Assembly: GCF_027943255.1 (NCBI RefSeq)
Contig: NC_072893.1
Coordinates: forward strand, 82,901,784 to 82,965,783
Source: Anastrepha obliqua
Lineage: Eukaryota; Arthropoda; Insecta; Diptera; Tephritidae
Reading direction: 5' to 3'
DNA length: 64,000 bases
In this document: one piece after another, positions 1-64,000 of the stretch
Numbering within the stretch: the stretch's first letter is position 1
How the letters are laid out: every line of letters starts with the position of its first letter
Notes under the pieces: model-generated
What the model saw: only the letters and a program-made list of their open reading frames with translations
What the model was told of the DNA's origin: nothing
Database searches by the model: none
Position numbers and translations under genes: made by a program

Positions 1-629
1 TGGGTGTGTGTTATTGACAAAAAAATTGTGTTGGCTTGTTCTTATGGCCAGCAATTGCGGCATTATCGCAGTTTCATGGCAACGGTATGGCGACCCTCCT
101 TCGCACCACTGTGCCGCCTCCCATCACCCACCATTCATTCGATAATGTCAGCAATAGTGATTCGACTGGCTACATTGGTGGTTTAAACGCTCCTGTGATG
201 ATGGCAACGCCATTACGAAGCTCTCTCACACTTTTTCACTAATAGTTGTGTGTGTTTTTGTGCAACTAAGCAATTTCCATTGAACAAAGTTTGCCACAAA
301 TTTGAGGTTTGTATGGCAAAAGCAGGTCAATTACTTTGCTTTACTAATCTGGCGGCAACTATTTGGCGTCGGTGCGGGTGGGGGTTAATTGAAAGCTTTT
401 GCAGTAAACCATTATTGGAAAAAACATGGAAAAAACCAGTGCTGGTAATAAATTCGTAAAACTTTGTTTTTATCACAAAGCAATTAGCTAAACTGTAGTA
501 TTACCTAATAAAATTCTATTGGAATTAGTGAATTTCATATTTAAAGATGATAAACCAAGTCATAGAAAAAGTTTCCTCTTGAGCACTTATAATAGTTATT
601 GACAAAGTAATATGTAGATTCCAGCTATA
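1..629. other. Non-coding flank, no gene recognised
   Basis: The short open frames here overlap on one strand and carry no recognisable domain. The last 200 bases become AT-rich towards the mariner boundary. I see no RNA gene, terminal repeat or splice-supported exon. Confidence 0.6.
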
Positions 630-631
630 TA

Positions 632-697
632 CGAGATTTGTTCACAAAATAAGGTGAATTTTCGAATTTCGCTGGCTACGTACATTCGACTTTCGAT
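632..697. repeat. Mariner terminal inverted repeat, left
   Basis: Its partner is the reverse complement of 1,370-1,437. Mismatches are few and scattered, and the conserved core AAGGTGAATTTTC sits about 20 bases from the end. Confidence 0.75.
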
Positions 698-738
698 TAT
701 TATTTTTTTATGTTTGTACACTCGTCTCGAAGATATGA

Positions 739-1247
739 TCACGGTTTTAGCCATATTGCACGTTTAGTATGTTTGTGAGAGGCATAAATAAGGAAATCTG
801 GATCATCCTTGACGTCATTCAACAATTTCTGAGCGGTGCTCATACGACGTTGTTTTTGGTATAAATTCAGTAATTTGGAACGAATTTCGCTGCCACACAC
901 TTCAAGCCCAAAATTTCCGAAAAGATTGCATGGCATGAGCCAACCAAATTGTCGATATCCTCACCAACTTATCTAATTGTGATTCGACGATTCTCCATAA
1001 CAATTTTCTTCACTTTCTCAACATTTTCATTGCTTGCTGATGTACTTGGGCGTCCAGTGTGAGCGTCGTCATTCATATCTTCTCGACCTTGGCCTTCTGT
1101 GACAAGCTTATACCTCTTGTAAATATGTGTTTGACTCAGCATACTCTCCTTGTATGCCACTGTCAACATTTCAAGTGTTTTTGTGCACTTAATTCTATTT
1201 TTTACACAAAATTTGATGCAACTTCTTTGATCAATTTTTTTCGATAG
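739..1247 (-). pseudogene. Mariner transposase, N-terminal half only
   Basis: On the minus strand from about 1,245 the frame reads IDQRSCIKFCVKNRIKC, typical of the mariner N-terminal helix-turn-helix. It continues to GRPSTSASNENVEKVKK, the linker between the two DNA-binding helix-turn-helix units. Further down, after frame breaks, remnants such as SCHAIF, VAAKFVPN and DDPDFL match the family order. The coding sequence stops just before the first catalytic Asp region, and the DDD domain is absent. Transposase cuts and pastes the element at TA sites; this copy cannot encode a working one. At least two frameshifts are needed to follow the homology, so this is a dead copy. Confidence 0.75.
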
Positions 1248-1369
1248 CAGAAAATCGCCGAACTCTCAAAACACTTATCTTATTATGCCTCTCACAAATT
1301 GAACATGCTATATTGCTAAAACGGTGAACATGTATTTCGAGATGTGTGTACCAATATCAAAAAAATAAT

Positions 1370-1437
1370 ATTTGAAAGTCGAATGTACGTAGCGCGCGAA
1401 AATTGAAAATTCACCTTATTTTTTTAACAAACCCCGA
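1370..1437. repeat. Mariner terminal inverted repeat, right
   Basis: This is the inverted partner of 632-697. It ends in accccga immediately before a TA dinucleotide. Confidence 0.75.
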
Positions 1438-1439
1438 TA

Positions 1440-1911
1440 ACTCTCATACTCTTGGAAAACAGGACTGTTTGTGGTAGAACAGCATTTTCCGAAGAAGTGC
1501 ATCCGAAGCTGTAAAATATTTTTTTTATTTCTTTATGCTTACATAAGTTTCCCCTACCGCTACAATGTTCAATACGAGTATTGTATTGTTGGAGATAGGG
1601 AAGTAAATGTGTTATCTCCTTCTAGCCTCAAGCCACTTTTTCTTTCAGAGCTCCAACACACACTAAACTAATATAGTTGCTTTTCGCCTTGGAAAACCGT
1701 GAGAAGGAACAGTGGAAGTTCCAGCGAATGTAGAAGATGGTCTAAAACTGGATAGGAAAAACTTAGCAAAGATTGTACTACCATCTCATATATTGTCTTG
1801 TTACTTGATAATATTTCTTCGATAGAAATAATCATATGCATTCGAGAGAGACATCATTATAAACAGATGGCAGCCGGAGGTATTGGGCGCGTTCTCAATT
1901 ATTTCATATCT
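1440..1911. other. Non-coding spacer, nothing recognised
   Basis: No domain-bearing frame or repeat structure is seen. The 66-codon plus-strand frame at 1,471-1,671 resembles nothing I know. Confidence 0.5.
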
Positions 1912-2134
1912 CGGCCGCCATAGCCGAATGGGTTGGTGCACGACTACCATTCGGAATTATGTAGGTTCGAATCTCGGTGAAACACCAAAATGAAGAAAAA
2001 CGTTTTTCTAATAGTGGTTGCCCCTCGAGAGGCAATGACAAACCTCTGAGTGTATTTGTGCCATAAAAAATATCCTCATAAAAACCCGTTTGGATTCGGC
2101 GTAAAATTGTAGCTGCCTTCATTTGTGGAACAAT
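1912..2134 (+). mobile_element. tRNA-derived SINE, copy 1
   Basis: The head carries an A box-like block (tagccgaatgggttggtgc) and a B box-like block (ggttcgaatctc), spaced as in a tRNA internal Pol III promoter. The body continues with the family blocks aggcaatgacaaacctc, gagtgtatttgtgcc and catttgtggaacaa. The same body recurs at 16,946, 33,763, 34,806, 41,866 and 45,169 and in the split copy around 15,227/16,318. This copy lacks the final block seen in the full-length copy at 16,946-17,262. SINEs encode no protein and move using the machinery of a partner LINE. Confidence 0.85.
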
Positions 2135-2635
2135 AATTCTTTATTTGTTTACAAGCCTCGTTATTAAGGCTAAAATTAACTTCGAAGCAGTAAATCACTC
2201 TTTGAGATTCTGATGCTTTAATTATGTGAGTTTGTTGAAATTGTTAGAGGTTGGCTGAAAACTAAGAAAGGATAAATAAAAGAACTTGGATTTTACAATG
2301 ATTTTTAATTAATCCCATTCAACTTCAATACACTTATTTCCTATAAATTTGTACAATCTGTGGAATGACTTGCCCGAAGCTCTGCAAAACACACTTATTT
2401 GCAAAGTAATTCTTCATCTATTGTAAATTGTAGAGAGATCCACAAATCTGAGATGCCTATGGCAATATAGCTTTCACACTTAGTCAAACTGTGATTTTTA
2501 TTTTATTTATTTATTTATTCATTAATGTCCAACACAACTCAGAACAGATATTTAGGATATATATTAATTCAAAACTAAAATACAAATTTTACAATATTCA
2601 ATATTAAAAAGTGTAGTAAAATTAAATTATGATAT
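2135..2635. other. Mostly AT-rich spacer with a possible RT tail fragment
   Basis: At about 2,345-2,420 on the plus strand the translation LWNDLPEAL resembles the C-terminal LWNSLP motif of jockey/CR1-type reverse-transcriptase proteins. The stretch is too short to annotate firmly. The rest is AT-rich with an ATTT-type simple repeat near 2,500. Confidence 0.4.
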
Positions 2636-2649
2636 CAACACGAGAACCC

Positions 2650-2995
2650 ATTAAATTGCTAAAAATATGTACAAGTTGCAAAGCCAACGCAAAAAATCTT
2701 GCAACGGCGAAAATTTCTGCACGGAACATTGAACTGTATTCTTTCTAGAAGGACCGGGCAGTCAATTTCGCCACTAACAAGATCAAATATAAATGACACT
2801 GCCTGAAAAGTACCTCTGTCACTTAATGGGAAGAGATAAATCAATCGACAGCGAGATTCGTACGATGGTTTCGGGTCCGAGATATTGTGTGAATGTATTG
2901 CGAAACGTACAAACATTTTTGAACCCTCTCCACAAATAATGACGCAAATTTGTTCATTAATTTCTGGTAACTTTTTTTTGGTCATTGACGCACAG
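2650..2995 (-). pseudogene. Jockey-like retrotransposon, C-terminal RT fragment
   Basis: The minus-strand frame (108 codons) includes SYESRCRLIYLFPLSDR, FIFDLVSGEIDCP and ERIQFNVPCRNFR. These resemble the conserved region after the fingers and palm in jockey/CR1-clade reverse-transcriptase ORFs (pattern ...YESRL.LI.L..L..RR...F..D...G.IDCP.LL..I.F..P.R). The same pattern is present, more decayed, at 25,040-25,330 on the plus strand. It is only the last part of ORF2; no RT palm motif is visible upstream, so this is a truncated relic. The assignment rests on motif order alone and the family name is an inference. Confidence 0.55.
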
Positions 2996-3229
2996 TAGGA
3001 AATAAAGAAAAACGAATTTTCTTTGAAACCCTTGCCATTTTTTTAGAATTTCTGTTGCCGCTAAAAATTGAAAAAAGGAATTTTAAAAAGCTTGCAGAGA
3101 CATAATAAATTGATAAAATGAAATAAAACTTTTTGTGCGTTCAAATAAAAGATGAGAAATTAAAATGGAGCATACATTTTGATCACTCTATTCGTGCCTA
3201 GATAGTCCTTGCAATACTTTTCAACTAAC
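2996..3229. other. AT-rich spacer
   Basis: No coding potential or repeat structure recognised. Confidence 0.5.
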
Positions 3230-3660
3230 CGGCATTTAATTAAACTTTTTCTTATGTACAGGTGGTGGCTCTTTTTGAGTATTTCCCAGTGCACTATGCC
3301 CTCCCAGGCTCACCAAACACATATCATGACTTTCTTTGACGTCAAAGCAGCTATTTTCGAACTTGGCAAACCATTTACGTGCTGTAGACTCGCCTATGAC
3401 ACCTTCTCCATACACGTTGAAGCGTCCCGGTATACTTCGGCAACTTCGGCAGCTTTTTGACCTCGATGAAAACCAAAGAGGAGCAGGTGTCGAACATGTG
3501 GATTTTTGCCTTCTGGGTATTCCATTTCTAAACCTCAAAACTAATAAAAAATTAAATAACTCAAAAATACAGTTAATATATTTTTGTAGAGCAAACAGAC
3601 TTCTATCGTATGAATACTTACCTCTTTGCCAAACAGCAAACAAATCGTTGTAAAACAAAA
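3230..3660 (-). pseudogene. Deleted mariner transposase (family of the 56-kb copy)
   Basis: The minus-strand translation begins near the RNA- or exon-like leader at about 3,650. It includes GIPRRQKSTCSTPAPLWF and then GESTARKWFAKFEN, a mariner helix-turn-helix region. It jumps directly to a block whose neighbouring frame corresponds to MICVW..EG.VHWE, which lies between the first and second catalytic Asp. Comparison with 56,200-56,960 shows the same nucleotide blocks in the same order (ctcttcggcagctttttgac, gagcaggtgtcga, tttcccagtgcac). Roughly 0.45 kb of the longer copy is missing here. Catalytic residues are absent, so it is non-functional. Confidence 0.7.
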
Positions 3661-3727
3661 GGAAATATCGAAACGCTATGAACTTATTCCCCGACCCAAT
3701 ACTTGAATCACTTGCTCACGAATCATT
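3661..3727. other. Spacer next to mariner relic
   Basis: Contains caatacttgaatcacttg, which partly matches the block repeated at 12,234, 18,184 and 52,771. Confidence 0.35.
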
Positions 3728-3853
3728 CAGCTGTTTCACTTTACCGTTAAATGAATAAAAATTCTACTCAACTTTATGTTCAATTTTGAAAATATGAGTT
3801 TATTGGTAAATTGAAATGCGAATTAAATGAAAATTTAAAAGTGAAACAGCTGA
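3728..3853. repeat. Short inverted-repeat unit, possible MITE
   Basis: CAGCTGTTTCACTTT with a nearby TTAAAT at about 3,729-3,751 is matched by its reverse complement ATTTAAAAGTGAAACAGCTG at about 3,832-3,852. The arms are about 20 bases and enclose some 80 AT-rich bases. No coding content or clear target duplication was found. It could be a tiny MITE or a chance hairpin. Confidence 0.4.
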
Positions 3854-5119
3854 GTAAATACCTCAACTGCGTACTCGACACCCATCAGGGTAGTTGCATG
3901 AAAAACTCGAGTAAAAAAGTGCTCGGTACTTTAACAAAATGTCGAGTGTTTACTCGTTGTTACTTGAATCGAAGTACCACCATTAGTGCCGTGTTTCTAT
4001 GGAATAATTTCTCTCTTTGCGTCTCGATTCTTCAGCTAAGCGTGATTAATTTTTTTGTTCATAATGGTTCACAATTTAGATTTCCTTAAATAAGAAGAAG
4101 CTAAGTAATTAAGTAAATTCGTACTTTTCTTACATTTTTTATTTTTCTTACAATATTCAGAATTTTCTGATCGCTTTAACACTTTTTCAGAAACTGTCAC
4201 AACTTTAAATTCTTTACTTATCAACGCCAAGTGCCCTAGTTCGCTAATCTTCCTTTCAAAAAGCAAAACAAAAACAACAACAACACCATTGCAAAATGAA
4301 TGTAGCCTCCTGGCAAACAATACATAAATCCCACTCAACGAACTTTTCACAACCAACACCACCAACTGGTTGCGAGACAATTTCTGTTGCTTTCAACCGA
4401 TCCCTTTAGCAGATAAAAGAGAACTTCCCGAAAAAGTTGCGAGTTCCGCGAAAAACTGTGTCAACATGCCAGCAGGCGGCAACATCAAAAGAATAAAAAA
4501 GACAAGATGACAAGAGTCAGTGGGTAAAATAAAGGTGAAGTGGTGTCGGAAGCGTTGTGTTGCTAAAGGAAGAGAACGGTGCAGGTGGATTTAATAGAAG
4601 AGGGCGTCGAGTAGTGAGAGGAAAGTGGTCGTCGATGGGTGTAACCACAAATGCGAATAACAGTACCAATAGTAACAATACCCTACTGCGAACTAACAAA
4701 AACAAAAAAAAAACAAAAAAATCCAATAAGTGACAGCAACAACAAAGATGACGACAAAAGCGTCATCTGACTACAAAAGAAGGTGGATACTTGCTTTTTT
4801 TCCTGTGCAGTATAGGATGAGTTTAGTTGAGCGGTATGTAATAGAGGGTCTTCCAAGAATGAGTTTCTGAAATGAATCACATGTTTTTAGAAATTCACTA
4901 TGGCGCTTTATCATAGTCGAAAATTAGCAGGTTATATAGAGAGGTTTATGAAAAATTATAATTTGTTTTAATCAAAGTCGAATTATTACCCGGTTTTCAC
5001 TCAGAATCAGATTTAAATACCGAAGGCTGGTAATACATTTTTTGTAACACATTAAAATCAAAAGAATTTTACGAATATCTGTGCACCTAAATATTAAAAA
5101 CTAATAACCATATACATAT
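3854..5119. other. Non-coding region
   Basis: Contains asparagine-codon-like AAC/AAT runs around 4,260-4,750 and poly-purine stretches. Several short frames occur on both strands but none has a recognisable domain or consistent start context. Confidence 0.5.
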
Positions 5120-5470
5120 ACTTTTTATTAAACTGAAGGAGATTTTGGTATAATAAAAGACGAAAATGATTTTTATCAAAAACAAAAAATCATCAAAAAT
5201 CAACGCGAATTTTGTGTCAATTCAAACTGACACTTTATTATATCAAAATTTAATGAGTTAAAAAAACTGCTACTTAAAAATTTTCTCAAAATTCTGGTTA
5301 AAAAGTTTGAGATTTTTATACAATTTTTTTTAATTTCTTAAAATGTTGTAGAAGGTTTGAAACTTTAAGTTACATGGTTTTGTTATAGTACGAACTATAA
5401 TTTTATAAAAAATAAATTAAATAAAAAACTAAAAAAATTGTCAAAACTTTACAATTATTCTGCCAGCAGT
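5120..5470. repeat. Decayed relative of the 40-kb MITE interior
   Basis: Blocks such as atgatttttatcaaaaac, atcatcaaaaatcaacgcga, ggtttgaaactttaagttac, atggttttgttatag and tttataaaaaataaatt occur in the same order as at 40,480-40,790, inside the inverted-repeat element at 40,158-40,832. The terminal repeats (TGTGTTCACAATAATAGCAG) are not visible here, so this would be an old internal fragment. AT-richness inflates apparent similarity, hence the modest confidence. Confidence 0.45.
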
Positions 5471-6509
5471 ATATCAGAAATTAATAAATCAGTAACTTTA
5501 TTGGAAATTTGTGTACTTTTGCTATTATTTAATTTTCAAAGTTGAAAATTCGAATATAAATTTATAAACATAGATTTATCAGATGGCATTAAATGTTTAT
5601 CAAAGCTGGTTCTTACTTGTACGATTTTAACTAGTATGATATGTTAGTAAAGAAAATAAATCCAGCTCTAAGTATTTCGTTCCTGTTTAAGTAGATCGGA
5701 ACTCAACGTGGTACTATGATTTTGCGCCAATTAACAATTAGTTATCTGATGATGTTACATAACCTCAAATATAGCTCAAAGTCGTGACTTTCGAAAGATT
5801 TTAAGTTGAAAAACTGAGGTTTTTCTGAGCTCATCTTCGGATACAGCAAGTCAAAAATCTTTGGAAAAAAGTAATTTGGTCCTTGAATCCGAAAGCTGCG
5901 CCACAGAAGACAGTCCAATGGCAGTAAATCAGATTTTTTTTGGCAGATACATTGCTGCAAATTATCTTCAAATTATTCATCTAAAAAATTCGCTTGAAAT
6001 AAATTAATTGTTTCTTTCACTGTGGCTGTGTGGCACGTCGCTTTCCCTTATCCATACCGTTAACGATAGGTAAGAAAAAGAACGTTACGTATTTCGATAT
6101 CGCTATTAGTTGATGTTAGACACGTGCTCAGCTTCAATATTAACCTAACAGTACTTACAAATTATATTTGTTTGCGTACCCGTCCAAATGGCTGTAAGAT
6201 TCGTGCGTGGAAATGATTTATTCAGCCAAACCGCCCGGTTTTTCTCGCTTGAAATTAACAAATTGTCGATGCTGTTGCCAATAAGAATATGAATTGCACC
6301 ATTCGGACAAATCCTTAAGCAAAATTCATCCGGTGGTGATTCCATTAAGACCCGAATTTGTACGAATGCCGTTCAATTGAAAAATTTCGATATTTTTCCT
6401 CCTTTCATAAATTTCGACAGTCTCACGTAGGCAAGTAATATGCAGCCTTCATTCGCCTATTCGGAGCATAAACTATATTCATCTCTTAAAATAAATATAT
6501 GCTACACTA
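5471..6509. other. Non-coding region
   Basis: Two minus-strand frames, 5,742-5,960 and 6,145-6,345, have no recognisable motif and no start or splice context. I treat them as chance frames, though a very old TE relic is possible. Confidence 0.45.
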
Positions 6510-6514
6510 TTCTT

Positions 6515-7190
6515 CTTCTTGTTTGGCGCGATAACTGCATACGCGATTTTGGTCGAGTTTAAGAAAGCGCGCCAGTCGTTTCTTTCTCGTGCTAACCGCT
6601 AAGTGAAACCAAGTCCTTCACCACCTGATCTTTTCAACGCAGAGGAGGCCTTCATCTTTATCTGCTACCACCAGCTGGTACCGCATCGTATGCTTTCAGA
6701 TCCGGAGCGTTTGTATCCATTCGGACGACATGACTCAGCCAATGTAGCCGCTGGACTTTTATTCGCTGCGGTATGTCTATGGCGTCGTAAAGTTCATACA
6801 GCTCATCCTCCCATCGTCTGCGATAATCGCCGTCGCCAACGTGCAAAATTCCAAAATGCGGAATCATTCTCTCAAACACTCCAAGTCACACTTCATCGGA
6901 TCTTGTCATCGTCCAAGCTTCTGCGCCTTACGTTAGGACGGGCATGATGAGAACCTTGTAAAGTGTTAGGTTTGTTCGTCGAGAGATGACTTTACTACGC
7001 AATTGGTTACTTAGTCCAAAGTAGCACTTGTTGCCAAGAGAGATTCTCCGTGGAATTTCAAGGTTGACATTATTATCGGAGCTAATGCTGGTTTCTATAT
7101 AAACGTAGTCTGTTACAACCTCGGAACGATAACAGTCAACAGTGACGTGCGTGTGACATAGAGGTACTTCGTGTTGTACATACCACGTAT
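6515..7190 (-). mobile_element. 3' end of endonuclease/RT-type non-LTR element
   Basis: On the minus strand the translation includes MFERMIPHFGILHVGDGDYR, then WEDELYELYDAIDI, then KVQRLHWLSHVVRMD. This is the conserved C-terminal segment following the RT domain of non-LTR elements. Further upstream (about 6,940-7,190) frame-broken sequence encodes the preceding segment that normally reads ...LSRRT..LLYKTLI.PVL. The 3' end carries a (AAG)n-like tail, seen as attcttcttcttg at about 6,510. The copy at 29,215-30,325 has the same termini on the other strand. The copy is 5'-truncated and holds no catalytic RT residues. Confidence 0.7.
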
Positions 7191-7673
7191 GTATAAATAA
7201 ATATATTTCCTGTGGTTTCTAGGAGGAACAAGGGGCCTCTTGCTTTCGTTAGTCTGTGAATTTTAAAATGTGTAGGGGATTGGCCTTCCGCAGCCAAGCC
7301 TCATTCCGGGTCTTCAGAGCCAAAACCTGAGCATGGCTAGTAAAATGGATTTCATTTCATCGATTTCTGTTTTGAAAAGTGATTCTAGCGGTTTGTGATG
7401 CACTTTGTAATAAAAATGAACGATCCGAAATATAATAATGAAAGTTGATACAGGAAAATAATGTAGCTAATATCGCACTACTCTCTCTACTTGTATCCAC
7501 TCTGCTATGATGTACTCAGTGTTCCTTAAAGTAATACACAACCTAAAGGAAATGTCCGTCTGAACAAGAATCGGCTCTTTCTCGTCATATACATACAAAC
7601 AGGCTCAAATGAAGTAATAGTTATTAGTAAATAGTCCCGTATTTAATATCATCAGTCCACCGAAGCTAGACAT
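7191..7673. other. Spacer with no recognised feature
   Basis: No domain, terminal repeat or RNA structure identified. It ends at a TTAA (7,674-7,677) that is the piggyBac target site. Confidence 0.5.
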
Positions 7674-7677
7674 TTAA

Positions 7678-7740
7678 CCCTACAGTAGTCGCGCCCCTGA
7701 AACTGACGTAATTGGTCACGCGGTCTACATATGTAATCCT
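7678..7740. repeat. piggyBac left terminal and subterminal repeat
   Basis: Starts CCCTACAGTAGTCGCGC directly after TTAA. The block GGTCTACATATGTAATCC is repeated inverted at the right end (10,922-10,945). Confidence 0.85.
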
Positions 7741-7969
7741 TTTTAAAATTAAAAATACAAAAGATAAATATTTAATTCTTCCATTGCTTTTGTTTTAAGT
7801 ATTCTTGTTATTGTTTAATTTATTAATATTAATCAAAAATAACATAAATAAACTTTCTGTTCTTACATAAAATAAATAAAAACCAAAACTTCATTTTTTA
7901 ACAAAAAATTAAGATACTTCACAAAAGTATAAAATATATATAAAATAACCAGAAGATAATTGAGATGTT

Positions 7970-8952
7970 TTAATTGTTTTCGAAACATGACGTACATACA
8001 GTCTTGGAATGATCAGGACAAATGAATTTATTGCAAGCGTTACACACTTTACGGGTGCTTTTATTACGGGCCCTTCCACAATCGTAGCAACGACCGATGT
8101 AGTTATTGTGCGTTGGACCTTGATGACTTACAAATTGTGGAAGATCCAAGAAGTCTTTTATTTTAAATGTCAGTGTTCTAGGTAGCGTAGTAAGTGTTAA
8201 TCTTTGGTGAGCCAGTGGTTTCATCCAAGACAAGGCTAAGTCTATGAGAAAATCACGCCTTTTGACAGATTCATAGTTACTGTTTGCAGTGTAAATGCAT
8301 AATACGTTGAGAGCATTGAGGTTTACAAGATTATAGAACTTAGTCAGCGGCCACCTTCTCGAATTCCTAGATACGTCATAAAGAGAACACATCTTGTCAA
8401 CCAGATCAACGCCATTTTTAGTGCGATTATAGTATGTTACTATTTCCCGCTTTCGTTGATCTCCGGTGTCAGAATCAATCGCTGTATCGTTGTGCATTGT
8501 AGACATGGCTATTACTACTTTGTTGGCTTTTGGTACATAAGAAACCAGAGTATATGGAGAGTGAGTGATTTTGAGAAGCATATTGTTAGAGGCAATTCTA
8601 AATTCCCGGGGAACTTCTCTTTTATCTTTTCGAACGGTAGCAACCATTGTAATTCCATTATCAAATCATTGCTTTGCTATTTTCAGAGAGGAAAACCAAT
8701 TGTCCATAGTAATATGATATGTCTATTCAAAATTGGTTGCACCATTCTCATCACGATATCAAATCTCTCGTCGCTTAACCGAAATGGACCTTCGGGTTGT
8801 TGGCCGGCGTAAATTTCTAAGTTATAGGTGTATGGGTAATGAACATCTACAAGTGCAAAAACTTTCAGTCCATACTTAGCAGGTTTATTTGGAATATACT
8901 GCCGAAAAGAACAACGCCCTCTGAAGGACAAGAGTTGTTCGTCCAAAGTCAT
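7970..8952 (-). pseudogene. piggyBac transposase, C-terminal two-thirds
   Basis: From 8,952 downwards the frame starts MTLDEQLLSFRGRCSFRQYI and continues through KVFALVDVHYPYT, TMDNWFSSL and YNRTKNGVDLVDKMC. These are the piggyBac DDD-domain landmarks, and all four acidic positions of the family (D268, D346, D447 and D450 in the founder enzyme) have an Asp here. The C-terminus is a Cys-rich zinc-binding domain (CYDCG, CNACNKFICPDH, CTSC). One frameshift lies near 8,690, just before TMDNW, and one in-frame stop follows at about 8,660. The N-terminal region (about 250 residues in the family) is absent. The enzyme would excise and insert DNA at TTAA; this copy cannot. Confidence 0.88.
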
Positions 8953-9204
8953 TTCAGCAGAGTAGCATACATATGTAAATATTATAAGAAAAGTTCCACA
9001 AAATTGTAAAATGAAAAATTATGCCAAAAGTCCACTTTTATTTACAAAGTATAACTAGCTATTAGCATAAAACCTAATTTAAAATACTTACGTAATCGGT
9101 CGCGCGGCATACATACGTAGACCATGAATTTCACGAACCTCTAGCGACACAACTACATGCGACAATTAACAGCTAAGAGTGACTCTCAATTTGTTAGTTA
9201 CAAG
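8953..9204. other. piggyBac 5' untranslated and subterminal remnant
   Basis: Contains a second copy of the subterminal block (gtaatcggtcgcgcggcatac) at about 9,090. It ends with GTTACAAG, the left copy of the hAT target duplication (9,197-9,204). Confidence 0.6.
9197..9204. repeat. hAT target-site duplication, left
   Basis: GTTACAAG, identical to 10,857-10,864. Confidence 0.9.
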
Positions 9205-10856
9205 CAGTGGCGGATCCACGGGGGGGGGGGGGGGGGGGGGGGGGGTTGGTTCGGGTCCGGACCCCCCCCATTGGAATCATGCTCTACAATTTTATGTTTC
9301 AATTCTGTATGAGTCAAGTTAAAAAAAACAATATTTTTTTATATGCATTAGCAGTTTATTAGATTTTTCTTCCAGTTTTAATTTATTTTATAATAAAAAC
9401 AATTATAGTACGACGGACGCAATTCAAAATTTTGAATAATTACACAGGCCTGTGTAATTTCATTTTTGTCCAATTTCTAAAACGGCTACGAGTGTCTCTT
9501 GAAGTTTTTTTTGTGCTGAAAACGAATTTGATCTTGAAAATGCTCCAGCACGTCAGGACTTTTGGCAATTTGTGGTTAAATAGTCAAGAAATGCCGATTT
9601 TGGACATCTTTATGAATTTTTTTTGAGTAAGGTAAATTTTTTTTTTTATTTTCCACAACGGAATCGCAAAGTAATACTCTGTAGCTTTAAAATCCATTTT
9701 TTAAAAGACTTCTAGGATGAATGAAAAAAAAGTTATACTATTTTGAATTTAAGACTTTTAGACATGTAAATTCATTTTCTTAACGCCCTCTTTAATGGCG
9801 TTTTTTTTTCATATTTTTTTAATAAAAGACTGGTTTGAATATTGTTTTTGTCGTATTATAGAAATTTAATAAACAACATATCAAAAATAGACTATTCTTT
9901 GATTATTATCAGTTAAATGGTTGAAACTTGAATTTTTCATAGTGATTCTATTAATTTGAGCACCAACTGTACACTGCCTGTTCTTGGATACAAATTTTTA
10001 ACTTTACCTGTTTTTCCTTCTTTTTTATTTTTGGTTCTGATTCTGGATCAAGGCGCTCGAAATAAGAAAATAATGTTCTCTTCATGTTAGGAGGCGTATT
10101 AACAATCACATTAACTACTTGTCAACAAATGCTCGACACAATGTATTCTGCTCGTTGAAAGAAACAAAAGAATAGAAGCATGTTCATGCATGTTTAAAGA
10201 TAGCCTAGTTATTCACCAAAAAAACTTAGGGAAAAATCACTCGGCGCCGTCATCGCGATTTCGTTGGCGCGCTATTTAAAATTTCGAGTTAACAGTACAC
10301 AGGGTGCCGCCGTTACGATAAGGAAAAGCTGCAACGGCTCTTTCATGGTAACTTTCTTGCCGTTATATAGCAACACATGTTGTTAGAGAAAAGCGCAATT
10401 AAATATATAATATTATATATAAACACGACCGTTTCGTTTGAAGAACTTTATTGGAGTGAATTGAGTCACAGTAAGCATTAATACAAGAAGAAGAAGTAAA
10501 GAAGTTATAAACAGGGTTGATATTTTTTTCGTACTTAAACTATACATGGTTGAATTGCAAGTTGGCTCCAACACATGTTATAATATATTGTATCTTAAAT
10601 AGGTGTAATTATTTATGAAGGTGTCCCACGATGTATAAAAACCGCCAATTATTCTTGTAATTTTGAATCAAAGTCCTTTACTATTTTTAGAATTTTTTTT
10701 ACAAGATATCTAGAGCTATAAGTTTTTTCATCGGCTAGTCACGACATGCAGCGCGAATAATGCCATATTTTATTCACGAAATTGATTTTTAATAAAAACA
10801 CCCTTCTAAAATACCCCGGACCCCCCCCCCTTTATGAAATCCTGGATCCGCCACTG
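9205..10856. mobile_element. hAT-type insertion inside piggyBac
   Basis: Terminal inverted repeats CAGTGGCGGATCC are found at both ends, followed inwards by G-rich sequence on the left and its C-rich complement on the right. The insertion is flanked by a perfect 8-bp duplication, GTTACAAG, at 9,197-9,204 and 10,857-10,864. An 8-bp duplication plus CAGTGGCG ends are diagnostic of hAT. The 1,652-bp interior is AT-rich and shows no recognisable hAT transposase (no BED finger, no C-terminal dimerisation domain). It is probably a non-autonomous or heavily decayed copy. Because it sits inside the piggyBac, it inserted later. Confidence 0.9.
9220..9245. repeat. 26-base G homopolymer
   Basis: Uninterrupted run of G within the hAT terminal region. 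The corresponding right end has a shorter C run (about 10,821-10,830). The exact length is likely to be sequencing- or slippage-dependent. Confidence 0.9.
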
Positions 10857-10864
10857 GTTACAAG
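10857..10864. repeat. hAT target-site duplication, right
   Basis: GTTACAAG, identical to 9,197-9,204. Confidence 0.9.
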
Positions 10865-10919
10865 TAACAAAAATCTCCGATGAAATCGATGCACGATTTT
10901 CAAGAAATTTAAAATTTAA

Positions 10920-10961
10920 CAATGGTGGATTACATATGTAGACCGCGCGACTACTGCAGGG
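10920..10961. repeat. piggyBac right terminal repeat
   Basis: Reverse complement reads CCCTGCAGTAGTCGCGCGG and then TCTACATATGTAATCC. TTAA follows at 10,962. Confidence 0.88.
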
Positions 10962-10965
10962 TTAA

Positions 10966-11324
10966 ATACTATAACAACGTAACTTTTCTAGCCAACAATT
11001 TTAGCATACCTAGTCTCGCATATTTATTAACCGGCATTTTATGTCTTAAGCGGTAATTTTGATTATTGTATTGGGACAGTTGCTCAAATGTTTTGACTAA
11101 CTTTTTTGATCTCGAATTATGAGGGAAGGAAAAATGACCGAAAAGACAAAAACTTCGATAAGTTCCGACTATCATTTTCACCGAGTCGTCCTTTTCGTAG
11201 AGGATTTTTTTTTTTCAAATAAAGGAAATTTTATTAGATTTTTGTTTTCAACTCAACATTTCGACATGGTTTAGATATCTTCCTACTAATGTAAACAGAT
11301 ACGCTTCGATAAAACAATATTTTG
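10966..11324. other. Spacer
   Basis: No recognised gene. A 70-codon minus-strand frame at 10,969-11,181 carries no known motif. Confidence 0.45.
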
Positions 11325-11445
11325 CACCGATATTTCAGGGGTTTGCTGCACGTATCTGAATATAAAGCGAAAAGTTATGGGAATCCCACTGTGAAACTTT
11401 CAGGGATTATTGAACATAGTCTCTACTATTAATGAAAATATAAAA
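11325..11445 (+). repeat. Dispersed repeat shared with 41,595-41,715
   Basis: About 95 bases align with 41,620-41,710. Shared blocks include cgtatctgaatataa, ggaatcccactgtgaaa, actttcagggattatt, gaacatagtctc and ctattaatgaaaa. Overall similarity looks near 80 percent by eye. No terminal structure or coding content, so its class is unknown. Confidence 0.55.
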
Positions 11446-11539
11446 ATAAAATTTGAGGGGTTGGTTTTTCGGAAATGAAAAGAGAAAATAGTAAAACTTA
11501 AAATAGTAAAACTTATTTCCAAAAAAATTGTTATAAGCA

Positions 11540-12140
11540 TTATTGTTTCTAAAAAATAAAAATAAAAGCAAATTAAATATATTAAAAGGAACCGAAATTA
11601 TTTTTAAAAATAGTACACATTTTTTTGATAACAGTTTATAAATGTGTTTTTGGTCCAAAAATAAAAATAAAAATTTTATAAAAGTATTAAAAAGAAACGA
11701 AAACATGTTTGATGCTAAAAATTAATATGCAAAAAACTTTTAAATTTGTTAAAAGGAATCGAAAATAATTCTTAAAAAGATAAAAATGTGTGCCAAAGAA
11801 ATTTTTAAAATTTTGTTTTTCTAAAAAATTAAATTAAACAAATTATAAAGTGCTAAAGGGAACTGAAGATATTTCTTTTAAGAATCTCTATACCAAAATA
11901 AAATAAAAAATTTATAAATGTGTTGGAAAGAGTTTAAAATACTTTTTGGAAAAATAAAATTTTTTTCCAAAAAATTTTTCTAAAAGTGTGGTTGATCTTA
12001 AAAATAAAAATAAAAAACTTATAAATTTATTAAAAGGAATCGAAAATATTGCTGGAAAAGATAAGAAATTTTTCTAAAAAATTAAATTAAACAATTTATA
12101 AAAATGCTAAAGAGAACTGAAGAGAAACACTATACCAAAA
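11540..12140. repeat. AT-rich tandem-like array
   Basis: A motif of the form AAAATAAAAATAAAAA..TTATAAA, then TTAAAAGGAAYCGAAAAT, recurs about seven times (near 11,584, 11,690, 11,750, 11,857, 11,925, 12,030 and 12,107). Spacings alternate between roughly 105 and 60-80 bases, and the larger unit appears to be about 170 bases. The segment at 11,745-11,880 is closely matched by 12,025-12,125. It looks like a decayed satellite or minisatellite. Frames within it are Phe/Leu/Lys-rich artefacts. Confidence 0.6.
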
Positions 12141-13879
12141 TTTTCAAGATTCTTAAAATTGCTTGAATTCACTTTTATTATACTAAATCCTACAAATACA
12201 CCCATTTTCAGAAAATTGTAGGACCGTGTCCAAAATACTTGGATCACTTGACATGAAGTCGTTCATCACCATCGCACAAACCACTAACTTGAAATACCCT
12301 GTATTTTGGGTGAGGGGCGTTTAAAGCATAGGTGATGTGAGTAGAGAAAGTGTTTTCGAATTTAGTAAATTCTGGCTGTCCCACTTTCGAAAGTATGAGC
12401 GTGCACAAACTTGCTGCAACATTTGCGGCTTTATTAGGATTTTCGGATGCATATTTTTGACAGCAAATGGAAGTGGTTTAGAGAAAGTGTTCCAACAATA
12501 CTTAAAAGATAATAATAAAAACATAAGGACTGCGGTTAGCTAGCTTTTTTGTACGCCAGTGTGTGTGTAGGTAAGAACTGCAGCAGTTTAAGGCATAACT
12601 CAAACGTGTGGCAGCGAAAACTTTCCAGCGACTAAGCCCTTTGTTTTTGGTTTACGCACAGTTTTCAAAGAAAATAACGCGCTGTTTCATAGCAGATGTC
12701 AGAAAATAAAAATATTAGCAAGATAAACAATTCCAAAAGAGGCGCACGAATACGGAAAATAAATAAAAAATAGTTGTTGGCAAGACTTAAAATGTAGGCC
12801 GATAGTGCAACAAGGAAGAGGCTAAAACGCGCTAGGAAACTCAAAACCCTGATAGCGAAGAAAACTTGCGAAAAGTTTGAGGGAAGGTGGCAAGAAATAT
12901 GCATGGGAAAGTGTAGCGGGGCCTAGGTGATGCAGATACGAAGAAAAAAATATGGCAATCGCGACAAATACATTTGAAACAGAAGACGTTGTAAGGTAAA
13001 AATAAAATGTATTAAATAAAAAACGGTCATTCAAACAATTGCAAAAAAACCAACATAAAATTATTTTACATAAAACCAAATAAGAAAATTTACAATTATT
13101 TGAATGCTCCCATTTAAGCACCGATACTTGCAACAACGTAAACACAGTTAGCTAGCTAGCTATAAAAATGATGAAAGCACCAACAACTAGGGATTAAAGC
13201 GCTCAAAGTTGCAAGAACTTTGCTACAGCAACTGCAAAAACTTCGACGCCAGCGTCAAACAGTTAACCGTAAGTACTAAAAAGTAGTTTAGCAAAACAAA
13301 AAGTAAATAAAGCCGAAGACAAAACTTTCTAAATAAGTATTAAAGACGGAAAACATACAAAGATGTAGTGGAAGGAAAAGTTGTAAATAAGTACAGTAAA
13401 CACACAGAGTAAAGTGTAGCTGCAACGTTGATGTTGCAAAGGGTAGTTGCCAGCTAATTGGAGGTATCGAAGAAGCGTTGCAAAAGTTCACAAATTTTCA
13501 TACTTATAATGGATTTTATAATAGATTGAAACAGACAAAAAACGTCTTTATTAATGGGGCGTTCCATATGTCGGCGAACGCTTGGATTTCTCATTTCGTC
13601 GCTACTTGCTAATTTGGATGTATTTGGGGTGTATTCGCATTTGAATTGAAAAAAGAACCATCGCAAAATTTAATACAATATGTTTTTTAATATTCGGTCA
13701 TGCGTTTTTGTGAGATCGAGAAATCTATCCTAGAAAAAAATTTTGTTAACAAGAGAATTCGAGTTTGATTATATTCCTTTGATCCAAAAGTTCCGGAAAT
13801 ATTAGTTGGTTGTAGTGATAGATATCCTTTAAAGTATCGATCAAACAATTTAAAGTTTATGCTCGTTGTGAAGGTGACA
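12141..13879. other. Non-coding region
   Basis: Contains the short conserved block aatacttggatcacttgaca at 12,234-12,254. The remainder has several overlapping short frames on both strands, none with recognisable domains. Confidence 0.5.
12234..12263 (-). repeat. Conserved 30-base block, copy 1 of 3
   Basis: aatacttggatcacttgaca followed by tgaagtcgtt. The minus-strand reading is MSSDPSILDTVLQFSENGCI before a stop. Confidence 0.5.
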
Positions 13880-14160
13880 TTTCACACCAAAAAAAATATT
13901 TTGCTGTTCTTGTTTGCTCTATTCAGTTGGGAGATACAGGGTGTTAACAATGGGTAAAAATTCGGTACATTTTACACTTTTCCTTTGATAAAGGCGAAAA
14001 TGTAAGCCAGGCCGCTGAAATTGTAAATGGGGTTTATGGTGTGCCAACACTGTAACAGCTAATTTCGTACAATTTTGGTTTCGTCGATTCCGTTCAGGCA
14101 TTTCCGATGTTAAAGGCAATGTCTATAAGGTCGATAAAATCACGAAATAATCGAAGTTGG
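13880..14160 (+). pseudogene. Mariner N-terminal fragment
   Basis: Plus-strand reading with frame changes gives FDKGENVSQAAEIVNGVYG, then FVQFWFRRFRSGISDVKG, then KVDKITK. This is the classic first helix-turn-helix of the mariner transposase. No second DNA-binding unit, catalytic domain or terminal repeats can be assigned, and multiple frameshifts are needed. It abuts, on the opposite strand, a different mariner relic (14,180-14,890). Confidence 0.6.
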
Positions 14161-14179
14161 CATTTACGTGAAAATAATG

Positions 14180-14890
14180 GATTTCTTTTACCCAAACTAA
14201 ATTCAGAAAATTTAAAATGCAACTTAATTCTTCGCAACTGATACTATTCCCTTCAAAGTACTCGCAATAAACTGTAACGCAATAATGCCTGCATTTAATT
14301 CCGTTCTCAAAACATTTCTGGAACTTTATTTTCGGTATACCCATCAGAGTCGTCTTCAATTTTTCCATTAATTTCTTTCGGCTGTAAAAATGTCGTAATT
14401 GTTCCTCGAAGTGGCTTTTGACTCGCTGAAAAATAAAAACAAAAAATCACAGGGAGCCACATCAGTTGAAATTGATGACTATTGGATGGAATTCGTTTCA
14501 TTCTTGCGCAAAACTTCACGAGTAACGATGGCAACGTAGGACGGTGCAAAACCCAATGTTGTTTTCCCACAAACCCTTTATTTTTTGGCGTATTGCTTCA
14601 CTTAATTGCTTCAACTAATGCCATAGTCCTTATTAACTATCGAACAATGTTCTAAATCAATACGAAAACCCTCAGTCAGCACTTTGATATTTTCTTCAGT
14701 TTTTGATGTAGACGGTCTGCCACTGCGTTTGCCATTCTTGTTGGACTCACAATCTCTTCTGAAGCGTTTGTGCCACTTTTTGCACCATTCAATACATTTT
14801 TAACGCGAAATTTTACACAAAGTCGTTGTTGAAAATTCAGATCCAATTTCAAAACTCTGAAAAATCGAGAACGTGTGCAAAGGCAGATTT
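14180..14890 (-). pseudogene. Second mariner relic, central deletion
   Basis: The minus strand begins around 14,880 with a VKF-type helix-turn-helix remnant. It passes through SGRPSTSKTEENI and then jumps to a catalytic-core remnant near the second and third Asp (VLRKNETNSIQ, DVAPCDF). It finishes with GIPKIKFQKCFENGIK and EYFEGNS, the mariner C-terminal signature (...KCFEDW..RW..C....GDYFEG). The region holding the first catalytic Asp is missing. Stops and frameshifts are frequent. No terminal repeats were found. Confidence 0.62.
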
Positions 14891-15226
14891 ACTCAAGGCG
14901 GCGGAACCTTTACAAATGTAAGCAATAGTATAAAATTTTGGTAGAAGTGCTAATCACAGATGTGCAACCTAAAACAACACAGGACTTAAATCAGTTGACT
15001 TACAGCGTCAGCTGGCGGCTGTTCCGAGAGTTTTTTGACCATACCACATTGATTTTGTAGAAACGGCTAAACTTAATTTAAAAACGAAAAATTGCAAATA
15101 AAAATGTTAAAAATTATAAAAATATATACACAAAATATAAAAAAATGTTTATTAACGTTGGAAATGGAAAGAAAATGCTATAAATTTAAAAAATGTGATA
15201 AAGTCAGATCCGTAAATTCTCTCAAT
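14891..15226. other. AT-rich spacer
   Basis: No recognisable gene or repeat. Confidence 0.5.
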
Positions 15227-15324
15227 CGGCCTCCGTAGCGGGATGAGTTGGTGCATAACTGCCATTAGGTAGTGCCCGGGTTCGAATCTCCCGATATGAA
15301 ATACCTTAGGAGAAGTTTTTTTGA
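15227..15324 (+). mobile_element. SINE copy 2, 5' portion
   Basis: The head is divergent (cggcctccgtagcgggatga, then gagttggtgc), with a clear B box, gggttcgaatctcc. It ends in a run of seven T, where the family body normally continues into ctaatagcggtcgcccctcg. The missing continuation reappears at 16,318, after the Helentron-like sequence. Confidence 0.65.
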
Positions 15325-15751
15325 AGTGAAAACGTCTCTAGAATCGTTGGGATTGGTTTGAGACTCGATGAAACGAAAAAGCGACACTCTTGGCTACGAA
15401 GCGTTATATGTTGATATACGTATATGTGTGTGGCTGCGTACTGCTGAGCCACGCTAGTATAGTGAGTATTGTAGTATGTATACTACACTGCCTATTACTT
15501 GCTTTGGTGTTTAGTTCAAGAGTCATACGTATGTATGTTTGTATGTATGCTAGTACGTATGTGTGCGTGCCTGCGTATTACGGAGCCACGGTGAGCGAGA
15601 AGGCATTATGTATACCTATACTACACTACCTAATACTTGCTTAGACCAAGGGTCCTACGTTACGACGCTCATAATAGCAACTGCGAGTGCTATATTGCGT
15701 CCGTATTGTTATATCCGTAAATATTTTCATTTTTAAATATTTACCGCAATT

Positions 15752-15808
15752 ATGCCGAAAAATAATGCAGAAAAGTGTCGTGAATATCGACAGAAAAAAA
15801 ATCAATAA
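15752..15808 (+). pseudogene. Helitron-type ORF start (short)
   Basis: Reads MPKNNAEKCREYRQKKNQ and then stop. The pattern MP+...A.+.REYR..+ is typical of the basic N-terminus of Helitron/Helentron-encoded proteins. Only 18 codons survive before the stop. Confidence 0.5.
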
Positions 15809-15810
15809 AT

Positions 15811-16152
15811 AGCATCACGGAATTCATTCACGAAAATTTAATAAAGTATACACCAGAAGTATCGCGGATACTTAGAAAAGATTACGATAAAGTTCCAATG
15901 GTTTTGAGTGGCGATTTTAACGTAAATTTTGCATTACACACAGCGGTTCCTTTAATTGACTTTCTCAATACAACATTCAATTTAAAAATGTGTAACAATC
16001 GCACTGAATCGACAACACGCTCAAAAACAACAATTGACGCGGTATTTCAAAGATATGTTGACAAAATCGAAATCAAAGCATTTGTATCATATTTTAACTA
16101 TCATAAGCCACTCGTATCATTTGTTGAAATTGAAAACATTGAGGATGAATAA
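15811..16152 (+). pseudogene. Endonuclease-domain C-terminus, Helentron-type
   Basis: Open for 113 codons. It includes VLSGDFNVNF (GDFN is the catalytic motif of the endonuclease/exonuclease/phosphatase fold), STTRSKTTIDAVF and SYFNYHKPLVS (the terminal His motif). These match the endonuclease attached to Helitron-like helicases in animals. The N-terminal half of the domain is missing; sequence begins around SITEFIHENL. The reading frame before codon GTTCCAATG is continuous, so the homology starts upstream of the first Met. Non-functional without the first half. Confidence 0.62.
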
Positions 16153-16283
16153 TAATAAAATGAGGAAAATAAAATATGAACTTTAAAGCAATATTATAAT
16201 GAACCTATAATTATCCCGCTCCTAATGCTGCTTTCGTCTCATTCTCTCTCAGTTTGTTTTACGGAAGGTTTCACTTTTATCGC

Positions 16284-16298
16284 GTCTAACCGTTAGAC
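16284..16298. other. Candidate Helitron 3' hairpin
   Basis: gtctaa, loop ccg, ttagac: a perfect 6-bp stem. It is about 12 bases before the T-run that resumes the SINE. Confidence 0.5.
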
Positions 16299-16310
16299 TG
16301 GTATTTTTTT

Positions 16311-16492
16311 TCGAACTGCACGACAAACCTCCGAGTGTATAAGTATGTATAAGTATTTATTTCTCATAAAAAAACATTTGTCGATCGATAGCGTCAAAAA
16401 ATTGTAAGTTTCTCCATTTGTGGAAAATATTAATACTCAAGCCACAAATAGGAGGAGCAGCTCCGACAAAAACCCAGTAAAGGGTATAAAAA
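16311..16492 (+). mobile_element. SINE copy 2, 3' portion
   Basis: Resumes after the T-run with cgacaaacctccgagtgtat, then catttgtggaaaa, then gccacaaataggaggagcag and a ...cccagtaaagggtat end. These are the body and tail blocks of the family. Confidence 0.65.
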
Positions 16493-16559
16493 CCACTTAC
16501 TAGGGTGTTCAGTAAGCACCCGTGTTAGAAATGAAGTCTTTTTTCAAATTTTTTTTTTT

Positions 16560-17760
16560 TTATTTTTCAACTTAGTCCCCTTTAAGAAAGATACACTTCT
16601 CCCAATGCCCCAGCCATTCTGTAACCCCTTTAAAAATTAATTGGATTTTTTGAACTCTCCAAAATACGCCTCTGCCTCGGCGATGACCTCCACGTTTGAA
16701 CTACATTTTTTTCGCCCCAAAGTCATTTCTTCATGTTAGGGAACAAGAAAAATTCGCACGGAGCCAGATTGACTTAATACGGAGTGTGCGGCAGCATAAC
16801 GCAATTCATGCAGTTTGGTGGGGACAACTCCGGATGAATGTGCTGCTGCGTTATCGAGGGGAAATAGCTCCTTCTTTTTCGCCAAATGCGGTCGTATCAC
16901 CTTCAATGTTTTGTGAAAGCGGTCCAATAATTCATTGTGGTATTGGCGGTCGCCGTAGCCGAATGGATTGGTGCGTGACTACCGTTCGGAATTCACAGAG
17001 AGAACGTTGGTTCGAATCTCGGCGAAACACCAAAATTAAGAAAAACAGTTTTCTAATAGCGGTCGCCCCTCGGCAGGCAATGGCAAACCTCCGAGTGTAT
17101 TTCTGCCATGAAAAAGCTCCTCATAAAAATATCTGCCGTTCGGAGTCGGCTTCAAACTATAGGTCCCTCCATTTGTGGAACAACATCAAAACGCACGCCA
17201 CAAATAGGAGGAGGAGCTGGATTAAACACCCAAAAAGGGTGTACGCGCCAATTATATATATATATTGTCGAGTGATCGTTCTTCCTTTTTTTAAAAAAAT
17301 TACTGAAGATGACGCCGTTCGCACCCCAAAAATCATCCCCATTATCTTTTCGACCGATGAGACTGTCTTCGTCTTTTCTGAAGCAGATGCGTCTGGAAAA
17401 ATCCATTGTTTTAATTGTTTCTTAATTTCTGGTGTGTAATGATGAGTCCAGGTTTCATCAACGGTGACAGCTTGCCACACAAATTCCTTCGGATCTCGCT
17501 TAAATTGCTCCAAACACTACTTAACAGCCACATCCGCTTGTTGTTGCTTATGAGCAATCGCGGCCCCCATCGAGCCTACAATTTTTTCATCGCCAAGTTA
17601 TCATGTAAAATATTGATTACCGTTCCTGTCGATTTCGTTGAACCAGTTATGAGTTTCATCATTAATATTTTCTTTGGATGCTGGTTCCATTATTTTCTTC
17701 TCTCGCGGCTCCACTTTACTACGTCAGTAATTTCGCACATCTCTCGCGTCTCCTCGTTTC
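16560..17760 (-). pseudogene. Mariner transposase (mauritiana-like), interrupted
   Basis: Reading on the minus strand from 17,760: remnants of LHDNLAMKKL.ARW, then EQFKRDPKEFVWQAVTVDET (the DET holds the first catalytic Asp), WTHHYTPEIKKQLKQW and SSVEKIMGMIFG. The SINE insertion interrupts here. The text resumes with LDRFHKTLKVIRPHLAKKK, then PLDNAAAHSS (second Asp), and a 3' end resembling GW.KCI.LKG.Y. The third Asp region is scrambled by frameshifts. Length excluding the SINE (about 0.9 kb) fits a near-complete but inactivated gene. Confidence 0.72.
16946..17262 (+). mobile_element. tRNA-derived SINE, full-length copy 3
   Basis: This is the best-preserved copy. The head gcggtcgccgtagccgaatg contains the A box and ttggttcgaatctcgg the B box. 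The body blocks follow, then gccacaaataggaggaggag, acacccaaaaagggtgta and cgcgccaattatatatat as a (TA)n tail. The short sequence TATTG flanks it at 16,941-16,945 and 17,263-17,267, consistent with a target duplication. It interrupts a mariner transposase, so it is younger than that element. Confidence 0.88.
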
Positions 17761-17770
17761 GTGTAATGTC

Positions 17771-18183
17771 GCACTTTGTGCAGCCAGCTATTGCTTGCAG
17801 CGTTTCCGTTTTGGCAACGTATAATATTCGCTCAATTGTACAAGAATGAAATTTCATTAACTTACTACATAAATATAGATAAGCATTATAACTATTTCGT
17901 AGTTTCTAACAATTTATTGTACGTCAAGGTCAATGAGGACTTGATGGTATGCCCATACCGACCCTTACACTATTTTTCGATTCAGTGGAAAAAAATCTAG
18001 TAACACAACGGGTGACAATTGTTGCTTGTTGTTGTTCTGAAAACTTTAACAAGAACCCAAGATCCATATTTTACTTTTAAAACTCTATAAGAAAATTTTC
18101 AGTATTGAATAAATCTTTCTTCGGTTTCCTTGTTCAATTTCCTCCTCGACAATACAAATAAATCGATTTTCAGAAAAATCATC
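17771..18183. other. Spacer
   Basis: AT-rich, with no recognised gene. The minus-strand reading from the block at 18,184-18,213 gives MSSEPSIDDFSENRFICIVE and more before stopping; see the separate motif entry. Confidence 0.45.
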
Positions 18184-18213
18184 AATACTTGGTTCACTTG
18201 ACATGGAATTGCT
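18184..18213 (-). repeat. Conserved 30-base block, copy 2 of 3
   Basis: aatacttggttcacttgaca followed by tggaattgct. Matched at 12,234-12,263 and 52,771-52,800. On the minus strand each copy begins an ATG followed by Ser-Ser-(Asp/Glu/Asn)-Pro-Ser. In copies 1 and 2 the downstream residues also share FSEN..IC. Confidence 0.5.
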
Positions 18214-21000
18214 CTCCTGCTAACTGATGACTGTATATAATTTTGTTTCCAACCCCTTTTATATTTCATGTGCGACAAAAGCGTAGACCTTTTTACCTTC
18301 AGCTATGAAGACCCTCATCAATTAGCGCCGAAATATTTAAATTAATGAAATTAAAATTAACAAACTTTAATTAAAAATTGTTTAGTAATTAGCGATTGAT
18401 TAATCACGAACGTAAGTGCATTCCCTACAAAACTTTTATATGCATGTATGCCCAAATGTTTGTGAAGGAAAAAGAAGATTACAAAAACAAATTAATGAAA
18501 ATAGAGATTACAGCTCCCTTCACTTTGCTCCCATTGAAAATGCAGAAAAAACTGAATTAATTAAAGCGCTGGGAAAAGGCGACACATATCACCGGTGAAA
18601 AATATTTAAAATTGCAACAAGTTGCTAGCAGTCCTACGGTGCTGCTGCCTATTCCCCACACACTTGCCCACTCACTCACTCGCTCACTCGCACTTAATTT
18701 GTGTTTAACACACGGAAGCTGTTATTTTTATCGCCACTGCCACCAAGACGCTGCAGCGACTGCTGCCGTTGCACACAATTAAAAGCCTCGAGAAAGAAAG
18801 ATGCCACACCGATAACACAACTAAGTGCTGGCAGTGCCAGTAGCAGCAGCAGCAGCAGCGGCAGCAACAGCAGTGCAGGAGTGGCAGGAGTGAAAAATGG
18901 TGTAGCCAGCAAAGCACACTGAAACTGGCGTAGCGTCTGCAAGGTTCAACTGCAACAACAAGATGAAGAAAATACCAGATGAGCGCCCCTTTCACGGCGT
19001 GTTGCAAGTGTGAAATACGTAGCAGCGCAAATGCTTTAAGTATTCCTACTCTGCCAACACTTTCAAAGCAGTTGCAAGCTGATGTAGTTACCTGCAACAT
19101 AAAGAAAAGCGACTGGGAGCCAGAATGCTGTTATTGTTGCTGTTGCTTTAGTCGCCGTTTTACATATGCATATGCATGCACTATGTGCGAGTATATGTGT
19201 GCGTAAATTATGTGAACCTGACATTGCACATGCCACATCCTTCCGCGCCACCAATCGCCTAACTGGCTCACTAAGTAACTGGCTGACTCTTACAGACATT
19301 CGCTTGACTGACGGGCTGACTGGCTGCTGGGTTGCACTTGCGTTGCTACAGCACGTTGTGCGTTCTCACTTCCTTTAGCCACCTCACCATTCTCAATGGT
19401 ATGTGTTGCTGCAACTGCGTTGACAACACATGACTAGCATTCTTTATTGCCACACACGTGCCTTACCTTTTCAACTTGCAACATATGCGTAAATGTTGCC
19501 TCCAACTCTTATTATTCCACCCACAGCGCTGCGTTTTTATGCGTGTTGCACATACGATGACTGCTTTTTGTTGTTCTTATTATTGCCATTGCTGTCTTTA
19601 TGCATTTTATATGATTACGAAATGAATTATGTGAAGTACTGCTCAAGGATGCGAATAAATGTTGATAGCATTCATGGCAATAAGAAAAGCAAGGTTTACC
19701 CGTAGTTGCAGCACACAGCCGGTGGCATGAAGCAAGGGTGCGAGCGCAAGTAACGTAAGTAAAGCAACGCACTGCAAATACATATCTAAAGGATTTTATG
19801 CGTGGCTGACTTTTAATGAACTCAAAGTGTAAAGCGGGGTTTGAGTGCGCGTGTGTGGCACATAGAATGTCACCGGCAGCCTTGCAACAGCAACAGCGGC
19901 ATTCAGTACAACAATGACGGAAATGTCAGGCTGTGTACGCAACTAATGCGAGGGACAAAAAAATAAAATACGCATGTGTGTGCACAATGTGGCATGCAAC
20001 AAATGTGCATGTGGCAAGCAACAAATCAACAAGCATTGCCATTGTGACAATGTGTAAGTAAATGTGGTAAATGGCGGCGCTTTGATTTCGCATGCAGCAC
20101 AAATGCATTTAATCTGCGACCGCCTCCTCCCAACAATTGTCCACCGATAACCGAAAAGGGGCCAACGGAAGTGCGTGGGCTCTTGGGTGTGCCCTTTTGC
20201 AAATGAAAAGAGTCTGCAAAGAGACTAATGCCACAGCAGAAACAATGCAGACTGCAATAACGCACAAGTGTGTAACGAGCACTTAAGTTTAAGTGCAACA
20301 ACAATAACAAAAACAACACTCAAAATGCAAGCGGTGACAGAGCACAATGCCAAGGACGCAAAGCGAAATCGCGCACAAACAAATTATGCCAATTAAAAAA
20401 TTTTGCTTTATTGCAGTCACAATGCCGAAGGGGCGTAGCCGGTGAGTTGTTTGTTGCTGCGAAAAGCATAAAACAAATAAAAACGGAAAGAACACAGACA
20501 AACAAGTGCAATCAATGTTTTCATTTGTAGTATAATTTCTCATTTATTTTCATTCTCTTCTTCGGCTTAATTCTTTCTTCATTGCCTACCTACCTGCTTG
20601 CTTGCCTGCCACCACCACCAACACTTCTTTATGCTCGTATGTACCTGCAATGCATTTTATGGCAGCCCGTCCAAATTCTTGACAACTGTCATTAATAAGA
20701 AACCAAAAGCAACAGGCGAAAAGCCAAATGATCAATTGAACCCATGAATTGAATCATGAATTGAACCAAAACAATTGAAAAAAAATAGCTCCGAAACTTG
20801 TCATAAAATATTTCAGAAATGACGCTGATGGCACATCCAACAAATAAATATCAATAAGAAACAATAAAAAGTGGCTGAAACATACATTAGTAATCAAGCC
20901 GGCTTTGTTTCGGTAAGCATTTTGAATTTTTATGAAAATTATGTTGTCGCTCTACCGGATGGATTCAAAGCTACAGACCGTTTCTCTTCTTCCATGCCTC
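18214..21000. other. Unique-looking non-coding DNA
   Basis: GCAACA/TGTTGC-rich sequence with a CAG-type microsatellite at 18,838-18,875 and many overlapping short frames on both strands. The frame at 18,701-18,922 encodes a Ser-rich tract created by the CAG/AGC repeat. No splice-supported exon, tRNA or TE terminus is visible. The texture resembles dipteran intergenic or intronic DNA. Confidence 0.55.
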
Positions 21001-21027
21001 GGTAGGTAGGTAGGTAGGTAGGTAGGG
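21001..21027. repeat. (TAGG)n tail of a LINE
   Basis: About six tandem TAGG units. Read on the minus strand they form a (CCTA)n tail at the 3' end of the adjacent RNase H-bearing LINE. A (TACC)n tail also occurs at 27,206-27,222. Confidence 0.75.
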
Positions 21028-21091
21028 TGGTTGTCATAAAGACAAACTTAGACCTTTCGCAGGTCCATTGTGATACCACTGGAGCTTATCC

Positions 21092-22137
21092 TTACCATAC
21101 GTATTCCTTTTCAAACCATCCGGTAGCTTTAATAAACGAGCAGGGCTTTGTTAGTTTTAGATGGGCTATGTCCGCTACAACGGTTAAACATGCTATATTA
21201 AGAGTGCGCAGCCTTCTCATACTCTTAGCTAGGCTTTCACACTCACATAAAAGGTGTCTGACTGTTTGCTCTTCTTCTGTATTAAGACAGCTACAGAAAT
21301 CGAAGTAAGGGAGTCCTAACCTTCTAGCGTGGCTGCCTATTAAACAATGACCAGTTAATACGCCTATCATTTTTCTTACAGCTTCTCTGTTAAATCTTAG
21401 CAAGATCTTCGATCGACCGCTGTTCCAGTTCGGCCATGTCTGTCTGCTTAGTTCGCATGTTGTGAGGTTTTGCCATCTTGTATTTACCTTTTTGATGGTG
21501 ACCCTGTCTATAAGTAATTTACAAGTGGCTATAGGCATGGGTATCAGCGCCTTATCCGGTTTGAGATCAAGCGTTGTACCGGTTCGTGCAAGTTCATCCG
21601 CCTTGCAGTTTCCTGCTATATTCCTGTGGCCTGGCACCCAGGTAAGGTGCACTTTGTAGCACTTAGATACGTCATTTGACGAGTGCGTTTTTGATTCAAG
21701 CCTTTTTATTGCCGCTGGACTGTCCGAGTAAATGAAGACTTCAGTTGTGGATAATACTCTCGTTTTTATTTCTGAAATACACTGCAATGGTCAGGTAGGC
21801 GAAATGATTGGCACACTCCGAGTTTATCGGAGTAAACCCCTCCACCTACTTTGTTGTCCAGTTTTGAGCCATTTGTGTAGATGTTTGAATAATTTTTCTT
21901 AACAATAAGCCCGTTATCCCTTTCCTCTTTGGAAAGAAATAGTGTGACAAAGGATTTATTTAAATTGATGTCCTTGGTCTTACAGAAATCCGTTGTGCCA
22001 TCAATGCAGGGGAATTTTTCTAAAATTGAAGAGTGTTCTTTTGGGTTCGTTCTGAGTAGATCGATTTCTCTTAGTCTGAGAGCTGCTTTGGTAGCTGTTT
22101 GCTTACCGAATTGCTCTATTGGTAAAAGGTTAAGCAT
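21092..22137 (-). pseudogene. LINE linker and RNase H region, copy A
   Basis: Two long overlapping frames joined by one frameshift near 21,780. The first holds LREIDLLRTNPKEHSSIL and YTNGSKLDNKVGGGVYS, where the usual first RNase H Asp (YTDGS) is Asn. The second holds FIYSDSPAAIKRLES (second Asp), WVPGHRNIAGNCKADELAR (His/Asp motif) and a terminal C-X-C...H-X4-C segment (FCSCL, VRHLLCEC) near the end. RNase H removes the RNA template during target-primed reverse transcription. The Asn substitution and frameshift make this copy inactive. Confidence 0.8.
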
Positions 22138-22175
22138 AATATTTAATGCATCTGTGGGTGTGCTACTAAGGGACC

Positions 22176-22590
22176 TCAGAGCATGTTTTTGATGAACTCA
22201 ACCAGAGATCCCGAATTCGCCTTTATTATGGTATCCGGTAGGATGTTGTTGAACGCGCCCTCGATATCAAGGAAGGCTACCAGTGTGAATTCTTTATTAT
22301 AAATTGACTTCTCGATTTCTGTAACAAGTGAGTTAAGTGCTGTTTCAGTAGATTTCCCCTTTACAGTACACATGTTGTTAGATACTAAGCTTATTAGGGC
22401 TGATGTTAGCCTTAATATGCTCTTCTATTATTCTTTCTAATGTTTCTAGCAGAAAAGAGGATAGGCTAATTGGCCTGAAATCCTTAGGTGTTGTGTGTGA
22501 ACTTTTTCCCGCTTTCGGAATTAAGACAACCTTTACTTCTTTCCATACTGATGGGACACTTTTAAGTTTCAGAGCAGCCTTGAAAATTTA
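22176..22590 (-). pseudogene. LINE reverse transcriptase N-part, copy A
   Basis: Includes (minus strand) KGKSTETALNSLVTEIEKSI and FTLVAFLDIEGAFNNILPD, the RT motif containing the first palm Asp. Upstream, the frame-broken plus-strand complement encodes remnants of VWKEVKVVLIPKAGK and DFRPISLSSFLLETLE. It ends abruptly at VEFIKNML, where the rest of the palm should follow. Confidence 0.75.
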
Positions 22591-22599
22591 GAAAAAAAA

Positions 22600-23179
22600 C
22601 CCACCTCAACCGTTTGATGTGGTATGTCAGGCGAGACGACAACACAGCACTAGGCATGTCAATCCCGGTTTAGTGGAATCTTTGTCCTTTTTAGGCCCCA
22701 AAGATACCGGGATGATTTGTTAACAACACCGAGATTTTCGGGATATGTCATTTCTTACGAAGCATACGAAATTGAGGTACAAAATAGCTTTTTTTAGAAA
22801 ACTAGCAACATTAAAATTCGCTTTGCGTTTCCAACACTTTTGTGATGGGAATTAGCTGGGCTTTTTGAGTTCAGTTCTTCAAATGAATGAAATATTACTA
22901 TTTGTATGAAATATTATTAAAATAACCGGGGAAGTTGTTCCAGATACTTAACGACAGCGTATTTTATGTGTTATACATTCTGCAAAAAAACACTAGGGAA
23001 TTATTCATTTAAAAAGCGTACATTACCTATAAATCTCAATTTTTTTTTGCTGAAATGTTGGTACAACTGTCCTTTGTAGTCTCGCAATGTTTTTGGCATT
23101 TAATTATATCAGTCAACCGCAGGTATACTCTGCGATGTTACGGTTAAAAAATCGAACAAAATTTTTTTCTTAAACTTAT
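22600..23179. other. Spacer with hAT-like terminal motif
   Basis: ctaggcatgtcaatcccggt at 22,650-22,669 resembles tagggatggcaatcccgga at 26,624-26,643 and could be a decayed hAT-type terminus. The rest is AT-rich and non-coding. Confidence 0.4.
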
Positions 23180-24080
23180 AGTTTGTTGTGTTTGCGTAGC
23201 ATGATTTTCGCTATTCTGCATGAGCAGTTTCTTTCCCACCAAGAATTTGATTCTCGAATCATTGTTGCTTCTACATCTAGTCGTTGTTTCCAGAGAGGTG
23301 GTTGTATATCGACTGTGCTAGGTACTGGAAGATTAGTGCCTGCTTTGGCTAGCATATCTATTTTCTCGTTTCCTTCGATTCCATTGTGTCCCAGTAAATG
23401 GTGGTTTGTTTCTTAGTTCCTGACTCATCCATCCTATTCCAGCATTGTCGTACGCAGTGTGAGTTTGTCATTACAGCTGCTATTCACTTTATGGCTGCTT
23501 GGCTGTCAATGTAAAATTGAGTTCAGAGGAATGTTCTTTATGGCTAAGTCTGCGGCTTTCGTTGCCGCGTAGATCTCAGCTTGGAACACACTGCACTAGT
23601 CCAGTAATTTGTATGACTGTTCATATCCTAATTTTAGAGAAAATACTACGGCTCCAACACCCTCTTCCAATTTGGAACCATCTGTCTATATGTTAAAAGT
23701 GTGGTGCGTTGAAAGTAGTCTCTAAATTAGTTTGAGGAATAACGTAATTCGAGTTAGCTTTTAAACCTCTGCATATTCGGCTGTAGCCATAAGGCCTTTC
23801 AACTAGTTGTGCAGCTGTCAAGTGCAGACTTCTTTGCAGAACCTTGTGCTACTATGTCTATTGAATGGAGGTCAAGTATTTTGTCCAGTGCTGCTGTCGG
23901 AGTGGTGCGCATTGCACCGGTTATACACAGCTCTGCAACTCTTTGTACTTTCTCCAGTTTGTTAGCGTATGTCGTCTTGTTCAAACTTGTCCACCATACT
24001 AAATATATAGAACATCATTGGTTTTACTATCGCCCTGTAAATCCAATGTATAAGTCGTGGAAATAAGCCCCATGTCTTAC
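23180..24080 (-). mobile_element. LOA/I-like non-LTR element, copy B (decayed)
   Basis: Minus-strand remnants in family order: LEKVQRVAELCITGAM with RTTPTAALDKILDL (linker, 23,984-23,799), a broken YTDGSKLEEGVGAVVFS near 23,680, and an RNase H block near 23,340-23,400 (GHNGIEGNEKIDMLAKAG). It ends near 23,180. Several stops and frameshifts. No tail or target duplication could be identified. Confidence 0.68.
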
Positions 24081-24400
24081 TGAGTATTTTTCTTCAGGCG
24101 TAAAGTTATATCTAAGTAACAACTATTTTAAGTATCACATCTAGAATAGGAGAAGCTTCCTTTGATGGGGTAGGTGGTCACTGTAGATAAGCCGACATTG
24201 AGTGAAAACTGGTAAAGAGCATCCAACGAAAGCTAGAATGTTCCTAAATCACGACCGAAGGCAATGCTGATTTTTTTTACGCTACAAAAAATTTAGCGAA
24301 TATTAAAAGTGCGAAAAAAATGCAGCACACATATTGGACGATAAGAACTGAGTAAGAATATATGTATATAAGTCAATGAACATTTAAAATCAGTTCGTTG
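24081..24400. other. Spacer
   Basis: AT-rich, no recognised feature. Confidence 0.5.
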
Positions 24401-25420
24401 AGATTAAACAAATTTTTGAAACTGAAATTTTTTCATCTGTTAAAGACTCAGTAGATGCTCAGAAGCAACAACTCGACTTGAACAATCTTCATTGATGGTT
24501 CATTAAGTCTCGCCTGTCTTTGAATGTTAAAATATGTTTTCAATTAACATTTTCCAGGCGTCAGTACATTTTGAACACATCCTACACCATTTCTAATAAA
24601 CACCACATTCAATAAAGTGTAATAGAGTTTAAGAAACTTGGAGTTTTATTCGATACGAAATTTTTCTTCAGTAGTCACTTTAATTTTATTCTTTCAAAGT
24701 CGTACTCGGTTCTAGGCGTGGCAACTCCTGGTGGTAATCGCAACAACCGATTTTTTATTCTTTACGAATGACATATTGTGCTCCCGATATTTTTGCCATT
24801 CGGTTATCTTTTCATTCCGCCATTCATTTTTTCAGCGTTTAGGTAAAAAATCGAAGTTCTTCAAGAGTAATAAAAAGGAAATAACCTTAATACTTAGTTT
24901 GCGCACATAAAATTGCGCACTTGTACTGTAAACCTCAATAAAACTTTAAAATAAAAAAGGAACCGTATTGTTATTCACGCACCAATAGGTTTCTTGTTCG
25001 TTCTCACTTATTAAAGGTTGTTATCATTCGGAGGCCTTACGACCAACTTTCCACAAATAAAATAAAGCGCATTCAAAAATATTTCGTAAGTAGGCATTAC
25101 GTTCCCTCGACTTGGGCTCCTGTTCCATCCTACAATTCTCGGCTAAAGCTAATTAATTTAGAATCTCTTGAACACAGAAGGACAGTGTTTTTATTCTCGT
25201 TTCTTTCCAATGTTGTTAATGGTTTCGTCGACTGTCCAGTTCCACGCGACCGGATAAGCTTCCAGCTTTAATGTCACACAAAGAAGTCTTCGCAATTTTT
25301 TTGTTAACTTTGTGACTAAATTTGCGAATAATGCACTATAATTCATTATCGAATTCCAGCCTGCTTAATTTCGTTTTATATAAGCATTTAAATGTAGTTG
25401 CTTAAGTTGTGTTTAAACTG
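24401..25420 (+). pseudogene. Jockey-like RT C-terminal relic
   Basis: Plus-strand translation with stops gives LNNLH..WFIKSRLSLNVKI and, later, EFKKLGVLFDTKFFFSSHF, the post-palm segment (...LG...D..L.F..H). Further on come IKRIQKYFVSRHYVPSTWAP, YNSRLKLINLESLEHRRTV and FVDCPVPRDRISFQL. This motif order is that of jockey-clade ORF2 C-termini and parallels the minus-strand fragment at 2,650-2,995. Many stops; long dead. Confidence 0.6.
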
Positions 25421-26739
25421 ATTGCTAATATATTATTTTAGTTGTAAAATTTGGCTTGTCTTTTTTTACATTTTTGTTTAATCTGTGCGGTATATATGTA
25501 GAACTGTTAATTATTAAAATAAATTAAAATAAAATTTTTTCGCTGCTTGTAATTCGAAAAAATTAATGACTTTGATTTGAAGTTTCACTGAAAAGAGAGA
25601 CACAGAAAATCTTTTCATTGTAAATCACTGAATAAATATAACAAATAAAAATATTACAAGTCGAAAAAATTGATTGCTCGCCTTTGTCAATGATTTCTGC
25701 TACTATTTTTTGGCGGCGGGAGGAAATTTAAAAACAAAAGTGCCAATTTTATTCGGAAACCCAACTGAGTACTTTTGTTTTCATTTGAGCGTTAACTCGT
25801 CGCTGTGAAATCGAAATTTTGTGAATCATAAATTTACTAATTTTCGTTTTCGTTGGAATGGAGAAGAATTTAAATCTCTTTTGGCCGCCGAAATGTTCGC
25901 CCTCGAATTTCTTTATGGCTTTTTCGAACAAAGTAACTTGAATAAATGAAATGTAAGTAAATCATCTGCGATGAAATATTTTCAATTTTCTCACACGTGT
26001 GAATTGTAAAAAGTTATGTTTTTTCTGTATTTTGTGAAACACCCAAAAGAAAGTTAAAACGGAATGAAATGTATGGAAATAGTACCAAAATAAATAGAAC
26101 TCCGTGGTGAAAAAGTTTGTGATTTTCGGGATCCAACGGGAGTTATGGGGGTTAATATTTGCTCAATGAAGAAGTTTCGTCTGCGATGGAGAGCAAATGG
26201 CTACGCTAGTCTACAAACAATTGCAAGTCGTTACACTTTTCCTTTTACGAGCTATAGAAATTTGTTTGTAAGGAAATTTTGGAAATGATAGAAATTTGCT
26301 CGAAACAATTTGCCCATTAATGAATGTTTAATTAAGAGTTTTCTAAAAACTATAACTAGCTGTATATGATACAAATATAATTTTTTTTTTTAAATGTTAT
26401 TTTTTAAATACGTCTTGCTCGATTCTGAACGAATTGTCCACCAACAGAGTTGCAGCTTTTCCAAATTATTTATAATATTATTAAATATCTTACAAAGAAG
26501 TTAGTTTTTGACCACGCACGCAATTCACCGCCGTTACAAAGGGAACGCTGCTGGCAAGTCTATAAATCCGATATCAAGAAAAACTTCATGCGTCAATTAC
26601 AACGTCAAATTATGTGCATACGTATTAGGGATGGCAATCCCGGAAGACCGAAATTTTTAGGACTGAAATAAATTTTAATTTTTTTACGAACTGTCTAGGG
26701 GCTGTAATCCAAGAATCCTGAGATGGATGTACATCATGA
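25421..26739. other. Non-coding AT-rich region
   Basis: No gene recognised. The 73-codon frame at 26,450-26,671 overlaps the hAT-like terminal motif at 26,624 and has no domain. Confidence 0.5.
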
Positions 26740-26796
26740 TAATAAGATCAATGATGACATACGGAGCGGTCGCTTAGGCATCTCGAGAATCACCCT

Positions 26797-26926
26797 CACG
26801 ACAGTGCGGGCAGCGCTGAGAACGCGTGTGTATCACAGAAGCGATGCAGACCTGTCCTAAAGCTGCGATGGAGGTGATGCTCGAGCAGACACCTCTCCAT
26901 ATAGTGATTCAGCAATCAGTCAAGCG
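26797..26926 (+). repeat. 130-bp inverted duplication, left arm
   Basis: Reverse complement matches 26,996-27,125 with only four visible mismatches in 130 bases (about 97 percent). The central spacer is 26,927-26,995. The arm lies within the LINE linker coding sequence. Confidence 0.9.
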
Positions 26927-26995
26927 AAACCTGCTGAATATTATCAGGAAAGATTTCCACTCAACCATCTACCCAGAGATGATATCACTAAGGTA

Positions 26996-27125
26996 CGCTT
27001 GACTGATTGCTGAATCACTATATGGAGAGGTGTCAGCTCGAGCATCACCTCCATCGCAGCTTTAGGACAGGTCCGCATGGCTCCTGTGATACACACGCGT
27101 TCTCAGCGCTGCCCGCACTGTCGTG
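26996..27125 (-). repeat. 130-bp inverted duplication, right arm
   Basis: Inverted copy of 26,797-26,926. Confidence 0.9.
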
Positions 27126-27229
27126 CACAGGTAGTGGTCCACATTATGGTATCAAAACGGCACGTAAGTGCTACTTGAAGTGTCCCTGGGGTATTCTTGC
27201 CATCTTACCTACCTACCTACCTCAGAATT

Positions 27230-27540
27230 AAACAGAACAATAAGCTGAACTAGAGTAGACCTGCATTTGAAAAGAGACTCCAGGAGTGTACCCTGCTCTG
27301 GCATAGATGGCTCGAAGACCTCAGAAGGCATAGGCGCTGGAATTTACGGCTCCAGAACCAAATGGTTTGTGCCGATAGCCAGTTTTCCAAGCATCTTTCA
27401 AGCGGAGATGTATGTTCGGAATGAGCGAATTGCCATTCTGAGTAACAGTCAGGCGGCACTCATGGCCATATCGGTCTGTGTATTGATGCAATTTTGGGAT
27501 AAATTGTTGCTGCATAATGAATATATCAATCTTAAAACTA
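27230..27540 (+). pseudogene. LINE RNase H fragment, copy C2
   Basis: Plus-strand frame reads CSGIDGSKTSEGIGAGIYGS and later QAEMYVRNERIAILSNSQAA. This corresponds to ..TDGSK...G.G.G...S....FQAE......I.I.SDSQAA.., the first half of the LINE RNase H domain. The first Asp is preserved (IDGSK); the second site is SNSQAA, so its usual Asp is Asn. No His motif follows. It probably belongs to a second element next to copy C. Confidence 0.65.
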
Positions 27541-29199
27541 GGCGCGATATATCGGGATTGTTATGACAAGATCCCGAAATATCCCGGTATCGTAAAATTT
27601 GATAAAGTCAACATCCCAATACGTACACTGTATGTATACGAGTATGTATGTATATGCATGTCTAAATGTATAAACCGGCAATCACACCTGAATTCCTTTC
27701 ATCTTCGATGGATGAAATGTATCCAACTTCACATTCCAAAAAAGTTTTGATTTTTAATGAGTTCATTATTTCGGAAACGGCAACAAAAAATCATTTTAAG
27801 CAAACATTATAAACTTTCTGAAAACATGTCGCTACACGTCGCAACAATGCAGAGCGATTTGTCATTCGCACTTTTTTTGGCTTTCAAATTATCCTCAACT
27901 CCAATATGAGTTGCAACAATGTGTGAGATTTTTTTTGCCGCTTTTTGGCACATTTCTCGACATCTGTATAGTTATTGGTATATGAATGCAGTGGATACAC
28001 CGCAAGAATACAACAATGTCACGTTGCACGCGTGTATTCAACAGTGGCAGCTGCAGAGGTAGCCGTGGAAGTTTTTGAAAACTGCAGTGGCTGCTATAGA
28101 CTGCCAACAAAGGCTATAGATGGTTCGGTTGTTGCCCAGCCACTGATGATTACATTGTCCGTTTGTTTGCGTATCACGTCGCAAATGTCATTATTAATAA
28201 TGAATTTTTGGTGGCAGCGGCGCGAAAAAGGTTTGGCAGCAAAGGAAAATGTGAAGTCACTGATAAACCGCGATTCTTTTTACACCCCTCTTCCTGCCAT
28301 TTTTGGTGAGTTCAGCGCTTTTTTCGCATGGTTTTCAACTTAATAGCAGTTTGATTGATTTATTGAAATTACAGGCGCACAAGAAAAGAGCAACAGCAAT
28401 TAATATACGAGTACCAGCGGCTGATTTCCAACAATAATGATTTACACCTGCCTGCCTGCCACTTCATCACCAAAGGCGGGTTTGTGGCGTACTTTGAGTA
28501 AAAGTAATGCTATTTCCACGTGTGAAAATCTTTTACCACCTTTGTTAGCTTTCCTGGCTTTTCACTTCCGAATGGATACCACCAAGGCACCATCGCACCG
28601 CTTTCAAAAGAAAAGCCACAACAAGTGCTTTTCAATTACACTTTAATTAATTTTAATGATATTATTTTCCATACATATCCCTTTCCGACAGTGACGATGG
28701 CGCTTTTTGTGTGAGGTATATGCTTTTGAGTGTATGGGAAGCATTTGTGGGAAGATATGTACTATAACCCAGCAAACTATTGGATAAAACCTGATGTGCA
28801 GGAGTTGTCTCTTTACTAGACCACAAGCCGCACCAAAATGTTTCCTCTTCCTTAAAAAGAATGAAAACCTTGTCTCTTAATCCGCAAATGAAAAATTGTA
28901 TGAAGTGCTTAAAAAAATTAAATTCAGATATATATGTACAATGTGATGATGAAAGTTGTAATAAAATAAAAAATAATATATCTCATATTGAAATTTAAAT
29001 ACTCAATTGAGAACTCGTTGTTAACGAATTGTAAAACTTTCAGTCACCAAGAATATTAGTGATGTTCAATAACAAAAATCTTCTGCACTCAACCTCGGTT
29101 TTCGGTTCTCTGGCCATTGCCTGCTTTTCAAACTTAGTTCACAATATCACAAAAAACTACACCATTAATTATACCGCTGCCGAAGGAGAAATCTTATTC
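27541..29199. other. Non-coding region
   Basis: Includes atcccgaaatatcccggtat at 27,570, a palindromic G/C-rich snippet like those of hAT termini, and unique AT-rich DNA. The longest frame (27,975-28,343, 122 codons) shows no domain. No TE boundaries seen between 27,700 and 29,200. Confidence 0.5.
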
Positions 29200-30325
29200 C
29201 GACGAACGCGAAAAAATAGTTGATACGACGAGGAGTGTCATGCCGCCACAGAAAGAAAGGATGCTGCCTACAGAGCCACGCTGCGATCGGGAGCAACGCG
29301 AGCCATGCGGAATCGCTATCGGGAGCTAAGAAAGGAACAGAGACGTATTATCAGAAAGAAAAAAACGAGGGGCCAAAATACGGGAGTGCGAGGAGTTTGA
29401 GATGCTGACCCATGGGAACAACGCCCGAAAATTCTACCAGAAACTTCGGCGGCTTGCAGAAGGTTTTAAGACCGGGGCGCTTGCCTGTAAGTACATAGAT
29501 GGTTATCTGATGACTGACATCCAGAGCATACTTAAATTATGAAGAAACCCTGCTCGAACCTGTTAAACAGTGATAGCTGCGCGTGTCACAGAGAATGTGA
29601 AAATTTCGATACCCTAATCGTTGACAACGGAACTTTCGTTCCGTGACGATAATGCGACTAAAGAATAACAAAGCCGCGGGCTGAGGTATTCAAATATGGC
29701 GGCGAGGAACTGGTCATCTATGATTTCGAGGTTGTAAAATACTTTGTTTATTAGGGAGCCAGCATGAACAATGTCAACCTGGAAGTCCAACGTAGAATCT
29801 TTCTTACCAACAAGTGCTTTTTTGTACTAAGTAAGCAATTGAGTAGTAAAGTCTTCTCTCGACGAACAAAACTAATACTCTACAAGGCTCTCATCAAGGC
29901 CGTCCTAACGTTTGACGCAGAAGCGTAGATGATGACAATACCCGCTGAGGCGTCACTTGGAATGTTTGAGAGAAAGATTCTGCGTAATATATGGACCTTT
30001 GTACGTTGGCGACGGCGAATATCGCAGACGATGAAACGATGAGCTGTATGAGCTTTACGACGACATAGACATACAGCAGATCATGTCGTCCAAATAGATA
30101 CAAATGCTTCGGCTCTGAAAGTATTCGATACGGTAGCAGCTGGTGGTGGCAGAGGAAGAGAAAGACCACCTCTGCGTTGGAAAGATCAGGTGGAGAAGGA
30201 CTTGGCTTCACTTGGTGTGTCCAACTGGCGCCGGTTAGCACGAGAAAGAAACGACTGGCGCTCTTTGTTAAATTCGGTCAAAATTGCGCAACCGGTTATC
30301 GCGCCAATTAAGAAGAAGAAGAAAC
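29200..30325 (+). mobile_element. Endonuclease/RT-type LINE, internally deleted
   Basis: Plus-strand remnants in order: YDEECHAATERKDAAYRATL and RYRELRKEQRRIIRKKKTRG (the basic linker before RT), NARKFYQKLRRLAEGFKTGA, a gap where the RT should be, LGMFERKILRNIW, and QVEKDLASLGVSNWRRLAR with the 3' end IAQPVIAPIKKKKK. The DNA ends in an (AAG)n-like tail near 30,320. The copies at 6,515-7,190 and 53,435-53,960 share this 3' end on the opposite strand. The RT catalytic region is deleted. Confidence 0.72.
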
Positions 30326-32239
30326 AGGTCAACTGTAACTGAGGTAGGCAACGGTCTAAGTGAATTGCTTAAAAGACCTACTACCACTTCTACCTACCTA
30401 CCCACCTAGCCACTTGGCTGCTGCCTCAGCTGTCATTTCAAATCAAATAGATAATTTTATTTATTTTCATACTGCATTAAAATAGTAGAAGGATATATAT
30501 ACAGTTGATATCTCTTTAAGTGCATTTCACACTCTGTGAATTATAATTAATGCTTTTCTGAAGTAGCATTGGAAAAGGTGTACTACACTTTTTTGTAAAT
30601 CTAAGAATGCTTAAGTATGATACTCGTACTTACATAGCGAGTAGTCTCTGAACATTTGGTTAAGAATATTACCTATTTAATTTCGGCTGGGTAATACCGG
30701 ATGAATGTGCACACCTTTATAGATGTAGTTATGTATTTGTGGCACTTGTTTGCTTATATCTTAAATGCTATACTAACATTTCCGCTTCCGCTTTTAAATT
30801 TTAATTAGTGTTGGAAATTGTGTGTATTCCTAATGTATACACATACACATTTACACATACATATATGCATGAAAATATCCACTTCTGGCTCACGCTGATC
30901 GTTCACATTCAGCAATATTAAATGCGATTTATGCGAGGCTTTTGTGCTCGTCACTCATTAAGGATTTTTATTTTTTTATTTTTTGGTTGAGCATTCCATG
31001 AAAAGGAAAACGTTGTGCAAATGTGCTGAATGAGCGATTGCACGAATATAAATATATTTATACGTAAAGTATATATATAATAGTACTCACGTACAATGTA
31101 AATGAATGAAAGATTATACGCATACACTGGTAAAAGAATGAAAGCTAGTACTATACTATGGCTTCATATGTACAGCGATGTTCGCATCTGACATGAGTGA
31201 GTCAATGAACGATTGAATGAATAAATAAACGAATAAAGTGAATGAATGAATGGTGAAACGCTTGAATGTGCCACAAAACAGGCGAGTGAAAGCCATTTAA
31301 AGCTGACAACACCTTCGTCACCTTCTATATATTACTTGCTCTTAACTTACTCATATCCAGCTCTTTCAGGCTAAGAATTTAAAAGGATACTCGTTTGTAT
31401 GTTTATTTCAACAATTATCAGAGCAATCAACTTAAATGAAAATATAATGTCATCTGTGGATAAACATACCAAACTTCAATTAATATATATAGATATGTAT
31501 ATATATATATACCATATATACATATATACTCGTATGTACGTACACACATCTACTTTCTAGTAAGGTTCATGCTCCTGTTGCACTCTGTTTGAAGTATTAA
31601 CATCCATTTGAGCGCTTGCTTAACTTTCAGCCGATTACAGTGGATTATTGCCATAGAATAGTATGAAGTAAACCTAAGTTAAATTATAATTACAGCTAAG
31701 TGATCAGAAGGAAAGCAGTGCAGTGCAAAAATCATGCACTGAATGGATGTATAGTGAAAATACATTACATTAAATAACTACAACACCAGGACTTACTTGT
31801 TTCTTTCCTCTGCATCCGACCTGCAAAACGAACACTCGAAATCGGTTATATTTTAGATTTACTTCTAATTGCTCTATTTTTCCTCGTTTTATGTGTGAAT
31901 CCAGCAGTTAGACGAGTCGTTTTATCCAAGGTGATAACAGTAGTACAAAACCTAAAATTTGCAGGTTTTTTTACAGGTATTTTGTTTCTTGCAGCAGATC
32001 ACTTTGTCATTGAGACTACCAAACCGGAAGAAAAATAAAACAAATCAGCTATTCTACTGCTATCAACTCGTATACATATATATATACAAGGGGAGTTCAA
32101 TAAGAAATAAATTTTTCTCCTCGATGTTAGAGAGCAAGAAAAATTCGGAAGTGGCTAAATTATTCCATCTCCTGTCTATCCGTATCTTCATATCCGCAGC
32201 GATGGCATTGTACACCGTATTTAAAGGTTTCAGTATGTA
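30326..32239. other. Non-coding, microsatellite-rich
   Basis: Has a (GAAT)n-type repeat at 31,211-31,252, a (TA)n-type repeat at 31,481-31,532, TACC units near 30,390, and otherwise AT-rich unique DNA. Short frames are uninformative. Confidence 0.55.
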
Positions 32240-33355
32240 GCAGATGGGTAAGTAGGTTAGATGGCAAGAGTACACCAGGTATCATAATGTGGACAGCAAA
32301 AAATTTATAGAAGAGAAAACCATCTACAGCCATCCAGTGCTGTTGATGTAGTGGAGGAGAGAAAAGGGATCTAGGCTGGACAATTTTTTCAAGCCATCCC
32401 CAAAGGGCACGCTAAGAAATTTCAAGCGCCTAGCCGCCAGATCCGGACATTTGCAGAGAAAGTGTTCAACAGTCTCTTTCTCTGCAGGATCCCCACAGCT
32501 TCTACAATAGGGGTTGTACGAAATTCGAAGCTTCTCCGCATAAGTACCGATCACTCAATATGTGATCACTCGCAATGAGTTTGGAAATTGTATGGCGAGG
32601 GATTCCCATCACCATAAGCGTTCTGTTTATATCGTATTGAGGCCATAGTGTTTTCGAAACAGCACACGATGAGACAGCCCTCCATCTGTCCTGCGCTTTT
32701 TTTTGTTTTTTCTTAATTGGGTAGTTTCCCTTTAACAATGGTCAAGGGGACAATGATGTCTGAGAAGAGGACAACGGAAGCCGGTTCTGTCGACCCCTTC
32801 CTGGCCAGCTCATCGGCAATTTCATTTCCCTCTATATTCATGTGCCCAGGAACCCAGAAAAGGGAAATGTTTCTTGCACATTTGAGACGTTATAGTTCCT
32901 CCTTACAGGAGTTCACAAGAAGAGAGCTGCAATACGGCCACGACAGTGCCTTGATCGCAGCTTGACTATCGGAAAAAATATTAATGTCTTCCTCCCAACA
33001 TCGATCCCTAAGCATTTTGCATGCTTGCTGGATCGCGAGCACCTCTGCTTGAAGAACGCTGCTCGTTTCCGGCAGTTTAAAGGAGACCGACATGATGGCT
33101 GATTTAGGAAAACCCCCGCTCGCACTCCAGATTCCATCTCGGATTCGTCAGTGAAAACAGAGGTACCTACGTCCGTACCGACTCTCCCCGCTTTCCAATC
33201 TTGCCTGCTCGGAAAGATAGCCCTAGCACAACCCTCAAAACCCGAAGTACAGAGAAGGAAGGGGACATCTGCTTCAAGATGCTACTATGTCCTATGAGTT
33301 GCCTCCAGAGGCCAATCTCCTTCAACCTAACAGCGCTCTGAGCAGCAATGGATTT
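32240..33355 (-). mobile_element. LOA/I-like non-LTR element, copy D
   Basis: On the minus strand: a linker (AVRLKEIGLWRQLIGHSSIL), an RNase H block with VFTDESEMESGVRAGVF, then INIFSDSQAAIKALSW, then WVPGHMNIEGNEIADELAR. The C-terminal Cys/His segment is YCRSCGDPAEKETVEHFLCK. At least four frame breaks. The 3' untranslated region (32,330-32,240) ends TTGCCATCTAACCTAC and matches the 3' end at 27,130-27,222. Confidence 0.75.
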
Positions 33356-33359
33356 AACT

Positions 33360-33600
33360 TGCAGATCAGTTTGTAGTTCTCTTGTTTGAATTGTATGTGA
33401 TCAGCGCTTTTGGCAATCTCATCTACAATTTCGTTTCCTGCAATGCCCTTATGCCCGGGTACCCAATAGATGTGTAACCCTCTGTCTCCGGCTAGTCTCT
33501 CTATGGCTTCCATGGTTCTAAGAACGTTTCTAGATAAAATTCCATATGAATTTATTGCCTTCATTGCCACTTGACTGTGCAAGATTTTAGCAAAAAATGA
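33360..33600 (-). pseudogene. LINE RNase H fragment joined to copy D
   Basis: The minus-strand frame (86 codons) contains HSQVAMKAINSYGILSRNVL and LHIYWVPGHKGIAGNEIVDE, the second half of an RNase H domain. It ends at an abrupt junction near 33,355, where the linker of copy D begins. RNase H should follow, not precede, that linker, so two copies have been fused. Confidence 0.65.
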
Positions 33601-33762
33601 TTTAAAAACTAAATAGGGTGATTAATTTTGCGCCACCTTGTATATATATTTTGCGTCACCTTATAAGCGTTGTGTAATTAACCTCTGAAGTGAAAGGGCA
33701 AACTAGTCAGCCCACATACCTGTTCATGAACTGGTTCTAGAGTGATTAAAATTGCACTAGTT
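33601..33762. other. Spacer
   Basis: Repeated ttgcgccaccttgtatata / ttgcgtcaccttataag at about 33,627 and 33,651 forms a short direct repeat. No gene. Confidence 0.4.
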
Positions 33763-34070
33763 GCGGCCGCCGTAACCGGATGTGTTGGTGCGGGACTACC
33801 ATTCGGAAGTTGGAGAACGTAGGTTCAAATCTCGGGGAAACACCAAGTGAAGAGAGTTTTTTTCTAATAACGGTCACCCCTCGGCAGGCAATGGCAAACC
33901 TCCGAGTGTATTTCTGTGATGAAAAAGTTCCTCATAAAAAAATATCTACCGTTCGGAGTTGGCTTAAATCTGTAGGTCCTTTCATTTGTGAAACAACATC
34001 AAGATGCTCGCCACAAATAAGAGGAAGAGCTCGGCCAAACACCCAAAATGCGTATTCTTCAATTATATTT
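33763..34070 (+). mobile_element. tRNA-derived SINE, copy 4
   Basis: The head gcggccgccgtaaccggatg contains a mutated A box and aggttcaaatctcggggaaa a weakened B box. The body and tail are as in the full-length copy, up to aacacccaaaatgcgtattc and a final caattata. Nearly full length. Confidence 0.85.
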
Positions 34071-34109
34071 GTTTAAATAGCTTTTATTTGAAGTTACTTT
34101 CATTAGGTT

Positions 34110-34420
34110 GGTTTGATTGGTTTCGGTACCAACTTTTTAATGTTTGGTATCAACTTTTTTAATGTTCTTTAGAGTATTGCTATACACAATTGGTGCGGTT
34201 TAAGTACCTTATTAGGTTGTTGACGTCTAAGCCAGCAAGTTGTGCGAGACTCTTGAACAATGGTTTGCCCAGGGTTGACATTCTCTTCTTCCTTAAGGCA
34301 GGGCATTCACATAAGAAATGGAAAATCGTTTCCTTTTTCTCTGGTTGTTTACAACTGTGAAAGTATGTGTTGTGAGGAACAACAGATGAAAAGCCAGTTA
34401 TTACTACTGTGAGTCTCCAA
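34110..34420 (-). pseudogene. LOA/I-like LINE C-terminal fragment, copy E
   Basis: Minus-strand reading gives MTGRLETHS..., then VVPHNTYFHSCKQPEKKETI and FHFLCECPALRKKRM, the Cys/His segment closing RNase H-bearing ORF2 proteins. It continues as STLGKPLFKSLAQLAGLDVN. Only this 3' piece remains. No tail repeat is visible. Confidence 0.6.
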
Positions 34421-34805
34421 GCGTCCGGTCATTTCATGTTTATCAATAATGACGTTTGTTGGTTGTGGTTGAAGGTGGACCATAACTTTCTACTAATTTT
34501 GCATGTCGTCTGGTCTCTGCATATACAATCGGCGATTCGGAGTTATTTTGAGGTTATTGTATTCTTGATTGTACCCAGTGGTGGGAATACCGATTCTGCA
34601 AGAACGTTATTTGAGGCAGATCGCCCTCTTGCCAGTAAGAGATAGGCTTCAGAAAAAATTAGATTCTGAAATATGTATGTAAAGAAATAAATACATATAG
34701 GCCCTATGCAGATCTCAAAAAATCTCTTAAGATATGCCAAACAAAATTTCTTGTATGCAGGATTTGAGCAGAACTGTAGATATATGTGGGTTTAGTGTGA
34801 GTCAT
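34421..34805. other. Spacer
   Basis: No recognised gene. The frame at 34,543-34,740 is uninformative. Confidence 0.45.
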
Positions 34806-35010
34806 CGCGGTGACCGTCATAGTCGAATACGTTGGAGCGTGACTAACATTCGGAAGTGCGTAAGTTTGAATGCAATAAACACCAAAATGATAGAAAAGTT
34901 CTTTCTGTAGCGGTCTACCCTCGGCAGACGATGGCAAACCTCCAAGTGTATTTCTGACATGAAAAAGCCATTCGACCAAACACCCAAAAAAGAACTTAAG
35001 CGTCAATAAA
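34806..35010 (+). mobile_element. tRNA-derived SINE, copy 5 (deleted)
   Basis: Recognisable head (ccgtcatagtcgaatacgtt) and body (ggcaaacctccaagtgtatt), but the middle between catgaaaaagcc and attcgaccaaacacccaaaa is missing about 110 bases relative to the full-length copy. The B box is degraded (aagtttgaatgc). Confidence 0.75.
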
Positions 35011-36702
35011 ATATTAAAGTACACATATCAAAAATTTACGCTATTAAAACATAATTTATTTAGAGCTAAATTTAGGTTCAACATAATTTCCACATATGTT
35101 TAGATGTACTTCATTATTTCTCATTGGAAAAGTAACTCCGTTGGTGTCCTTCCTCTATGAGACTGGCAAATAAGGAATTCTGGAGAAAATTCGTGAGAAG
35201 TCAATATTAGCATCAAAAAAGTGTTGTTACGTCTGTAAATAATTTCAAAGATAGGAACATTTTTTTTAATATTTTAATTTATATTGAAATACTTTTGATT
35301 TTGTAGCTCCAACTCAACTTAACTAGAAGACACCTACACCATATTGGTAGGCTGAGACGAAAAAAGTTCGCCGTACACCCATGAGCTAAGGTATTTTTGT
35401 GAGGCAATTTAGAATTTTTTTTCGAATAGACTTTTTTTCTAGTAGGTTGGTACGATCTAGTGCACAGACATGGAAGTAAGGAAAGTTTATTAGAGTAATA
35501 TTATCTTATTCAAAAATATTTTTTTTTCTTTGACAAAATTATGAACTTTAAATGGTATGTTAATGATGTTCAGATAGTAAAAATGCTTATGTGCATATGC
35601 GGATGTACGCACATACACGCACACTGGTAAATTGTTACTCGAATACATGCAAATGAAGTTAAATTAATTTCCATACCCTTTCAACTTCCAAAGTCTTTAA
35701 TCGGCATCGTCACTCAAACAACACACCAACACAAACACACACACACATTTACCATATTAAATTATAGTAAAAACCGCAATTTTCCAATTTACATTTGATT
35801 AAGCCGTGTGTTGTTTGCCAATATTGATGGCATTTAAGTGAAAACAACAAACGCTGCCAGACGCACAAATTGCGTCGCCAGAGGGAGTAAGGGCACAACG
35901 GCAAGGTATCTCGCACGTAGTTGAGCAGCGTGATTTTAATTTTCGCCAACGCTTGGCCAACCGACAACAACTAAATAATGTCACAATTAACGCAGATTGC
36001 ACTTTAACGGTCAGCCAAATTGGTGATATTGGTTGTGCGTGCGGTAGGCGTGGCAATTGTGGGAAGAAGTAAATCAATATTTAAAATTTTAATTTGGCGC
36101 ACAATTCGTTCATTGCGTTGACCGGTTCGTTGGGCAATCAAAACCAGTCTGACAGCAAGCCAATTGCAGGTGAAAAGGTATGTTTTAAAAGCAGAGAGGT
36201 GGGCATGGCGGGGCATAATTAAAAAATATTGCACACAGCGTCAAATAGAATAATTAAAGAGCAATAAAAAACTTGTTATCGAGTAAAAATTTGGAAGAAA
36301 AAAAATTTGAACTGACGCAGTTTTGTGGCAGGTGGTTTGTGAATGGCACGAGGCCATTTATAAAATATCCTATATAGCTTTTTACAAGCCCTACTCTCTG
36401 AATCATTAATTTGTTAGAAACGACATTCGAAATGTCTACGTGGTCATTCTGGTTAATTCAAGGAAATGCGAAACGCCTGTTGTTGGACAGTTGGTTTGAG
36501 GTTTTGTCTTAGTAGCGCTCCACGAAAAGGTATCAGGTTCTGAGTGGATGCCGCTGCTGACCTTTATTATTTAGTCTTGGGCTATCAGCGAAGATAGCCA
36601 CTAACTCTGGTTTAAGCAGAAGGCCTTTTAGCAAATATTGCGGAGTGTTTAATTTGTATAATCAGTACTTCTCAAATACATGTCATGGCTGTAAAGGAAT
36701 TA
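35011..36702. other. Non-coding region
   Basis: CA/AC-rich patch near 35,715-35,745, otherwise AT-rich unique DNA. Several frames around 35,750-36,235 overlap one another on the minus strand with no domain. Confidence 0.55.
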
Positions 36703-37985
36703 CAGTATACTCTCTCCTAACAGACACCCCATAAACGGGCAGTTTATTCAGTACCAAAAAATTCTTAAGGGTTTTTGAGAATTTTTCCCTCTTGAGCGGA
36801 CAACCCTCTCATAACAAGACGCGGACACTTGTTTTCCACACCAAAGGGTATTTTAATTCCGCATAATCGGACAGCCTTCAATATTGTTTTTACGTTTACT
36901 ATCTACCATATTGGTACAGCTGTTGCTTATTCAATAGCACTTGTAAGTATAGAGGGAATCTCCTAAATACGAATAACTTGTTTTTAATGAATCTGCTAAA
37001 GCCACAAGGCCTGAATATTGATAAATTGTGCTTCGAATGGTTTGTGAAGGCACGGAATAAAAGCATTCCTTTATCAGAGGGCAAAGCTAAAGAAATTTCA
37101 GTGAAACCCAATTACGTCGGTTTCAGTGCATCATACATCAATATGATGCCAAAACTTTTACCGAAAAGGAACCATATTCGATTGAAAGATTTTATTCGGG
37201 AAACATTGGTAATGCAGATGAGACTGGCTTGTTTTTCCGAGCATTACCAGATAAAGCATTTGCATTAATAGGTGAAAATGCATAGGTAGAAAAATGGCTA
37301 AGGATAGGGTCATGATTTTACACTGCGTCAATATGAGTGGAGAAAGATAACGTCTTTTTTTATTGGGAAATCTGCAAGACCTCGGGCATTTCGCAACATA
37401 AATTTGCGAAAAATAAACAGTTTGATAGAAAAATGCAACTTCAAGAGCGGAGCGTCGTTATATTCCTAGCGGCTTCCCATCCTCACGATCTAAAATTGAA
37501 AAATGTTAAAGCTATTTTTCTCCCAGCAAACACAACAGCATTCTGTCAGCCCCTTGACCAAAGCGTTATAAAAAACTTTAAGTTCATGTACATATAAATC
37601 GTTATTTGTAAAACAAATTTTTTTCGGATGGAAGAGACAAATTCTGCTATGGAGTTATCCGAATCAATTTATTAGATGTTGTTTATTTCATGCACAAAGC
37701 GTGGGAGCAAGTGAGTCCACAGGCAATACAAAATTCTTTCATTAAACCTGGGTTTGGGAAAACAAATATGCCCAATAACGATAACGGTTGGACTGCAGAA
37801 GATGAGCTTCCGCTATCAGCACTTGCTCAGTTCTCCAACGTTATTAATCGAGCTCAGAGGTCAGAAATCTAAGTTGACATGGAAGACTATTTTAATTTAG
37901 ATAATGAAATATTTACTAATGATGAAGATGTGGAATATCTCAATACTGAAGTGTTAACGAGATTGACGACAAGTTAACTTCCTAT
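36703..37985 (+). mobile_element. pogo/Tigger-type element relic
   Basis: The left end CAGTATACTCTCTCCTAACA directly follows a TA and resembles Tigger/pogo termini (CAGTA... with CTCTC..AAGCGGACA-like repeats). aagacgcggaca and gagcggacaacc follow nearby. The transposase relic is at 36,978-37,872. No matching right terminus was found, so the right end is approximate. Confidence 0.65.
36978..37872 (+). pseudogene. pogo/Tigger transposase, decayed
   Basis: Frames on the plus strand give CFEWFVKARNKSIPLSEGKA (end of the CENP-B-type DNA-binding region), then a DDE-domain block AIFLPANTTAFCQPLDQSVI with the Asp of PLDQ. Downstream comes HKAWEQVSPQAIQNSFIKPG. The position that normally reads (L/I)DN..AHP now reads FLAASHPHDL, so the second catalytic Asp is lost. 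Further C-terminal sequence is acidic (TAEDELPLSA). Several frameshifts separate the segments. Confidence 0.7.
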
Positions 37986-38329
37986 GAAGAGGCTTATTTA
38001 GCTATAAGAAAACAAAAAGCTTTTCTCTCAACCATAACGAACTTAAGGGTGTTGAACTGCCTACTGATCTTCAAATACATGTTCAGGATATTGAAAGTAA
38101 TGGAAAAACTCGCACAATCTAAAACATCTGTCTTTTCTAAATCAATTTGAACATCTTGTTTAATAAATTTTTTTTTTTTAATTCTTAAAAACATTTTGAT
38201 GAACATCTGATATCTGTTTAAGCATATAGAGGAGATAGGAAGAGATAGGAGAGATAGAAAAGATGTGTACTATATATACTTAGGACGAAACATTCAAATG
38301 CTCATTTAGTAGACACTGATGAAACATGA
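37986..38329. other. Spacer
   Basis: GAGATAGGAAGAGATAGGAG purine repeat near 38,230. No gene seen. Confidence 0.45.
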
Positions 38330-38500
38330 TGGCGTTATTGAATATAATAAAGGCATGAGAGGGGTTGATAAGCATGATCAACAAGTAGCGTGCTTTCCTG
38401 TAAGAAGGAAATATGTAAAGGAATTCAAGAAAATGCTTTTTTATCTAAATATTATATGTGGCCTTTTACAATGCGTATGTTTTTTGCAATACTAAATATT
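38330..38500 (+). pseudogene. piggyBac-like fragment 2
   Basis: Plus-strand reading from 38,339: IEYNKGMRGVDKHDQQVACF, then RRKYVKEFKKMLFYLNIICG. YNK.M.GVD..DQ is the piggyBac motif carrying the last two catalytic Asp residues, followed by the usual ..+K....+K..F.L. segment. No TTAA-bounded ends were identified. It is not obviously the same family as the element at 7,678. Confidence 0.65.
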
Positions 38501-40157
38501 GCAGTTACTAAGCTATTCAAATATCATACATGTAGGAATATGTGAATATCATATGGAATATGAAATATCATGATATAAATTAATTCTTGCATCAAATATG
38601 TTGTTCTCACTCTATACCCCAAAGATTAAATGTGCTCCAGCAAAAAAATATTTGAATATATGTGCACCCAAAGGGTTAAGACAATTACTACGAAATGTGA
38701 AATTTCTTCTACCAAGCTTTGTGGAAAAATTATTTTCTCATGAAGAAAAGAGTAGGAGAGTTTTTTTACTAGAAAAACTAGAACCGCCTAAAAAGCTTCT
38801 TGAAGGCAACTGGAATTGGGATGAATAAATGATTTTACATTAGTATAATTCGTTAAATTTTTACATCGAGTTTCTTAACTTCAAAATATATATACTTTTA
38901 CGATCGAGATAAGGCATTTAGAAAAAATATCAAAAGTCCTCCATACAATTTTAAGTTGAAATTTTTAGCTTTTTGTTTGGTATAAAATTATTGTTTATAT
39001 CTAAAAACACGAGAAAATTCAGTAAATTTCAATACTCAATGATGAATGTGACGTGAGGTAAGAATTGAAAAAAACTTATGATTCTGACACAAAGCTTAAA
39101 AACATGCAAGTTGAAACACACATAACTTCGCAGTAAATCGCGCTAGAAAATAGTTTTTTTTTTAAATAATATCTGGTTACACTAACAATAATTTCATAAA
39201 GTGTGAATGAAATCGGTAACATGAACTTTTGCGCTTGGTACGCTTAGCGAATTTTGTCCAATATTATTATTTTTTTTTGTATGGACTTTGGTTTGAAGCC
39301 AGTGTACACAAGCTTATAAAATTGTGCAGTTCAAATGATAAAAATGCAGATACTCTCTTTTTGACTATCACCATGGCATTCGCGCTTTCGCCCAAACCTA
39401 GACGCTTATTAACTGGTTGTTTACTTTTTTGTGCTTTTCCTTTTCCATTTCAGCACTATTTACCTATTCGTTTGGTGTGCAATTATTTATTCAATAGCGA
39501 AATTGTGATTTGTTTACCTTTTGTCCGGTTGACAAGGCATCCGATGGTGTTTCCGCAATGAGAGTATACACATTTACACCCATACATACAAATATTTCCT
39601 TTGAAATAACAAAATAACAATTTTGTGTGATTAAATAAACGACCGAGTCAACAAACATCGCAAAACGATCCATAATTTGTGGGTTCCCTTTCAGGCACCT
39701 CTCGCATTCGTCTCTCCCACAACCAATAAATCAACCTCCATTGCGTTACTGTTTGATGTGAGCGTTGATATCGATTACATGAAACGTCTGTTTATGCTAT
39801 TACAACTATCAGCTTTTATTCAGTCGGGTAGCCTGTTGCGTTTGCATGCTTGAAACAGCTTTTTAGGCGTCAAAGCATCCGTCTGCGGCGCAGTACACTT
39901 AAATAAACAAACAAGCAAACAAAAGGAAGCAACTAAGCAACACTTGACGCATAGATATGCATACATATACTTACATACATCCTCGCTACTTTCCTTTTTT
40001 TTGGCATTTCGTGGACTGTTCGAAATATTCGCAGCATGTGCCAGCTGTCCACTTTTTGCGCCGAAAACCTTCTCCCTCATGCTGCTTATTCCTTTTGCAG
40101 CCTTTATAATAAGGATATTTTGCTTGTTTTGTCCTTATGCAAGCATTTCTATACATC
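38501..40157. other. Non-coding region with one unrecognised frame
   Basis: The frame at 38,598-38,828 (76 codons, Lys-rich: KKYLNICAPKGLRQLLRNVK) is unrecognised. It could be an extension of the piggyBac relic, but its motifs do not show it. The rest is AT-rich unique DNA. Confidence 0.45.
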
Positions 40158-40832
40158 TGTGTTCACAATAATAGCAGCGCGACAACTGCAAAGTTTCGAC
40201 TATTTACTTATTTTGTATTTAATTTTTGTTTTTTTATAAAAACGTAGTTTATAACCCAAAAAAGACCATATAACTGAAAGATTAAAACTTTGTACAAAAT
40301 TAAAAAAAAATTAATAAATTTTCAACCCAATTACATACTTTCATAATCTTTAGAAAAGTTCTGCTTTTACAGTTTTCTAGTCCGTTCAATTTTATATAAT
40401 AGGTGCCAGTTTAAAGAGGCTCAAATTCGCGTTGATTTCTGTCAATATTTTTGCTGTTTTGCATTTTCTGCTATATAAAGAATGATTTTTATGTGGAGCA
40501 AATACCACCATAACTACCAACAAAAAAAAAAAAATTATCAAAAATCAACCCGAATTTTCAGTCAGTGTAAATATGCTCTTTATTATAATAAAATTCATTG
40601 TGCATACACTGAATTTTTCCGATTAAAATTTTCATGACTTGTTTTGGTTAAAATTTTGATGAAAACTTTTTATATATTAGTTTTTAAATTCTATATCTAG
40701 TTTGAAACTTAAACTTATATGGTTTTTGTTGTAGAATAAATTCTACTTTTATGAAAAATTAAAAAAATAAAATAAAAAGTAGTTAGAGAGTTAAATATTG
40801 AAATATGTCACACTGCTATTATTGTGAACACA
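40158..40832. mobile_element. MITE with TGTGTTCACAATAATAGCAG ends
   Basis: 675 bp bounded by inverted repeats: left TGTGTTCACAATAATAGCAG, right its reverse complement at 40,813-40,832. The interior is AT-rich and non-coding. The repeat style fits a non-autonomous Tc1/mariner-type element, although a TA duplication is not obvious at the edges. Internal blocks recur at 5,120-5,470. Confidence 0.75.
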
Positions 40833-41594
40833 AGCGCATATATACTTACTCAATAGACAGATATTTAGATACATAACTATGTATTGATGTCATTGCCAGC
40901 TGTGTAGTAACAATTCGTTTGTAATATTATTTAACACTGCTTTTTAGGGAACCAGCGAAAATCCACTTCAAGTATCGAAGCGTTACCACTTAACAGATTT
41001 CTTCTACTTCTAATACTGAGTGGGCTGTCCGGCTTGTTCCGACAGCAATGAAGCATTAACTGGCTTCCTTTTATTTATTTGGGTTACTTGTGTGGGTCAC
41101 CGACCGACGGGCTGACTTATTAATTTTTGGCCATTATTACTTGGGATTTGTATCGATATTTTTTGCTCGAAGGGAAACCGTCAATTCATTATTTACGTTA
41201 CGCTTGAAAGTGCTTTAAGCCACGAGAAAATTTGTACGTTAAAATAATTCAAAGAAATGAAACACGCCTTCAAATCGCACCGCTCAAGTCTCAGAAACTT
41301 CAGAAACCAAATAGAACTCAACACGCTGGCTGCCATGGCTATCATATTATATTTGATGTGTTTGGTGAGATTTGCTTTATTAAATACAAGAGCAACTTTG
41401 CATTCAGTCAGGTCGCGGCTACCAAATACCTTTATGATACCCCTTGAAAATTTCATAAAAACTTTACTGATGGTCCCTCTATGAAGAGAAATGTGTTGTT
41501 AATGACACAAAAATCAGTAGTTTGATTTGGCATTTACAAATATTGTATGAAAGCTATGCAACCTCTTCAAGGAACAATTGTGGTATCTATCACA
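40833..41594. other. Spacer
   Basis: No recognised gene. Overlapping frames at 41,193-41,484 lie on both strands and are uninformative. Confidence 0.5.
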
Positions 41595-41715
41595 AAATAT
41601 GCATAATTCGGTGTACGTATTTGAATATAACTCAAAGAGCTGTTGGAATCCTACTATGAAATTTTCAGGGGTTGCTGAGCATAGTCTAAGCTATTAATGA
41701 AAAATCAACAAATCG
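41595..41715 (+). repeat. Dispersed repeat shared with 11,325-11,445
   Basis: See the partner copy. Blocks gtacgtatttgaatataa and agcatagtctaagctattaa align in order. Both copies are in the same orientation. Confidence 0.55.
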
Positions 41716-41865
41716 GAGAGGATTTTCTTTTTGTTTTCTAAATGAATGGGTGCCAATTTTATTGCCATCTTCAATCAACTTGACTTTTCGATGTGAAGCG
41801 TGGTTGAATCAAAGGTTAGCGTAAAGCGGCTGCAAATCTGATGGAAGTAAATTTTAATATTTTCA

Positions 41866-42035
41866 ACTGCGTACTACCATTCGGTATGTCCAAGTTTATA
41901 GTTTAGTGAAACACCAAATGATTGAAAATATTTCTTCTAATAGTCATCGCCCCTCAACAATCAATGTCAAACCTCTAAGTGTATTTCCGCCACGAAAGGG
42001 CCTCTCATAAAAACCATCTGTCGTTCTGAATACAC
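41866..42035 (+). mobile_element. tRNA-derived SINE, copy 6 (5' truncated)
   Basis: Starts mid-head (gcgtactaccattcggtatg) without the A box. The body is present through cacgaaagggcctctcataa and catctgtcgttctgaata. Confidence 0.7.
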
Positions 42036-42134
42036 TGCGGGCAAGAAACATCAAAATTTGCAACAGTTTTCTCCTTACAGCTGCTGCCACTGAGTGCTTC
42101 CAGGTTACGCCTCACTTGGTCTCCCCAACGTAGC

Positions 42135-42326
42135 TTAGGTCTTCCCCGAGACATGACCATGCCAGCGCAACCACTGTGTTTTAATAAGCTTCACTATGTT
42201 CACATCTTGGTATAGCGCATACAGCTCGCTGTTCCATCGGATACGGAAATCATTCTCGCTTATTCGAGGAGGATCAAAGATTTTCCGGAGAATTATTTTT
42301 TTCGAACGTTCCCAGTTCTGCCTCAT
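42135..42326 (-). pseudogene. LINE post-RT C-terminal segment
   Basis: WERSKKIILRKIFDPPR and then RIRWNSELYALYQDVNIVKL, ending KTQWLRWHGHV. The same segment is seen in the fragments at 6,515-7,190 and 29,200-30,325, with different residues; those belong to a related family. Confidence 0.7.
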
Positions 42327-43089
42327 CAGTTGTCGTTATCGTTCAAGCATTTCCGCTATATACGTTCCCAGTTCTGCCTCATCAGTTGTCCTTATCGTCC
42401 AAGCATTTCCGCCATATACAAGGAAGAGGATGATTAGATTTTTGTACAGCGTTATTTCCGTTTTTCGAGAGAGAGCTCTACTTCTCAATTGGCTACTGAT
42501 AATATATTATATATATATTCCTTTTCCTTTGTTCACTCCTCTCGGAAGCATAGGGTCTCGACAAGATTCTTTCATCTTACACGGTTCTATGCTGTGTTTT
42601 TTGCACCGTCTCATGAGATGTCGGCATCTGCTAGTTCGCGCAACATCGACCTTCTCCAAATGTTTTTTGGTCGCCCCCCACCTCTGCTCCCTTGCGGGTT
42701 CCAGTCAAGTGCCATGCCCGTGATGCTATCTGGTGGTTTTCTCAGTTGACCTATCCGTCGCCACTTTCTGCGTTTGATTTGCCTAAGAATCGGTTCCTCG
42801 TTCGTTATTATCTAGAGAGCGTCGTTACTGATGGTGTTTGGCCAGAATATTCTGCAGATGATGCGGAGGCATTTGTTGATGAAGGATTGTAGCCTCTGTG
42901 TGATGGTGTTAGAGACCACCCATGTTTCGCTTCCGTACAACAATACTGCCTTTACACATGAGCCGAATATTCGTAATTTAGTGCGCCTGGAGATTTGCGT
43001 CTTGTTTTGTTTAGCCCGCAGTTGACATCTTCATCTGCTCCACCATCTGCCGTGAATATGGTGCCGAGGTAGCAGAAGCTTTCAACGAA

Positions 43090-44074
43090 TTCCACCGGGC
43101 ATCCGTCAACCAATATCTGCCTTGCGTTATTGTGGTTAACTCTCATAGCCTTGGTATATGCGGAGTTGACCTCCAGTCCGACAATGCGTGCCAGCGCGAA
43201 TAGTTTGGTCGCCTTCGCTTGCACGTCAATCGGAGAGTTTGTGAGAGGGGACGCAGATGTCATCGGCGAAGTCCAGGTCCTCGAGATGTTTGGTGAAACT
43301 CCATATGATGCCTTTTTTGTGCTGAGTCACTTGGCTCATGGCTTCATCAAGGACGGTGGCGAAGAGAAGGGGCGACAGGGGAAACCTTGCCTTACGCCTG
43401 CTCCCTTTCTACTCAATGCCAGCCATATTGCGTCTCTTTTGATAGTGTCGAACGCCTTCTTAAAGTCTGCAAACAGCATGTCTACTATAATCCGAAGTGT
43501 GTTGGCTTGGTCAGCACAGCTTCGGTGAGGGCGAAAACCAGCTTGCTCGTCTTTTAAGGAGCGTTCGATATCTTTGAGCCTGCTTTCTATGATTACGGCT
43601 ACAATTTTGTAGATGGTGTTAAATAGTTATTCCTCACCAGTTGCCGTAGTCACGCAGGTCGCCTTTCTTGGGCAGCTTCACTATGATACCTTTTGTCCAG
43701 GACGGAGGCAACTTTTCATTGCTCCAGACGGCGGTGATGCGGGGATAAAGAATTTCCATTGATATTTGCGGGTCGGCTGTTATTAGTTCAGGCTGTATGC
43801 CAGCTTTGCCCGCCGCTTTGTTGAGCTTCAGCTTCTCAATTGCATCCTTAATCTGCGGTAGACTAGGGCAGGTCGTTCCAATTTTATTGTTGGTTTTTGT
43901 TGAGCTGCCCACTTCGAAGCTAGATATGCTGCTAAGAGCAATGTTGCTAGTTGCTTCAAAGTGCTCCTTCCATCTTCGAATCTGGTCATCATTGGAAGTC
44001 AGTAAAGCATCATTCAGATCTCTGATCGGCTGGTTGCTGCTACTTCGGGTGACTATGCGGTACAGCTGTCTCAT
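43090..44074 (-). pseudogene. LINE reverse transcriptase domain
   Basis: Begins with a linker (NDDQIRRWKEHFEATSNIAL) and KLNKAAGKAGIQPELI (the K..G.DGI.PELL block), then PPSWTKGIIVKLPKKGD. After a frame break come FADFKKAFDTI (first palm Asp), VRQGF..SPLLFATVLDEAM and DLDFADDICVP (the FADD catalytic pair at about 43,240-43,290). Then comes FCYLGTIFTADGGADED in another frame. All catalytic Asp codons are readable, but frameshifts separate them. Confidence 0.78.
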
Positions 44075-44678
44075 GTTGTTTACTTCTGCTGCTGCTTCGG
44101 CATTCCTAGCAAGGTCTTCAGCGAACTTTCTCCTATCATTTCTAGCTGATTTTTTTACTTGCCCCCTCTCTGTAGGCTGGCCTGGTTTTTATTGTGCCAA
44201 GTTTTTCCTGAGCGATCTGCCTGAGCGTGGCTTTTGAAGCTTCCCAATCAGTGTTGTTGTGGTTGGTGAGCAGGTTTTCGCGAAAGGCGCTAGTTGTTTC
44301 TTTTTTGGTGGCGAGATCGCGCAGTAGCTGGACGTTGAGTCGCTTATGTCTGCGTGGTGTGTACTTTTACTGTACTTACTACGTCTGTTCCTGACATCAA
44401 GTAGCGAGCCTCTCCACTTACGACTCACGCAAATCTATCTATCTGGTTACGAGTCGTTTCACTGGGTGAGGTCCAAGTGTATTTACGGATTTCCTTGTGG
44501 GGGAAAATTGAGCCACAAGCTGAAACGTCTGGCACACATAAATTAGTCTGCCTCCTTTGTTGTTACGTGATCCGCAGCCATGCGCGCCCATGATTTCTTT
44601 TAGGCCAGAGTTGTTATTGCCTATTTGCGCATTGAAGTGAGGAAAGTTATATCGCCTGTGCGGATGGAAGTGTGGCCG

Positions 44679-44990
44679 TTAACTGTGAGTAGAGCAGTCA
44701 GCGTCCTCTGTCGGTGCGTAGCATTGTACGATGCTAACGTGTCGATGGGCGTTACTGCAGAAGCGTGCCAGGATTATGCGGTCTGAGATTGGCTTCCAAG
44801 AATGCAAGGTGTTACGCATTTTCCTAGAAATTATAGGGCCAACGCCGCTTTCACCTCTGTCATCTTTTCTGCTGTGCAGTATTGTGTTGCCATACGCTGA
44901 CGTGCTTTCACCGCTGCCGTTCCATCTCATTTCGCTTACGCCGAGTATGTCGATGTTATAGGTCGCCAACTGCACTTCGAGTTGGGCTTG
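44679..44990 (-). pseudogene. LINE endonuclease domain (EEP fold)
   Basis: Minus-strand frame: YNIDILGVSEMRWNGSGE (the SEMRW Glu is catalytic in the family), SRKDDRGESGVGPIIS and VSIVQCYAPTEDADCSTH. The domain nicks target DNA to prime reverse transcription. It is open for 98 codons; the first strand of the domain and its later SDH-type motif are not in this frame. Confidence 0.75.
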
Positions 44991-45168
44991 TCTGAATGCT
45001 TCCCTGAGAGTCCTAACGTTCCATTATGCTATTCATGTCCTGGTGCGTGTGCCAAATGTCGTCATCATAGTCGTATATTCGAGGCTTTGCCTTGCTTTGG
45101 TTACGTTAATATATTTCATTTGATTTGGTTGAGCTCATCCTCCTATTTTTGGCGTGCGTCTTGAAGGG

Positions 45169-45375
45169 ACCTACAGTTTCAAGCCGACTCCGAACGCCAG
45201 ATATTTTTTAGTAGGAACTTTTTGAGAAGAATTAATACACTCGGAGGTTTCCCATTGCCCGCCGAAGGGTGACCGCTATCAGAAAAAAGTGTATCTTCAT
45301 ATTTGGTCTTTTACCGAGATTCGAACCTACGATCTTTCGGAATTCCGCAACAACTAATTCGGCTACGGCGGCCGC
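45169..45375 (-). mobile_element. tRNA-derived SINE, copy 7
   Basis: Reverse complement starts gcggccgccgtagccgaatt, followed by the B box (gtaggttcgaatctcggtaa) and the body (aatgggaaacctccgagtgt), ending at ggtcccttcaagacgc. It is 3'-truncated before the final ACCCAAAAAGGG block. Confidence 0.8.
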
Positions 45376-47480
45376 GTATTGCGTATTATAAATATTATAA
45401 GCCTGTACAATGCAGTTTGGTAAAATCGAATTGGTGAAATAATTTGTAAGTTATGGCGGCCATGTTTCTAATAGACAGAGTTTACATTATTTAAATTTCC
45501 TCCAAGAGCAAAATCCGCCAAACAGTCGAATCATGAATGACTAATTGTTGAGAACGATGTTGAAGGTTGTTCAGAAACACTTTACACTACTTTCTATCCT
45601 CGAAAGAACCAGTTTCTTGAAATGTTTTTTAACCAACCTTTGAATTGGCGACTTATTCGCGTGATTATTTCCAACAAAAAATCACGAATTTTGCGATATT
45701 TTTTGTGATGCAATCGTGAATGTAAAATTTTACATTATTTGAGTGACAAATACAAAAATGATATAGCAAAAAGTACCCGTCTAGGAATCATTCACTACTG
45801 ACATCTGGGTGTCACTTTTGAAAGATCTTTTATTAGCTGCTTTCGATTCGCCACTTCTCTGCACGCTAAGCGAAAAATTTGTATGCGAAAGCAATAGGCA
45901 ACTTTGTCTTTAGACGCACAGCTCATGAGCAGCTCACTTAGGCCAATGCATCGAAAAATTAGAGAGCATATTTTGTAGTTAATTTTTTCATACATTTACA
46001 AGGGTTGCTTTGAAAATCAAAGAAATTATATAACAGCTTTTCGCAGGAGAATAATGCAGTGCTACCAAATCGTTAGATTCAAGTAACATATTTGGTTTTA
46101 TTCACTACTCGCTAGGTGGTTGGTTAAGCGAAAGAAGGCTATTTTGAAATGGGGGGTGTAAGTGTAAAACATCATTCACAATAAATGGGAGCAGAGACTT
46201 AGAATAAGAGTTATTAAAAGCGTATGCGACAACTATATTTTTAAAAAATAATAAGTACATTAAAATTATAACTGTGAAGTAAGCTGTATTTATATGAATA
46301 TACTATATTTTTATGAATACCATTGCACTTTTCTCCTTAAGCTAAATGCCTTTTTACGTGTTTTAATAATCATCCAATACTAACCTCGATGCACATACAT
46401 ATGTCGCCTTTGCAAATTCCCTCCTTTGTACGGAAGAATTGATTTTAGACAATAGCAGCCAACTCCGGTACGAATGTCGTCTGCTTGCAGCACGCACTTG
46501 CAATGCATATATGTATGTACATCCATACAAATTCATCTATTAGACATATATACTACATTTAAGTATTTTGCATGTGCCTTCCCATTTATGAGCCTAATGG
46601 TAGTAGCAATGCATGTAAATTGTGGCATATAATAAAACGCAGAAAATATGTGTACGAGTATGAGCAAGCGAACACAAACAGCTAAACCTAAATATGTACA
46701 TACTTATACGCATTTAGTGCATATTCATAGAAACTGAAGTGGAGTTGGGAATTCTGTCTGCGAGCAGCAACAGGAAGAGCTGTGGAAACAACTGTGGTAA
46801 CAACAGCATTCTAACAACTCTGATATCAGCCAACAACCAACAACAATAACAACATTGCTAGCAGCCATAATACAATATTATATACATATATATATTATGT
46901 ATATGTATATGTGTGTATATTAAGAACAACTACACGCCAAGCACCGGTAGTACAATTATTTATAGTCTGCTGCCCTTGAAGGAGACATAAATTGACAAAT
47001 AATTGGGGGTCCACTCGATGAATGATTTATATGAGTCGGTAATGGCTATAGAGCCATGGCCAAGCTAAAGCCAAGTCAGTCGTACTGCGACAGAAGCAAG
47101 CAGTGACCGAAGAGGCTGCTGTTGTTGCTTGCTGATGGAAGATGATGATAGCACTGGAGTTGGAGATGCTAATGCAGTGCCAGCATTGTGCAGCTCAGCT
47201 GAAGAGGATGAAGGAATTCTACTACAGTACGAGTGCGAGTACTCGTAATGCATACCACAACATGTGGAATTATAGTATTGGTGAACTTGAAATGTGTTCG
47301 AGTATGCGTGTGTGTATGTGATAATGTTTGTTACGCATTGGCATTATTTTGCCGCATAATAAAGTGATGAAGTATGACTAGAAATTGAAGCAGGTATTAA
47401 GGTAATAAGCAAATTGCTGTTGTAGCTGTATTGAGTGTATATTCTGTATATATAAATATATATATATATATATATTAAAT
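45376..47480. other. Non-coding region
   Basis: Unique AT-rich DNA with (TA)n repeats at about 46,876-46,922 and 47,447-47,475. Frames at 45,795-45,995 and 47,065-47,253 are uninformative (the latter Ser-rich from a CAG/TGC tract). Confidence 0.55.
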
Positions 47481-47624
47481 ATTAGGCCGGATCGATTTGT
47501 GGGGAGGCAAAAAAAATCGCCCATTGCTCTGTGAAAATCATATTCTAGGGATCAAAATAAGAAACTTTGCCGAAGGAACCATACCTCTAAAACGAATTCT
47601 GTGGTCCACCAATTTGGGTCGAAC
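47481..47624. repeat. Fold-back element, left arm
   Basis: About 130 bases align with the reverse complement of 47,816-47,946 at roughly 90 percent by eye, with a small insertion near the outer end. Confidence 0.8.
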
Positions 47625-47815
47625 TTTTTAGTTTCTTTTCTAATGTAAAGGCCAAAAATGGTGATATTTTGAAATGATTGTATGGGGAACCCCTCAGGGG
47701 AGTCCCAGGGGGTGTGCGACTTGCATGGGTGGATCGGCCGTCCAAAGTTAGTGGGGGTCGGTCCTACATTTGGACTCGATTGGAGCACTCTAAATGGGTC
47801 AAAGTGGGATTTTTC

Positions 47816-47946
47816 GTTCGACCCAAATTGGGGGACATCAGAAATCGTTTTAGAGGTATTGTTCCTTCGGCAAAGTTTCTTATTTTGATCCCTAGAATAC
47901 GATTTTTACAGAGCAATGAGCGATTTTCAAATCGACCCGCCCTAAT
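47816..47946. repeat. Fold-back element, right arm
   Basis: Inverted partner of 47,481-47,624. Confidence 0.8.
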
Positions 47947-48434
47947 AAATATATATCTATCGGTATTTGTATGTATAGATATGTATATAGACATATAGAA
48001 CGAGGCGCATGCACACTTTGTTAGGCCGAGCTTTCACTTTCATTTTCGGTACGCATCAGAATCTTTTCCCGCTACCCTAAAAAGGAGTCCTTCTTTTAAT
48101 AACTCTACAGTTTCGGATAATAAAAAAACATTTTATAACCAGAAGATTGTTCAAGCCAAAAATGAACTCGGATCTATGCTATTGCCTAAAAAGAGGTGAT
48201 CCCTGTTAGAAAATCCTTTTCTATTATTTGATGTTTTTTATCCACAGTGAGCATCGAACTTTGGATCAGCCGCTTAACAGTCACGCACAAAATCGCTTAC
48301 GTACCGTGGGCGTATATACCGGCACATGTGAATATGTATTTAGATTTATTGAAACAGTAATGACACAAAAGCTTTATAAACAACATAATTGCTGGCGTTT
48401 TTGAACTGCTTCCCCCAATATTGATAGGAATTTT
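47947..48434. other. Spacer
   Basis: Simple TATATC-rich start, then unique DNA. No gene. Confidence 0.5.
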
Positions 48435-48451
48435 CTCTCTTGATAGGTTAG
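48435..48451. repeat. 17-bp target-site duplication, left
   Basis: ctctcttgataggttag, identical to 50,387-50,403. Confidence 0.88.
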
Positions 48452-48541
48452 GTCAGGTTAGGTTGAAGCGGTTGTCTTGTGGGACACACTCAGGCTTATA
48501 GCGCATTGTGATGCCGCGTGGGGGAGCTTTCCCTATTTCTC

Positions 48542-49420
48542 CTAAAACCATTGTGCGCTTTTCATAAATTTTAGAAGATCTCCTATTTCTGCGGAACTGA
48601 GATCTTCCAATTCGTTAAAAAATTGTTTGCGTAGAATAGCAAATCTCCCTCTGGATAGAGCAGGACAATGGCACAGAAGGTGCAAGATTGTCTCCTCCTC
48701 TTCCTCAACAAGACAACTTCTACAGAAGTCGTGTGCTTGCACACCCATCCTTTGGGCGTGTCTACCTATTAGGCAATGTCCCGTTATGACTGAAATCAGT
48801 GTGCTAAGACTGTGTTTATTTTGGCCTAGCAAAGATTCTGTGCGTTTAGCACTAAGAGTCGGCCACAGATGATGGGCGATTTTGCAGGTGCCTTCAGTAC
48901 TCCATCTTTCGTTTGCTTTCCTTACGATTTCTTCAAAGATAAGTAGCTTACATGTTTGTAAGGGAATGCATATGTCATTGACTATGCACTCATCGGTCAA
49001 CTTGGTGCCGGGTCTCGCTAGTTCATCGGCTCTACAGTGACCCTCAATGTCGCGATGGCCAGGAACCCATATTATCCTTAGGCGAAATGACTCAGCCATC
49101 TCGTTAAGAGATGTGCGGCATTTCATGGCTACCTTGGAGGTTGTCGACTGCTTTGTGAGGGATTTTATCGCCGTCTGGTTGTCAGTGAAAATGTAGATAT
49201 CATTTCCGGATATCGCATCACACTGTACCAGTGTCTCGGCTTTCGTTATTGCCATCAGTTTGGCTTGAAAGACACTACAGTAGTCGGGGAGCCGAAAACT
49301 GAAGGAGATCCCCAGGTGCTCGGAATATACTATACACCTCCGCCCAGCCTGCCCTCGAGCTTTGAGCCATCTGTGTATACATGGATAGACTCGCCCTGTC
49401 TTACATCGTCCTGTTCCCAC
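48542..49420 (-). pseudogene. LINE RNase H region, copy F (292 codons open)
   Basis: Holds SFRLPDYCSVFQAKLMAITK, IYIFTDNQTAIKSLTKQS (second Asp), RIIWVPGHRDIEGHCRADEL and HDFCRSCLVEEEEETILHLL, the Cys/His segment. The first RNase H Asp lies in the adjacent frame near 49,395 (CIHRWLKARGQAGRR here replaces ..TDGSK.....G.), so there is a frameshift at the beginning. The gene ends LLKFMKSAQWF at 48,542. Apart from that frameshift it is well preserved. Confidence 0.82.
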
Positions 49421-49593
49421 CTTTCTCTTGAGGGTAGGAGGGTCGTGAACGATGTAATGGCAAGTGTGGGCGGGAGTGTATAGTCCACCAATCCGGGAAT
49501 CTCCGAAGTGCCAGCCAGGATTTTGCCGTGACCGTAGCTCTTATTTGACCACTTACTTAGAGTGTTCAGCCTTATTGCCGTGCTGCGCGCGAT

Positions 49594-49869
49594 TTATTTT
49601 GCCTGCAAATCTACCGGCAGGAAGTTTAATGTCGCATATAATGCTTTCGATGGTGTGGTTGACGTCGCCCCAGTTATGAGAACAGATGCTAGTCTCTGAA
49701 CCTTGTCAAGTTTTTCGATGTTCACCCCCTTCTCAAGGGCATTCCACCATATTACAATGCCATAGTAGAGCATAGGCCTAACCACTGCTGTGTACAGCCA
49801 GTGTATCATTCTGGGTTCCAATCCCCATCTCTTTCCAATTAGCCTTCCGCAGGAGTACAACGCCATCAT
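49594..49869 (-). pseudogene. LINE linker, copy F
   Basis: MMALYSCGRLIGKRWGLEPR, MIHWLYTAVVRPMLYYGIVI, then WWNALEKGVNIEKLDKVQRL and ITGATSTTPSKALYATLNFL. This is the conserved stretch between RT and RNase H, with W.P.+..WLY.A.V.P.+.YG..VW. It is followed by a frame break before the RNase H frame. Confidence 0.8.
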
Positions 49870-50136
49870 AGATTTGCGTACTCTATCTGCGACTGTGAGC
49901 CCCCAATTTAGCTTCCTATCCAGTACAAGTCCTAGATATTTCGCCTTTTCTGTTACTCTAAGTGGTTTCCCTCCTAGGAATATGTGTTTAAGAGCAGGTG
50001 TTTTATGTTTTCTGCTAAATAGTATCAGATCCGTTTTTTTTCCGGATTTGCTTCAAGTCCTCGAATTTTACACCAAAGTGATAGTCTATTGAGGGATCTT
50101 TGTTGAAGATCGCATAAAGTTGGAAGGTGCTTCCCC

Positions 50137-50386
50137 GAGATTGCTATAGCAATATCATCGGCATTATTTCCCCTCCCATTTTTTCAAGTTCTTGAAGAAG
50201 ATTATTCACAGTTAAGTTCCACAGAAGTGGAGAGATTACCCCACCTTGGGGTGTACCCCTGATCGGGAATTTCTTGGTGGAGGTGTCACCCAAATTTGCG
50301 ATTATTGTTCGCCCAGTTAGCATTCGTTCTATAAACGAGACTAGTGCCTTGTTTACACCCATTTCCGGTAGCGAAGTTGTAATAGC
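50137..50386 (-). pseudogene. LINE reverse transcriptase palm remnant, copy F
   Basis: Starts at the 5' truncation with SFIERMLTGRTIIANLGDTS, then IRGTPQGGVISPLLWNLTVN (RT motif B). NADDIAIAIS follows (motif C, the family YADD, at about 50,137-50,168) but in the adjacent frame, so one base is gained or lost just before it. Confidence 0.8.
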
Positions 50387-50403
50387 CTCTCTTGATAGGT
50401 TAG
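50387..50403. repeat. 17-bp target-site duplication, right
   Basis: ctctcttgataggttag, identical to 48,435-48,451. Confidence 0.88.
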
Positions 50404-51335
50404 AATAAATTTTATTGAGAAAAAAATATATATAATATTGATATAAATAATATATATATAAACATATATTTAAATAAAGTTGGTATGTACTTCATTTTTT
50501 TGGGGGCTCGCCTGAGCTTCTACTCCATATTGTCATGGGCGCCTTGATGTTGTAGAGGCCCGACCGATTTATGAGGCCTCCAAACGGTATATGATTTTTA
50601 TAAGGAGCTTTTTCATGGTACAATGAGTATGTGTACACATATTTCTCTTTAAATGTACAATTTTCTTATTAAGCTATGTATTTCGTCCAACTTGTCGAGA
50701 AGGTTGGAGCAGCTAACTGCAAGTGAGCTAATGTGAATACCTGCAAAGTGTTGCGTCCGTTTTGATTGAAACTCGATAAAGGAAGAGCACGGGACTTCGT
50801 TAATTGGGAGCATGAAGGAGATTTTGAAATCAATTAAAATGTGATTTGATTTTCAGCGGTAAGGTATTAAGGTTTCATTTATTGGTGTGTGACTGCAAAG
50901 GAATCATTACTTATAAGCTGCTCTCATTGGGACTAACACTAAATTCGGTCATTGACTACATTGAAAATCAAGATTTAGTGAATAAGATCAGGTCAGGTCA
51001 GAATAAGTGTATAGGACACCTTTCTTTCTGCTCCACCAAAATAAAATAGAGCTGGACATATCTTTAAAGATATGTTAGAAGCTTGGTGGGTTTGGGAACT
51101 ATGATTTTCAAGCATTTGCAAAATTGCTTGGATTATGCAGAGTGATGCAACTATTTTCGACACGGTTTTGAATTTTTCTGAAAATTGGCTTAATTGTAGG
51201 CTGAGAAACTGAAAAAATTTTGGAATTTTTTTTTATAATTTTAAGATTTATTCAATGATGAAAATTTTGGTATTTTGGATTTTTTAAACTAATTTTTTTT
51301 AATTTTTAGGATAAAATATACTAAAAAACAAATTC
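50404..51335. other. Spacer
   Basis: AT-rich with a (TA)n patch near 50,425-50,470. The 67-codon frame at 50,846 is uninformative. Confidence 0.5.
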
Positions 51336-51415
51336 GGAACAAAACTAATATTTATTTGTTCAATATTTTTGGGGAAAAAATGTATCTGTGCAATTTTTGG
51401 AAACAGAATATCTAA
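51336..51415 (+). repeat. Direct repeat flanking mariner, left copy
   Basis: cggaacaaaactaatattta, then ttgttcaatatttttgggga, then aaaatgtatctgtgc. Repeated in the same orientation at 52,578-52,660. Confidence 0.75.
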
Positions 51416-51479
51416 ACTATTTATAAAAAAAAGAAAATAATCTCTGTGAAGAAAGTACTGCGAATTGCTCAATAAAACG

Positions 51480-52565
51480 CCAAAATAATTGTTTAATAAT
51501 CGAAATTTATTTTGTCGTCTTCAAAATAGGTTCCATTCGAAGCAATACACATATGCCAACGATTAGTCCAGTCATCAAAGCACCTTTTAAACGCGTTTGA
51601 AGATATCTTCTTCAGCTCCTTCACCGAACTGTCTTCAATGGCCTCTATCGACGCAAAGCGGCGTCCGCGGAGTGGCAATTTAAGTCTTGGGAAAAGGAAA
51701 GGGTCACAGTTGCTAAACCCAATGAATACGGTGCAGTTTTTGGTCAAAAAAGTGTTCACATTATGAGCCTTGTGAGACCGTGCGTTATCATGGTCCAAGA
51801 TCCATGAGTTTTCTTTCCACAAATTGGGCCATTTTCTATGCACTCCTACATTCTCTCTCAAATGTCGCATAACTTCCTAATAGTATTTTTTATTTACCGT
51901 GGAGCCATTTGGAATGAATTTCGAGTGTACAACACCATGACAATCAAAGAAAACGAGTAGCATGACTTCCACTTTTGACCGACTTCGACGTCATTTTTTA
52001 GATTTCGGCTCATATGGCTGGCGCCATTCAGCGGCCTATTGATTGGTTTACATGTCAAACTCATATACCTACGTATCATCACCTTTTATGATACGCTGGA
52101 TAAACGTTGGGTCCAAATTCACTTGCTCAAGCATGTTTTTAGTCACCTTCTTCTGATGAATTTTTTGAAAGCAATTCAACTCTCTTGGAACGAGTCGAGC
52201 ACGCGTCTCATGCCAAAATGATGGTGTAAAATGTTGCGAATTGATTTGTGAGATATAGATTTGAAGTCCCTCAAGCTTAAATGATGGTTTTCCCGCACCA
52301 TTTCTTTGACTTTGTCGACATTTTCATCCGTTAAAGACGTTGATGGACGACCAGATCGGTGCAAATCTTCCACGACTTCTTGGCCCTCTGCAGAAGCCTT
52401 TTACCACTCGTAGGCCCGTGTTTTTTGATAAAGCACACTCACCATGGGGTTTTTGCAACATTTTCAACGACTCGGCACACGAAATCCCGTTCAAAACACA
52501 AAACTTAAGACAAATTCTTTGTTCGATATATTATCCATTCCCGATGGATGAACACAGTATTTAGT
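51480..52565 (-). pseudogene. Mariner transposase relic
   Basis: Minus strand from about 52,545: IEQRICLKFCVLNGISCAES (first helix-turn-helix), LHRSGRPSTSLTDENVDKVK, then SIRNILHHHFGMRRVL. A broken central part follows, then a 125-codon frame with WILDHDNARSHKAHNVNTFL (second catalytic Asp), FSNCDPFLFPRLKLPLRGRR (third Asp) and DDWTNRWHMCIASNGTYFED at the end. The first Asp region is frame-broken. The element is sandwiched between direct repeats, not obvious inverted ones. Confidence 0.78.
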
Positions 52566-52577
52566 ATACATCAGCAC

Positions 52578-52660
52578 TAATTCAGAACAAAACTAATATT
52601 TGTTTGTTCAATATTTTTGGAGAAAAAATGTGTTTGTGCCTTTTTTGGAAAACAGATTTT
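52578..52660 (+). repeat. Direct repeat flanking mariner, right copy
   Basis: cagaacaaaactaatatttg, ttgttcaatatttttggaga, then aaaatgtgtttgtgc. It is about 85 percent identical by eye to 51,336-51,415, offset by about 1.24 kb. Confidence 0.75.
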
Positions 52661-53434
52661 CGCTTTTTATTATTAATAGCCTAGATAATGCTTAGTAATC
52701 TCTGCAAGTTTCATAATATAATTCCTATAACATTTCGTGGTATATACAGAAAGGTTTAAAATTATGTCCAAGAACTTGGATTACTTGACATGGAATCGTT
52801 AATAAAACATGCCTTTCAAGATTTTTACCGATTTTTACTTTAAAGAAAACTTACTTAAGTAACTTAAAGTATTTCTCAAACGTGGAATTATGAACTCAAC
52901 TTTAATATCTTATTAGACGCTTGATTATTTCGATATGTTGATAGTACCGCTGCTTAAATTTGTCTCTTAATTTCTATATCAGTGGCGCGAGATAACTCTC
53001 AGTTCGAATTCCCTTTTGCAACTTTCCTTGTTTGATATATTAGCATGCCTTACCATATTTTTGAAACCTCATTACCTAGGAATTCTCGAAGAAGAACAGC
53101 TCAGACACTTCGCCTGCCCAAACTGCACACAAGAAGTTTCTGGTAAAATCTTAGACCCAGGTAAAATCTTCACCATCAAGCGTTGGAATTGTGTCTCTTT
53201 GGACAGGCTGACTTTTTTTTAATAACATTCCTTCATATGTAGTGGTTGTAAGGTTCACTCAATGACTCCGTCGCACTGGGCAAAGTATGATAGATTCCAT
53301 GTTTTCTCAAGAAAATATATCAGCTTTAAAATTTATGCTTCAAACAAACTCGCCCTAAACGCTACAAAACTCAATTGTAAATAATTAGTGAGGTAAAAGG
53401 AACGTGGTCGACACTCTCACTTCTTCGTTTTTAT
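52661..53434. other. Spacer with conserved block copy 3
   Basis: Contains agaacttggattacttgaca at 52,771-52,790 (see the related blocks at 12,234 and 18,184). No gene. Confidence 0.45.
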
Positions 53435-53960
53435 TGGAGGAGTAGCTGACTAAGCTATTTTGGCCGAGTTCAACAAAGCGCACCAGTTGTTTCTTTCATA
53501 GGCAGTCAGTCAACCAAGCAGAAATGTCAAATTAAGCAGAAGCTTTCGGAGCTTGGTTTTTTCAACGAAGTGAATGCCTTCCTCTGCCACCACTCTCTGC
53601 CATAATATCAAATACTTTCAGAGCCGGAGCGTGTATATCTATTCGTGCGACTTGACCTTACCGGTGGAACTGTTGTATCTTATTTCGCTGCACTATGTCT
53701 ATGCCAGCGTACAGCTCATCGTTCCATAAATATTTCGCATAATTTTTCGCTCGCACCAAGAGCCGTTCCGTTCGGAGTTATTGTCCATTATTCTATGCCA
53801 TTTAATTGGACGGCCATGACGAGGGACCTATAGAGTGTTGTTTTCCAAGTAGTTCGCTAAGAGAGAAATTTACTGTTCAGTTGCCTACTTAGAACAAAGT
53901 GGCAAGATAGATTGGATTTTAAATAGACGAAGTCCTATAATTTCCCAAATTTGTTACTGC
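53435..53960 (-). mobile_element. Endonuclease/RT-type LINE 3' fragment
   Basis: The nucleotide sequence parallels 6,515-7,190 in order (ttggccgagttcaacaaagc, caccagttgtttctttca, ttcctctgccaccactct, tactttcagagccggagcgt). Protein-level homology is broken by many changes. It is 5'-truncated and more decayed than the other two copies. Confidence 0.6.
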
Positions 53961-55702
53961 CAACTCTCACTAACTGTTGCCATTTGCTCATTTGACTGGC
54001 ATGCACCAATAGAGACTGATCTCTTCTGAGTCGAACAGGCCTAACATAACCGTATAATATTTCCCGCTTAACAGGTCTACTGAGCGGCAGGAGGTGCAAT
54101 ACGGGAACAAAATATCAACGATATATATAAAAAATTTTCACAGATCTTTCATAATTTTGATAAAAGATTTTCAGTGCGCAATTCTCGAAAGATAAATCTA
54201 AATTATGAAAGCTGCATCTGGCGCACAAAAACGGACGCTAAATCCAGAGCAGACATCCTTAATGGAACAGCCAATACATTCCGACTTCTAGCCCATGCGT
54301 TTTTGTCCATCCTGTCCTTGATGTCGTCACCGTTGCTGTCGATTACGGATTAGAAACTTTCCATTGCTTTCCAAGCGAATGAATTTGAATTGTTTTGCCG
54401 CTGATTTAGCAGCGCCAACACAGTAAAAGTAAATATACTCGTAGCTAAAGCAGCATCGCTATGGCGGAAATACCCTCAACAAACGACAACAAGCAGAACG
54501 CCAACTGAAGCGTAAATGGCTTCGGAAACAGTGAACAGTTAAATAAAACATTGACGTCAGGTTATAACCAGCCATCAGTCTATTTAGCCATCTCGCCCAA
54601 CACCTCCTTTTATGCCATCGGTCGGCTTCTCAGCCTTCAACGAAATATTCGTTCTAATGTCGTTGGTTTGTTAGCGTTATTGCCAACAGCATCAACAAGG
54701 AAGCATTCAATGCTGCACCATATACCAACGCTTTATTTGGCTAGTCATCACCCGAGTCTTACACCCACCCCTTGCTTAAGTTCCTACCAACTCTGCTGCT
54801 CAATTACATGGTAATGAATTTCTTCCTTGCTTCATTATTATTGTATGCTGCGAAATTGTTGCAACAGCGCCGCCTCTAGACATACAGATTCTTTTTTTCT
54901 ATTTTTCCAATTATTCTACAGCAGCATCCAACCGCCTCGTGGTGGCCGTCATTTGACAGCTAGAGATGTGTAATTTTGTATGTGGCTTGCTGTAGTGCTA
55001 TACAAACTACAAGTAGCAACAGGAACACTGCCCTGCAAAACCCAGCCTACCTCACTACCCTACACACAGAAATAGCTTACCACATACATTTGTATTTTTG
55101 CCTATCTACTATATACAATATCTACACATACATATACATACAAAAACTTATAGTAGCTATTGGTTGTGAATTATGTACCTTCCTGCTGGTCCCATCTTGC
55201 CCGTCCGACCGGTTAGCCGCTTGATATATGTGAATGCGTTTATATCGCCGTATGTATGTATGTAGGTATGGATGTATGTATGTGAAAGTGTACATGACGC
55301 GCTATAACAATAATCATAATAATCAGCGTCAATGGCCCGAGGCCATCAAATGAACTGTCGATGGTCGAGATTTGAATTAATGTGCACTCTGTTATGAATT
55401 TATGGCATAAAAAACGAGCAACAACAATAGCGCGACTGTAGGAAAAATGTTAATGCTTAGCTGCTTATTTGCGTAGCAAGAGTACAGCTATTAAAATTTG
55501 TAGAAAAAATAACTTACTGTAGGTAAATGGAAAATGAGCTAAATTTGCGAAAACAGAGAAACGCAGAGAATATAGCAGTGCTTTGGTGCGCAAGCGCGCG
55601 AAATATCGAAATAGCGGCTGATAGTAACACTTTTTTAAAGCTGAAATCAACCTTAAAAACAGAATAATCCAAATACATACATAATATGAACTTACCTGTG
55701 CC
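53961..55702. other. Non-coding region
   Basis: Unique DNA with CA-rich and (GTAT)n-type microsatellite (55,250-55,283) patches. Frames at 54,551-54,814 and 54,976-55,224 have no recognisable domain. Confidence 0.55.
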
Positions 55703-55912
55703 CATAATTATGAAAATGGTCTAAGCCATATTTTTCTTGTTTCGAGATATTTAATTTAATAAATTGCATTTAAAAAAAAAAAAAAAAATAAGTTCACATT
55801 GTGCGACCCTTTTATTTAGAATTTTTCCAGACAAATTCCGTGTGAATTTCATGCGAAAATATTTTTTTTTAAGTTGGAATTGACTTAGACCATTTTCAGA
55901 ATTAACTGAACG
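55703..55912. mobile_element. Small MITE-like inverted-repeat unit
   Basis: Left arm aattatgaaaatggtctaag and right arm cttagaccattttcagaatt (about 55,889-55,908) are complementary across about 20 bases. The roughly 170-base centre is AT-rich with a long A run. It lies directly next to a mariner relic. Confidence 0.5.
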
Positions 55913-55946
55913 TCCTATAACTGAATTCAACAAGTTCGTAACGTGT

Positions 55947-56882
55947 TTATCGAAGACTTTTATTTAAACAAAAAACCCCTAGTCTGGTGTCAAAGAAGTT
56001 GTTGAGCCAGTTTGTAAGGACCTCTTTGTTATCGAAGATGACACCCTTCATATGTTTTGACAGGCAGTGGAAAATATGGTAATCGGTCGGTACCAGGTCC
56101 GGAGAATACGGTGGACGCTAAAGGACTGTCCATTCGAGCTCTTGGAGTGCCCTATAGCGTTGTCGTGAAGGAGTGTAGTTTGACTATGTAGCTGGACACT
56201 ATAGAGCTCCTTGTTGATTGTGACATTCTTTTCGAGCATTTCCCAGTGCACCGTGCCCTCCCAGTCCCACCAAATACATATCATGGTCTTCTTAGGATGA
56301 AGATCCGGCTTGGCTTTGACGCATCTCCTGTAGTCACCCACTCCTTTCCTAGCTTCATTGCTATTGATGTCTAGGCTCCATTTCTTATCTTCCGTGCCGA
56401 TTCGGCACAATAGGCGCTGTTTATAGCCACGCGTTGCTCTATAACGGCGAGATGTTGAGAAGCAATTTGAAGGCGACTTTCTTTGTTTTTTCGTTGAGCT
56501 CGTGAGGCATTCAGGGTCGCAATTTTTCGGGAAATCCCATTGAATGAAGGTGATCGAGAATCGTTTTATGATCGTAGCTCATTTTTTCAGTCAGTTCACG
56601 ACTTGTTTGTCGACCGTTCTCCCTCAGAAGTGATTTGAGATGTTCTTCATCGAACTCAGAAGGACTTCCGCAGCGGGTCGTGGCATCGACGTCAATGCCA
56701 CCATTTTTGAACTTTTCAAACCAATTCCGTGTTATAGACTCGCTTATGATATCTTCTACATACACATTGCAAACGTCCCGGGCTACTTCGGCAGCTTTTT
56801 GACTCCGATGAAAATCAAAGAAGAGCAGGTGTCGAGAATGTTGGTTTTTGCCTTCTGGGTAACTCAGAAATACAATTAACAT
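55947..56882 (-). pseudogene. Mariner transposase (same family as 3.2-kb copy), near-complete
   Basis: Minus strand from 56,882: YVEDIISESITRNWFEKFKN, then GSPSEFDEEHLKSLLRENGR, KMSYDHKTILDHLHSMGFPE (two helix-turn-helix units). A frame break precedes GTEDKKWSLDINSNEARKG (first Asp region), TMICIWWDWEGTVHWEMLEK, LLHDNAIGHSK (second Asp) and a third-Asp block YSPDLVPTDYHIFHCL in the adjacent frame. The stop codon is at 55,947-55,949. Three frames are needed, so it is inactive. The region upstream (56,880-56,980) resembles the leader of the 3.2-kb copy. Confidence 0.8.
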
Positions 56883-56989
56883 GGTTTTGCAGAGCAGAAA
56901 GAGTTCTATCGAACGAATACTTACCCTTTGTCAATCGTTGTAAAATAAAAGAAAAAAATATACAGAAGTGCTTTTTGTAAATCAAATGA

Positions 56990-58119
56990 GAATCCGTAAG
57001 CATCCGTAATCCGAATCTCGTTCAGCACCTTATAAATCTACATAACCTGCTCTAAGATGTCATATCTCTTCCTCATTATTGCATATAAAAACTAAAGAGT
57101 AAAGAAGGGTCTAAGTTTTGACGCAACCGAATTTCATATACCCGGAACGTGGCTTAATCCCAGAGAACTAATGCTATTTTTTATACGCAAATACTAATTC
57201 TTAGTCGATTCGACTAACGTATATTTAACAATGATTTTTTTTTGGTTCCTAGGCACCTATAATAAACACAAGTTTAATATATGTAGTTTAATTTTTATTT
57301 GTTTGAAATATATTTAAATGAAAAGTTTGCCTTTTGTTATTATTTAAAATTTAAAAATTAAGTTTTAAGAAATATTTCGCAAGTAATATTTTTTTGGATT
57401 AGGTGTTACACAATTAAAAAAGCACAAATAAAAAATATATAAAGAAAAATATATAAATAAAACCAAACACATTTAAAAAATATAAAGCGTTTAAAAAATA
57501 ATGCGTTTCTCTTTTGAAGAGCACAGATGCTGTTATTGCACTTCGCACATGTAAATATGAGCAGAATAGGTAACTTCGAAGACTGAAAGTAACATAAATC
57601 TTAATTGTCAGTCGGGTCGACTAACACGAGCTTCATAACTACAAAGCAATAACACTTTCTGCAATGATATTACAGCGTACAACAAAATAACACCAGCAAC
57701 TGAGATTACACGAAATTTGAAAGCGATCGGCAAAACGAGAGCGAAACTATGCTACGAAATATGTAAAAACTATGTTAGTCGAATCGGCTAACATTAGTAC
57801 TTTAGTTTTAAGAGGGGAAATAAATCTCTATATAATTCTCAGCAAGTAAATTTTTTCAGGACAAATAACTAATTTAGATCTTGAAGAATTTAAATTGCCA
57901 TTCATAGTTCTGCAGTGGCTGCAAATTCGAGTGATGTCTCACTTAACCGTACTAAAATCTTCTAATAAAAATACGAACGCTACCTTTCTGTCCTAATTTG
58001 GGCGCGGTATATTTAACTAAGCGAAAAAAATTAAAATTTGTTCAAATAAAACAACTAAAATTCAAATTGATTGGGCAATATTTATTATTTTTGGGTAAAA
58101 CCATTCATTTATTTTTTTA
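56990..58119. other. AT-rich region with repeated palindromes
   Basis: Three related palindromic motifs: ttagtcgattcgactaa (57,201-57,217), cagtcgggtcgactaaca (about 57,609-57,626) and gttagtcgaatcggctaac (57,774-57,792). No gene. Confidence 0.55.
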
Positions 58120-58305
58120 AAGATAATCCCTTTCAAATGGTGGCTGCATCTGCGCCGTAATTCGGCTAACCGTAATTTTTTTCACTCAATTTTGAATGAC
58201 TCGCTGGAGGTCTTCGGTCGGTATATCACGAATAACTTTAGTAATGCTGGCTTCCAATGCCTCAATCGAAGTTGGTTTATACACAAAGCATTTTAACCTT
58301 ACATA
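58120..58305 (-). pseudogene. IS630/Tc1-mariner-type relic, C-terminal part
   Basis: Minus-strand reading from the mariner junction gives RLKCFVYKPTSIEALEASI and then RDIPTEDLQRVIQN, the C-terminal tail of a widespread insect transposase (…KP..I..L...I...I..I....L..VI.N). It is the continuation of the fragment at 59,337-59,720. The adjacent TA at 58,304-58,305 is the mariner target site. Confidence 0.68.
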
Positions 58306-59334
58306 CTACTGTGGGAAAAAAGTAAGGTGAATTTATTTGTCAAAGTTCGCGGGATTAAAATTTCGCTCTAGTTATTTTTTTCATGAGTTGGCAGCACTGT
58401 TAATAACATCTGGTAATATATTTACGCTTGTCTTTACCAAACGACCAAGAGTGCATTTTTCGATTTTTACAATGTCTGATTTGATTGAGCAGAGAAGTGC
58501 CGTCAAATTTTGTTTGCGGAATGAAATTTCGGCTGCGGAAGCGTTTAGCATGCAGAAGGCATTTGGTGATTCGACCATGTCGCAGAAAAATGTTTATAAG
58601 TGGTATAAAGACTTCAAAGAGGGTCGAGAACGTGTACTTGGAGCGCTCCGGACGACCATCGACGTCAACAGATGACCAACACGTCAATAAAGTGAAGGAG
58701 TTAGTGCTCAAAAATCGTCGGTTGCCTGTTAAAGACCTTACTGATATGATCGGAATATCAGAAGGATCTGTGAAAACCATTTGGAAAGACCATTTGACCA
58801 TTTGACCTACGAAAAGTCAAATCTCGTTTGGTACCGAAAACTCTCAATTTCTTGGAAAAAGTCGTCGCGTTGATGTGTGTGAAACAATGCTTTCAGACTA
58901 TCAGGACAAGCTCAAATGCATCATTATGGGAGATGAGACTTAGATTTATGTTTACGACCCTGAAACAATCGACCAATCAAGCGAATATCGTACTCAAGGC
59001 GAGGCCAGACCGAAGAGAGCACGTCAAAGTCGTTCAAAAATAAAGGTTATGATGAAAGTTTTTTTCGATTTTCGTGGTGTGGTGCACTATGAATTCCTTC
59101 CACCTGGCCAAACGCGTTTCGAGTCGATTGAGGAGATAAAAGCTGAATCGAAGAAGGTGTTGATGGCTATACCGGAAATGGACTATTTGGCATGTTTCGG
59201 GGATTGGAAAAATCGTTGGCATAAGTGTATTTCATCGAGAGGGGATTATTTTGAAGGGAATGAAATTGATTTACAAGAATAAATAAAGATTTTTCATTTT
59301 ACAACCAAATTCACCTTACTTTTTGCCCACAGTA
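58306..59334 (+). mobile_element. Mariner inserted in another transposase gene
   Basis: 1,029 bp. Termini CTACTGTGGGAAAAAAGTAA and, reverse-complemented, CTACTGTGGGCAAAAAGTAA, both leading into GGTGAATTT, with TA on each side (58,304-58,305 and 59,335-59,336). Removing the element and one TA restores the reading frame of the host transposase across the junction (…LWVY joined to VRLKC…), which fixes the borders at base resolution. Confidence 0.9.
58472..59282 (+). pseudogene. Mariner transposase, catalytic core deleted
   Basis: Starts MSDLIEQRSAVKFCLRNEIS and WYKDFKEGRER, then shifts frame into YLERSGRPSTSTDDQHVNKV and MIGISEGSVKTIW. After another shift come MGDET (first Asp) and a stop in the following Trp codon. 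FFDFRGVVHYEFLPPGQT then runs straight into RFESIEEIKAESKKVL, skipping the part with the second and third Asp. The end is normal: DWKNRWHKCISSRGDYFEG. The missing piece is about 80 residues. Confidence 0.85.
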
Positions 59335-59336
59335 GT

Positions 59337-59750
59337 ACACCCACAAATAAAAGTCCAAAGATGTGATATCACACGAGCGATGAATTACTCAACGAAACGA
59401 CCGCGCAATAAAACCATTGTTTCACGATGGGGCCGATGACTCCTCCAGCCTATAGGTTGCCTGCAATGGATGTAATGGCTGTTCTTGAATGACTTCGCGT
59501 TGCTCTTCAGTCCAAATATGGAAATTCCGCTTATTGACGTTGCCATTAAGACAGAAATGGCCTCATCGCGATGAAAACTTTTCACAGAGCGTCGATTTTC
59601 GTTGTTGAGGCGTAAGTCTTTGCATGATGAAATGTCAATGAATAGTGAAAAAATTATGGATTTAGTTTGACTGTCGTTACTAATGATCTGCCGAAAAACC
59701 CCCATTGGAAAAAGTACCATCAATTTGATAACTATTTATTTTATTACTGC
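59337..59750 (-). pseudogene. IS630/Tc1-mariner-type relic, central part
   Basis: Minus-strand readings, with frame breaks: FHRDEA (first acidic motif, DEAHF in the family), NVNKRNFHIWTEEQ, EQPLHPLQAT and GVIGPIV, and RSCDITSLDFYLWVY (the LDF Asp is the next catalytic residue). These are the middle and late DDE-domain motifs of an insect transposase distinct from the mariners here. The gene is cut by the mariner at 58,306-59,334. Confidence 0.7.
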
Positions 59751-60509
59751 TTTTACTGATTTCGCAGCCGAACTCGCAGGAACAAAAGGAAGTGGATGTA
59801 AAGCGATTAAAAGATTGTTATATGACAATTAAATCATCCTACTTAAAGCACAAATATGGTATTGAATACGCAATATGTGGGAAAAACCTTTAAACACATA
59901 CGAGTATGCACTCCTAAGATAAATAAGAAAGCCATAATATTTAAAGTGGAAATATTTAACAAAAACAAAAAGTATAGTTAGTTTGTCCCATATTTTGACT
60001 GTTATTCATTGTTGAAAATTTTGGTATAGAATTTTTGAGAGTGCAATATCATCCTTTTTTGCACTGTGAAATAGCGGCAGTGATTTTTAACATTTTTATT
60101 AACTTTTGTTAACTTTTATTCTTTGGGAAGAGTTTTGGATAAACGATTATTTTTATCATTTTTCAATGACACGTCTAAATGTTTATATATTAAAATTCGA
60201 AAAATCAGGCGGAAAATTGAAAATTGCCAAAATTAACTTTTTTCTATAACTTTTGTGTTTGAAGCTGAATTTTTATGAACGATGTTATGTTATTTATCTC
60301 CGAAGTCATATTTTACTAGGGAAGTCTTGTACCCAGACTTGCACCCCCATAATTAAAATTTTATTAAAAAAACCTTAAAAAAGCCTTAAATGCTTTTTCA
60401 GGAAGTATTTAATTAAGTTTATGTCAAAGTTAAATATTTTAATTTTGGTGACATTGCGAAGATAGGAACCATTTTTTTTTTGTTTTCTGCCAATAAATCT
60501 CTACTGCTA
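59751..60509. other. AT-rich spacer
   Basis: No gene recognised. Confidence 0.5.
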
Positions 60510-61100
60510 TATTATATGAATACTATCTGGGTCCCTGGATAAGCTGGCAATGAGAAGAACTGTTCCTAAATCAGTGAGCATCCCCTTGTCCCTGATCAAG
60601 CTCTGCATCATATCGGACTACATCGCGGTAGTCAACAATAAATGGAACGGGAGCCCAGGTCTGGCCGAAAATAAAAGTAAAAGTAAATATTCTAGTCCCT
60701 CATCAGTCCATACCGATGTTTTCACAGTATAGTAAGCAGTTGGCATCACATCCGGACCCTGCCTTATTGGGATAAACGCGAAGTGTATAGGGTTTCATCT
60801 AATTACTTCTGTCGCATTTGCCGAATTGAGGAAGGAAAGGGGGAACGTTGAACACGTCCTCTGCCACAGTCTAAACTTTTACTTCTTTGGCTGTCTGGTA
60901 GACTTAGAGCTGAGAGCCATCCACATTTTCATCGTTTTTTTAGTGTCAAGGAGTGGTTTCACTACATTGGCAGTTAAAGATCGAAACTTAAACCCAAGCA
61001 AGTGGTATTTCAGTGAGCCTTCAGAACTAATTGGGCCCTTCTACACTCTCTTGATGAGTAACTACCACTGTAATCTAACCTTACCCATTCTGTAAATAAG
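60510..61100 (+). mobile_element. LOA/I-like LINE 3' fragment, copy G
   Basis: Plus-strand remnants: TIWVPG.AGNE (RNase H His motif, His codon lost) near 60,510-60,550, and then CRIEEGKGNVEHVLCHSLNF, the Cys/His block, at about 60,820-60,880. It ends taatctaaccttacccattc, a tail like that of other copies. Several stops. Confidence 0.6.
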
Positions 61101-62977
61101 CTTTAAAATTGGGAATGGTTTTTTCAATCCTTTTGTTTCTATGTAGCTCAATGTAAATCCGTTCCTCATACACCAAAATTTTTTGGCAGTATTTTAATTA
61201 CACATACGTTATCTAGGCGATTTGGTCGCCGATATGTTCTATGGTATAAAATATTTACGGGATCTTATCCAGCTAACCTCAATCAAATTAAAACAGTTTC
61301 GCCTTTATCCACTCTAACAGGAGAAAGTATTAGCAAATAGATTAAATTAAAAAAAAAATAAAATAAAATTATATTTTCAAGCAACCCAACCTTACTTAAT
61401 CGGACTCTCACTAAATTCCGCTCTCCTTCTAAAATATACATCTGCATCTGTCCACCCTTTGGCTAATAAAATTAATATACCATTTTGATTGCTTCAGTCG
61501 GTAGTGTGATGCTTACATAATAAGAATATGATTTCATTAATATCCTTAAAGCTGTCATTTAACCTTCGCAATGACCAATTTATAATCCAACTTCAGAATG
61601 TATGATTACCAGTGCTTTTTACGTAGGTAGGCAGTTGCCACTGCAATTGGATTGAGGTTGCACGCAACAGCCATACGGAGAATGTAAGCAAACGCAGGCG
61701 AACTGATATCGTCAGCCGGACATCTTATCAGAGCAATTCCATCTGCATACAATGCAGCAGGAGCAGCAGCAACAGGAGCGACTACAAGTAAATGTATAAC
61801 CACAACGATAATGGCGGAAATGCAACAACTCAGTGTTGACCAGTCCTCGAGGAGTTCACAGAATTGGTGCGTAGGGCATTGGTCAGTCGGCCGGACGGTT
61901 GGTTGGTCGGTAGTATGGCTCATTCAGTCATATAGCAAATCTTAGTAAATCCAATTTGTTGTTACTGCCAACTATTGTTTTTGAACGCTCACTAGTGTTG
62001 TTGTTGTTGCTGCTACAGCGTAGCGCGATGCGTTGCTTTGTATGCCCATAAAATTACCACATCGTAATAATTTCGATACAATCAGCCATTCAAGCCGTCG
62101 AGAATGAGTTAGCACCACAGCGAGTAAGAAGGCGCGGGCTTCGCTGATATACCAGGAGGTTAGAGGTGTTTGCGATGTGTTGCATAAATGTTGTAAATGC
62201 ATTTCGACCGCCCCATGCAACCGCACACCATACACCGTATCTCACTCTCCCCCAACTCCACTTACTCCACTAACCCGCGCGTTTGTCGCTTACACAAACT
62301 TTTAATCTTTCGGCGCTCGCCTTTCCAGTGCACTCCTCGTATGCGCCGCTGCTCCTCCCCCCTACACATTGATGGGGTATTTATGCCAGCGATGAGTGCA
62401 AATTACCACAACTGAGGGGCGTTTTGTGCGCGTCGGCAATCGGCAATAAGCGTTAATGGGTGCAGCAGCTAGCAGTCAGCAGCAGAACAGCAAGAAGAAG
62501 AACAGCAACACACACACACACGTGTGCAATGTTGTTGTTTTTGTGTGTATTGTATTATTAAATGCTACAAACTTAAAGCATTGCGGTATTCGTAAGTTCT
62601 CTACACTTGTTGTTTTTGTTAAATAAAGACGATTATTGCAGAGGTTATTGCTATTGGATTGGTTTTAGTTGCAAAGCGTGGATCCGCGCACGTACCTAAA
62701 TAGATAACATTTACTTGTGTCATTATTAATAATAAATATTGTATTACGAGCGCAGAGTGTTCGGCGCCAATGATGACAACCGCAGATATCATTAAAGTAA
62801 TGCAAATAAACAGCAATAAAGCTTAGTTATGCTCTTATGGTATATTAGCGTCTTATGTGATGGTAAAAACAACATTTAGTGAGAAATCCGCGGAGATGTC
62901 AAATAATGTTACAGAGAGGTCGACTGAAACTTAATTTAAAGGAATTATAAAACGTTCTTATAGTTTTTCTTTATTTA
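61101..62977. other. Non-coding region
   Basis: Unique DNA with GCAACA/CAGCAG-type repeats near 61,750 and 62,480, and an (AC)n repeat at 62,508-62,521. Short frames on both strands, none with a domain. It ends at a TA (62,976-62,977). Confidence 0.55.
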
Positions 62978-64000
62978 TTGGGAGGTTGAATTAGTTTTAA
63001 AGGTTTTTTCGAAGATTTGGGGCTTTATTGTGAAAAAACGGTACAAAGTATTTTATTCGAAGTATTGGCCATCGCTAGCTACAACTTTCGCCCATCTTTC
63101 GGGCAATTTCCGGATGCCGTTTCTCCAAAATTCTGGCCGCTGCTTGGCTATCCATGACTCAACCCATATTTTGGTAGCCTCGTACGAGGAGAACCGCTGG
63201 TCCGCCAAATCGAGACTCATATGCCGGAACAAATGATAATCGGAGGGAGCTATGTCTGGACTATACGGCGGGTGGGGTAACACTTCCCAGCCAAGCGTTC
63301 CAAGGTATTTTTTGACAGGTTGAGCAACATGCGGCCGAGCGTTGTCATGTTGCAAAATAACCTTGTCGTGCCTTTTTACCGTTTCCGGCCGTTTTTCTTT
63401 CAATGCCCGGCTTAAACGCATTAATTGCAGTCGGTAACGATCCCCCGTGATTGTTTCGCCCGGTTGGAGCAGCTCAAAATATACGACGCCGACCTGATCA
63501 CACCAAATGCAGAGCATGATTTTCTTGCCGTGAATATTCTGCTTGGCCGTCGACGTTGATGCGTGGCCGGGCAAACCCCATGATTTTTTGCGTTTTGGGT
63601 TATCGTAGTGGATCCATTTTTCGTCGCCAGTCACCACCCGATGCAAAAAACCCTTCCGATTTTGTCGCTCGATCAGCAATTCGCACGGGACCCAATGTCC
63701 TTGCTTTTGGATCATTCCCATCGCTTTTAGACGCTTGCAAACGGTTGATTTATCAACGCCCAATGATTCAGCAAGCTCTTCTTGGGTTTGGCACGAGTCC
63801 TCGTTTACCAATTCCCCCAATTCCGCGTCCTCGAACTTTTTGGGCTGGCCAAGACGCTCCTTGTCTTCGGTGTGAAAATCACCACTTTTGAATCGTCGAA
63901 ACCAGTACTCACATGTTGAAATCGACGGAGTATGGTCTGGGTAGGCCTCCTGCAGTAATTCACGGGCTTGGGCTGTATTTTTTTCAAATTGAAGCAGAAA
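62978..64000 (-). mobile_element. Mariner with intact reading frame, cut by window edge
   Basis: The right (3') end of the element appears to start at 62,978 after a TA with the likely terminal sequence ttgggaggttgaattagttt. The 5' part of the element lies beyond 64,000, so its partner terminal repeat cannot be seen. Confidence 0.8.
63053..64000 (-). CDS. Mariner transposase, uninterrupted in window (partial)
   Basis: The only transposase here with an unbroken frame. It is open from the window edge (64,000) to a stop at 63,053-63,055, at least 315 codons, against about 345 in the family; the missing N-terminal residues and start lie outside. It has a first helix-turn-helix (EYWFRRFKSGDFHTEDKERL), a second one (SCQTQEELAESLGVDKSTVC), then VTGDEKWIHYDN, VILQHDNARPH and PYSPDIAPSDYHLF. 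These are the three catalytic Asp, with 34 residues between the last two (D,D34D). WVPCEL precedes the catalytic core and it ends WAKVVASDGQYFE. The enzyme would cut and paste its element at TA sites. Intactness suggests recent or current activity. Confidence 0.92.
   Translation of the reverse strand, partial: FLLQFEKNTAQARELLQEAYPDHTPSISTCEYWFRRFKSGDFHTEDKERLGQPKKFEDAELGELVNEDSCQTQEELAESLGVDKSTVCKRLKAMGMIQKQGHWVPCELLIERQNRKGFLHRVVTGDEKWIHYDNPKRKKSWGLPGHASTSTAKQNIHGKKIMLCIWCDQVGVVYFELLQPGETITGDRYRLQLMRLSRALKEKRPETVKRHDKVILQHDNARPHVAQPVKKYLGTLGWEVLPHPPYSPDIAPSDYHLFRHMSLDLADQRFSSYEATKIWVESWIAKQRPEFWRNGIRKLPERWAKVVASDGQYFE

Follow-up and report, generated by a model that had tools for sequence, protein, structure and literature searches.

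A near-perfect inverted repeat of LINE sequence in Anastrepha obliqua: probable relic of a 5′-inverted insertion nested in an older LINE

Introduction

How does a decayed LINE come to carry, 69 bases from a piece of its own coding sequence, a near-perfect copy of that piece in the opposite orientation? The question is raised by a locus in a 64,000-nucleotide stretch of Anastrepha obliqua contig NC_072893.1 (positions 82,901,784 to 82,965,783), here called the window; all coordinates below are positions within it. For 5′-inverted LINE insertions the mechanism of twin priming was reportedly put forward by Ostertag and Kazazian in 2001. The answer that we favour, and consider probable, is that an old LOA/TRIM-type LINE fragment was interrupted by a 5′-inverted LOA-type LINE insertion.

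Results

The two arms of the repeat, 26,797–26,926 on the plus strand and 26,996–27,125 on the minus strand, are reverse complements of one another at 126/130 positions, with four substitutions, no gaps and a 69-base spacer between them. Under a looser repeat-search scoring they grow to 141 bases at 94% identity, with 47 bases between. The computed RNA fold of arm, spacer and arm reaches −280.2 kcal/mol, compared with a mean of −98.45 for dinucleotide shuffles (sd 5.4, n = 100; z −33.7). A chance origin of the inverted repeat is excluded, since 0/100 shuffles fold as stably. The 130-bp near-perfect inverted duplication described in a sequence-only reading of this DNA is borne out, and the long hairpin predicted there would, by this computation, be very stable. 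The outer flanks of the two arms show no mutual resemblance (best local score 14).

A scan of the 64-kb window returned 15 inverted pairs that are 40 bases long or longer, five of which have arms less than 1 kb apart; among these five, no other pair has arms as long or as alike as the locus at 26,797–27,125 (141 nt, 94%), and 47,513–47,927 is the runner-up (112 nt, 93%). The arms of that second repeat are 93% complementary and lie 191 bases apart. Its ends, GGCCGGATCGATTT.. and ..AAATCGACCCGCC, point to a DNA element of foldback or MITE type, and none of the LINE proteins tried matched it. Over a longer distance, about 23 kb, 6510–7074 and 29767–30320 share four collinear inverted matches (83–89% alike), and we read them as oppositely oriented, diverged copies of a single repeat. 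Two ORFs on the minus strand, 7970–8647 and 63053–63820, match DDE_Tnp_1_7 and Transposase_1 in Pfam; we take these to be piggyBac-like and mariner-like transposases.

Read from left to right on the plus strand, the locus runs from RT end to linker, spacer, antisense linker, LINE 3′ end, tail and RNase H, as follows.

26,700–26,796, plus strand: C-terminal RT end of the host LOA/TRIM-type LINE, the native outer flank of the left arm (tblastn with P0012, E 2.7e-8)
26,797–26,926, plus strand: left arm, RT–RNase H linker in sense, in native LINE context (profile, tblastn, arm alignment)
26,927–26,995, no strand assigned: 69-base spacer, presumably LINE sequence from just downstream of the arm (orientation scores)
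26,996–27,125, minus strand: right arm, antisense, from the linker stretch seen in the left arm (profile, tblastn, arm alignment)
27,126–27,205, plus strand: 3′-end segment of an LOA-type LINE (3′ UTR-like), sense (match to 32,345–32,257, minus strand)
27,206–27,222, plus strand: (TACC)4 tail, where we take the nested insert to have its 3′ end (TACC run)
27,223–27,305, plus strand: decayed stretch, presumed to continue the host LINE from linker to RNase H (empty-site translation, by eye only)
27,306–27,473, plus strand: host LINE RNase H domain, internally deleted (profile, i-E 3.2e-6; tblastn with P0012, E 6.5e-4)

The LINE assignments rest on a profile of 49 proteins, for which a different LINE copy in the window had served as query; the profile was run on the six frames of 25,800–28,400. 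These proteins include one from Anastrepha ludens and one named Drosophila miranda transposon TRIM, an element that we take to belong to the LOA clade. The profile matched the left arm on the plus strand (i-E 2.1e-5), the right arm on the minus strand (i-E 2.2e-7) and, on the plus strand again, the RNase H domain at 27,306–27,473. For tblastn at 26,000–27,700, 8 of 50 proteins were used. P0012 matched 26,700–26,942 in a single alignment with two short gaps and two stops, and separately matched the RNase H piece. P0023 (2.3e-6) and P0013 (7.3e-4) agree with the P0012 alignment, the match to P0025 is weak (0.020), P0049 weakly matched the RT end (0.011), and P0028 and P0050 matched nowhere at the locus.

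One P0012 alignment spans both the left arm and its outer flank, which places this arm in its native LINE context. On the minus strand, the right arm gives the sole significant LINE coding match in the stretches searched. In the linker frame the left arm translates as CITEAMQTCPKAAMEVMLEQTPLHI and the right arm as CITGAMRTCPKAAMEVMLELTPLHI. The family-specific linker motifs are present, as is the order RT end, linker, RNase H, as for an LOA/TRIM-type LINE. The stretch 27,223–27,305 has no match to the LINE profile; in a translation of the empty site it reads plausibly, by eye only, as the piece preceding the RNase H. We infer that the RT end and the RNase H on the plus strand belong to one host LINE copy, split by an insertion. 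Earlier claims that the arm is LINE linker coding sequence, that one half is an antisense duplicate and that the element is decayed are correct. The setting given for the repeat, inside a LINE fragment, was right as to the linker and the antisense arm but missed the LINE 3′ end, the (TACC)n tail and the RNase H beyond.

Immediately outside the right arm, 27,126–27,203 (78 bases) matches the 3′ end of a LINE copy at 32,345–32,257 on the minus strand with a score of 43, against 20 for the reverse complement. This score was reached by 0/5000 shuffles and by none of the random pieces of the window (at most 5000 draws, with overlaps with the tested places removed). The match is made of two collinear blocks, GTCCACATTATG.. 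and CCTGGGGTATTCTTGCCAT, the first of which begins 11 bases in; at a stricter gap cost the second block alone was scored, and 2/2000 shuffles and 14/2000 random pieces were as good. Against the 3′ ends of two further LINEs in the window, the segment scored at chance level (587/5000 and 1203/5000 shuffles as good), and for one of these the reverse complement of the segment ties at 23. The segment is matched to one other LOA-type copy, not to the arms' own family. It ends at 27,222 in the (TACC)4 run, and RNase H sequence on the plus strand starts 83 bases later. A longer TACC run also terminates a LINE copy near 21,001–21,024 on the minus strand.

The matched LINE, at 32.3–33.4 kb, is LOA-type by the 49-protein profile. 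It is a decayed copy with a 3′ end (32247–33376, minus strand), in which the profile matches run from 33,376 to 32,327, where the last coding match ends; the best of them is to RNase H (i-E 1.7e-44). A separate LOA-type RNase H piece at 33370–33576 on the minus strand (i-E 5e-15) abuts the start of this copy at 33,376, forming a second LINE-to-LINE junction in which both pieces have the same orientation. At 21001–23930 on the minus strand, a linker match (23,930–23,772) is followed by an RNase H ORF (21,787–21,092) just under the Pfam cut-off and then by a TACC run; these may be parts of one LINE copy separated by other sequence.

Relatives of the locus were scarce in the collections searched. 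Arm patterns picked out 52 + 3 stretches in viral contigs and 384 in genome contigs, none of which was confirmed by tblastn, and a longer arm query gave one candidate and no confirmed relative. One short protein did resemble the arm, a 78-aa sequence from a beetle (E 1.4e-4). These collections yielded no full copy of the arms' family, the 3′-end DNA pattern had no match in viral contigs, and the 531-base locus had none in plasmids or phages.

Discussion

The antisense arm adjoins a LINE 3′ end and its tail, and RNase H sequence follows; the duplicate therefore most likely came with a nested LINE insertion. We infer that a single integration event brought in both the antisense arm and the 3′ end. 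The host would be a decayed LOA/TRIM-type LINE fragment on the plus strand, at about 26,700–27,473, and the insertion point would lie between its linker and its RNase H. The insert would comprise the antisense linker piece, the sense 3′ end and the (TACC)n tail (26,996–27,222), or would cover 26,927–27,222 if the spacer belongs to it, and its two-segment shape is the one that twin priming produces. On this scheme an inverted repeat was formed because the inverted piece equals the stretch that the host LINE carries just upstream. Two other arrangements were considered and set aside. To take 26,700–27,222 as one twin-primed LINE copy is inconsistent with the arms, whose inner ends are the downstream ends of the linker, and a single insertion with deletion of the RNase H was dropped once RNase H sequence had been found downstream of the tail.

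Of the human- and chimp-specific L1 insertions, 639/2068 are 5′-inverted, against about 10% of human L1 copies at large, a figure cited in the same source, and twin priming is named as the most likely cause (PMC2912911, extracts). As in a 5′-inverted insertion, an antisense segment (here the right arm, on the minus strand) adjoins a sense segment that extends to the 3′ end and tail. Comparison of the tail region with either possible left end gave no target-site duplication, the longest shared word being 6 bases and off the junctions. One such insertion into an older relative would be the most economical history, but the missing duplication and a stop codon common to both arms fit it imperfectly. 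Because no duplication was found, though such duplications can be short or decayed, we grade the locus as shaped like a twin-priming product rather than as a proven one. About 70% of 5′-inverted L1 insertions have 2–5 bp of microhomology (PMC2912911, extracts); at the present locus we saw by eye only a gapped AGGT match beside the inner junction.

The nested insertion leaves room for a second source of the antisense arm, which could have been copied from the flanking host LINE rather than from the RNA of a relative, a reverse transcriptase or repair polymerase having switched templates. After the 3′ end, the polymerase would have moved to the target strand alongside and copied 130 of its bases backwards. 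We regard this as rather unlikely, and its odds overlap those of the nested 5′-inverted insertion, since it is a version of the latter with a local template. The more specific proposal, that the polymerase of an LOA-type LINE finished a short 3′ end and then copied 130 host bases backwards before 5′ closure, seems to us a little less likely again.

The case for a local template begins with an in-frame TGA common to both arms, which is unexpected for a copy made from an intact, active master. Moreover, the inverted piece is the very stretch beside the insertion point, only 69 bases from the junction, a coincidence if its source was an independent RNA. The shared TGA suggests that the arm was copied from its own locus, that the arms later exchanged sequence or that the family master carried the stop, and it would favour a local source or arm-to-arm conversion. 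Set against the local template is the fact that the same TGA is also expected from arm-to-arm gene conversion or from a defective family master. The high identity of the arms may likewise reflect either a fairly recent event or conversion between them. Three of the four arm differences change an amino acid, and at all three the residue in the right arm is the one most frequent among the relatives. Of the 49 aligned proteins, those with a letter at the position show G in 12/13, R in 12/14 and L in 9/14 (Q in 0); P0028 and P0050 have an identical linker and so are not independent in these counts. Such differences fit the neutral decay of one sequence after copying and, as far as only four changes can tell, look like neutral decay after the split rather than the divergence of functional lineages. 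That the three polarised changes all fall in the left arm says little, because equal decay would give so one-sided a result 1 time in 4 (two-sided). Extracts of a study of Drosophila R2 record an earlier proposal in which the R2 polymerase jumps to target DNA upstream; the authors of the study prefer another model (PMC2718515). We met no precedent of like size in the extracts of the literature cited here. If a local template was used, target-templated 5′ inversions would be a route to hairpin loci when LINEs land in their own relatives, and the resulting hairpins would be ready for siRNA production.

The orientation of the spacer bears on what was inserted: a sense spacer gives a clean insert of 26,996–27,222, an antisense spacer a larger inverted piece or a flip. 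The translation of the antisense spacer has a tryptophan near the expected place, while that of the sense spacer has an HSTI motif which, by eye, resembles the GHSxIL of relatives. The argument that the tryptophan makes the spacer necessarily antisense was not upheld by shuffle and random-piece controls. In a first scoring, 111/2000 shuffles and 279/2000 random pieces were as good as the antisense reading. Against a 16-row linker profile, the same reading was equalled by 52/1000 shuffles and 71/1000 random pieces without the right flank, and by 30–94/1000 shuffles and 34–129/1000 random pieces with the flank in three registers; the sense reading was chance-like (522–689/1000 shuffles as good). 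Eighteen further comparisons gave a lowest p of 0.07, in a sense frame other than that of the linker, and in six more none was rarer than 823/2000; these two sets supported neither orientation. Two of the four tests thus lean weakly towards an antisense spacer.

An antisense spacer would suit a DNA-level event that followed a short, 5′-truncated LINE insertion, either template switching at a replication fork or a staggered-break micro-inversion with fill-in, because it would give the order of an inversion with a duplicated edge. Template switching does yield reverse-complement copies and hairpins in one step (PMC8794818, extracts), and the 16-row test leaned the right way, with and without the right flank. 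However, that lean is weak, given the counts of the first scoring and two other tests that are unsupportive; the largest switch-like pattern named in the same extracts is 59 bp (PMC8794818); and the break would have to fall near the 5′ edge of the LINE 3′ end, whose first matched block begins 11 bases in. We consider a DNA-level event improbable.

Might the repeat be a hairpin-RNA locus, a source of siRNAs against LOA-type LINEs that has been kept for that reason? A long, near-perfect inverted repeat is a trait of hpRNA siRNA loci and is present here, in a 130-bp stem of the computed stability given above. There is also a precedent in hp-ODox2 of Drosophila simulans, in which inverted arms of the BS2/Jockey LINE give rise to Dcr-2-dependent siRNAs (PMC10317233, extracts). 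Against it, no Rfam family was matched in the window at gathering scores, a result that says little on siRNA hairpins. Retention for such a role appears very improbable to us. By default the locus is a relic with hairpin potential, and the hairpin would have no dedicated function. Finally, a short-spaced inverted duplicate such as this one is a form that artefacts are known to take, but an assembly or library fold-back is hardly credible here: the right arm runs not into a mirror of the left flank but into a distinct, meaningful sequence, the LINE 3′ end and tail, and the arms differ at four positions, three of them second codon positions.

On the nested-insertion reading the locus is an ordinary kind of genome scar. 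Nested 5′-inverted LINEs would offer a simple one-step route to a long hairpin of transposon sequence, of which this is one worked example. It would gain weight if the genome held many such loci, if the target flank proved to be the template of the arm or if small RNAs arose from the arms.

Among known systems, Foldback and MITE DNA elements have arms that form the element's ends, occur in multiple copies and bear a short target duplication; at the present locus the arms are interior LINE coding sequence with differing outer flanks. Template-switch mutations resemble the locus in making a hairpin from a reverse-complement copy in one step, but reach at most 59 bp in the extracts concerned (PMC8794818), whereas the copy here is 130 bases long and tied to a LINE 3′ end. 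With hp-ODox2 it shares inverted arms of LINE sequence beside other repeat fragments; hp-ODox2 is an siRNA producer according to the extracts (PMC10317233), whereas our locus is known from its sequence alone. It differs from the twin-primed L1 insertions described in extracts of PMC2912911 in that the element is LOA-type and from an insect, in that a target-site duplication was not found and in that the inverted piece is homologous to a host LINE right beside the insert. In its overall form, however, with an antisense 5′ segment, a sense 3′ segment and a 3′ tail, and with the internal part missing, it is like a twin-primed 5′-inverted LINE.
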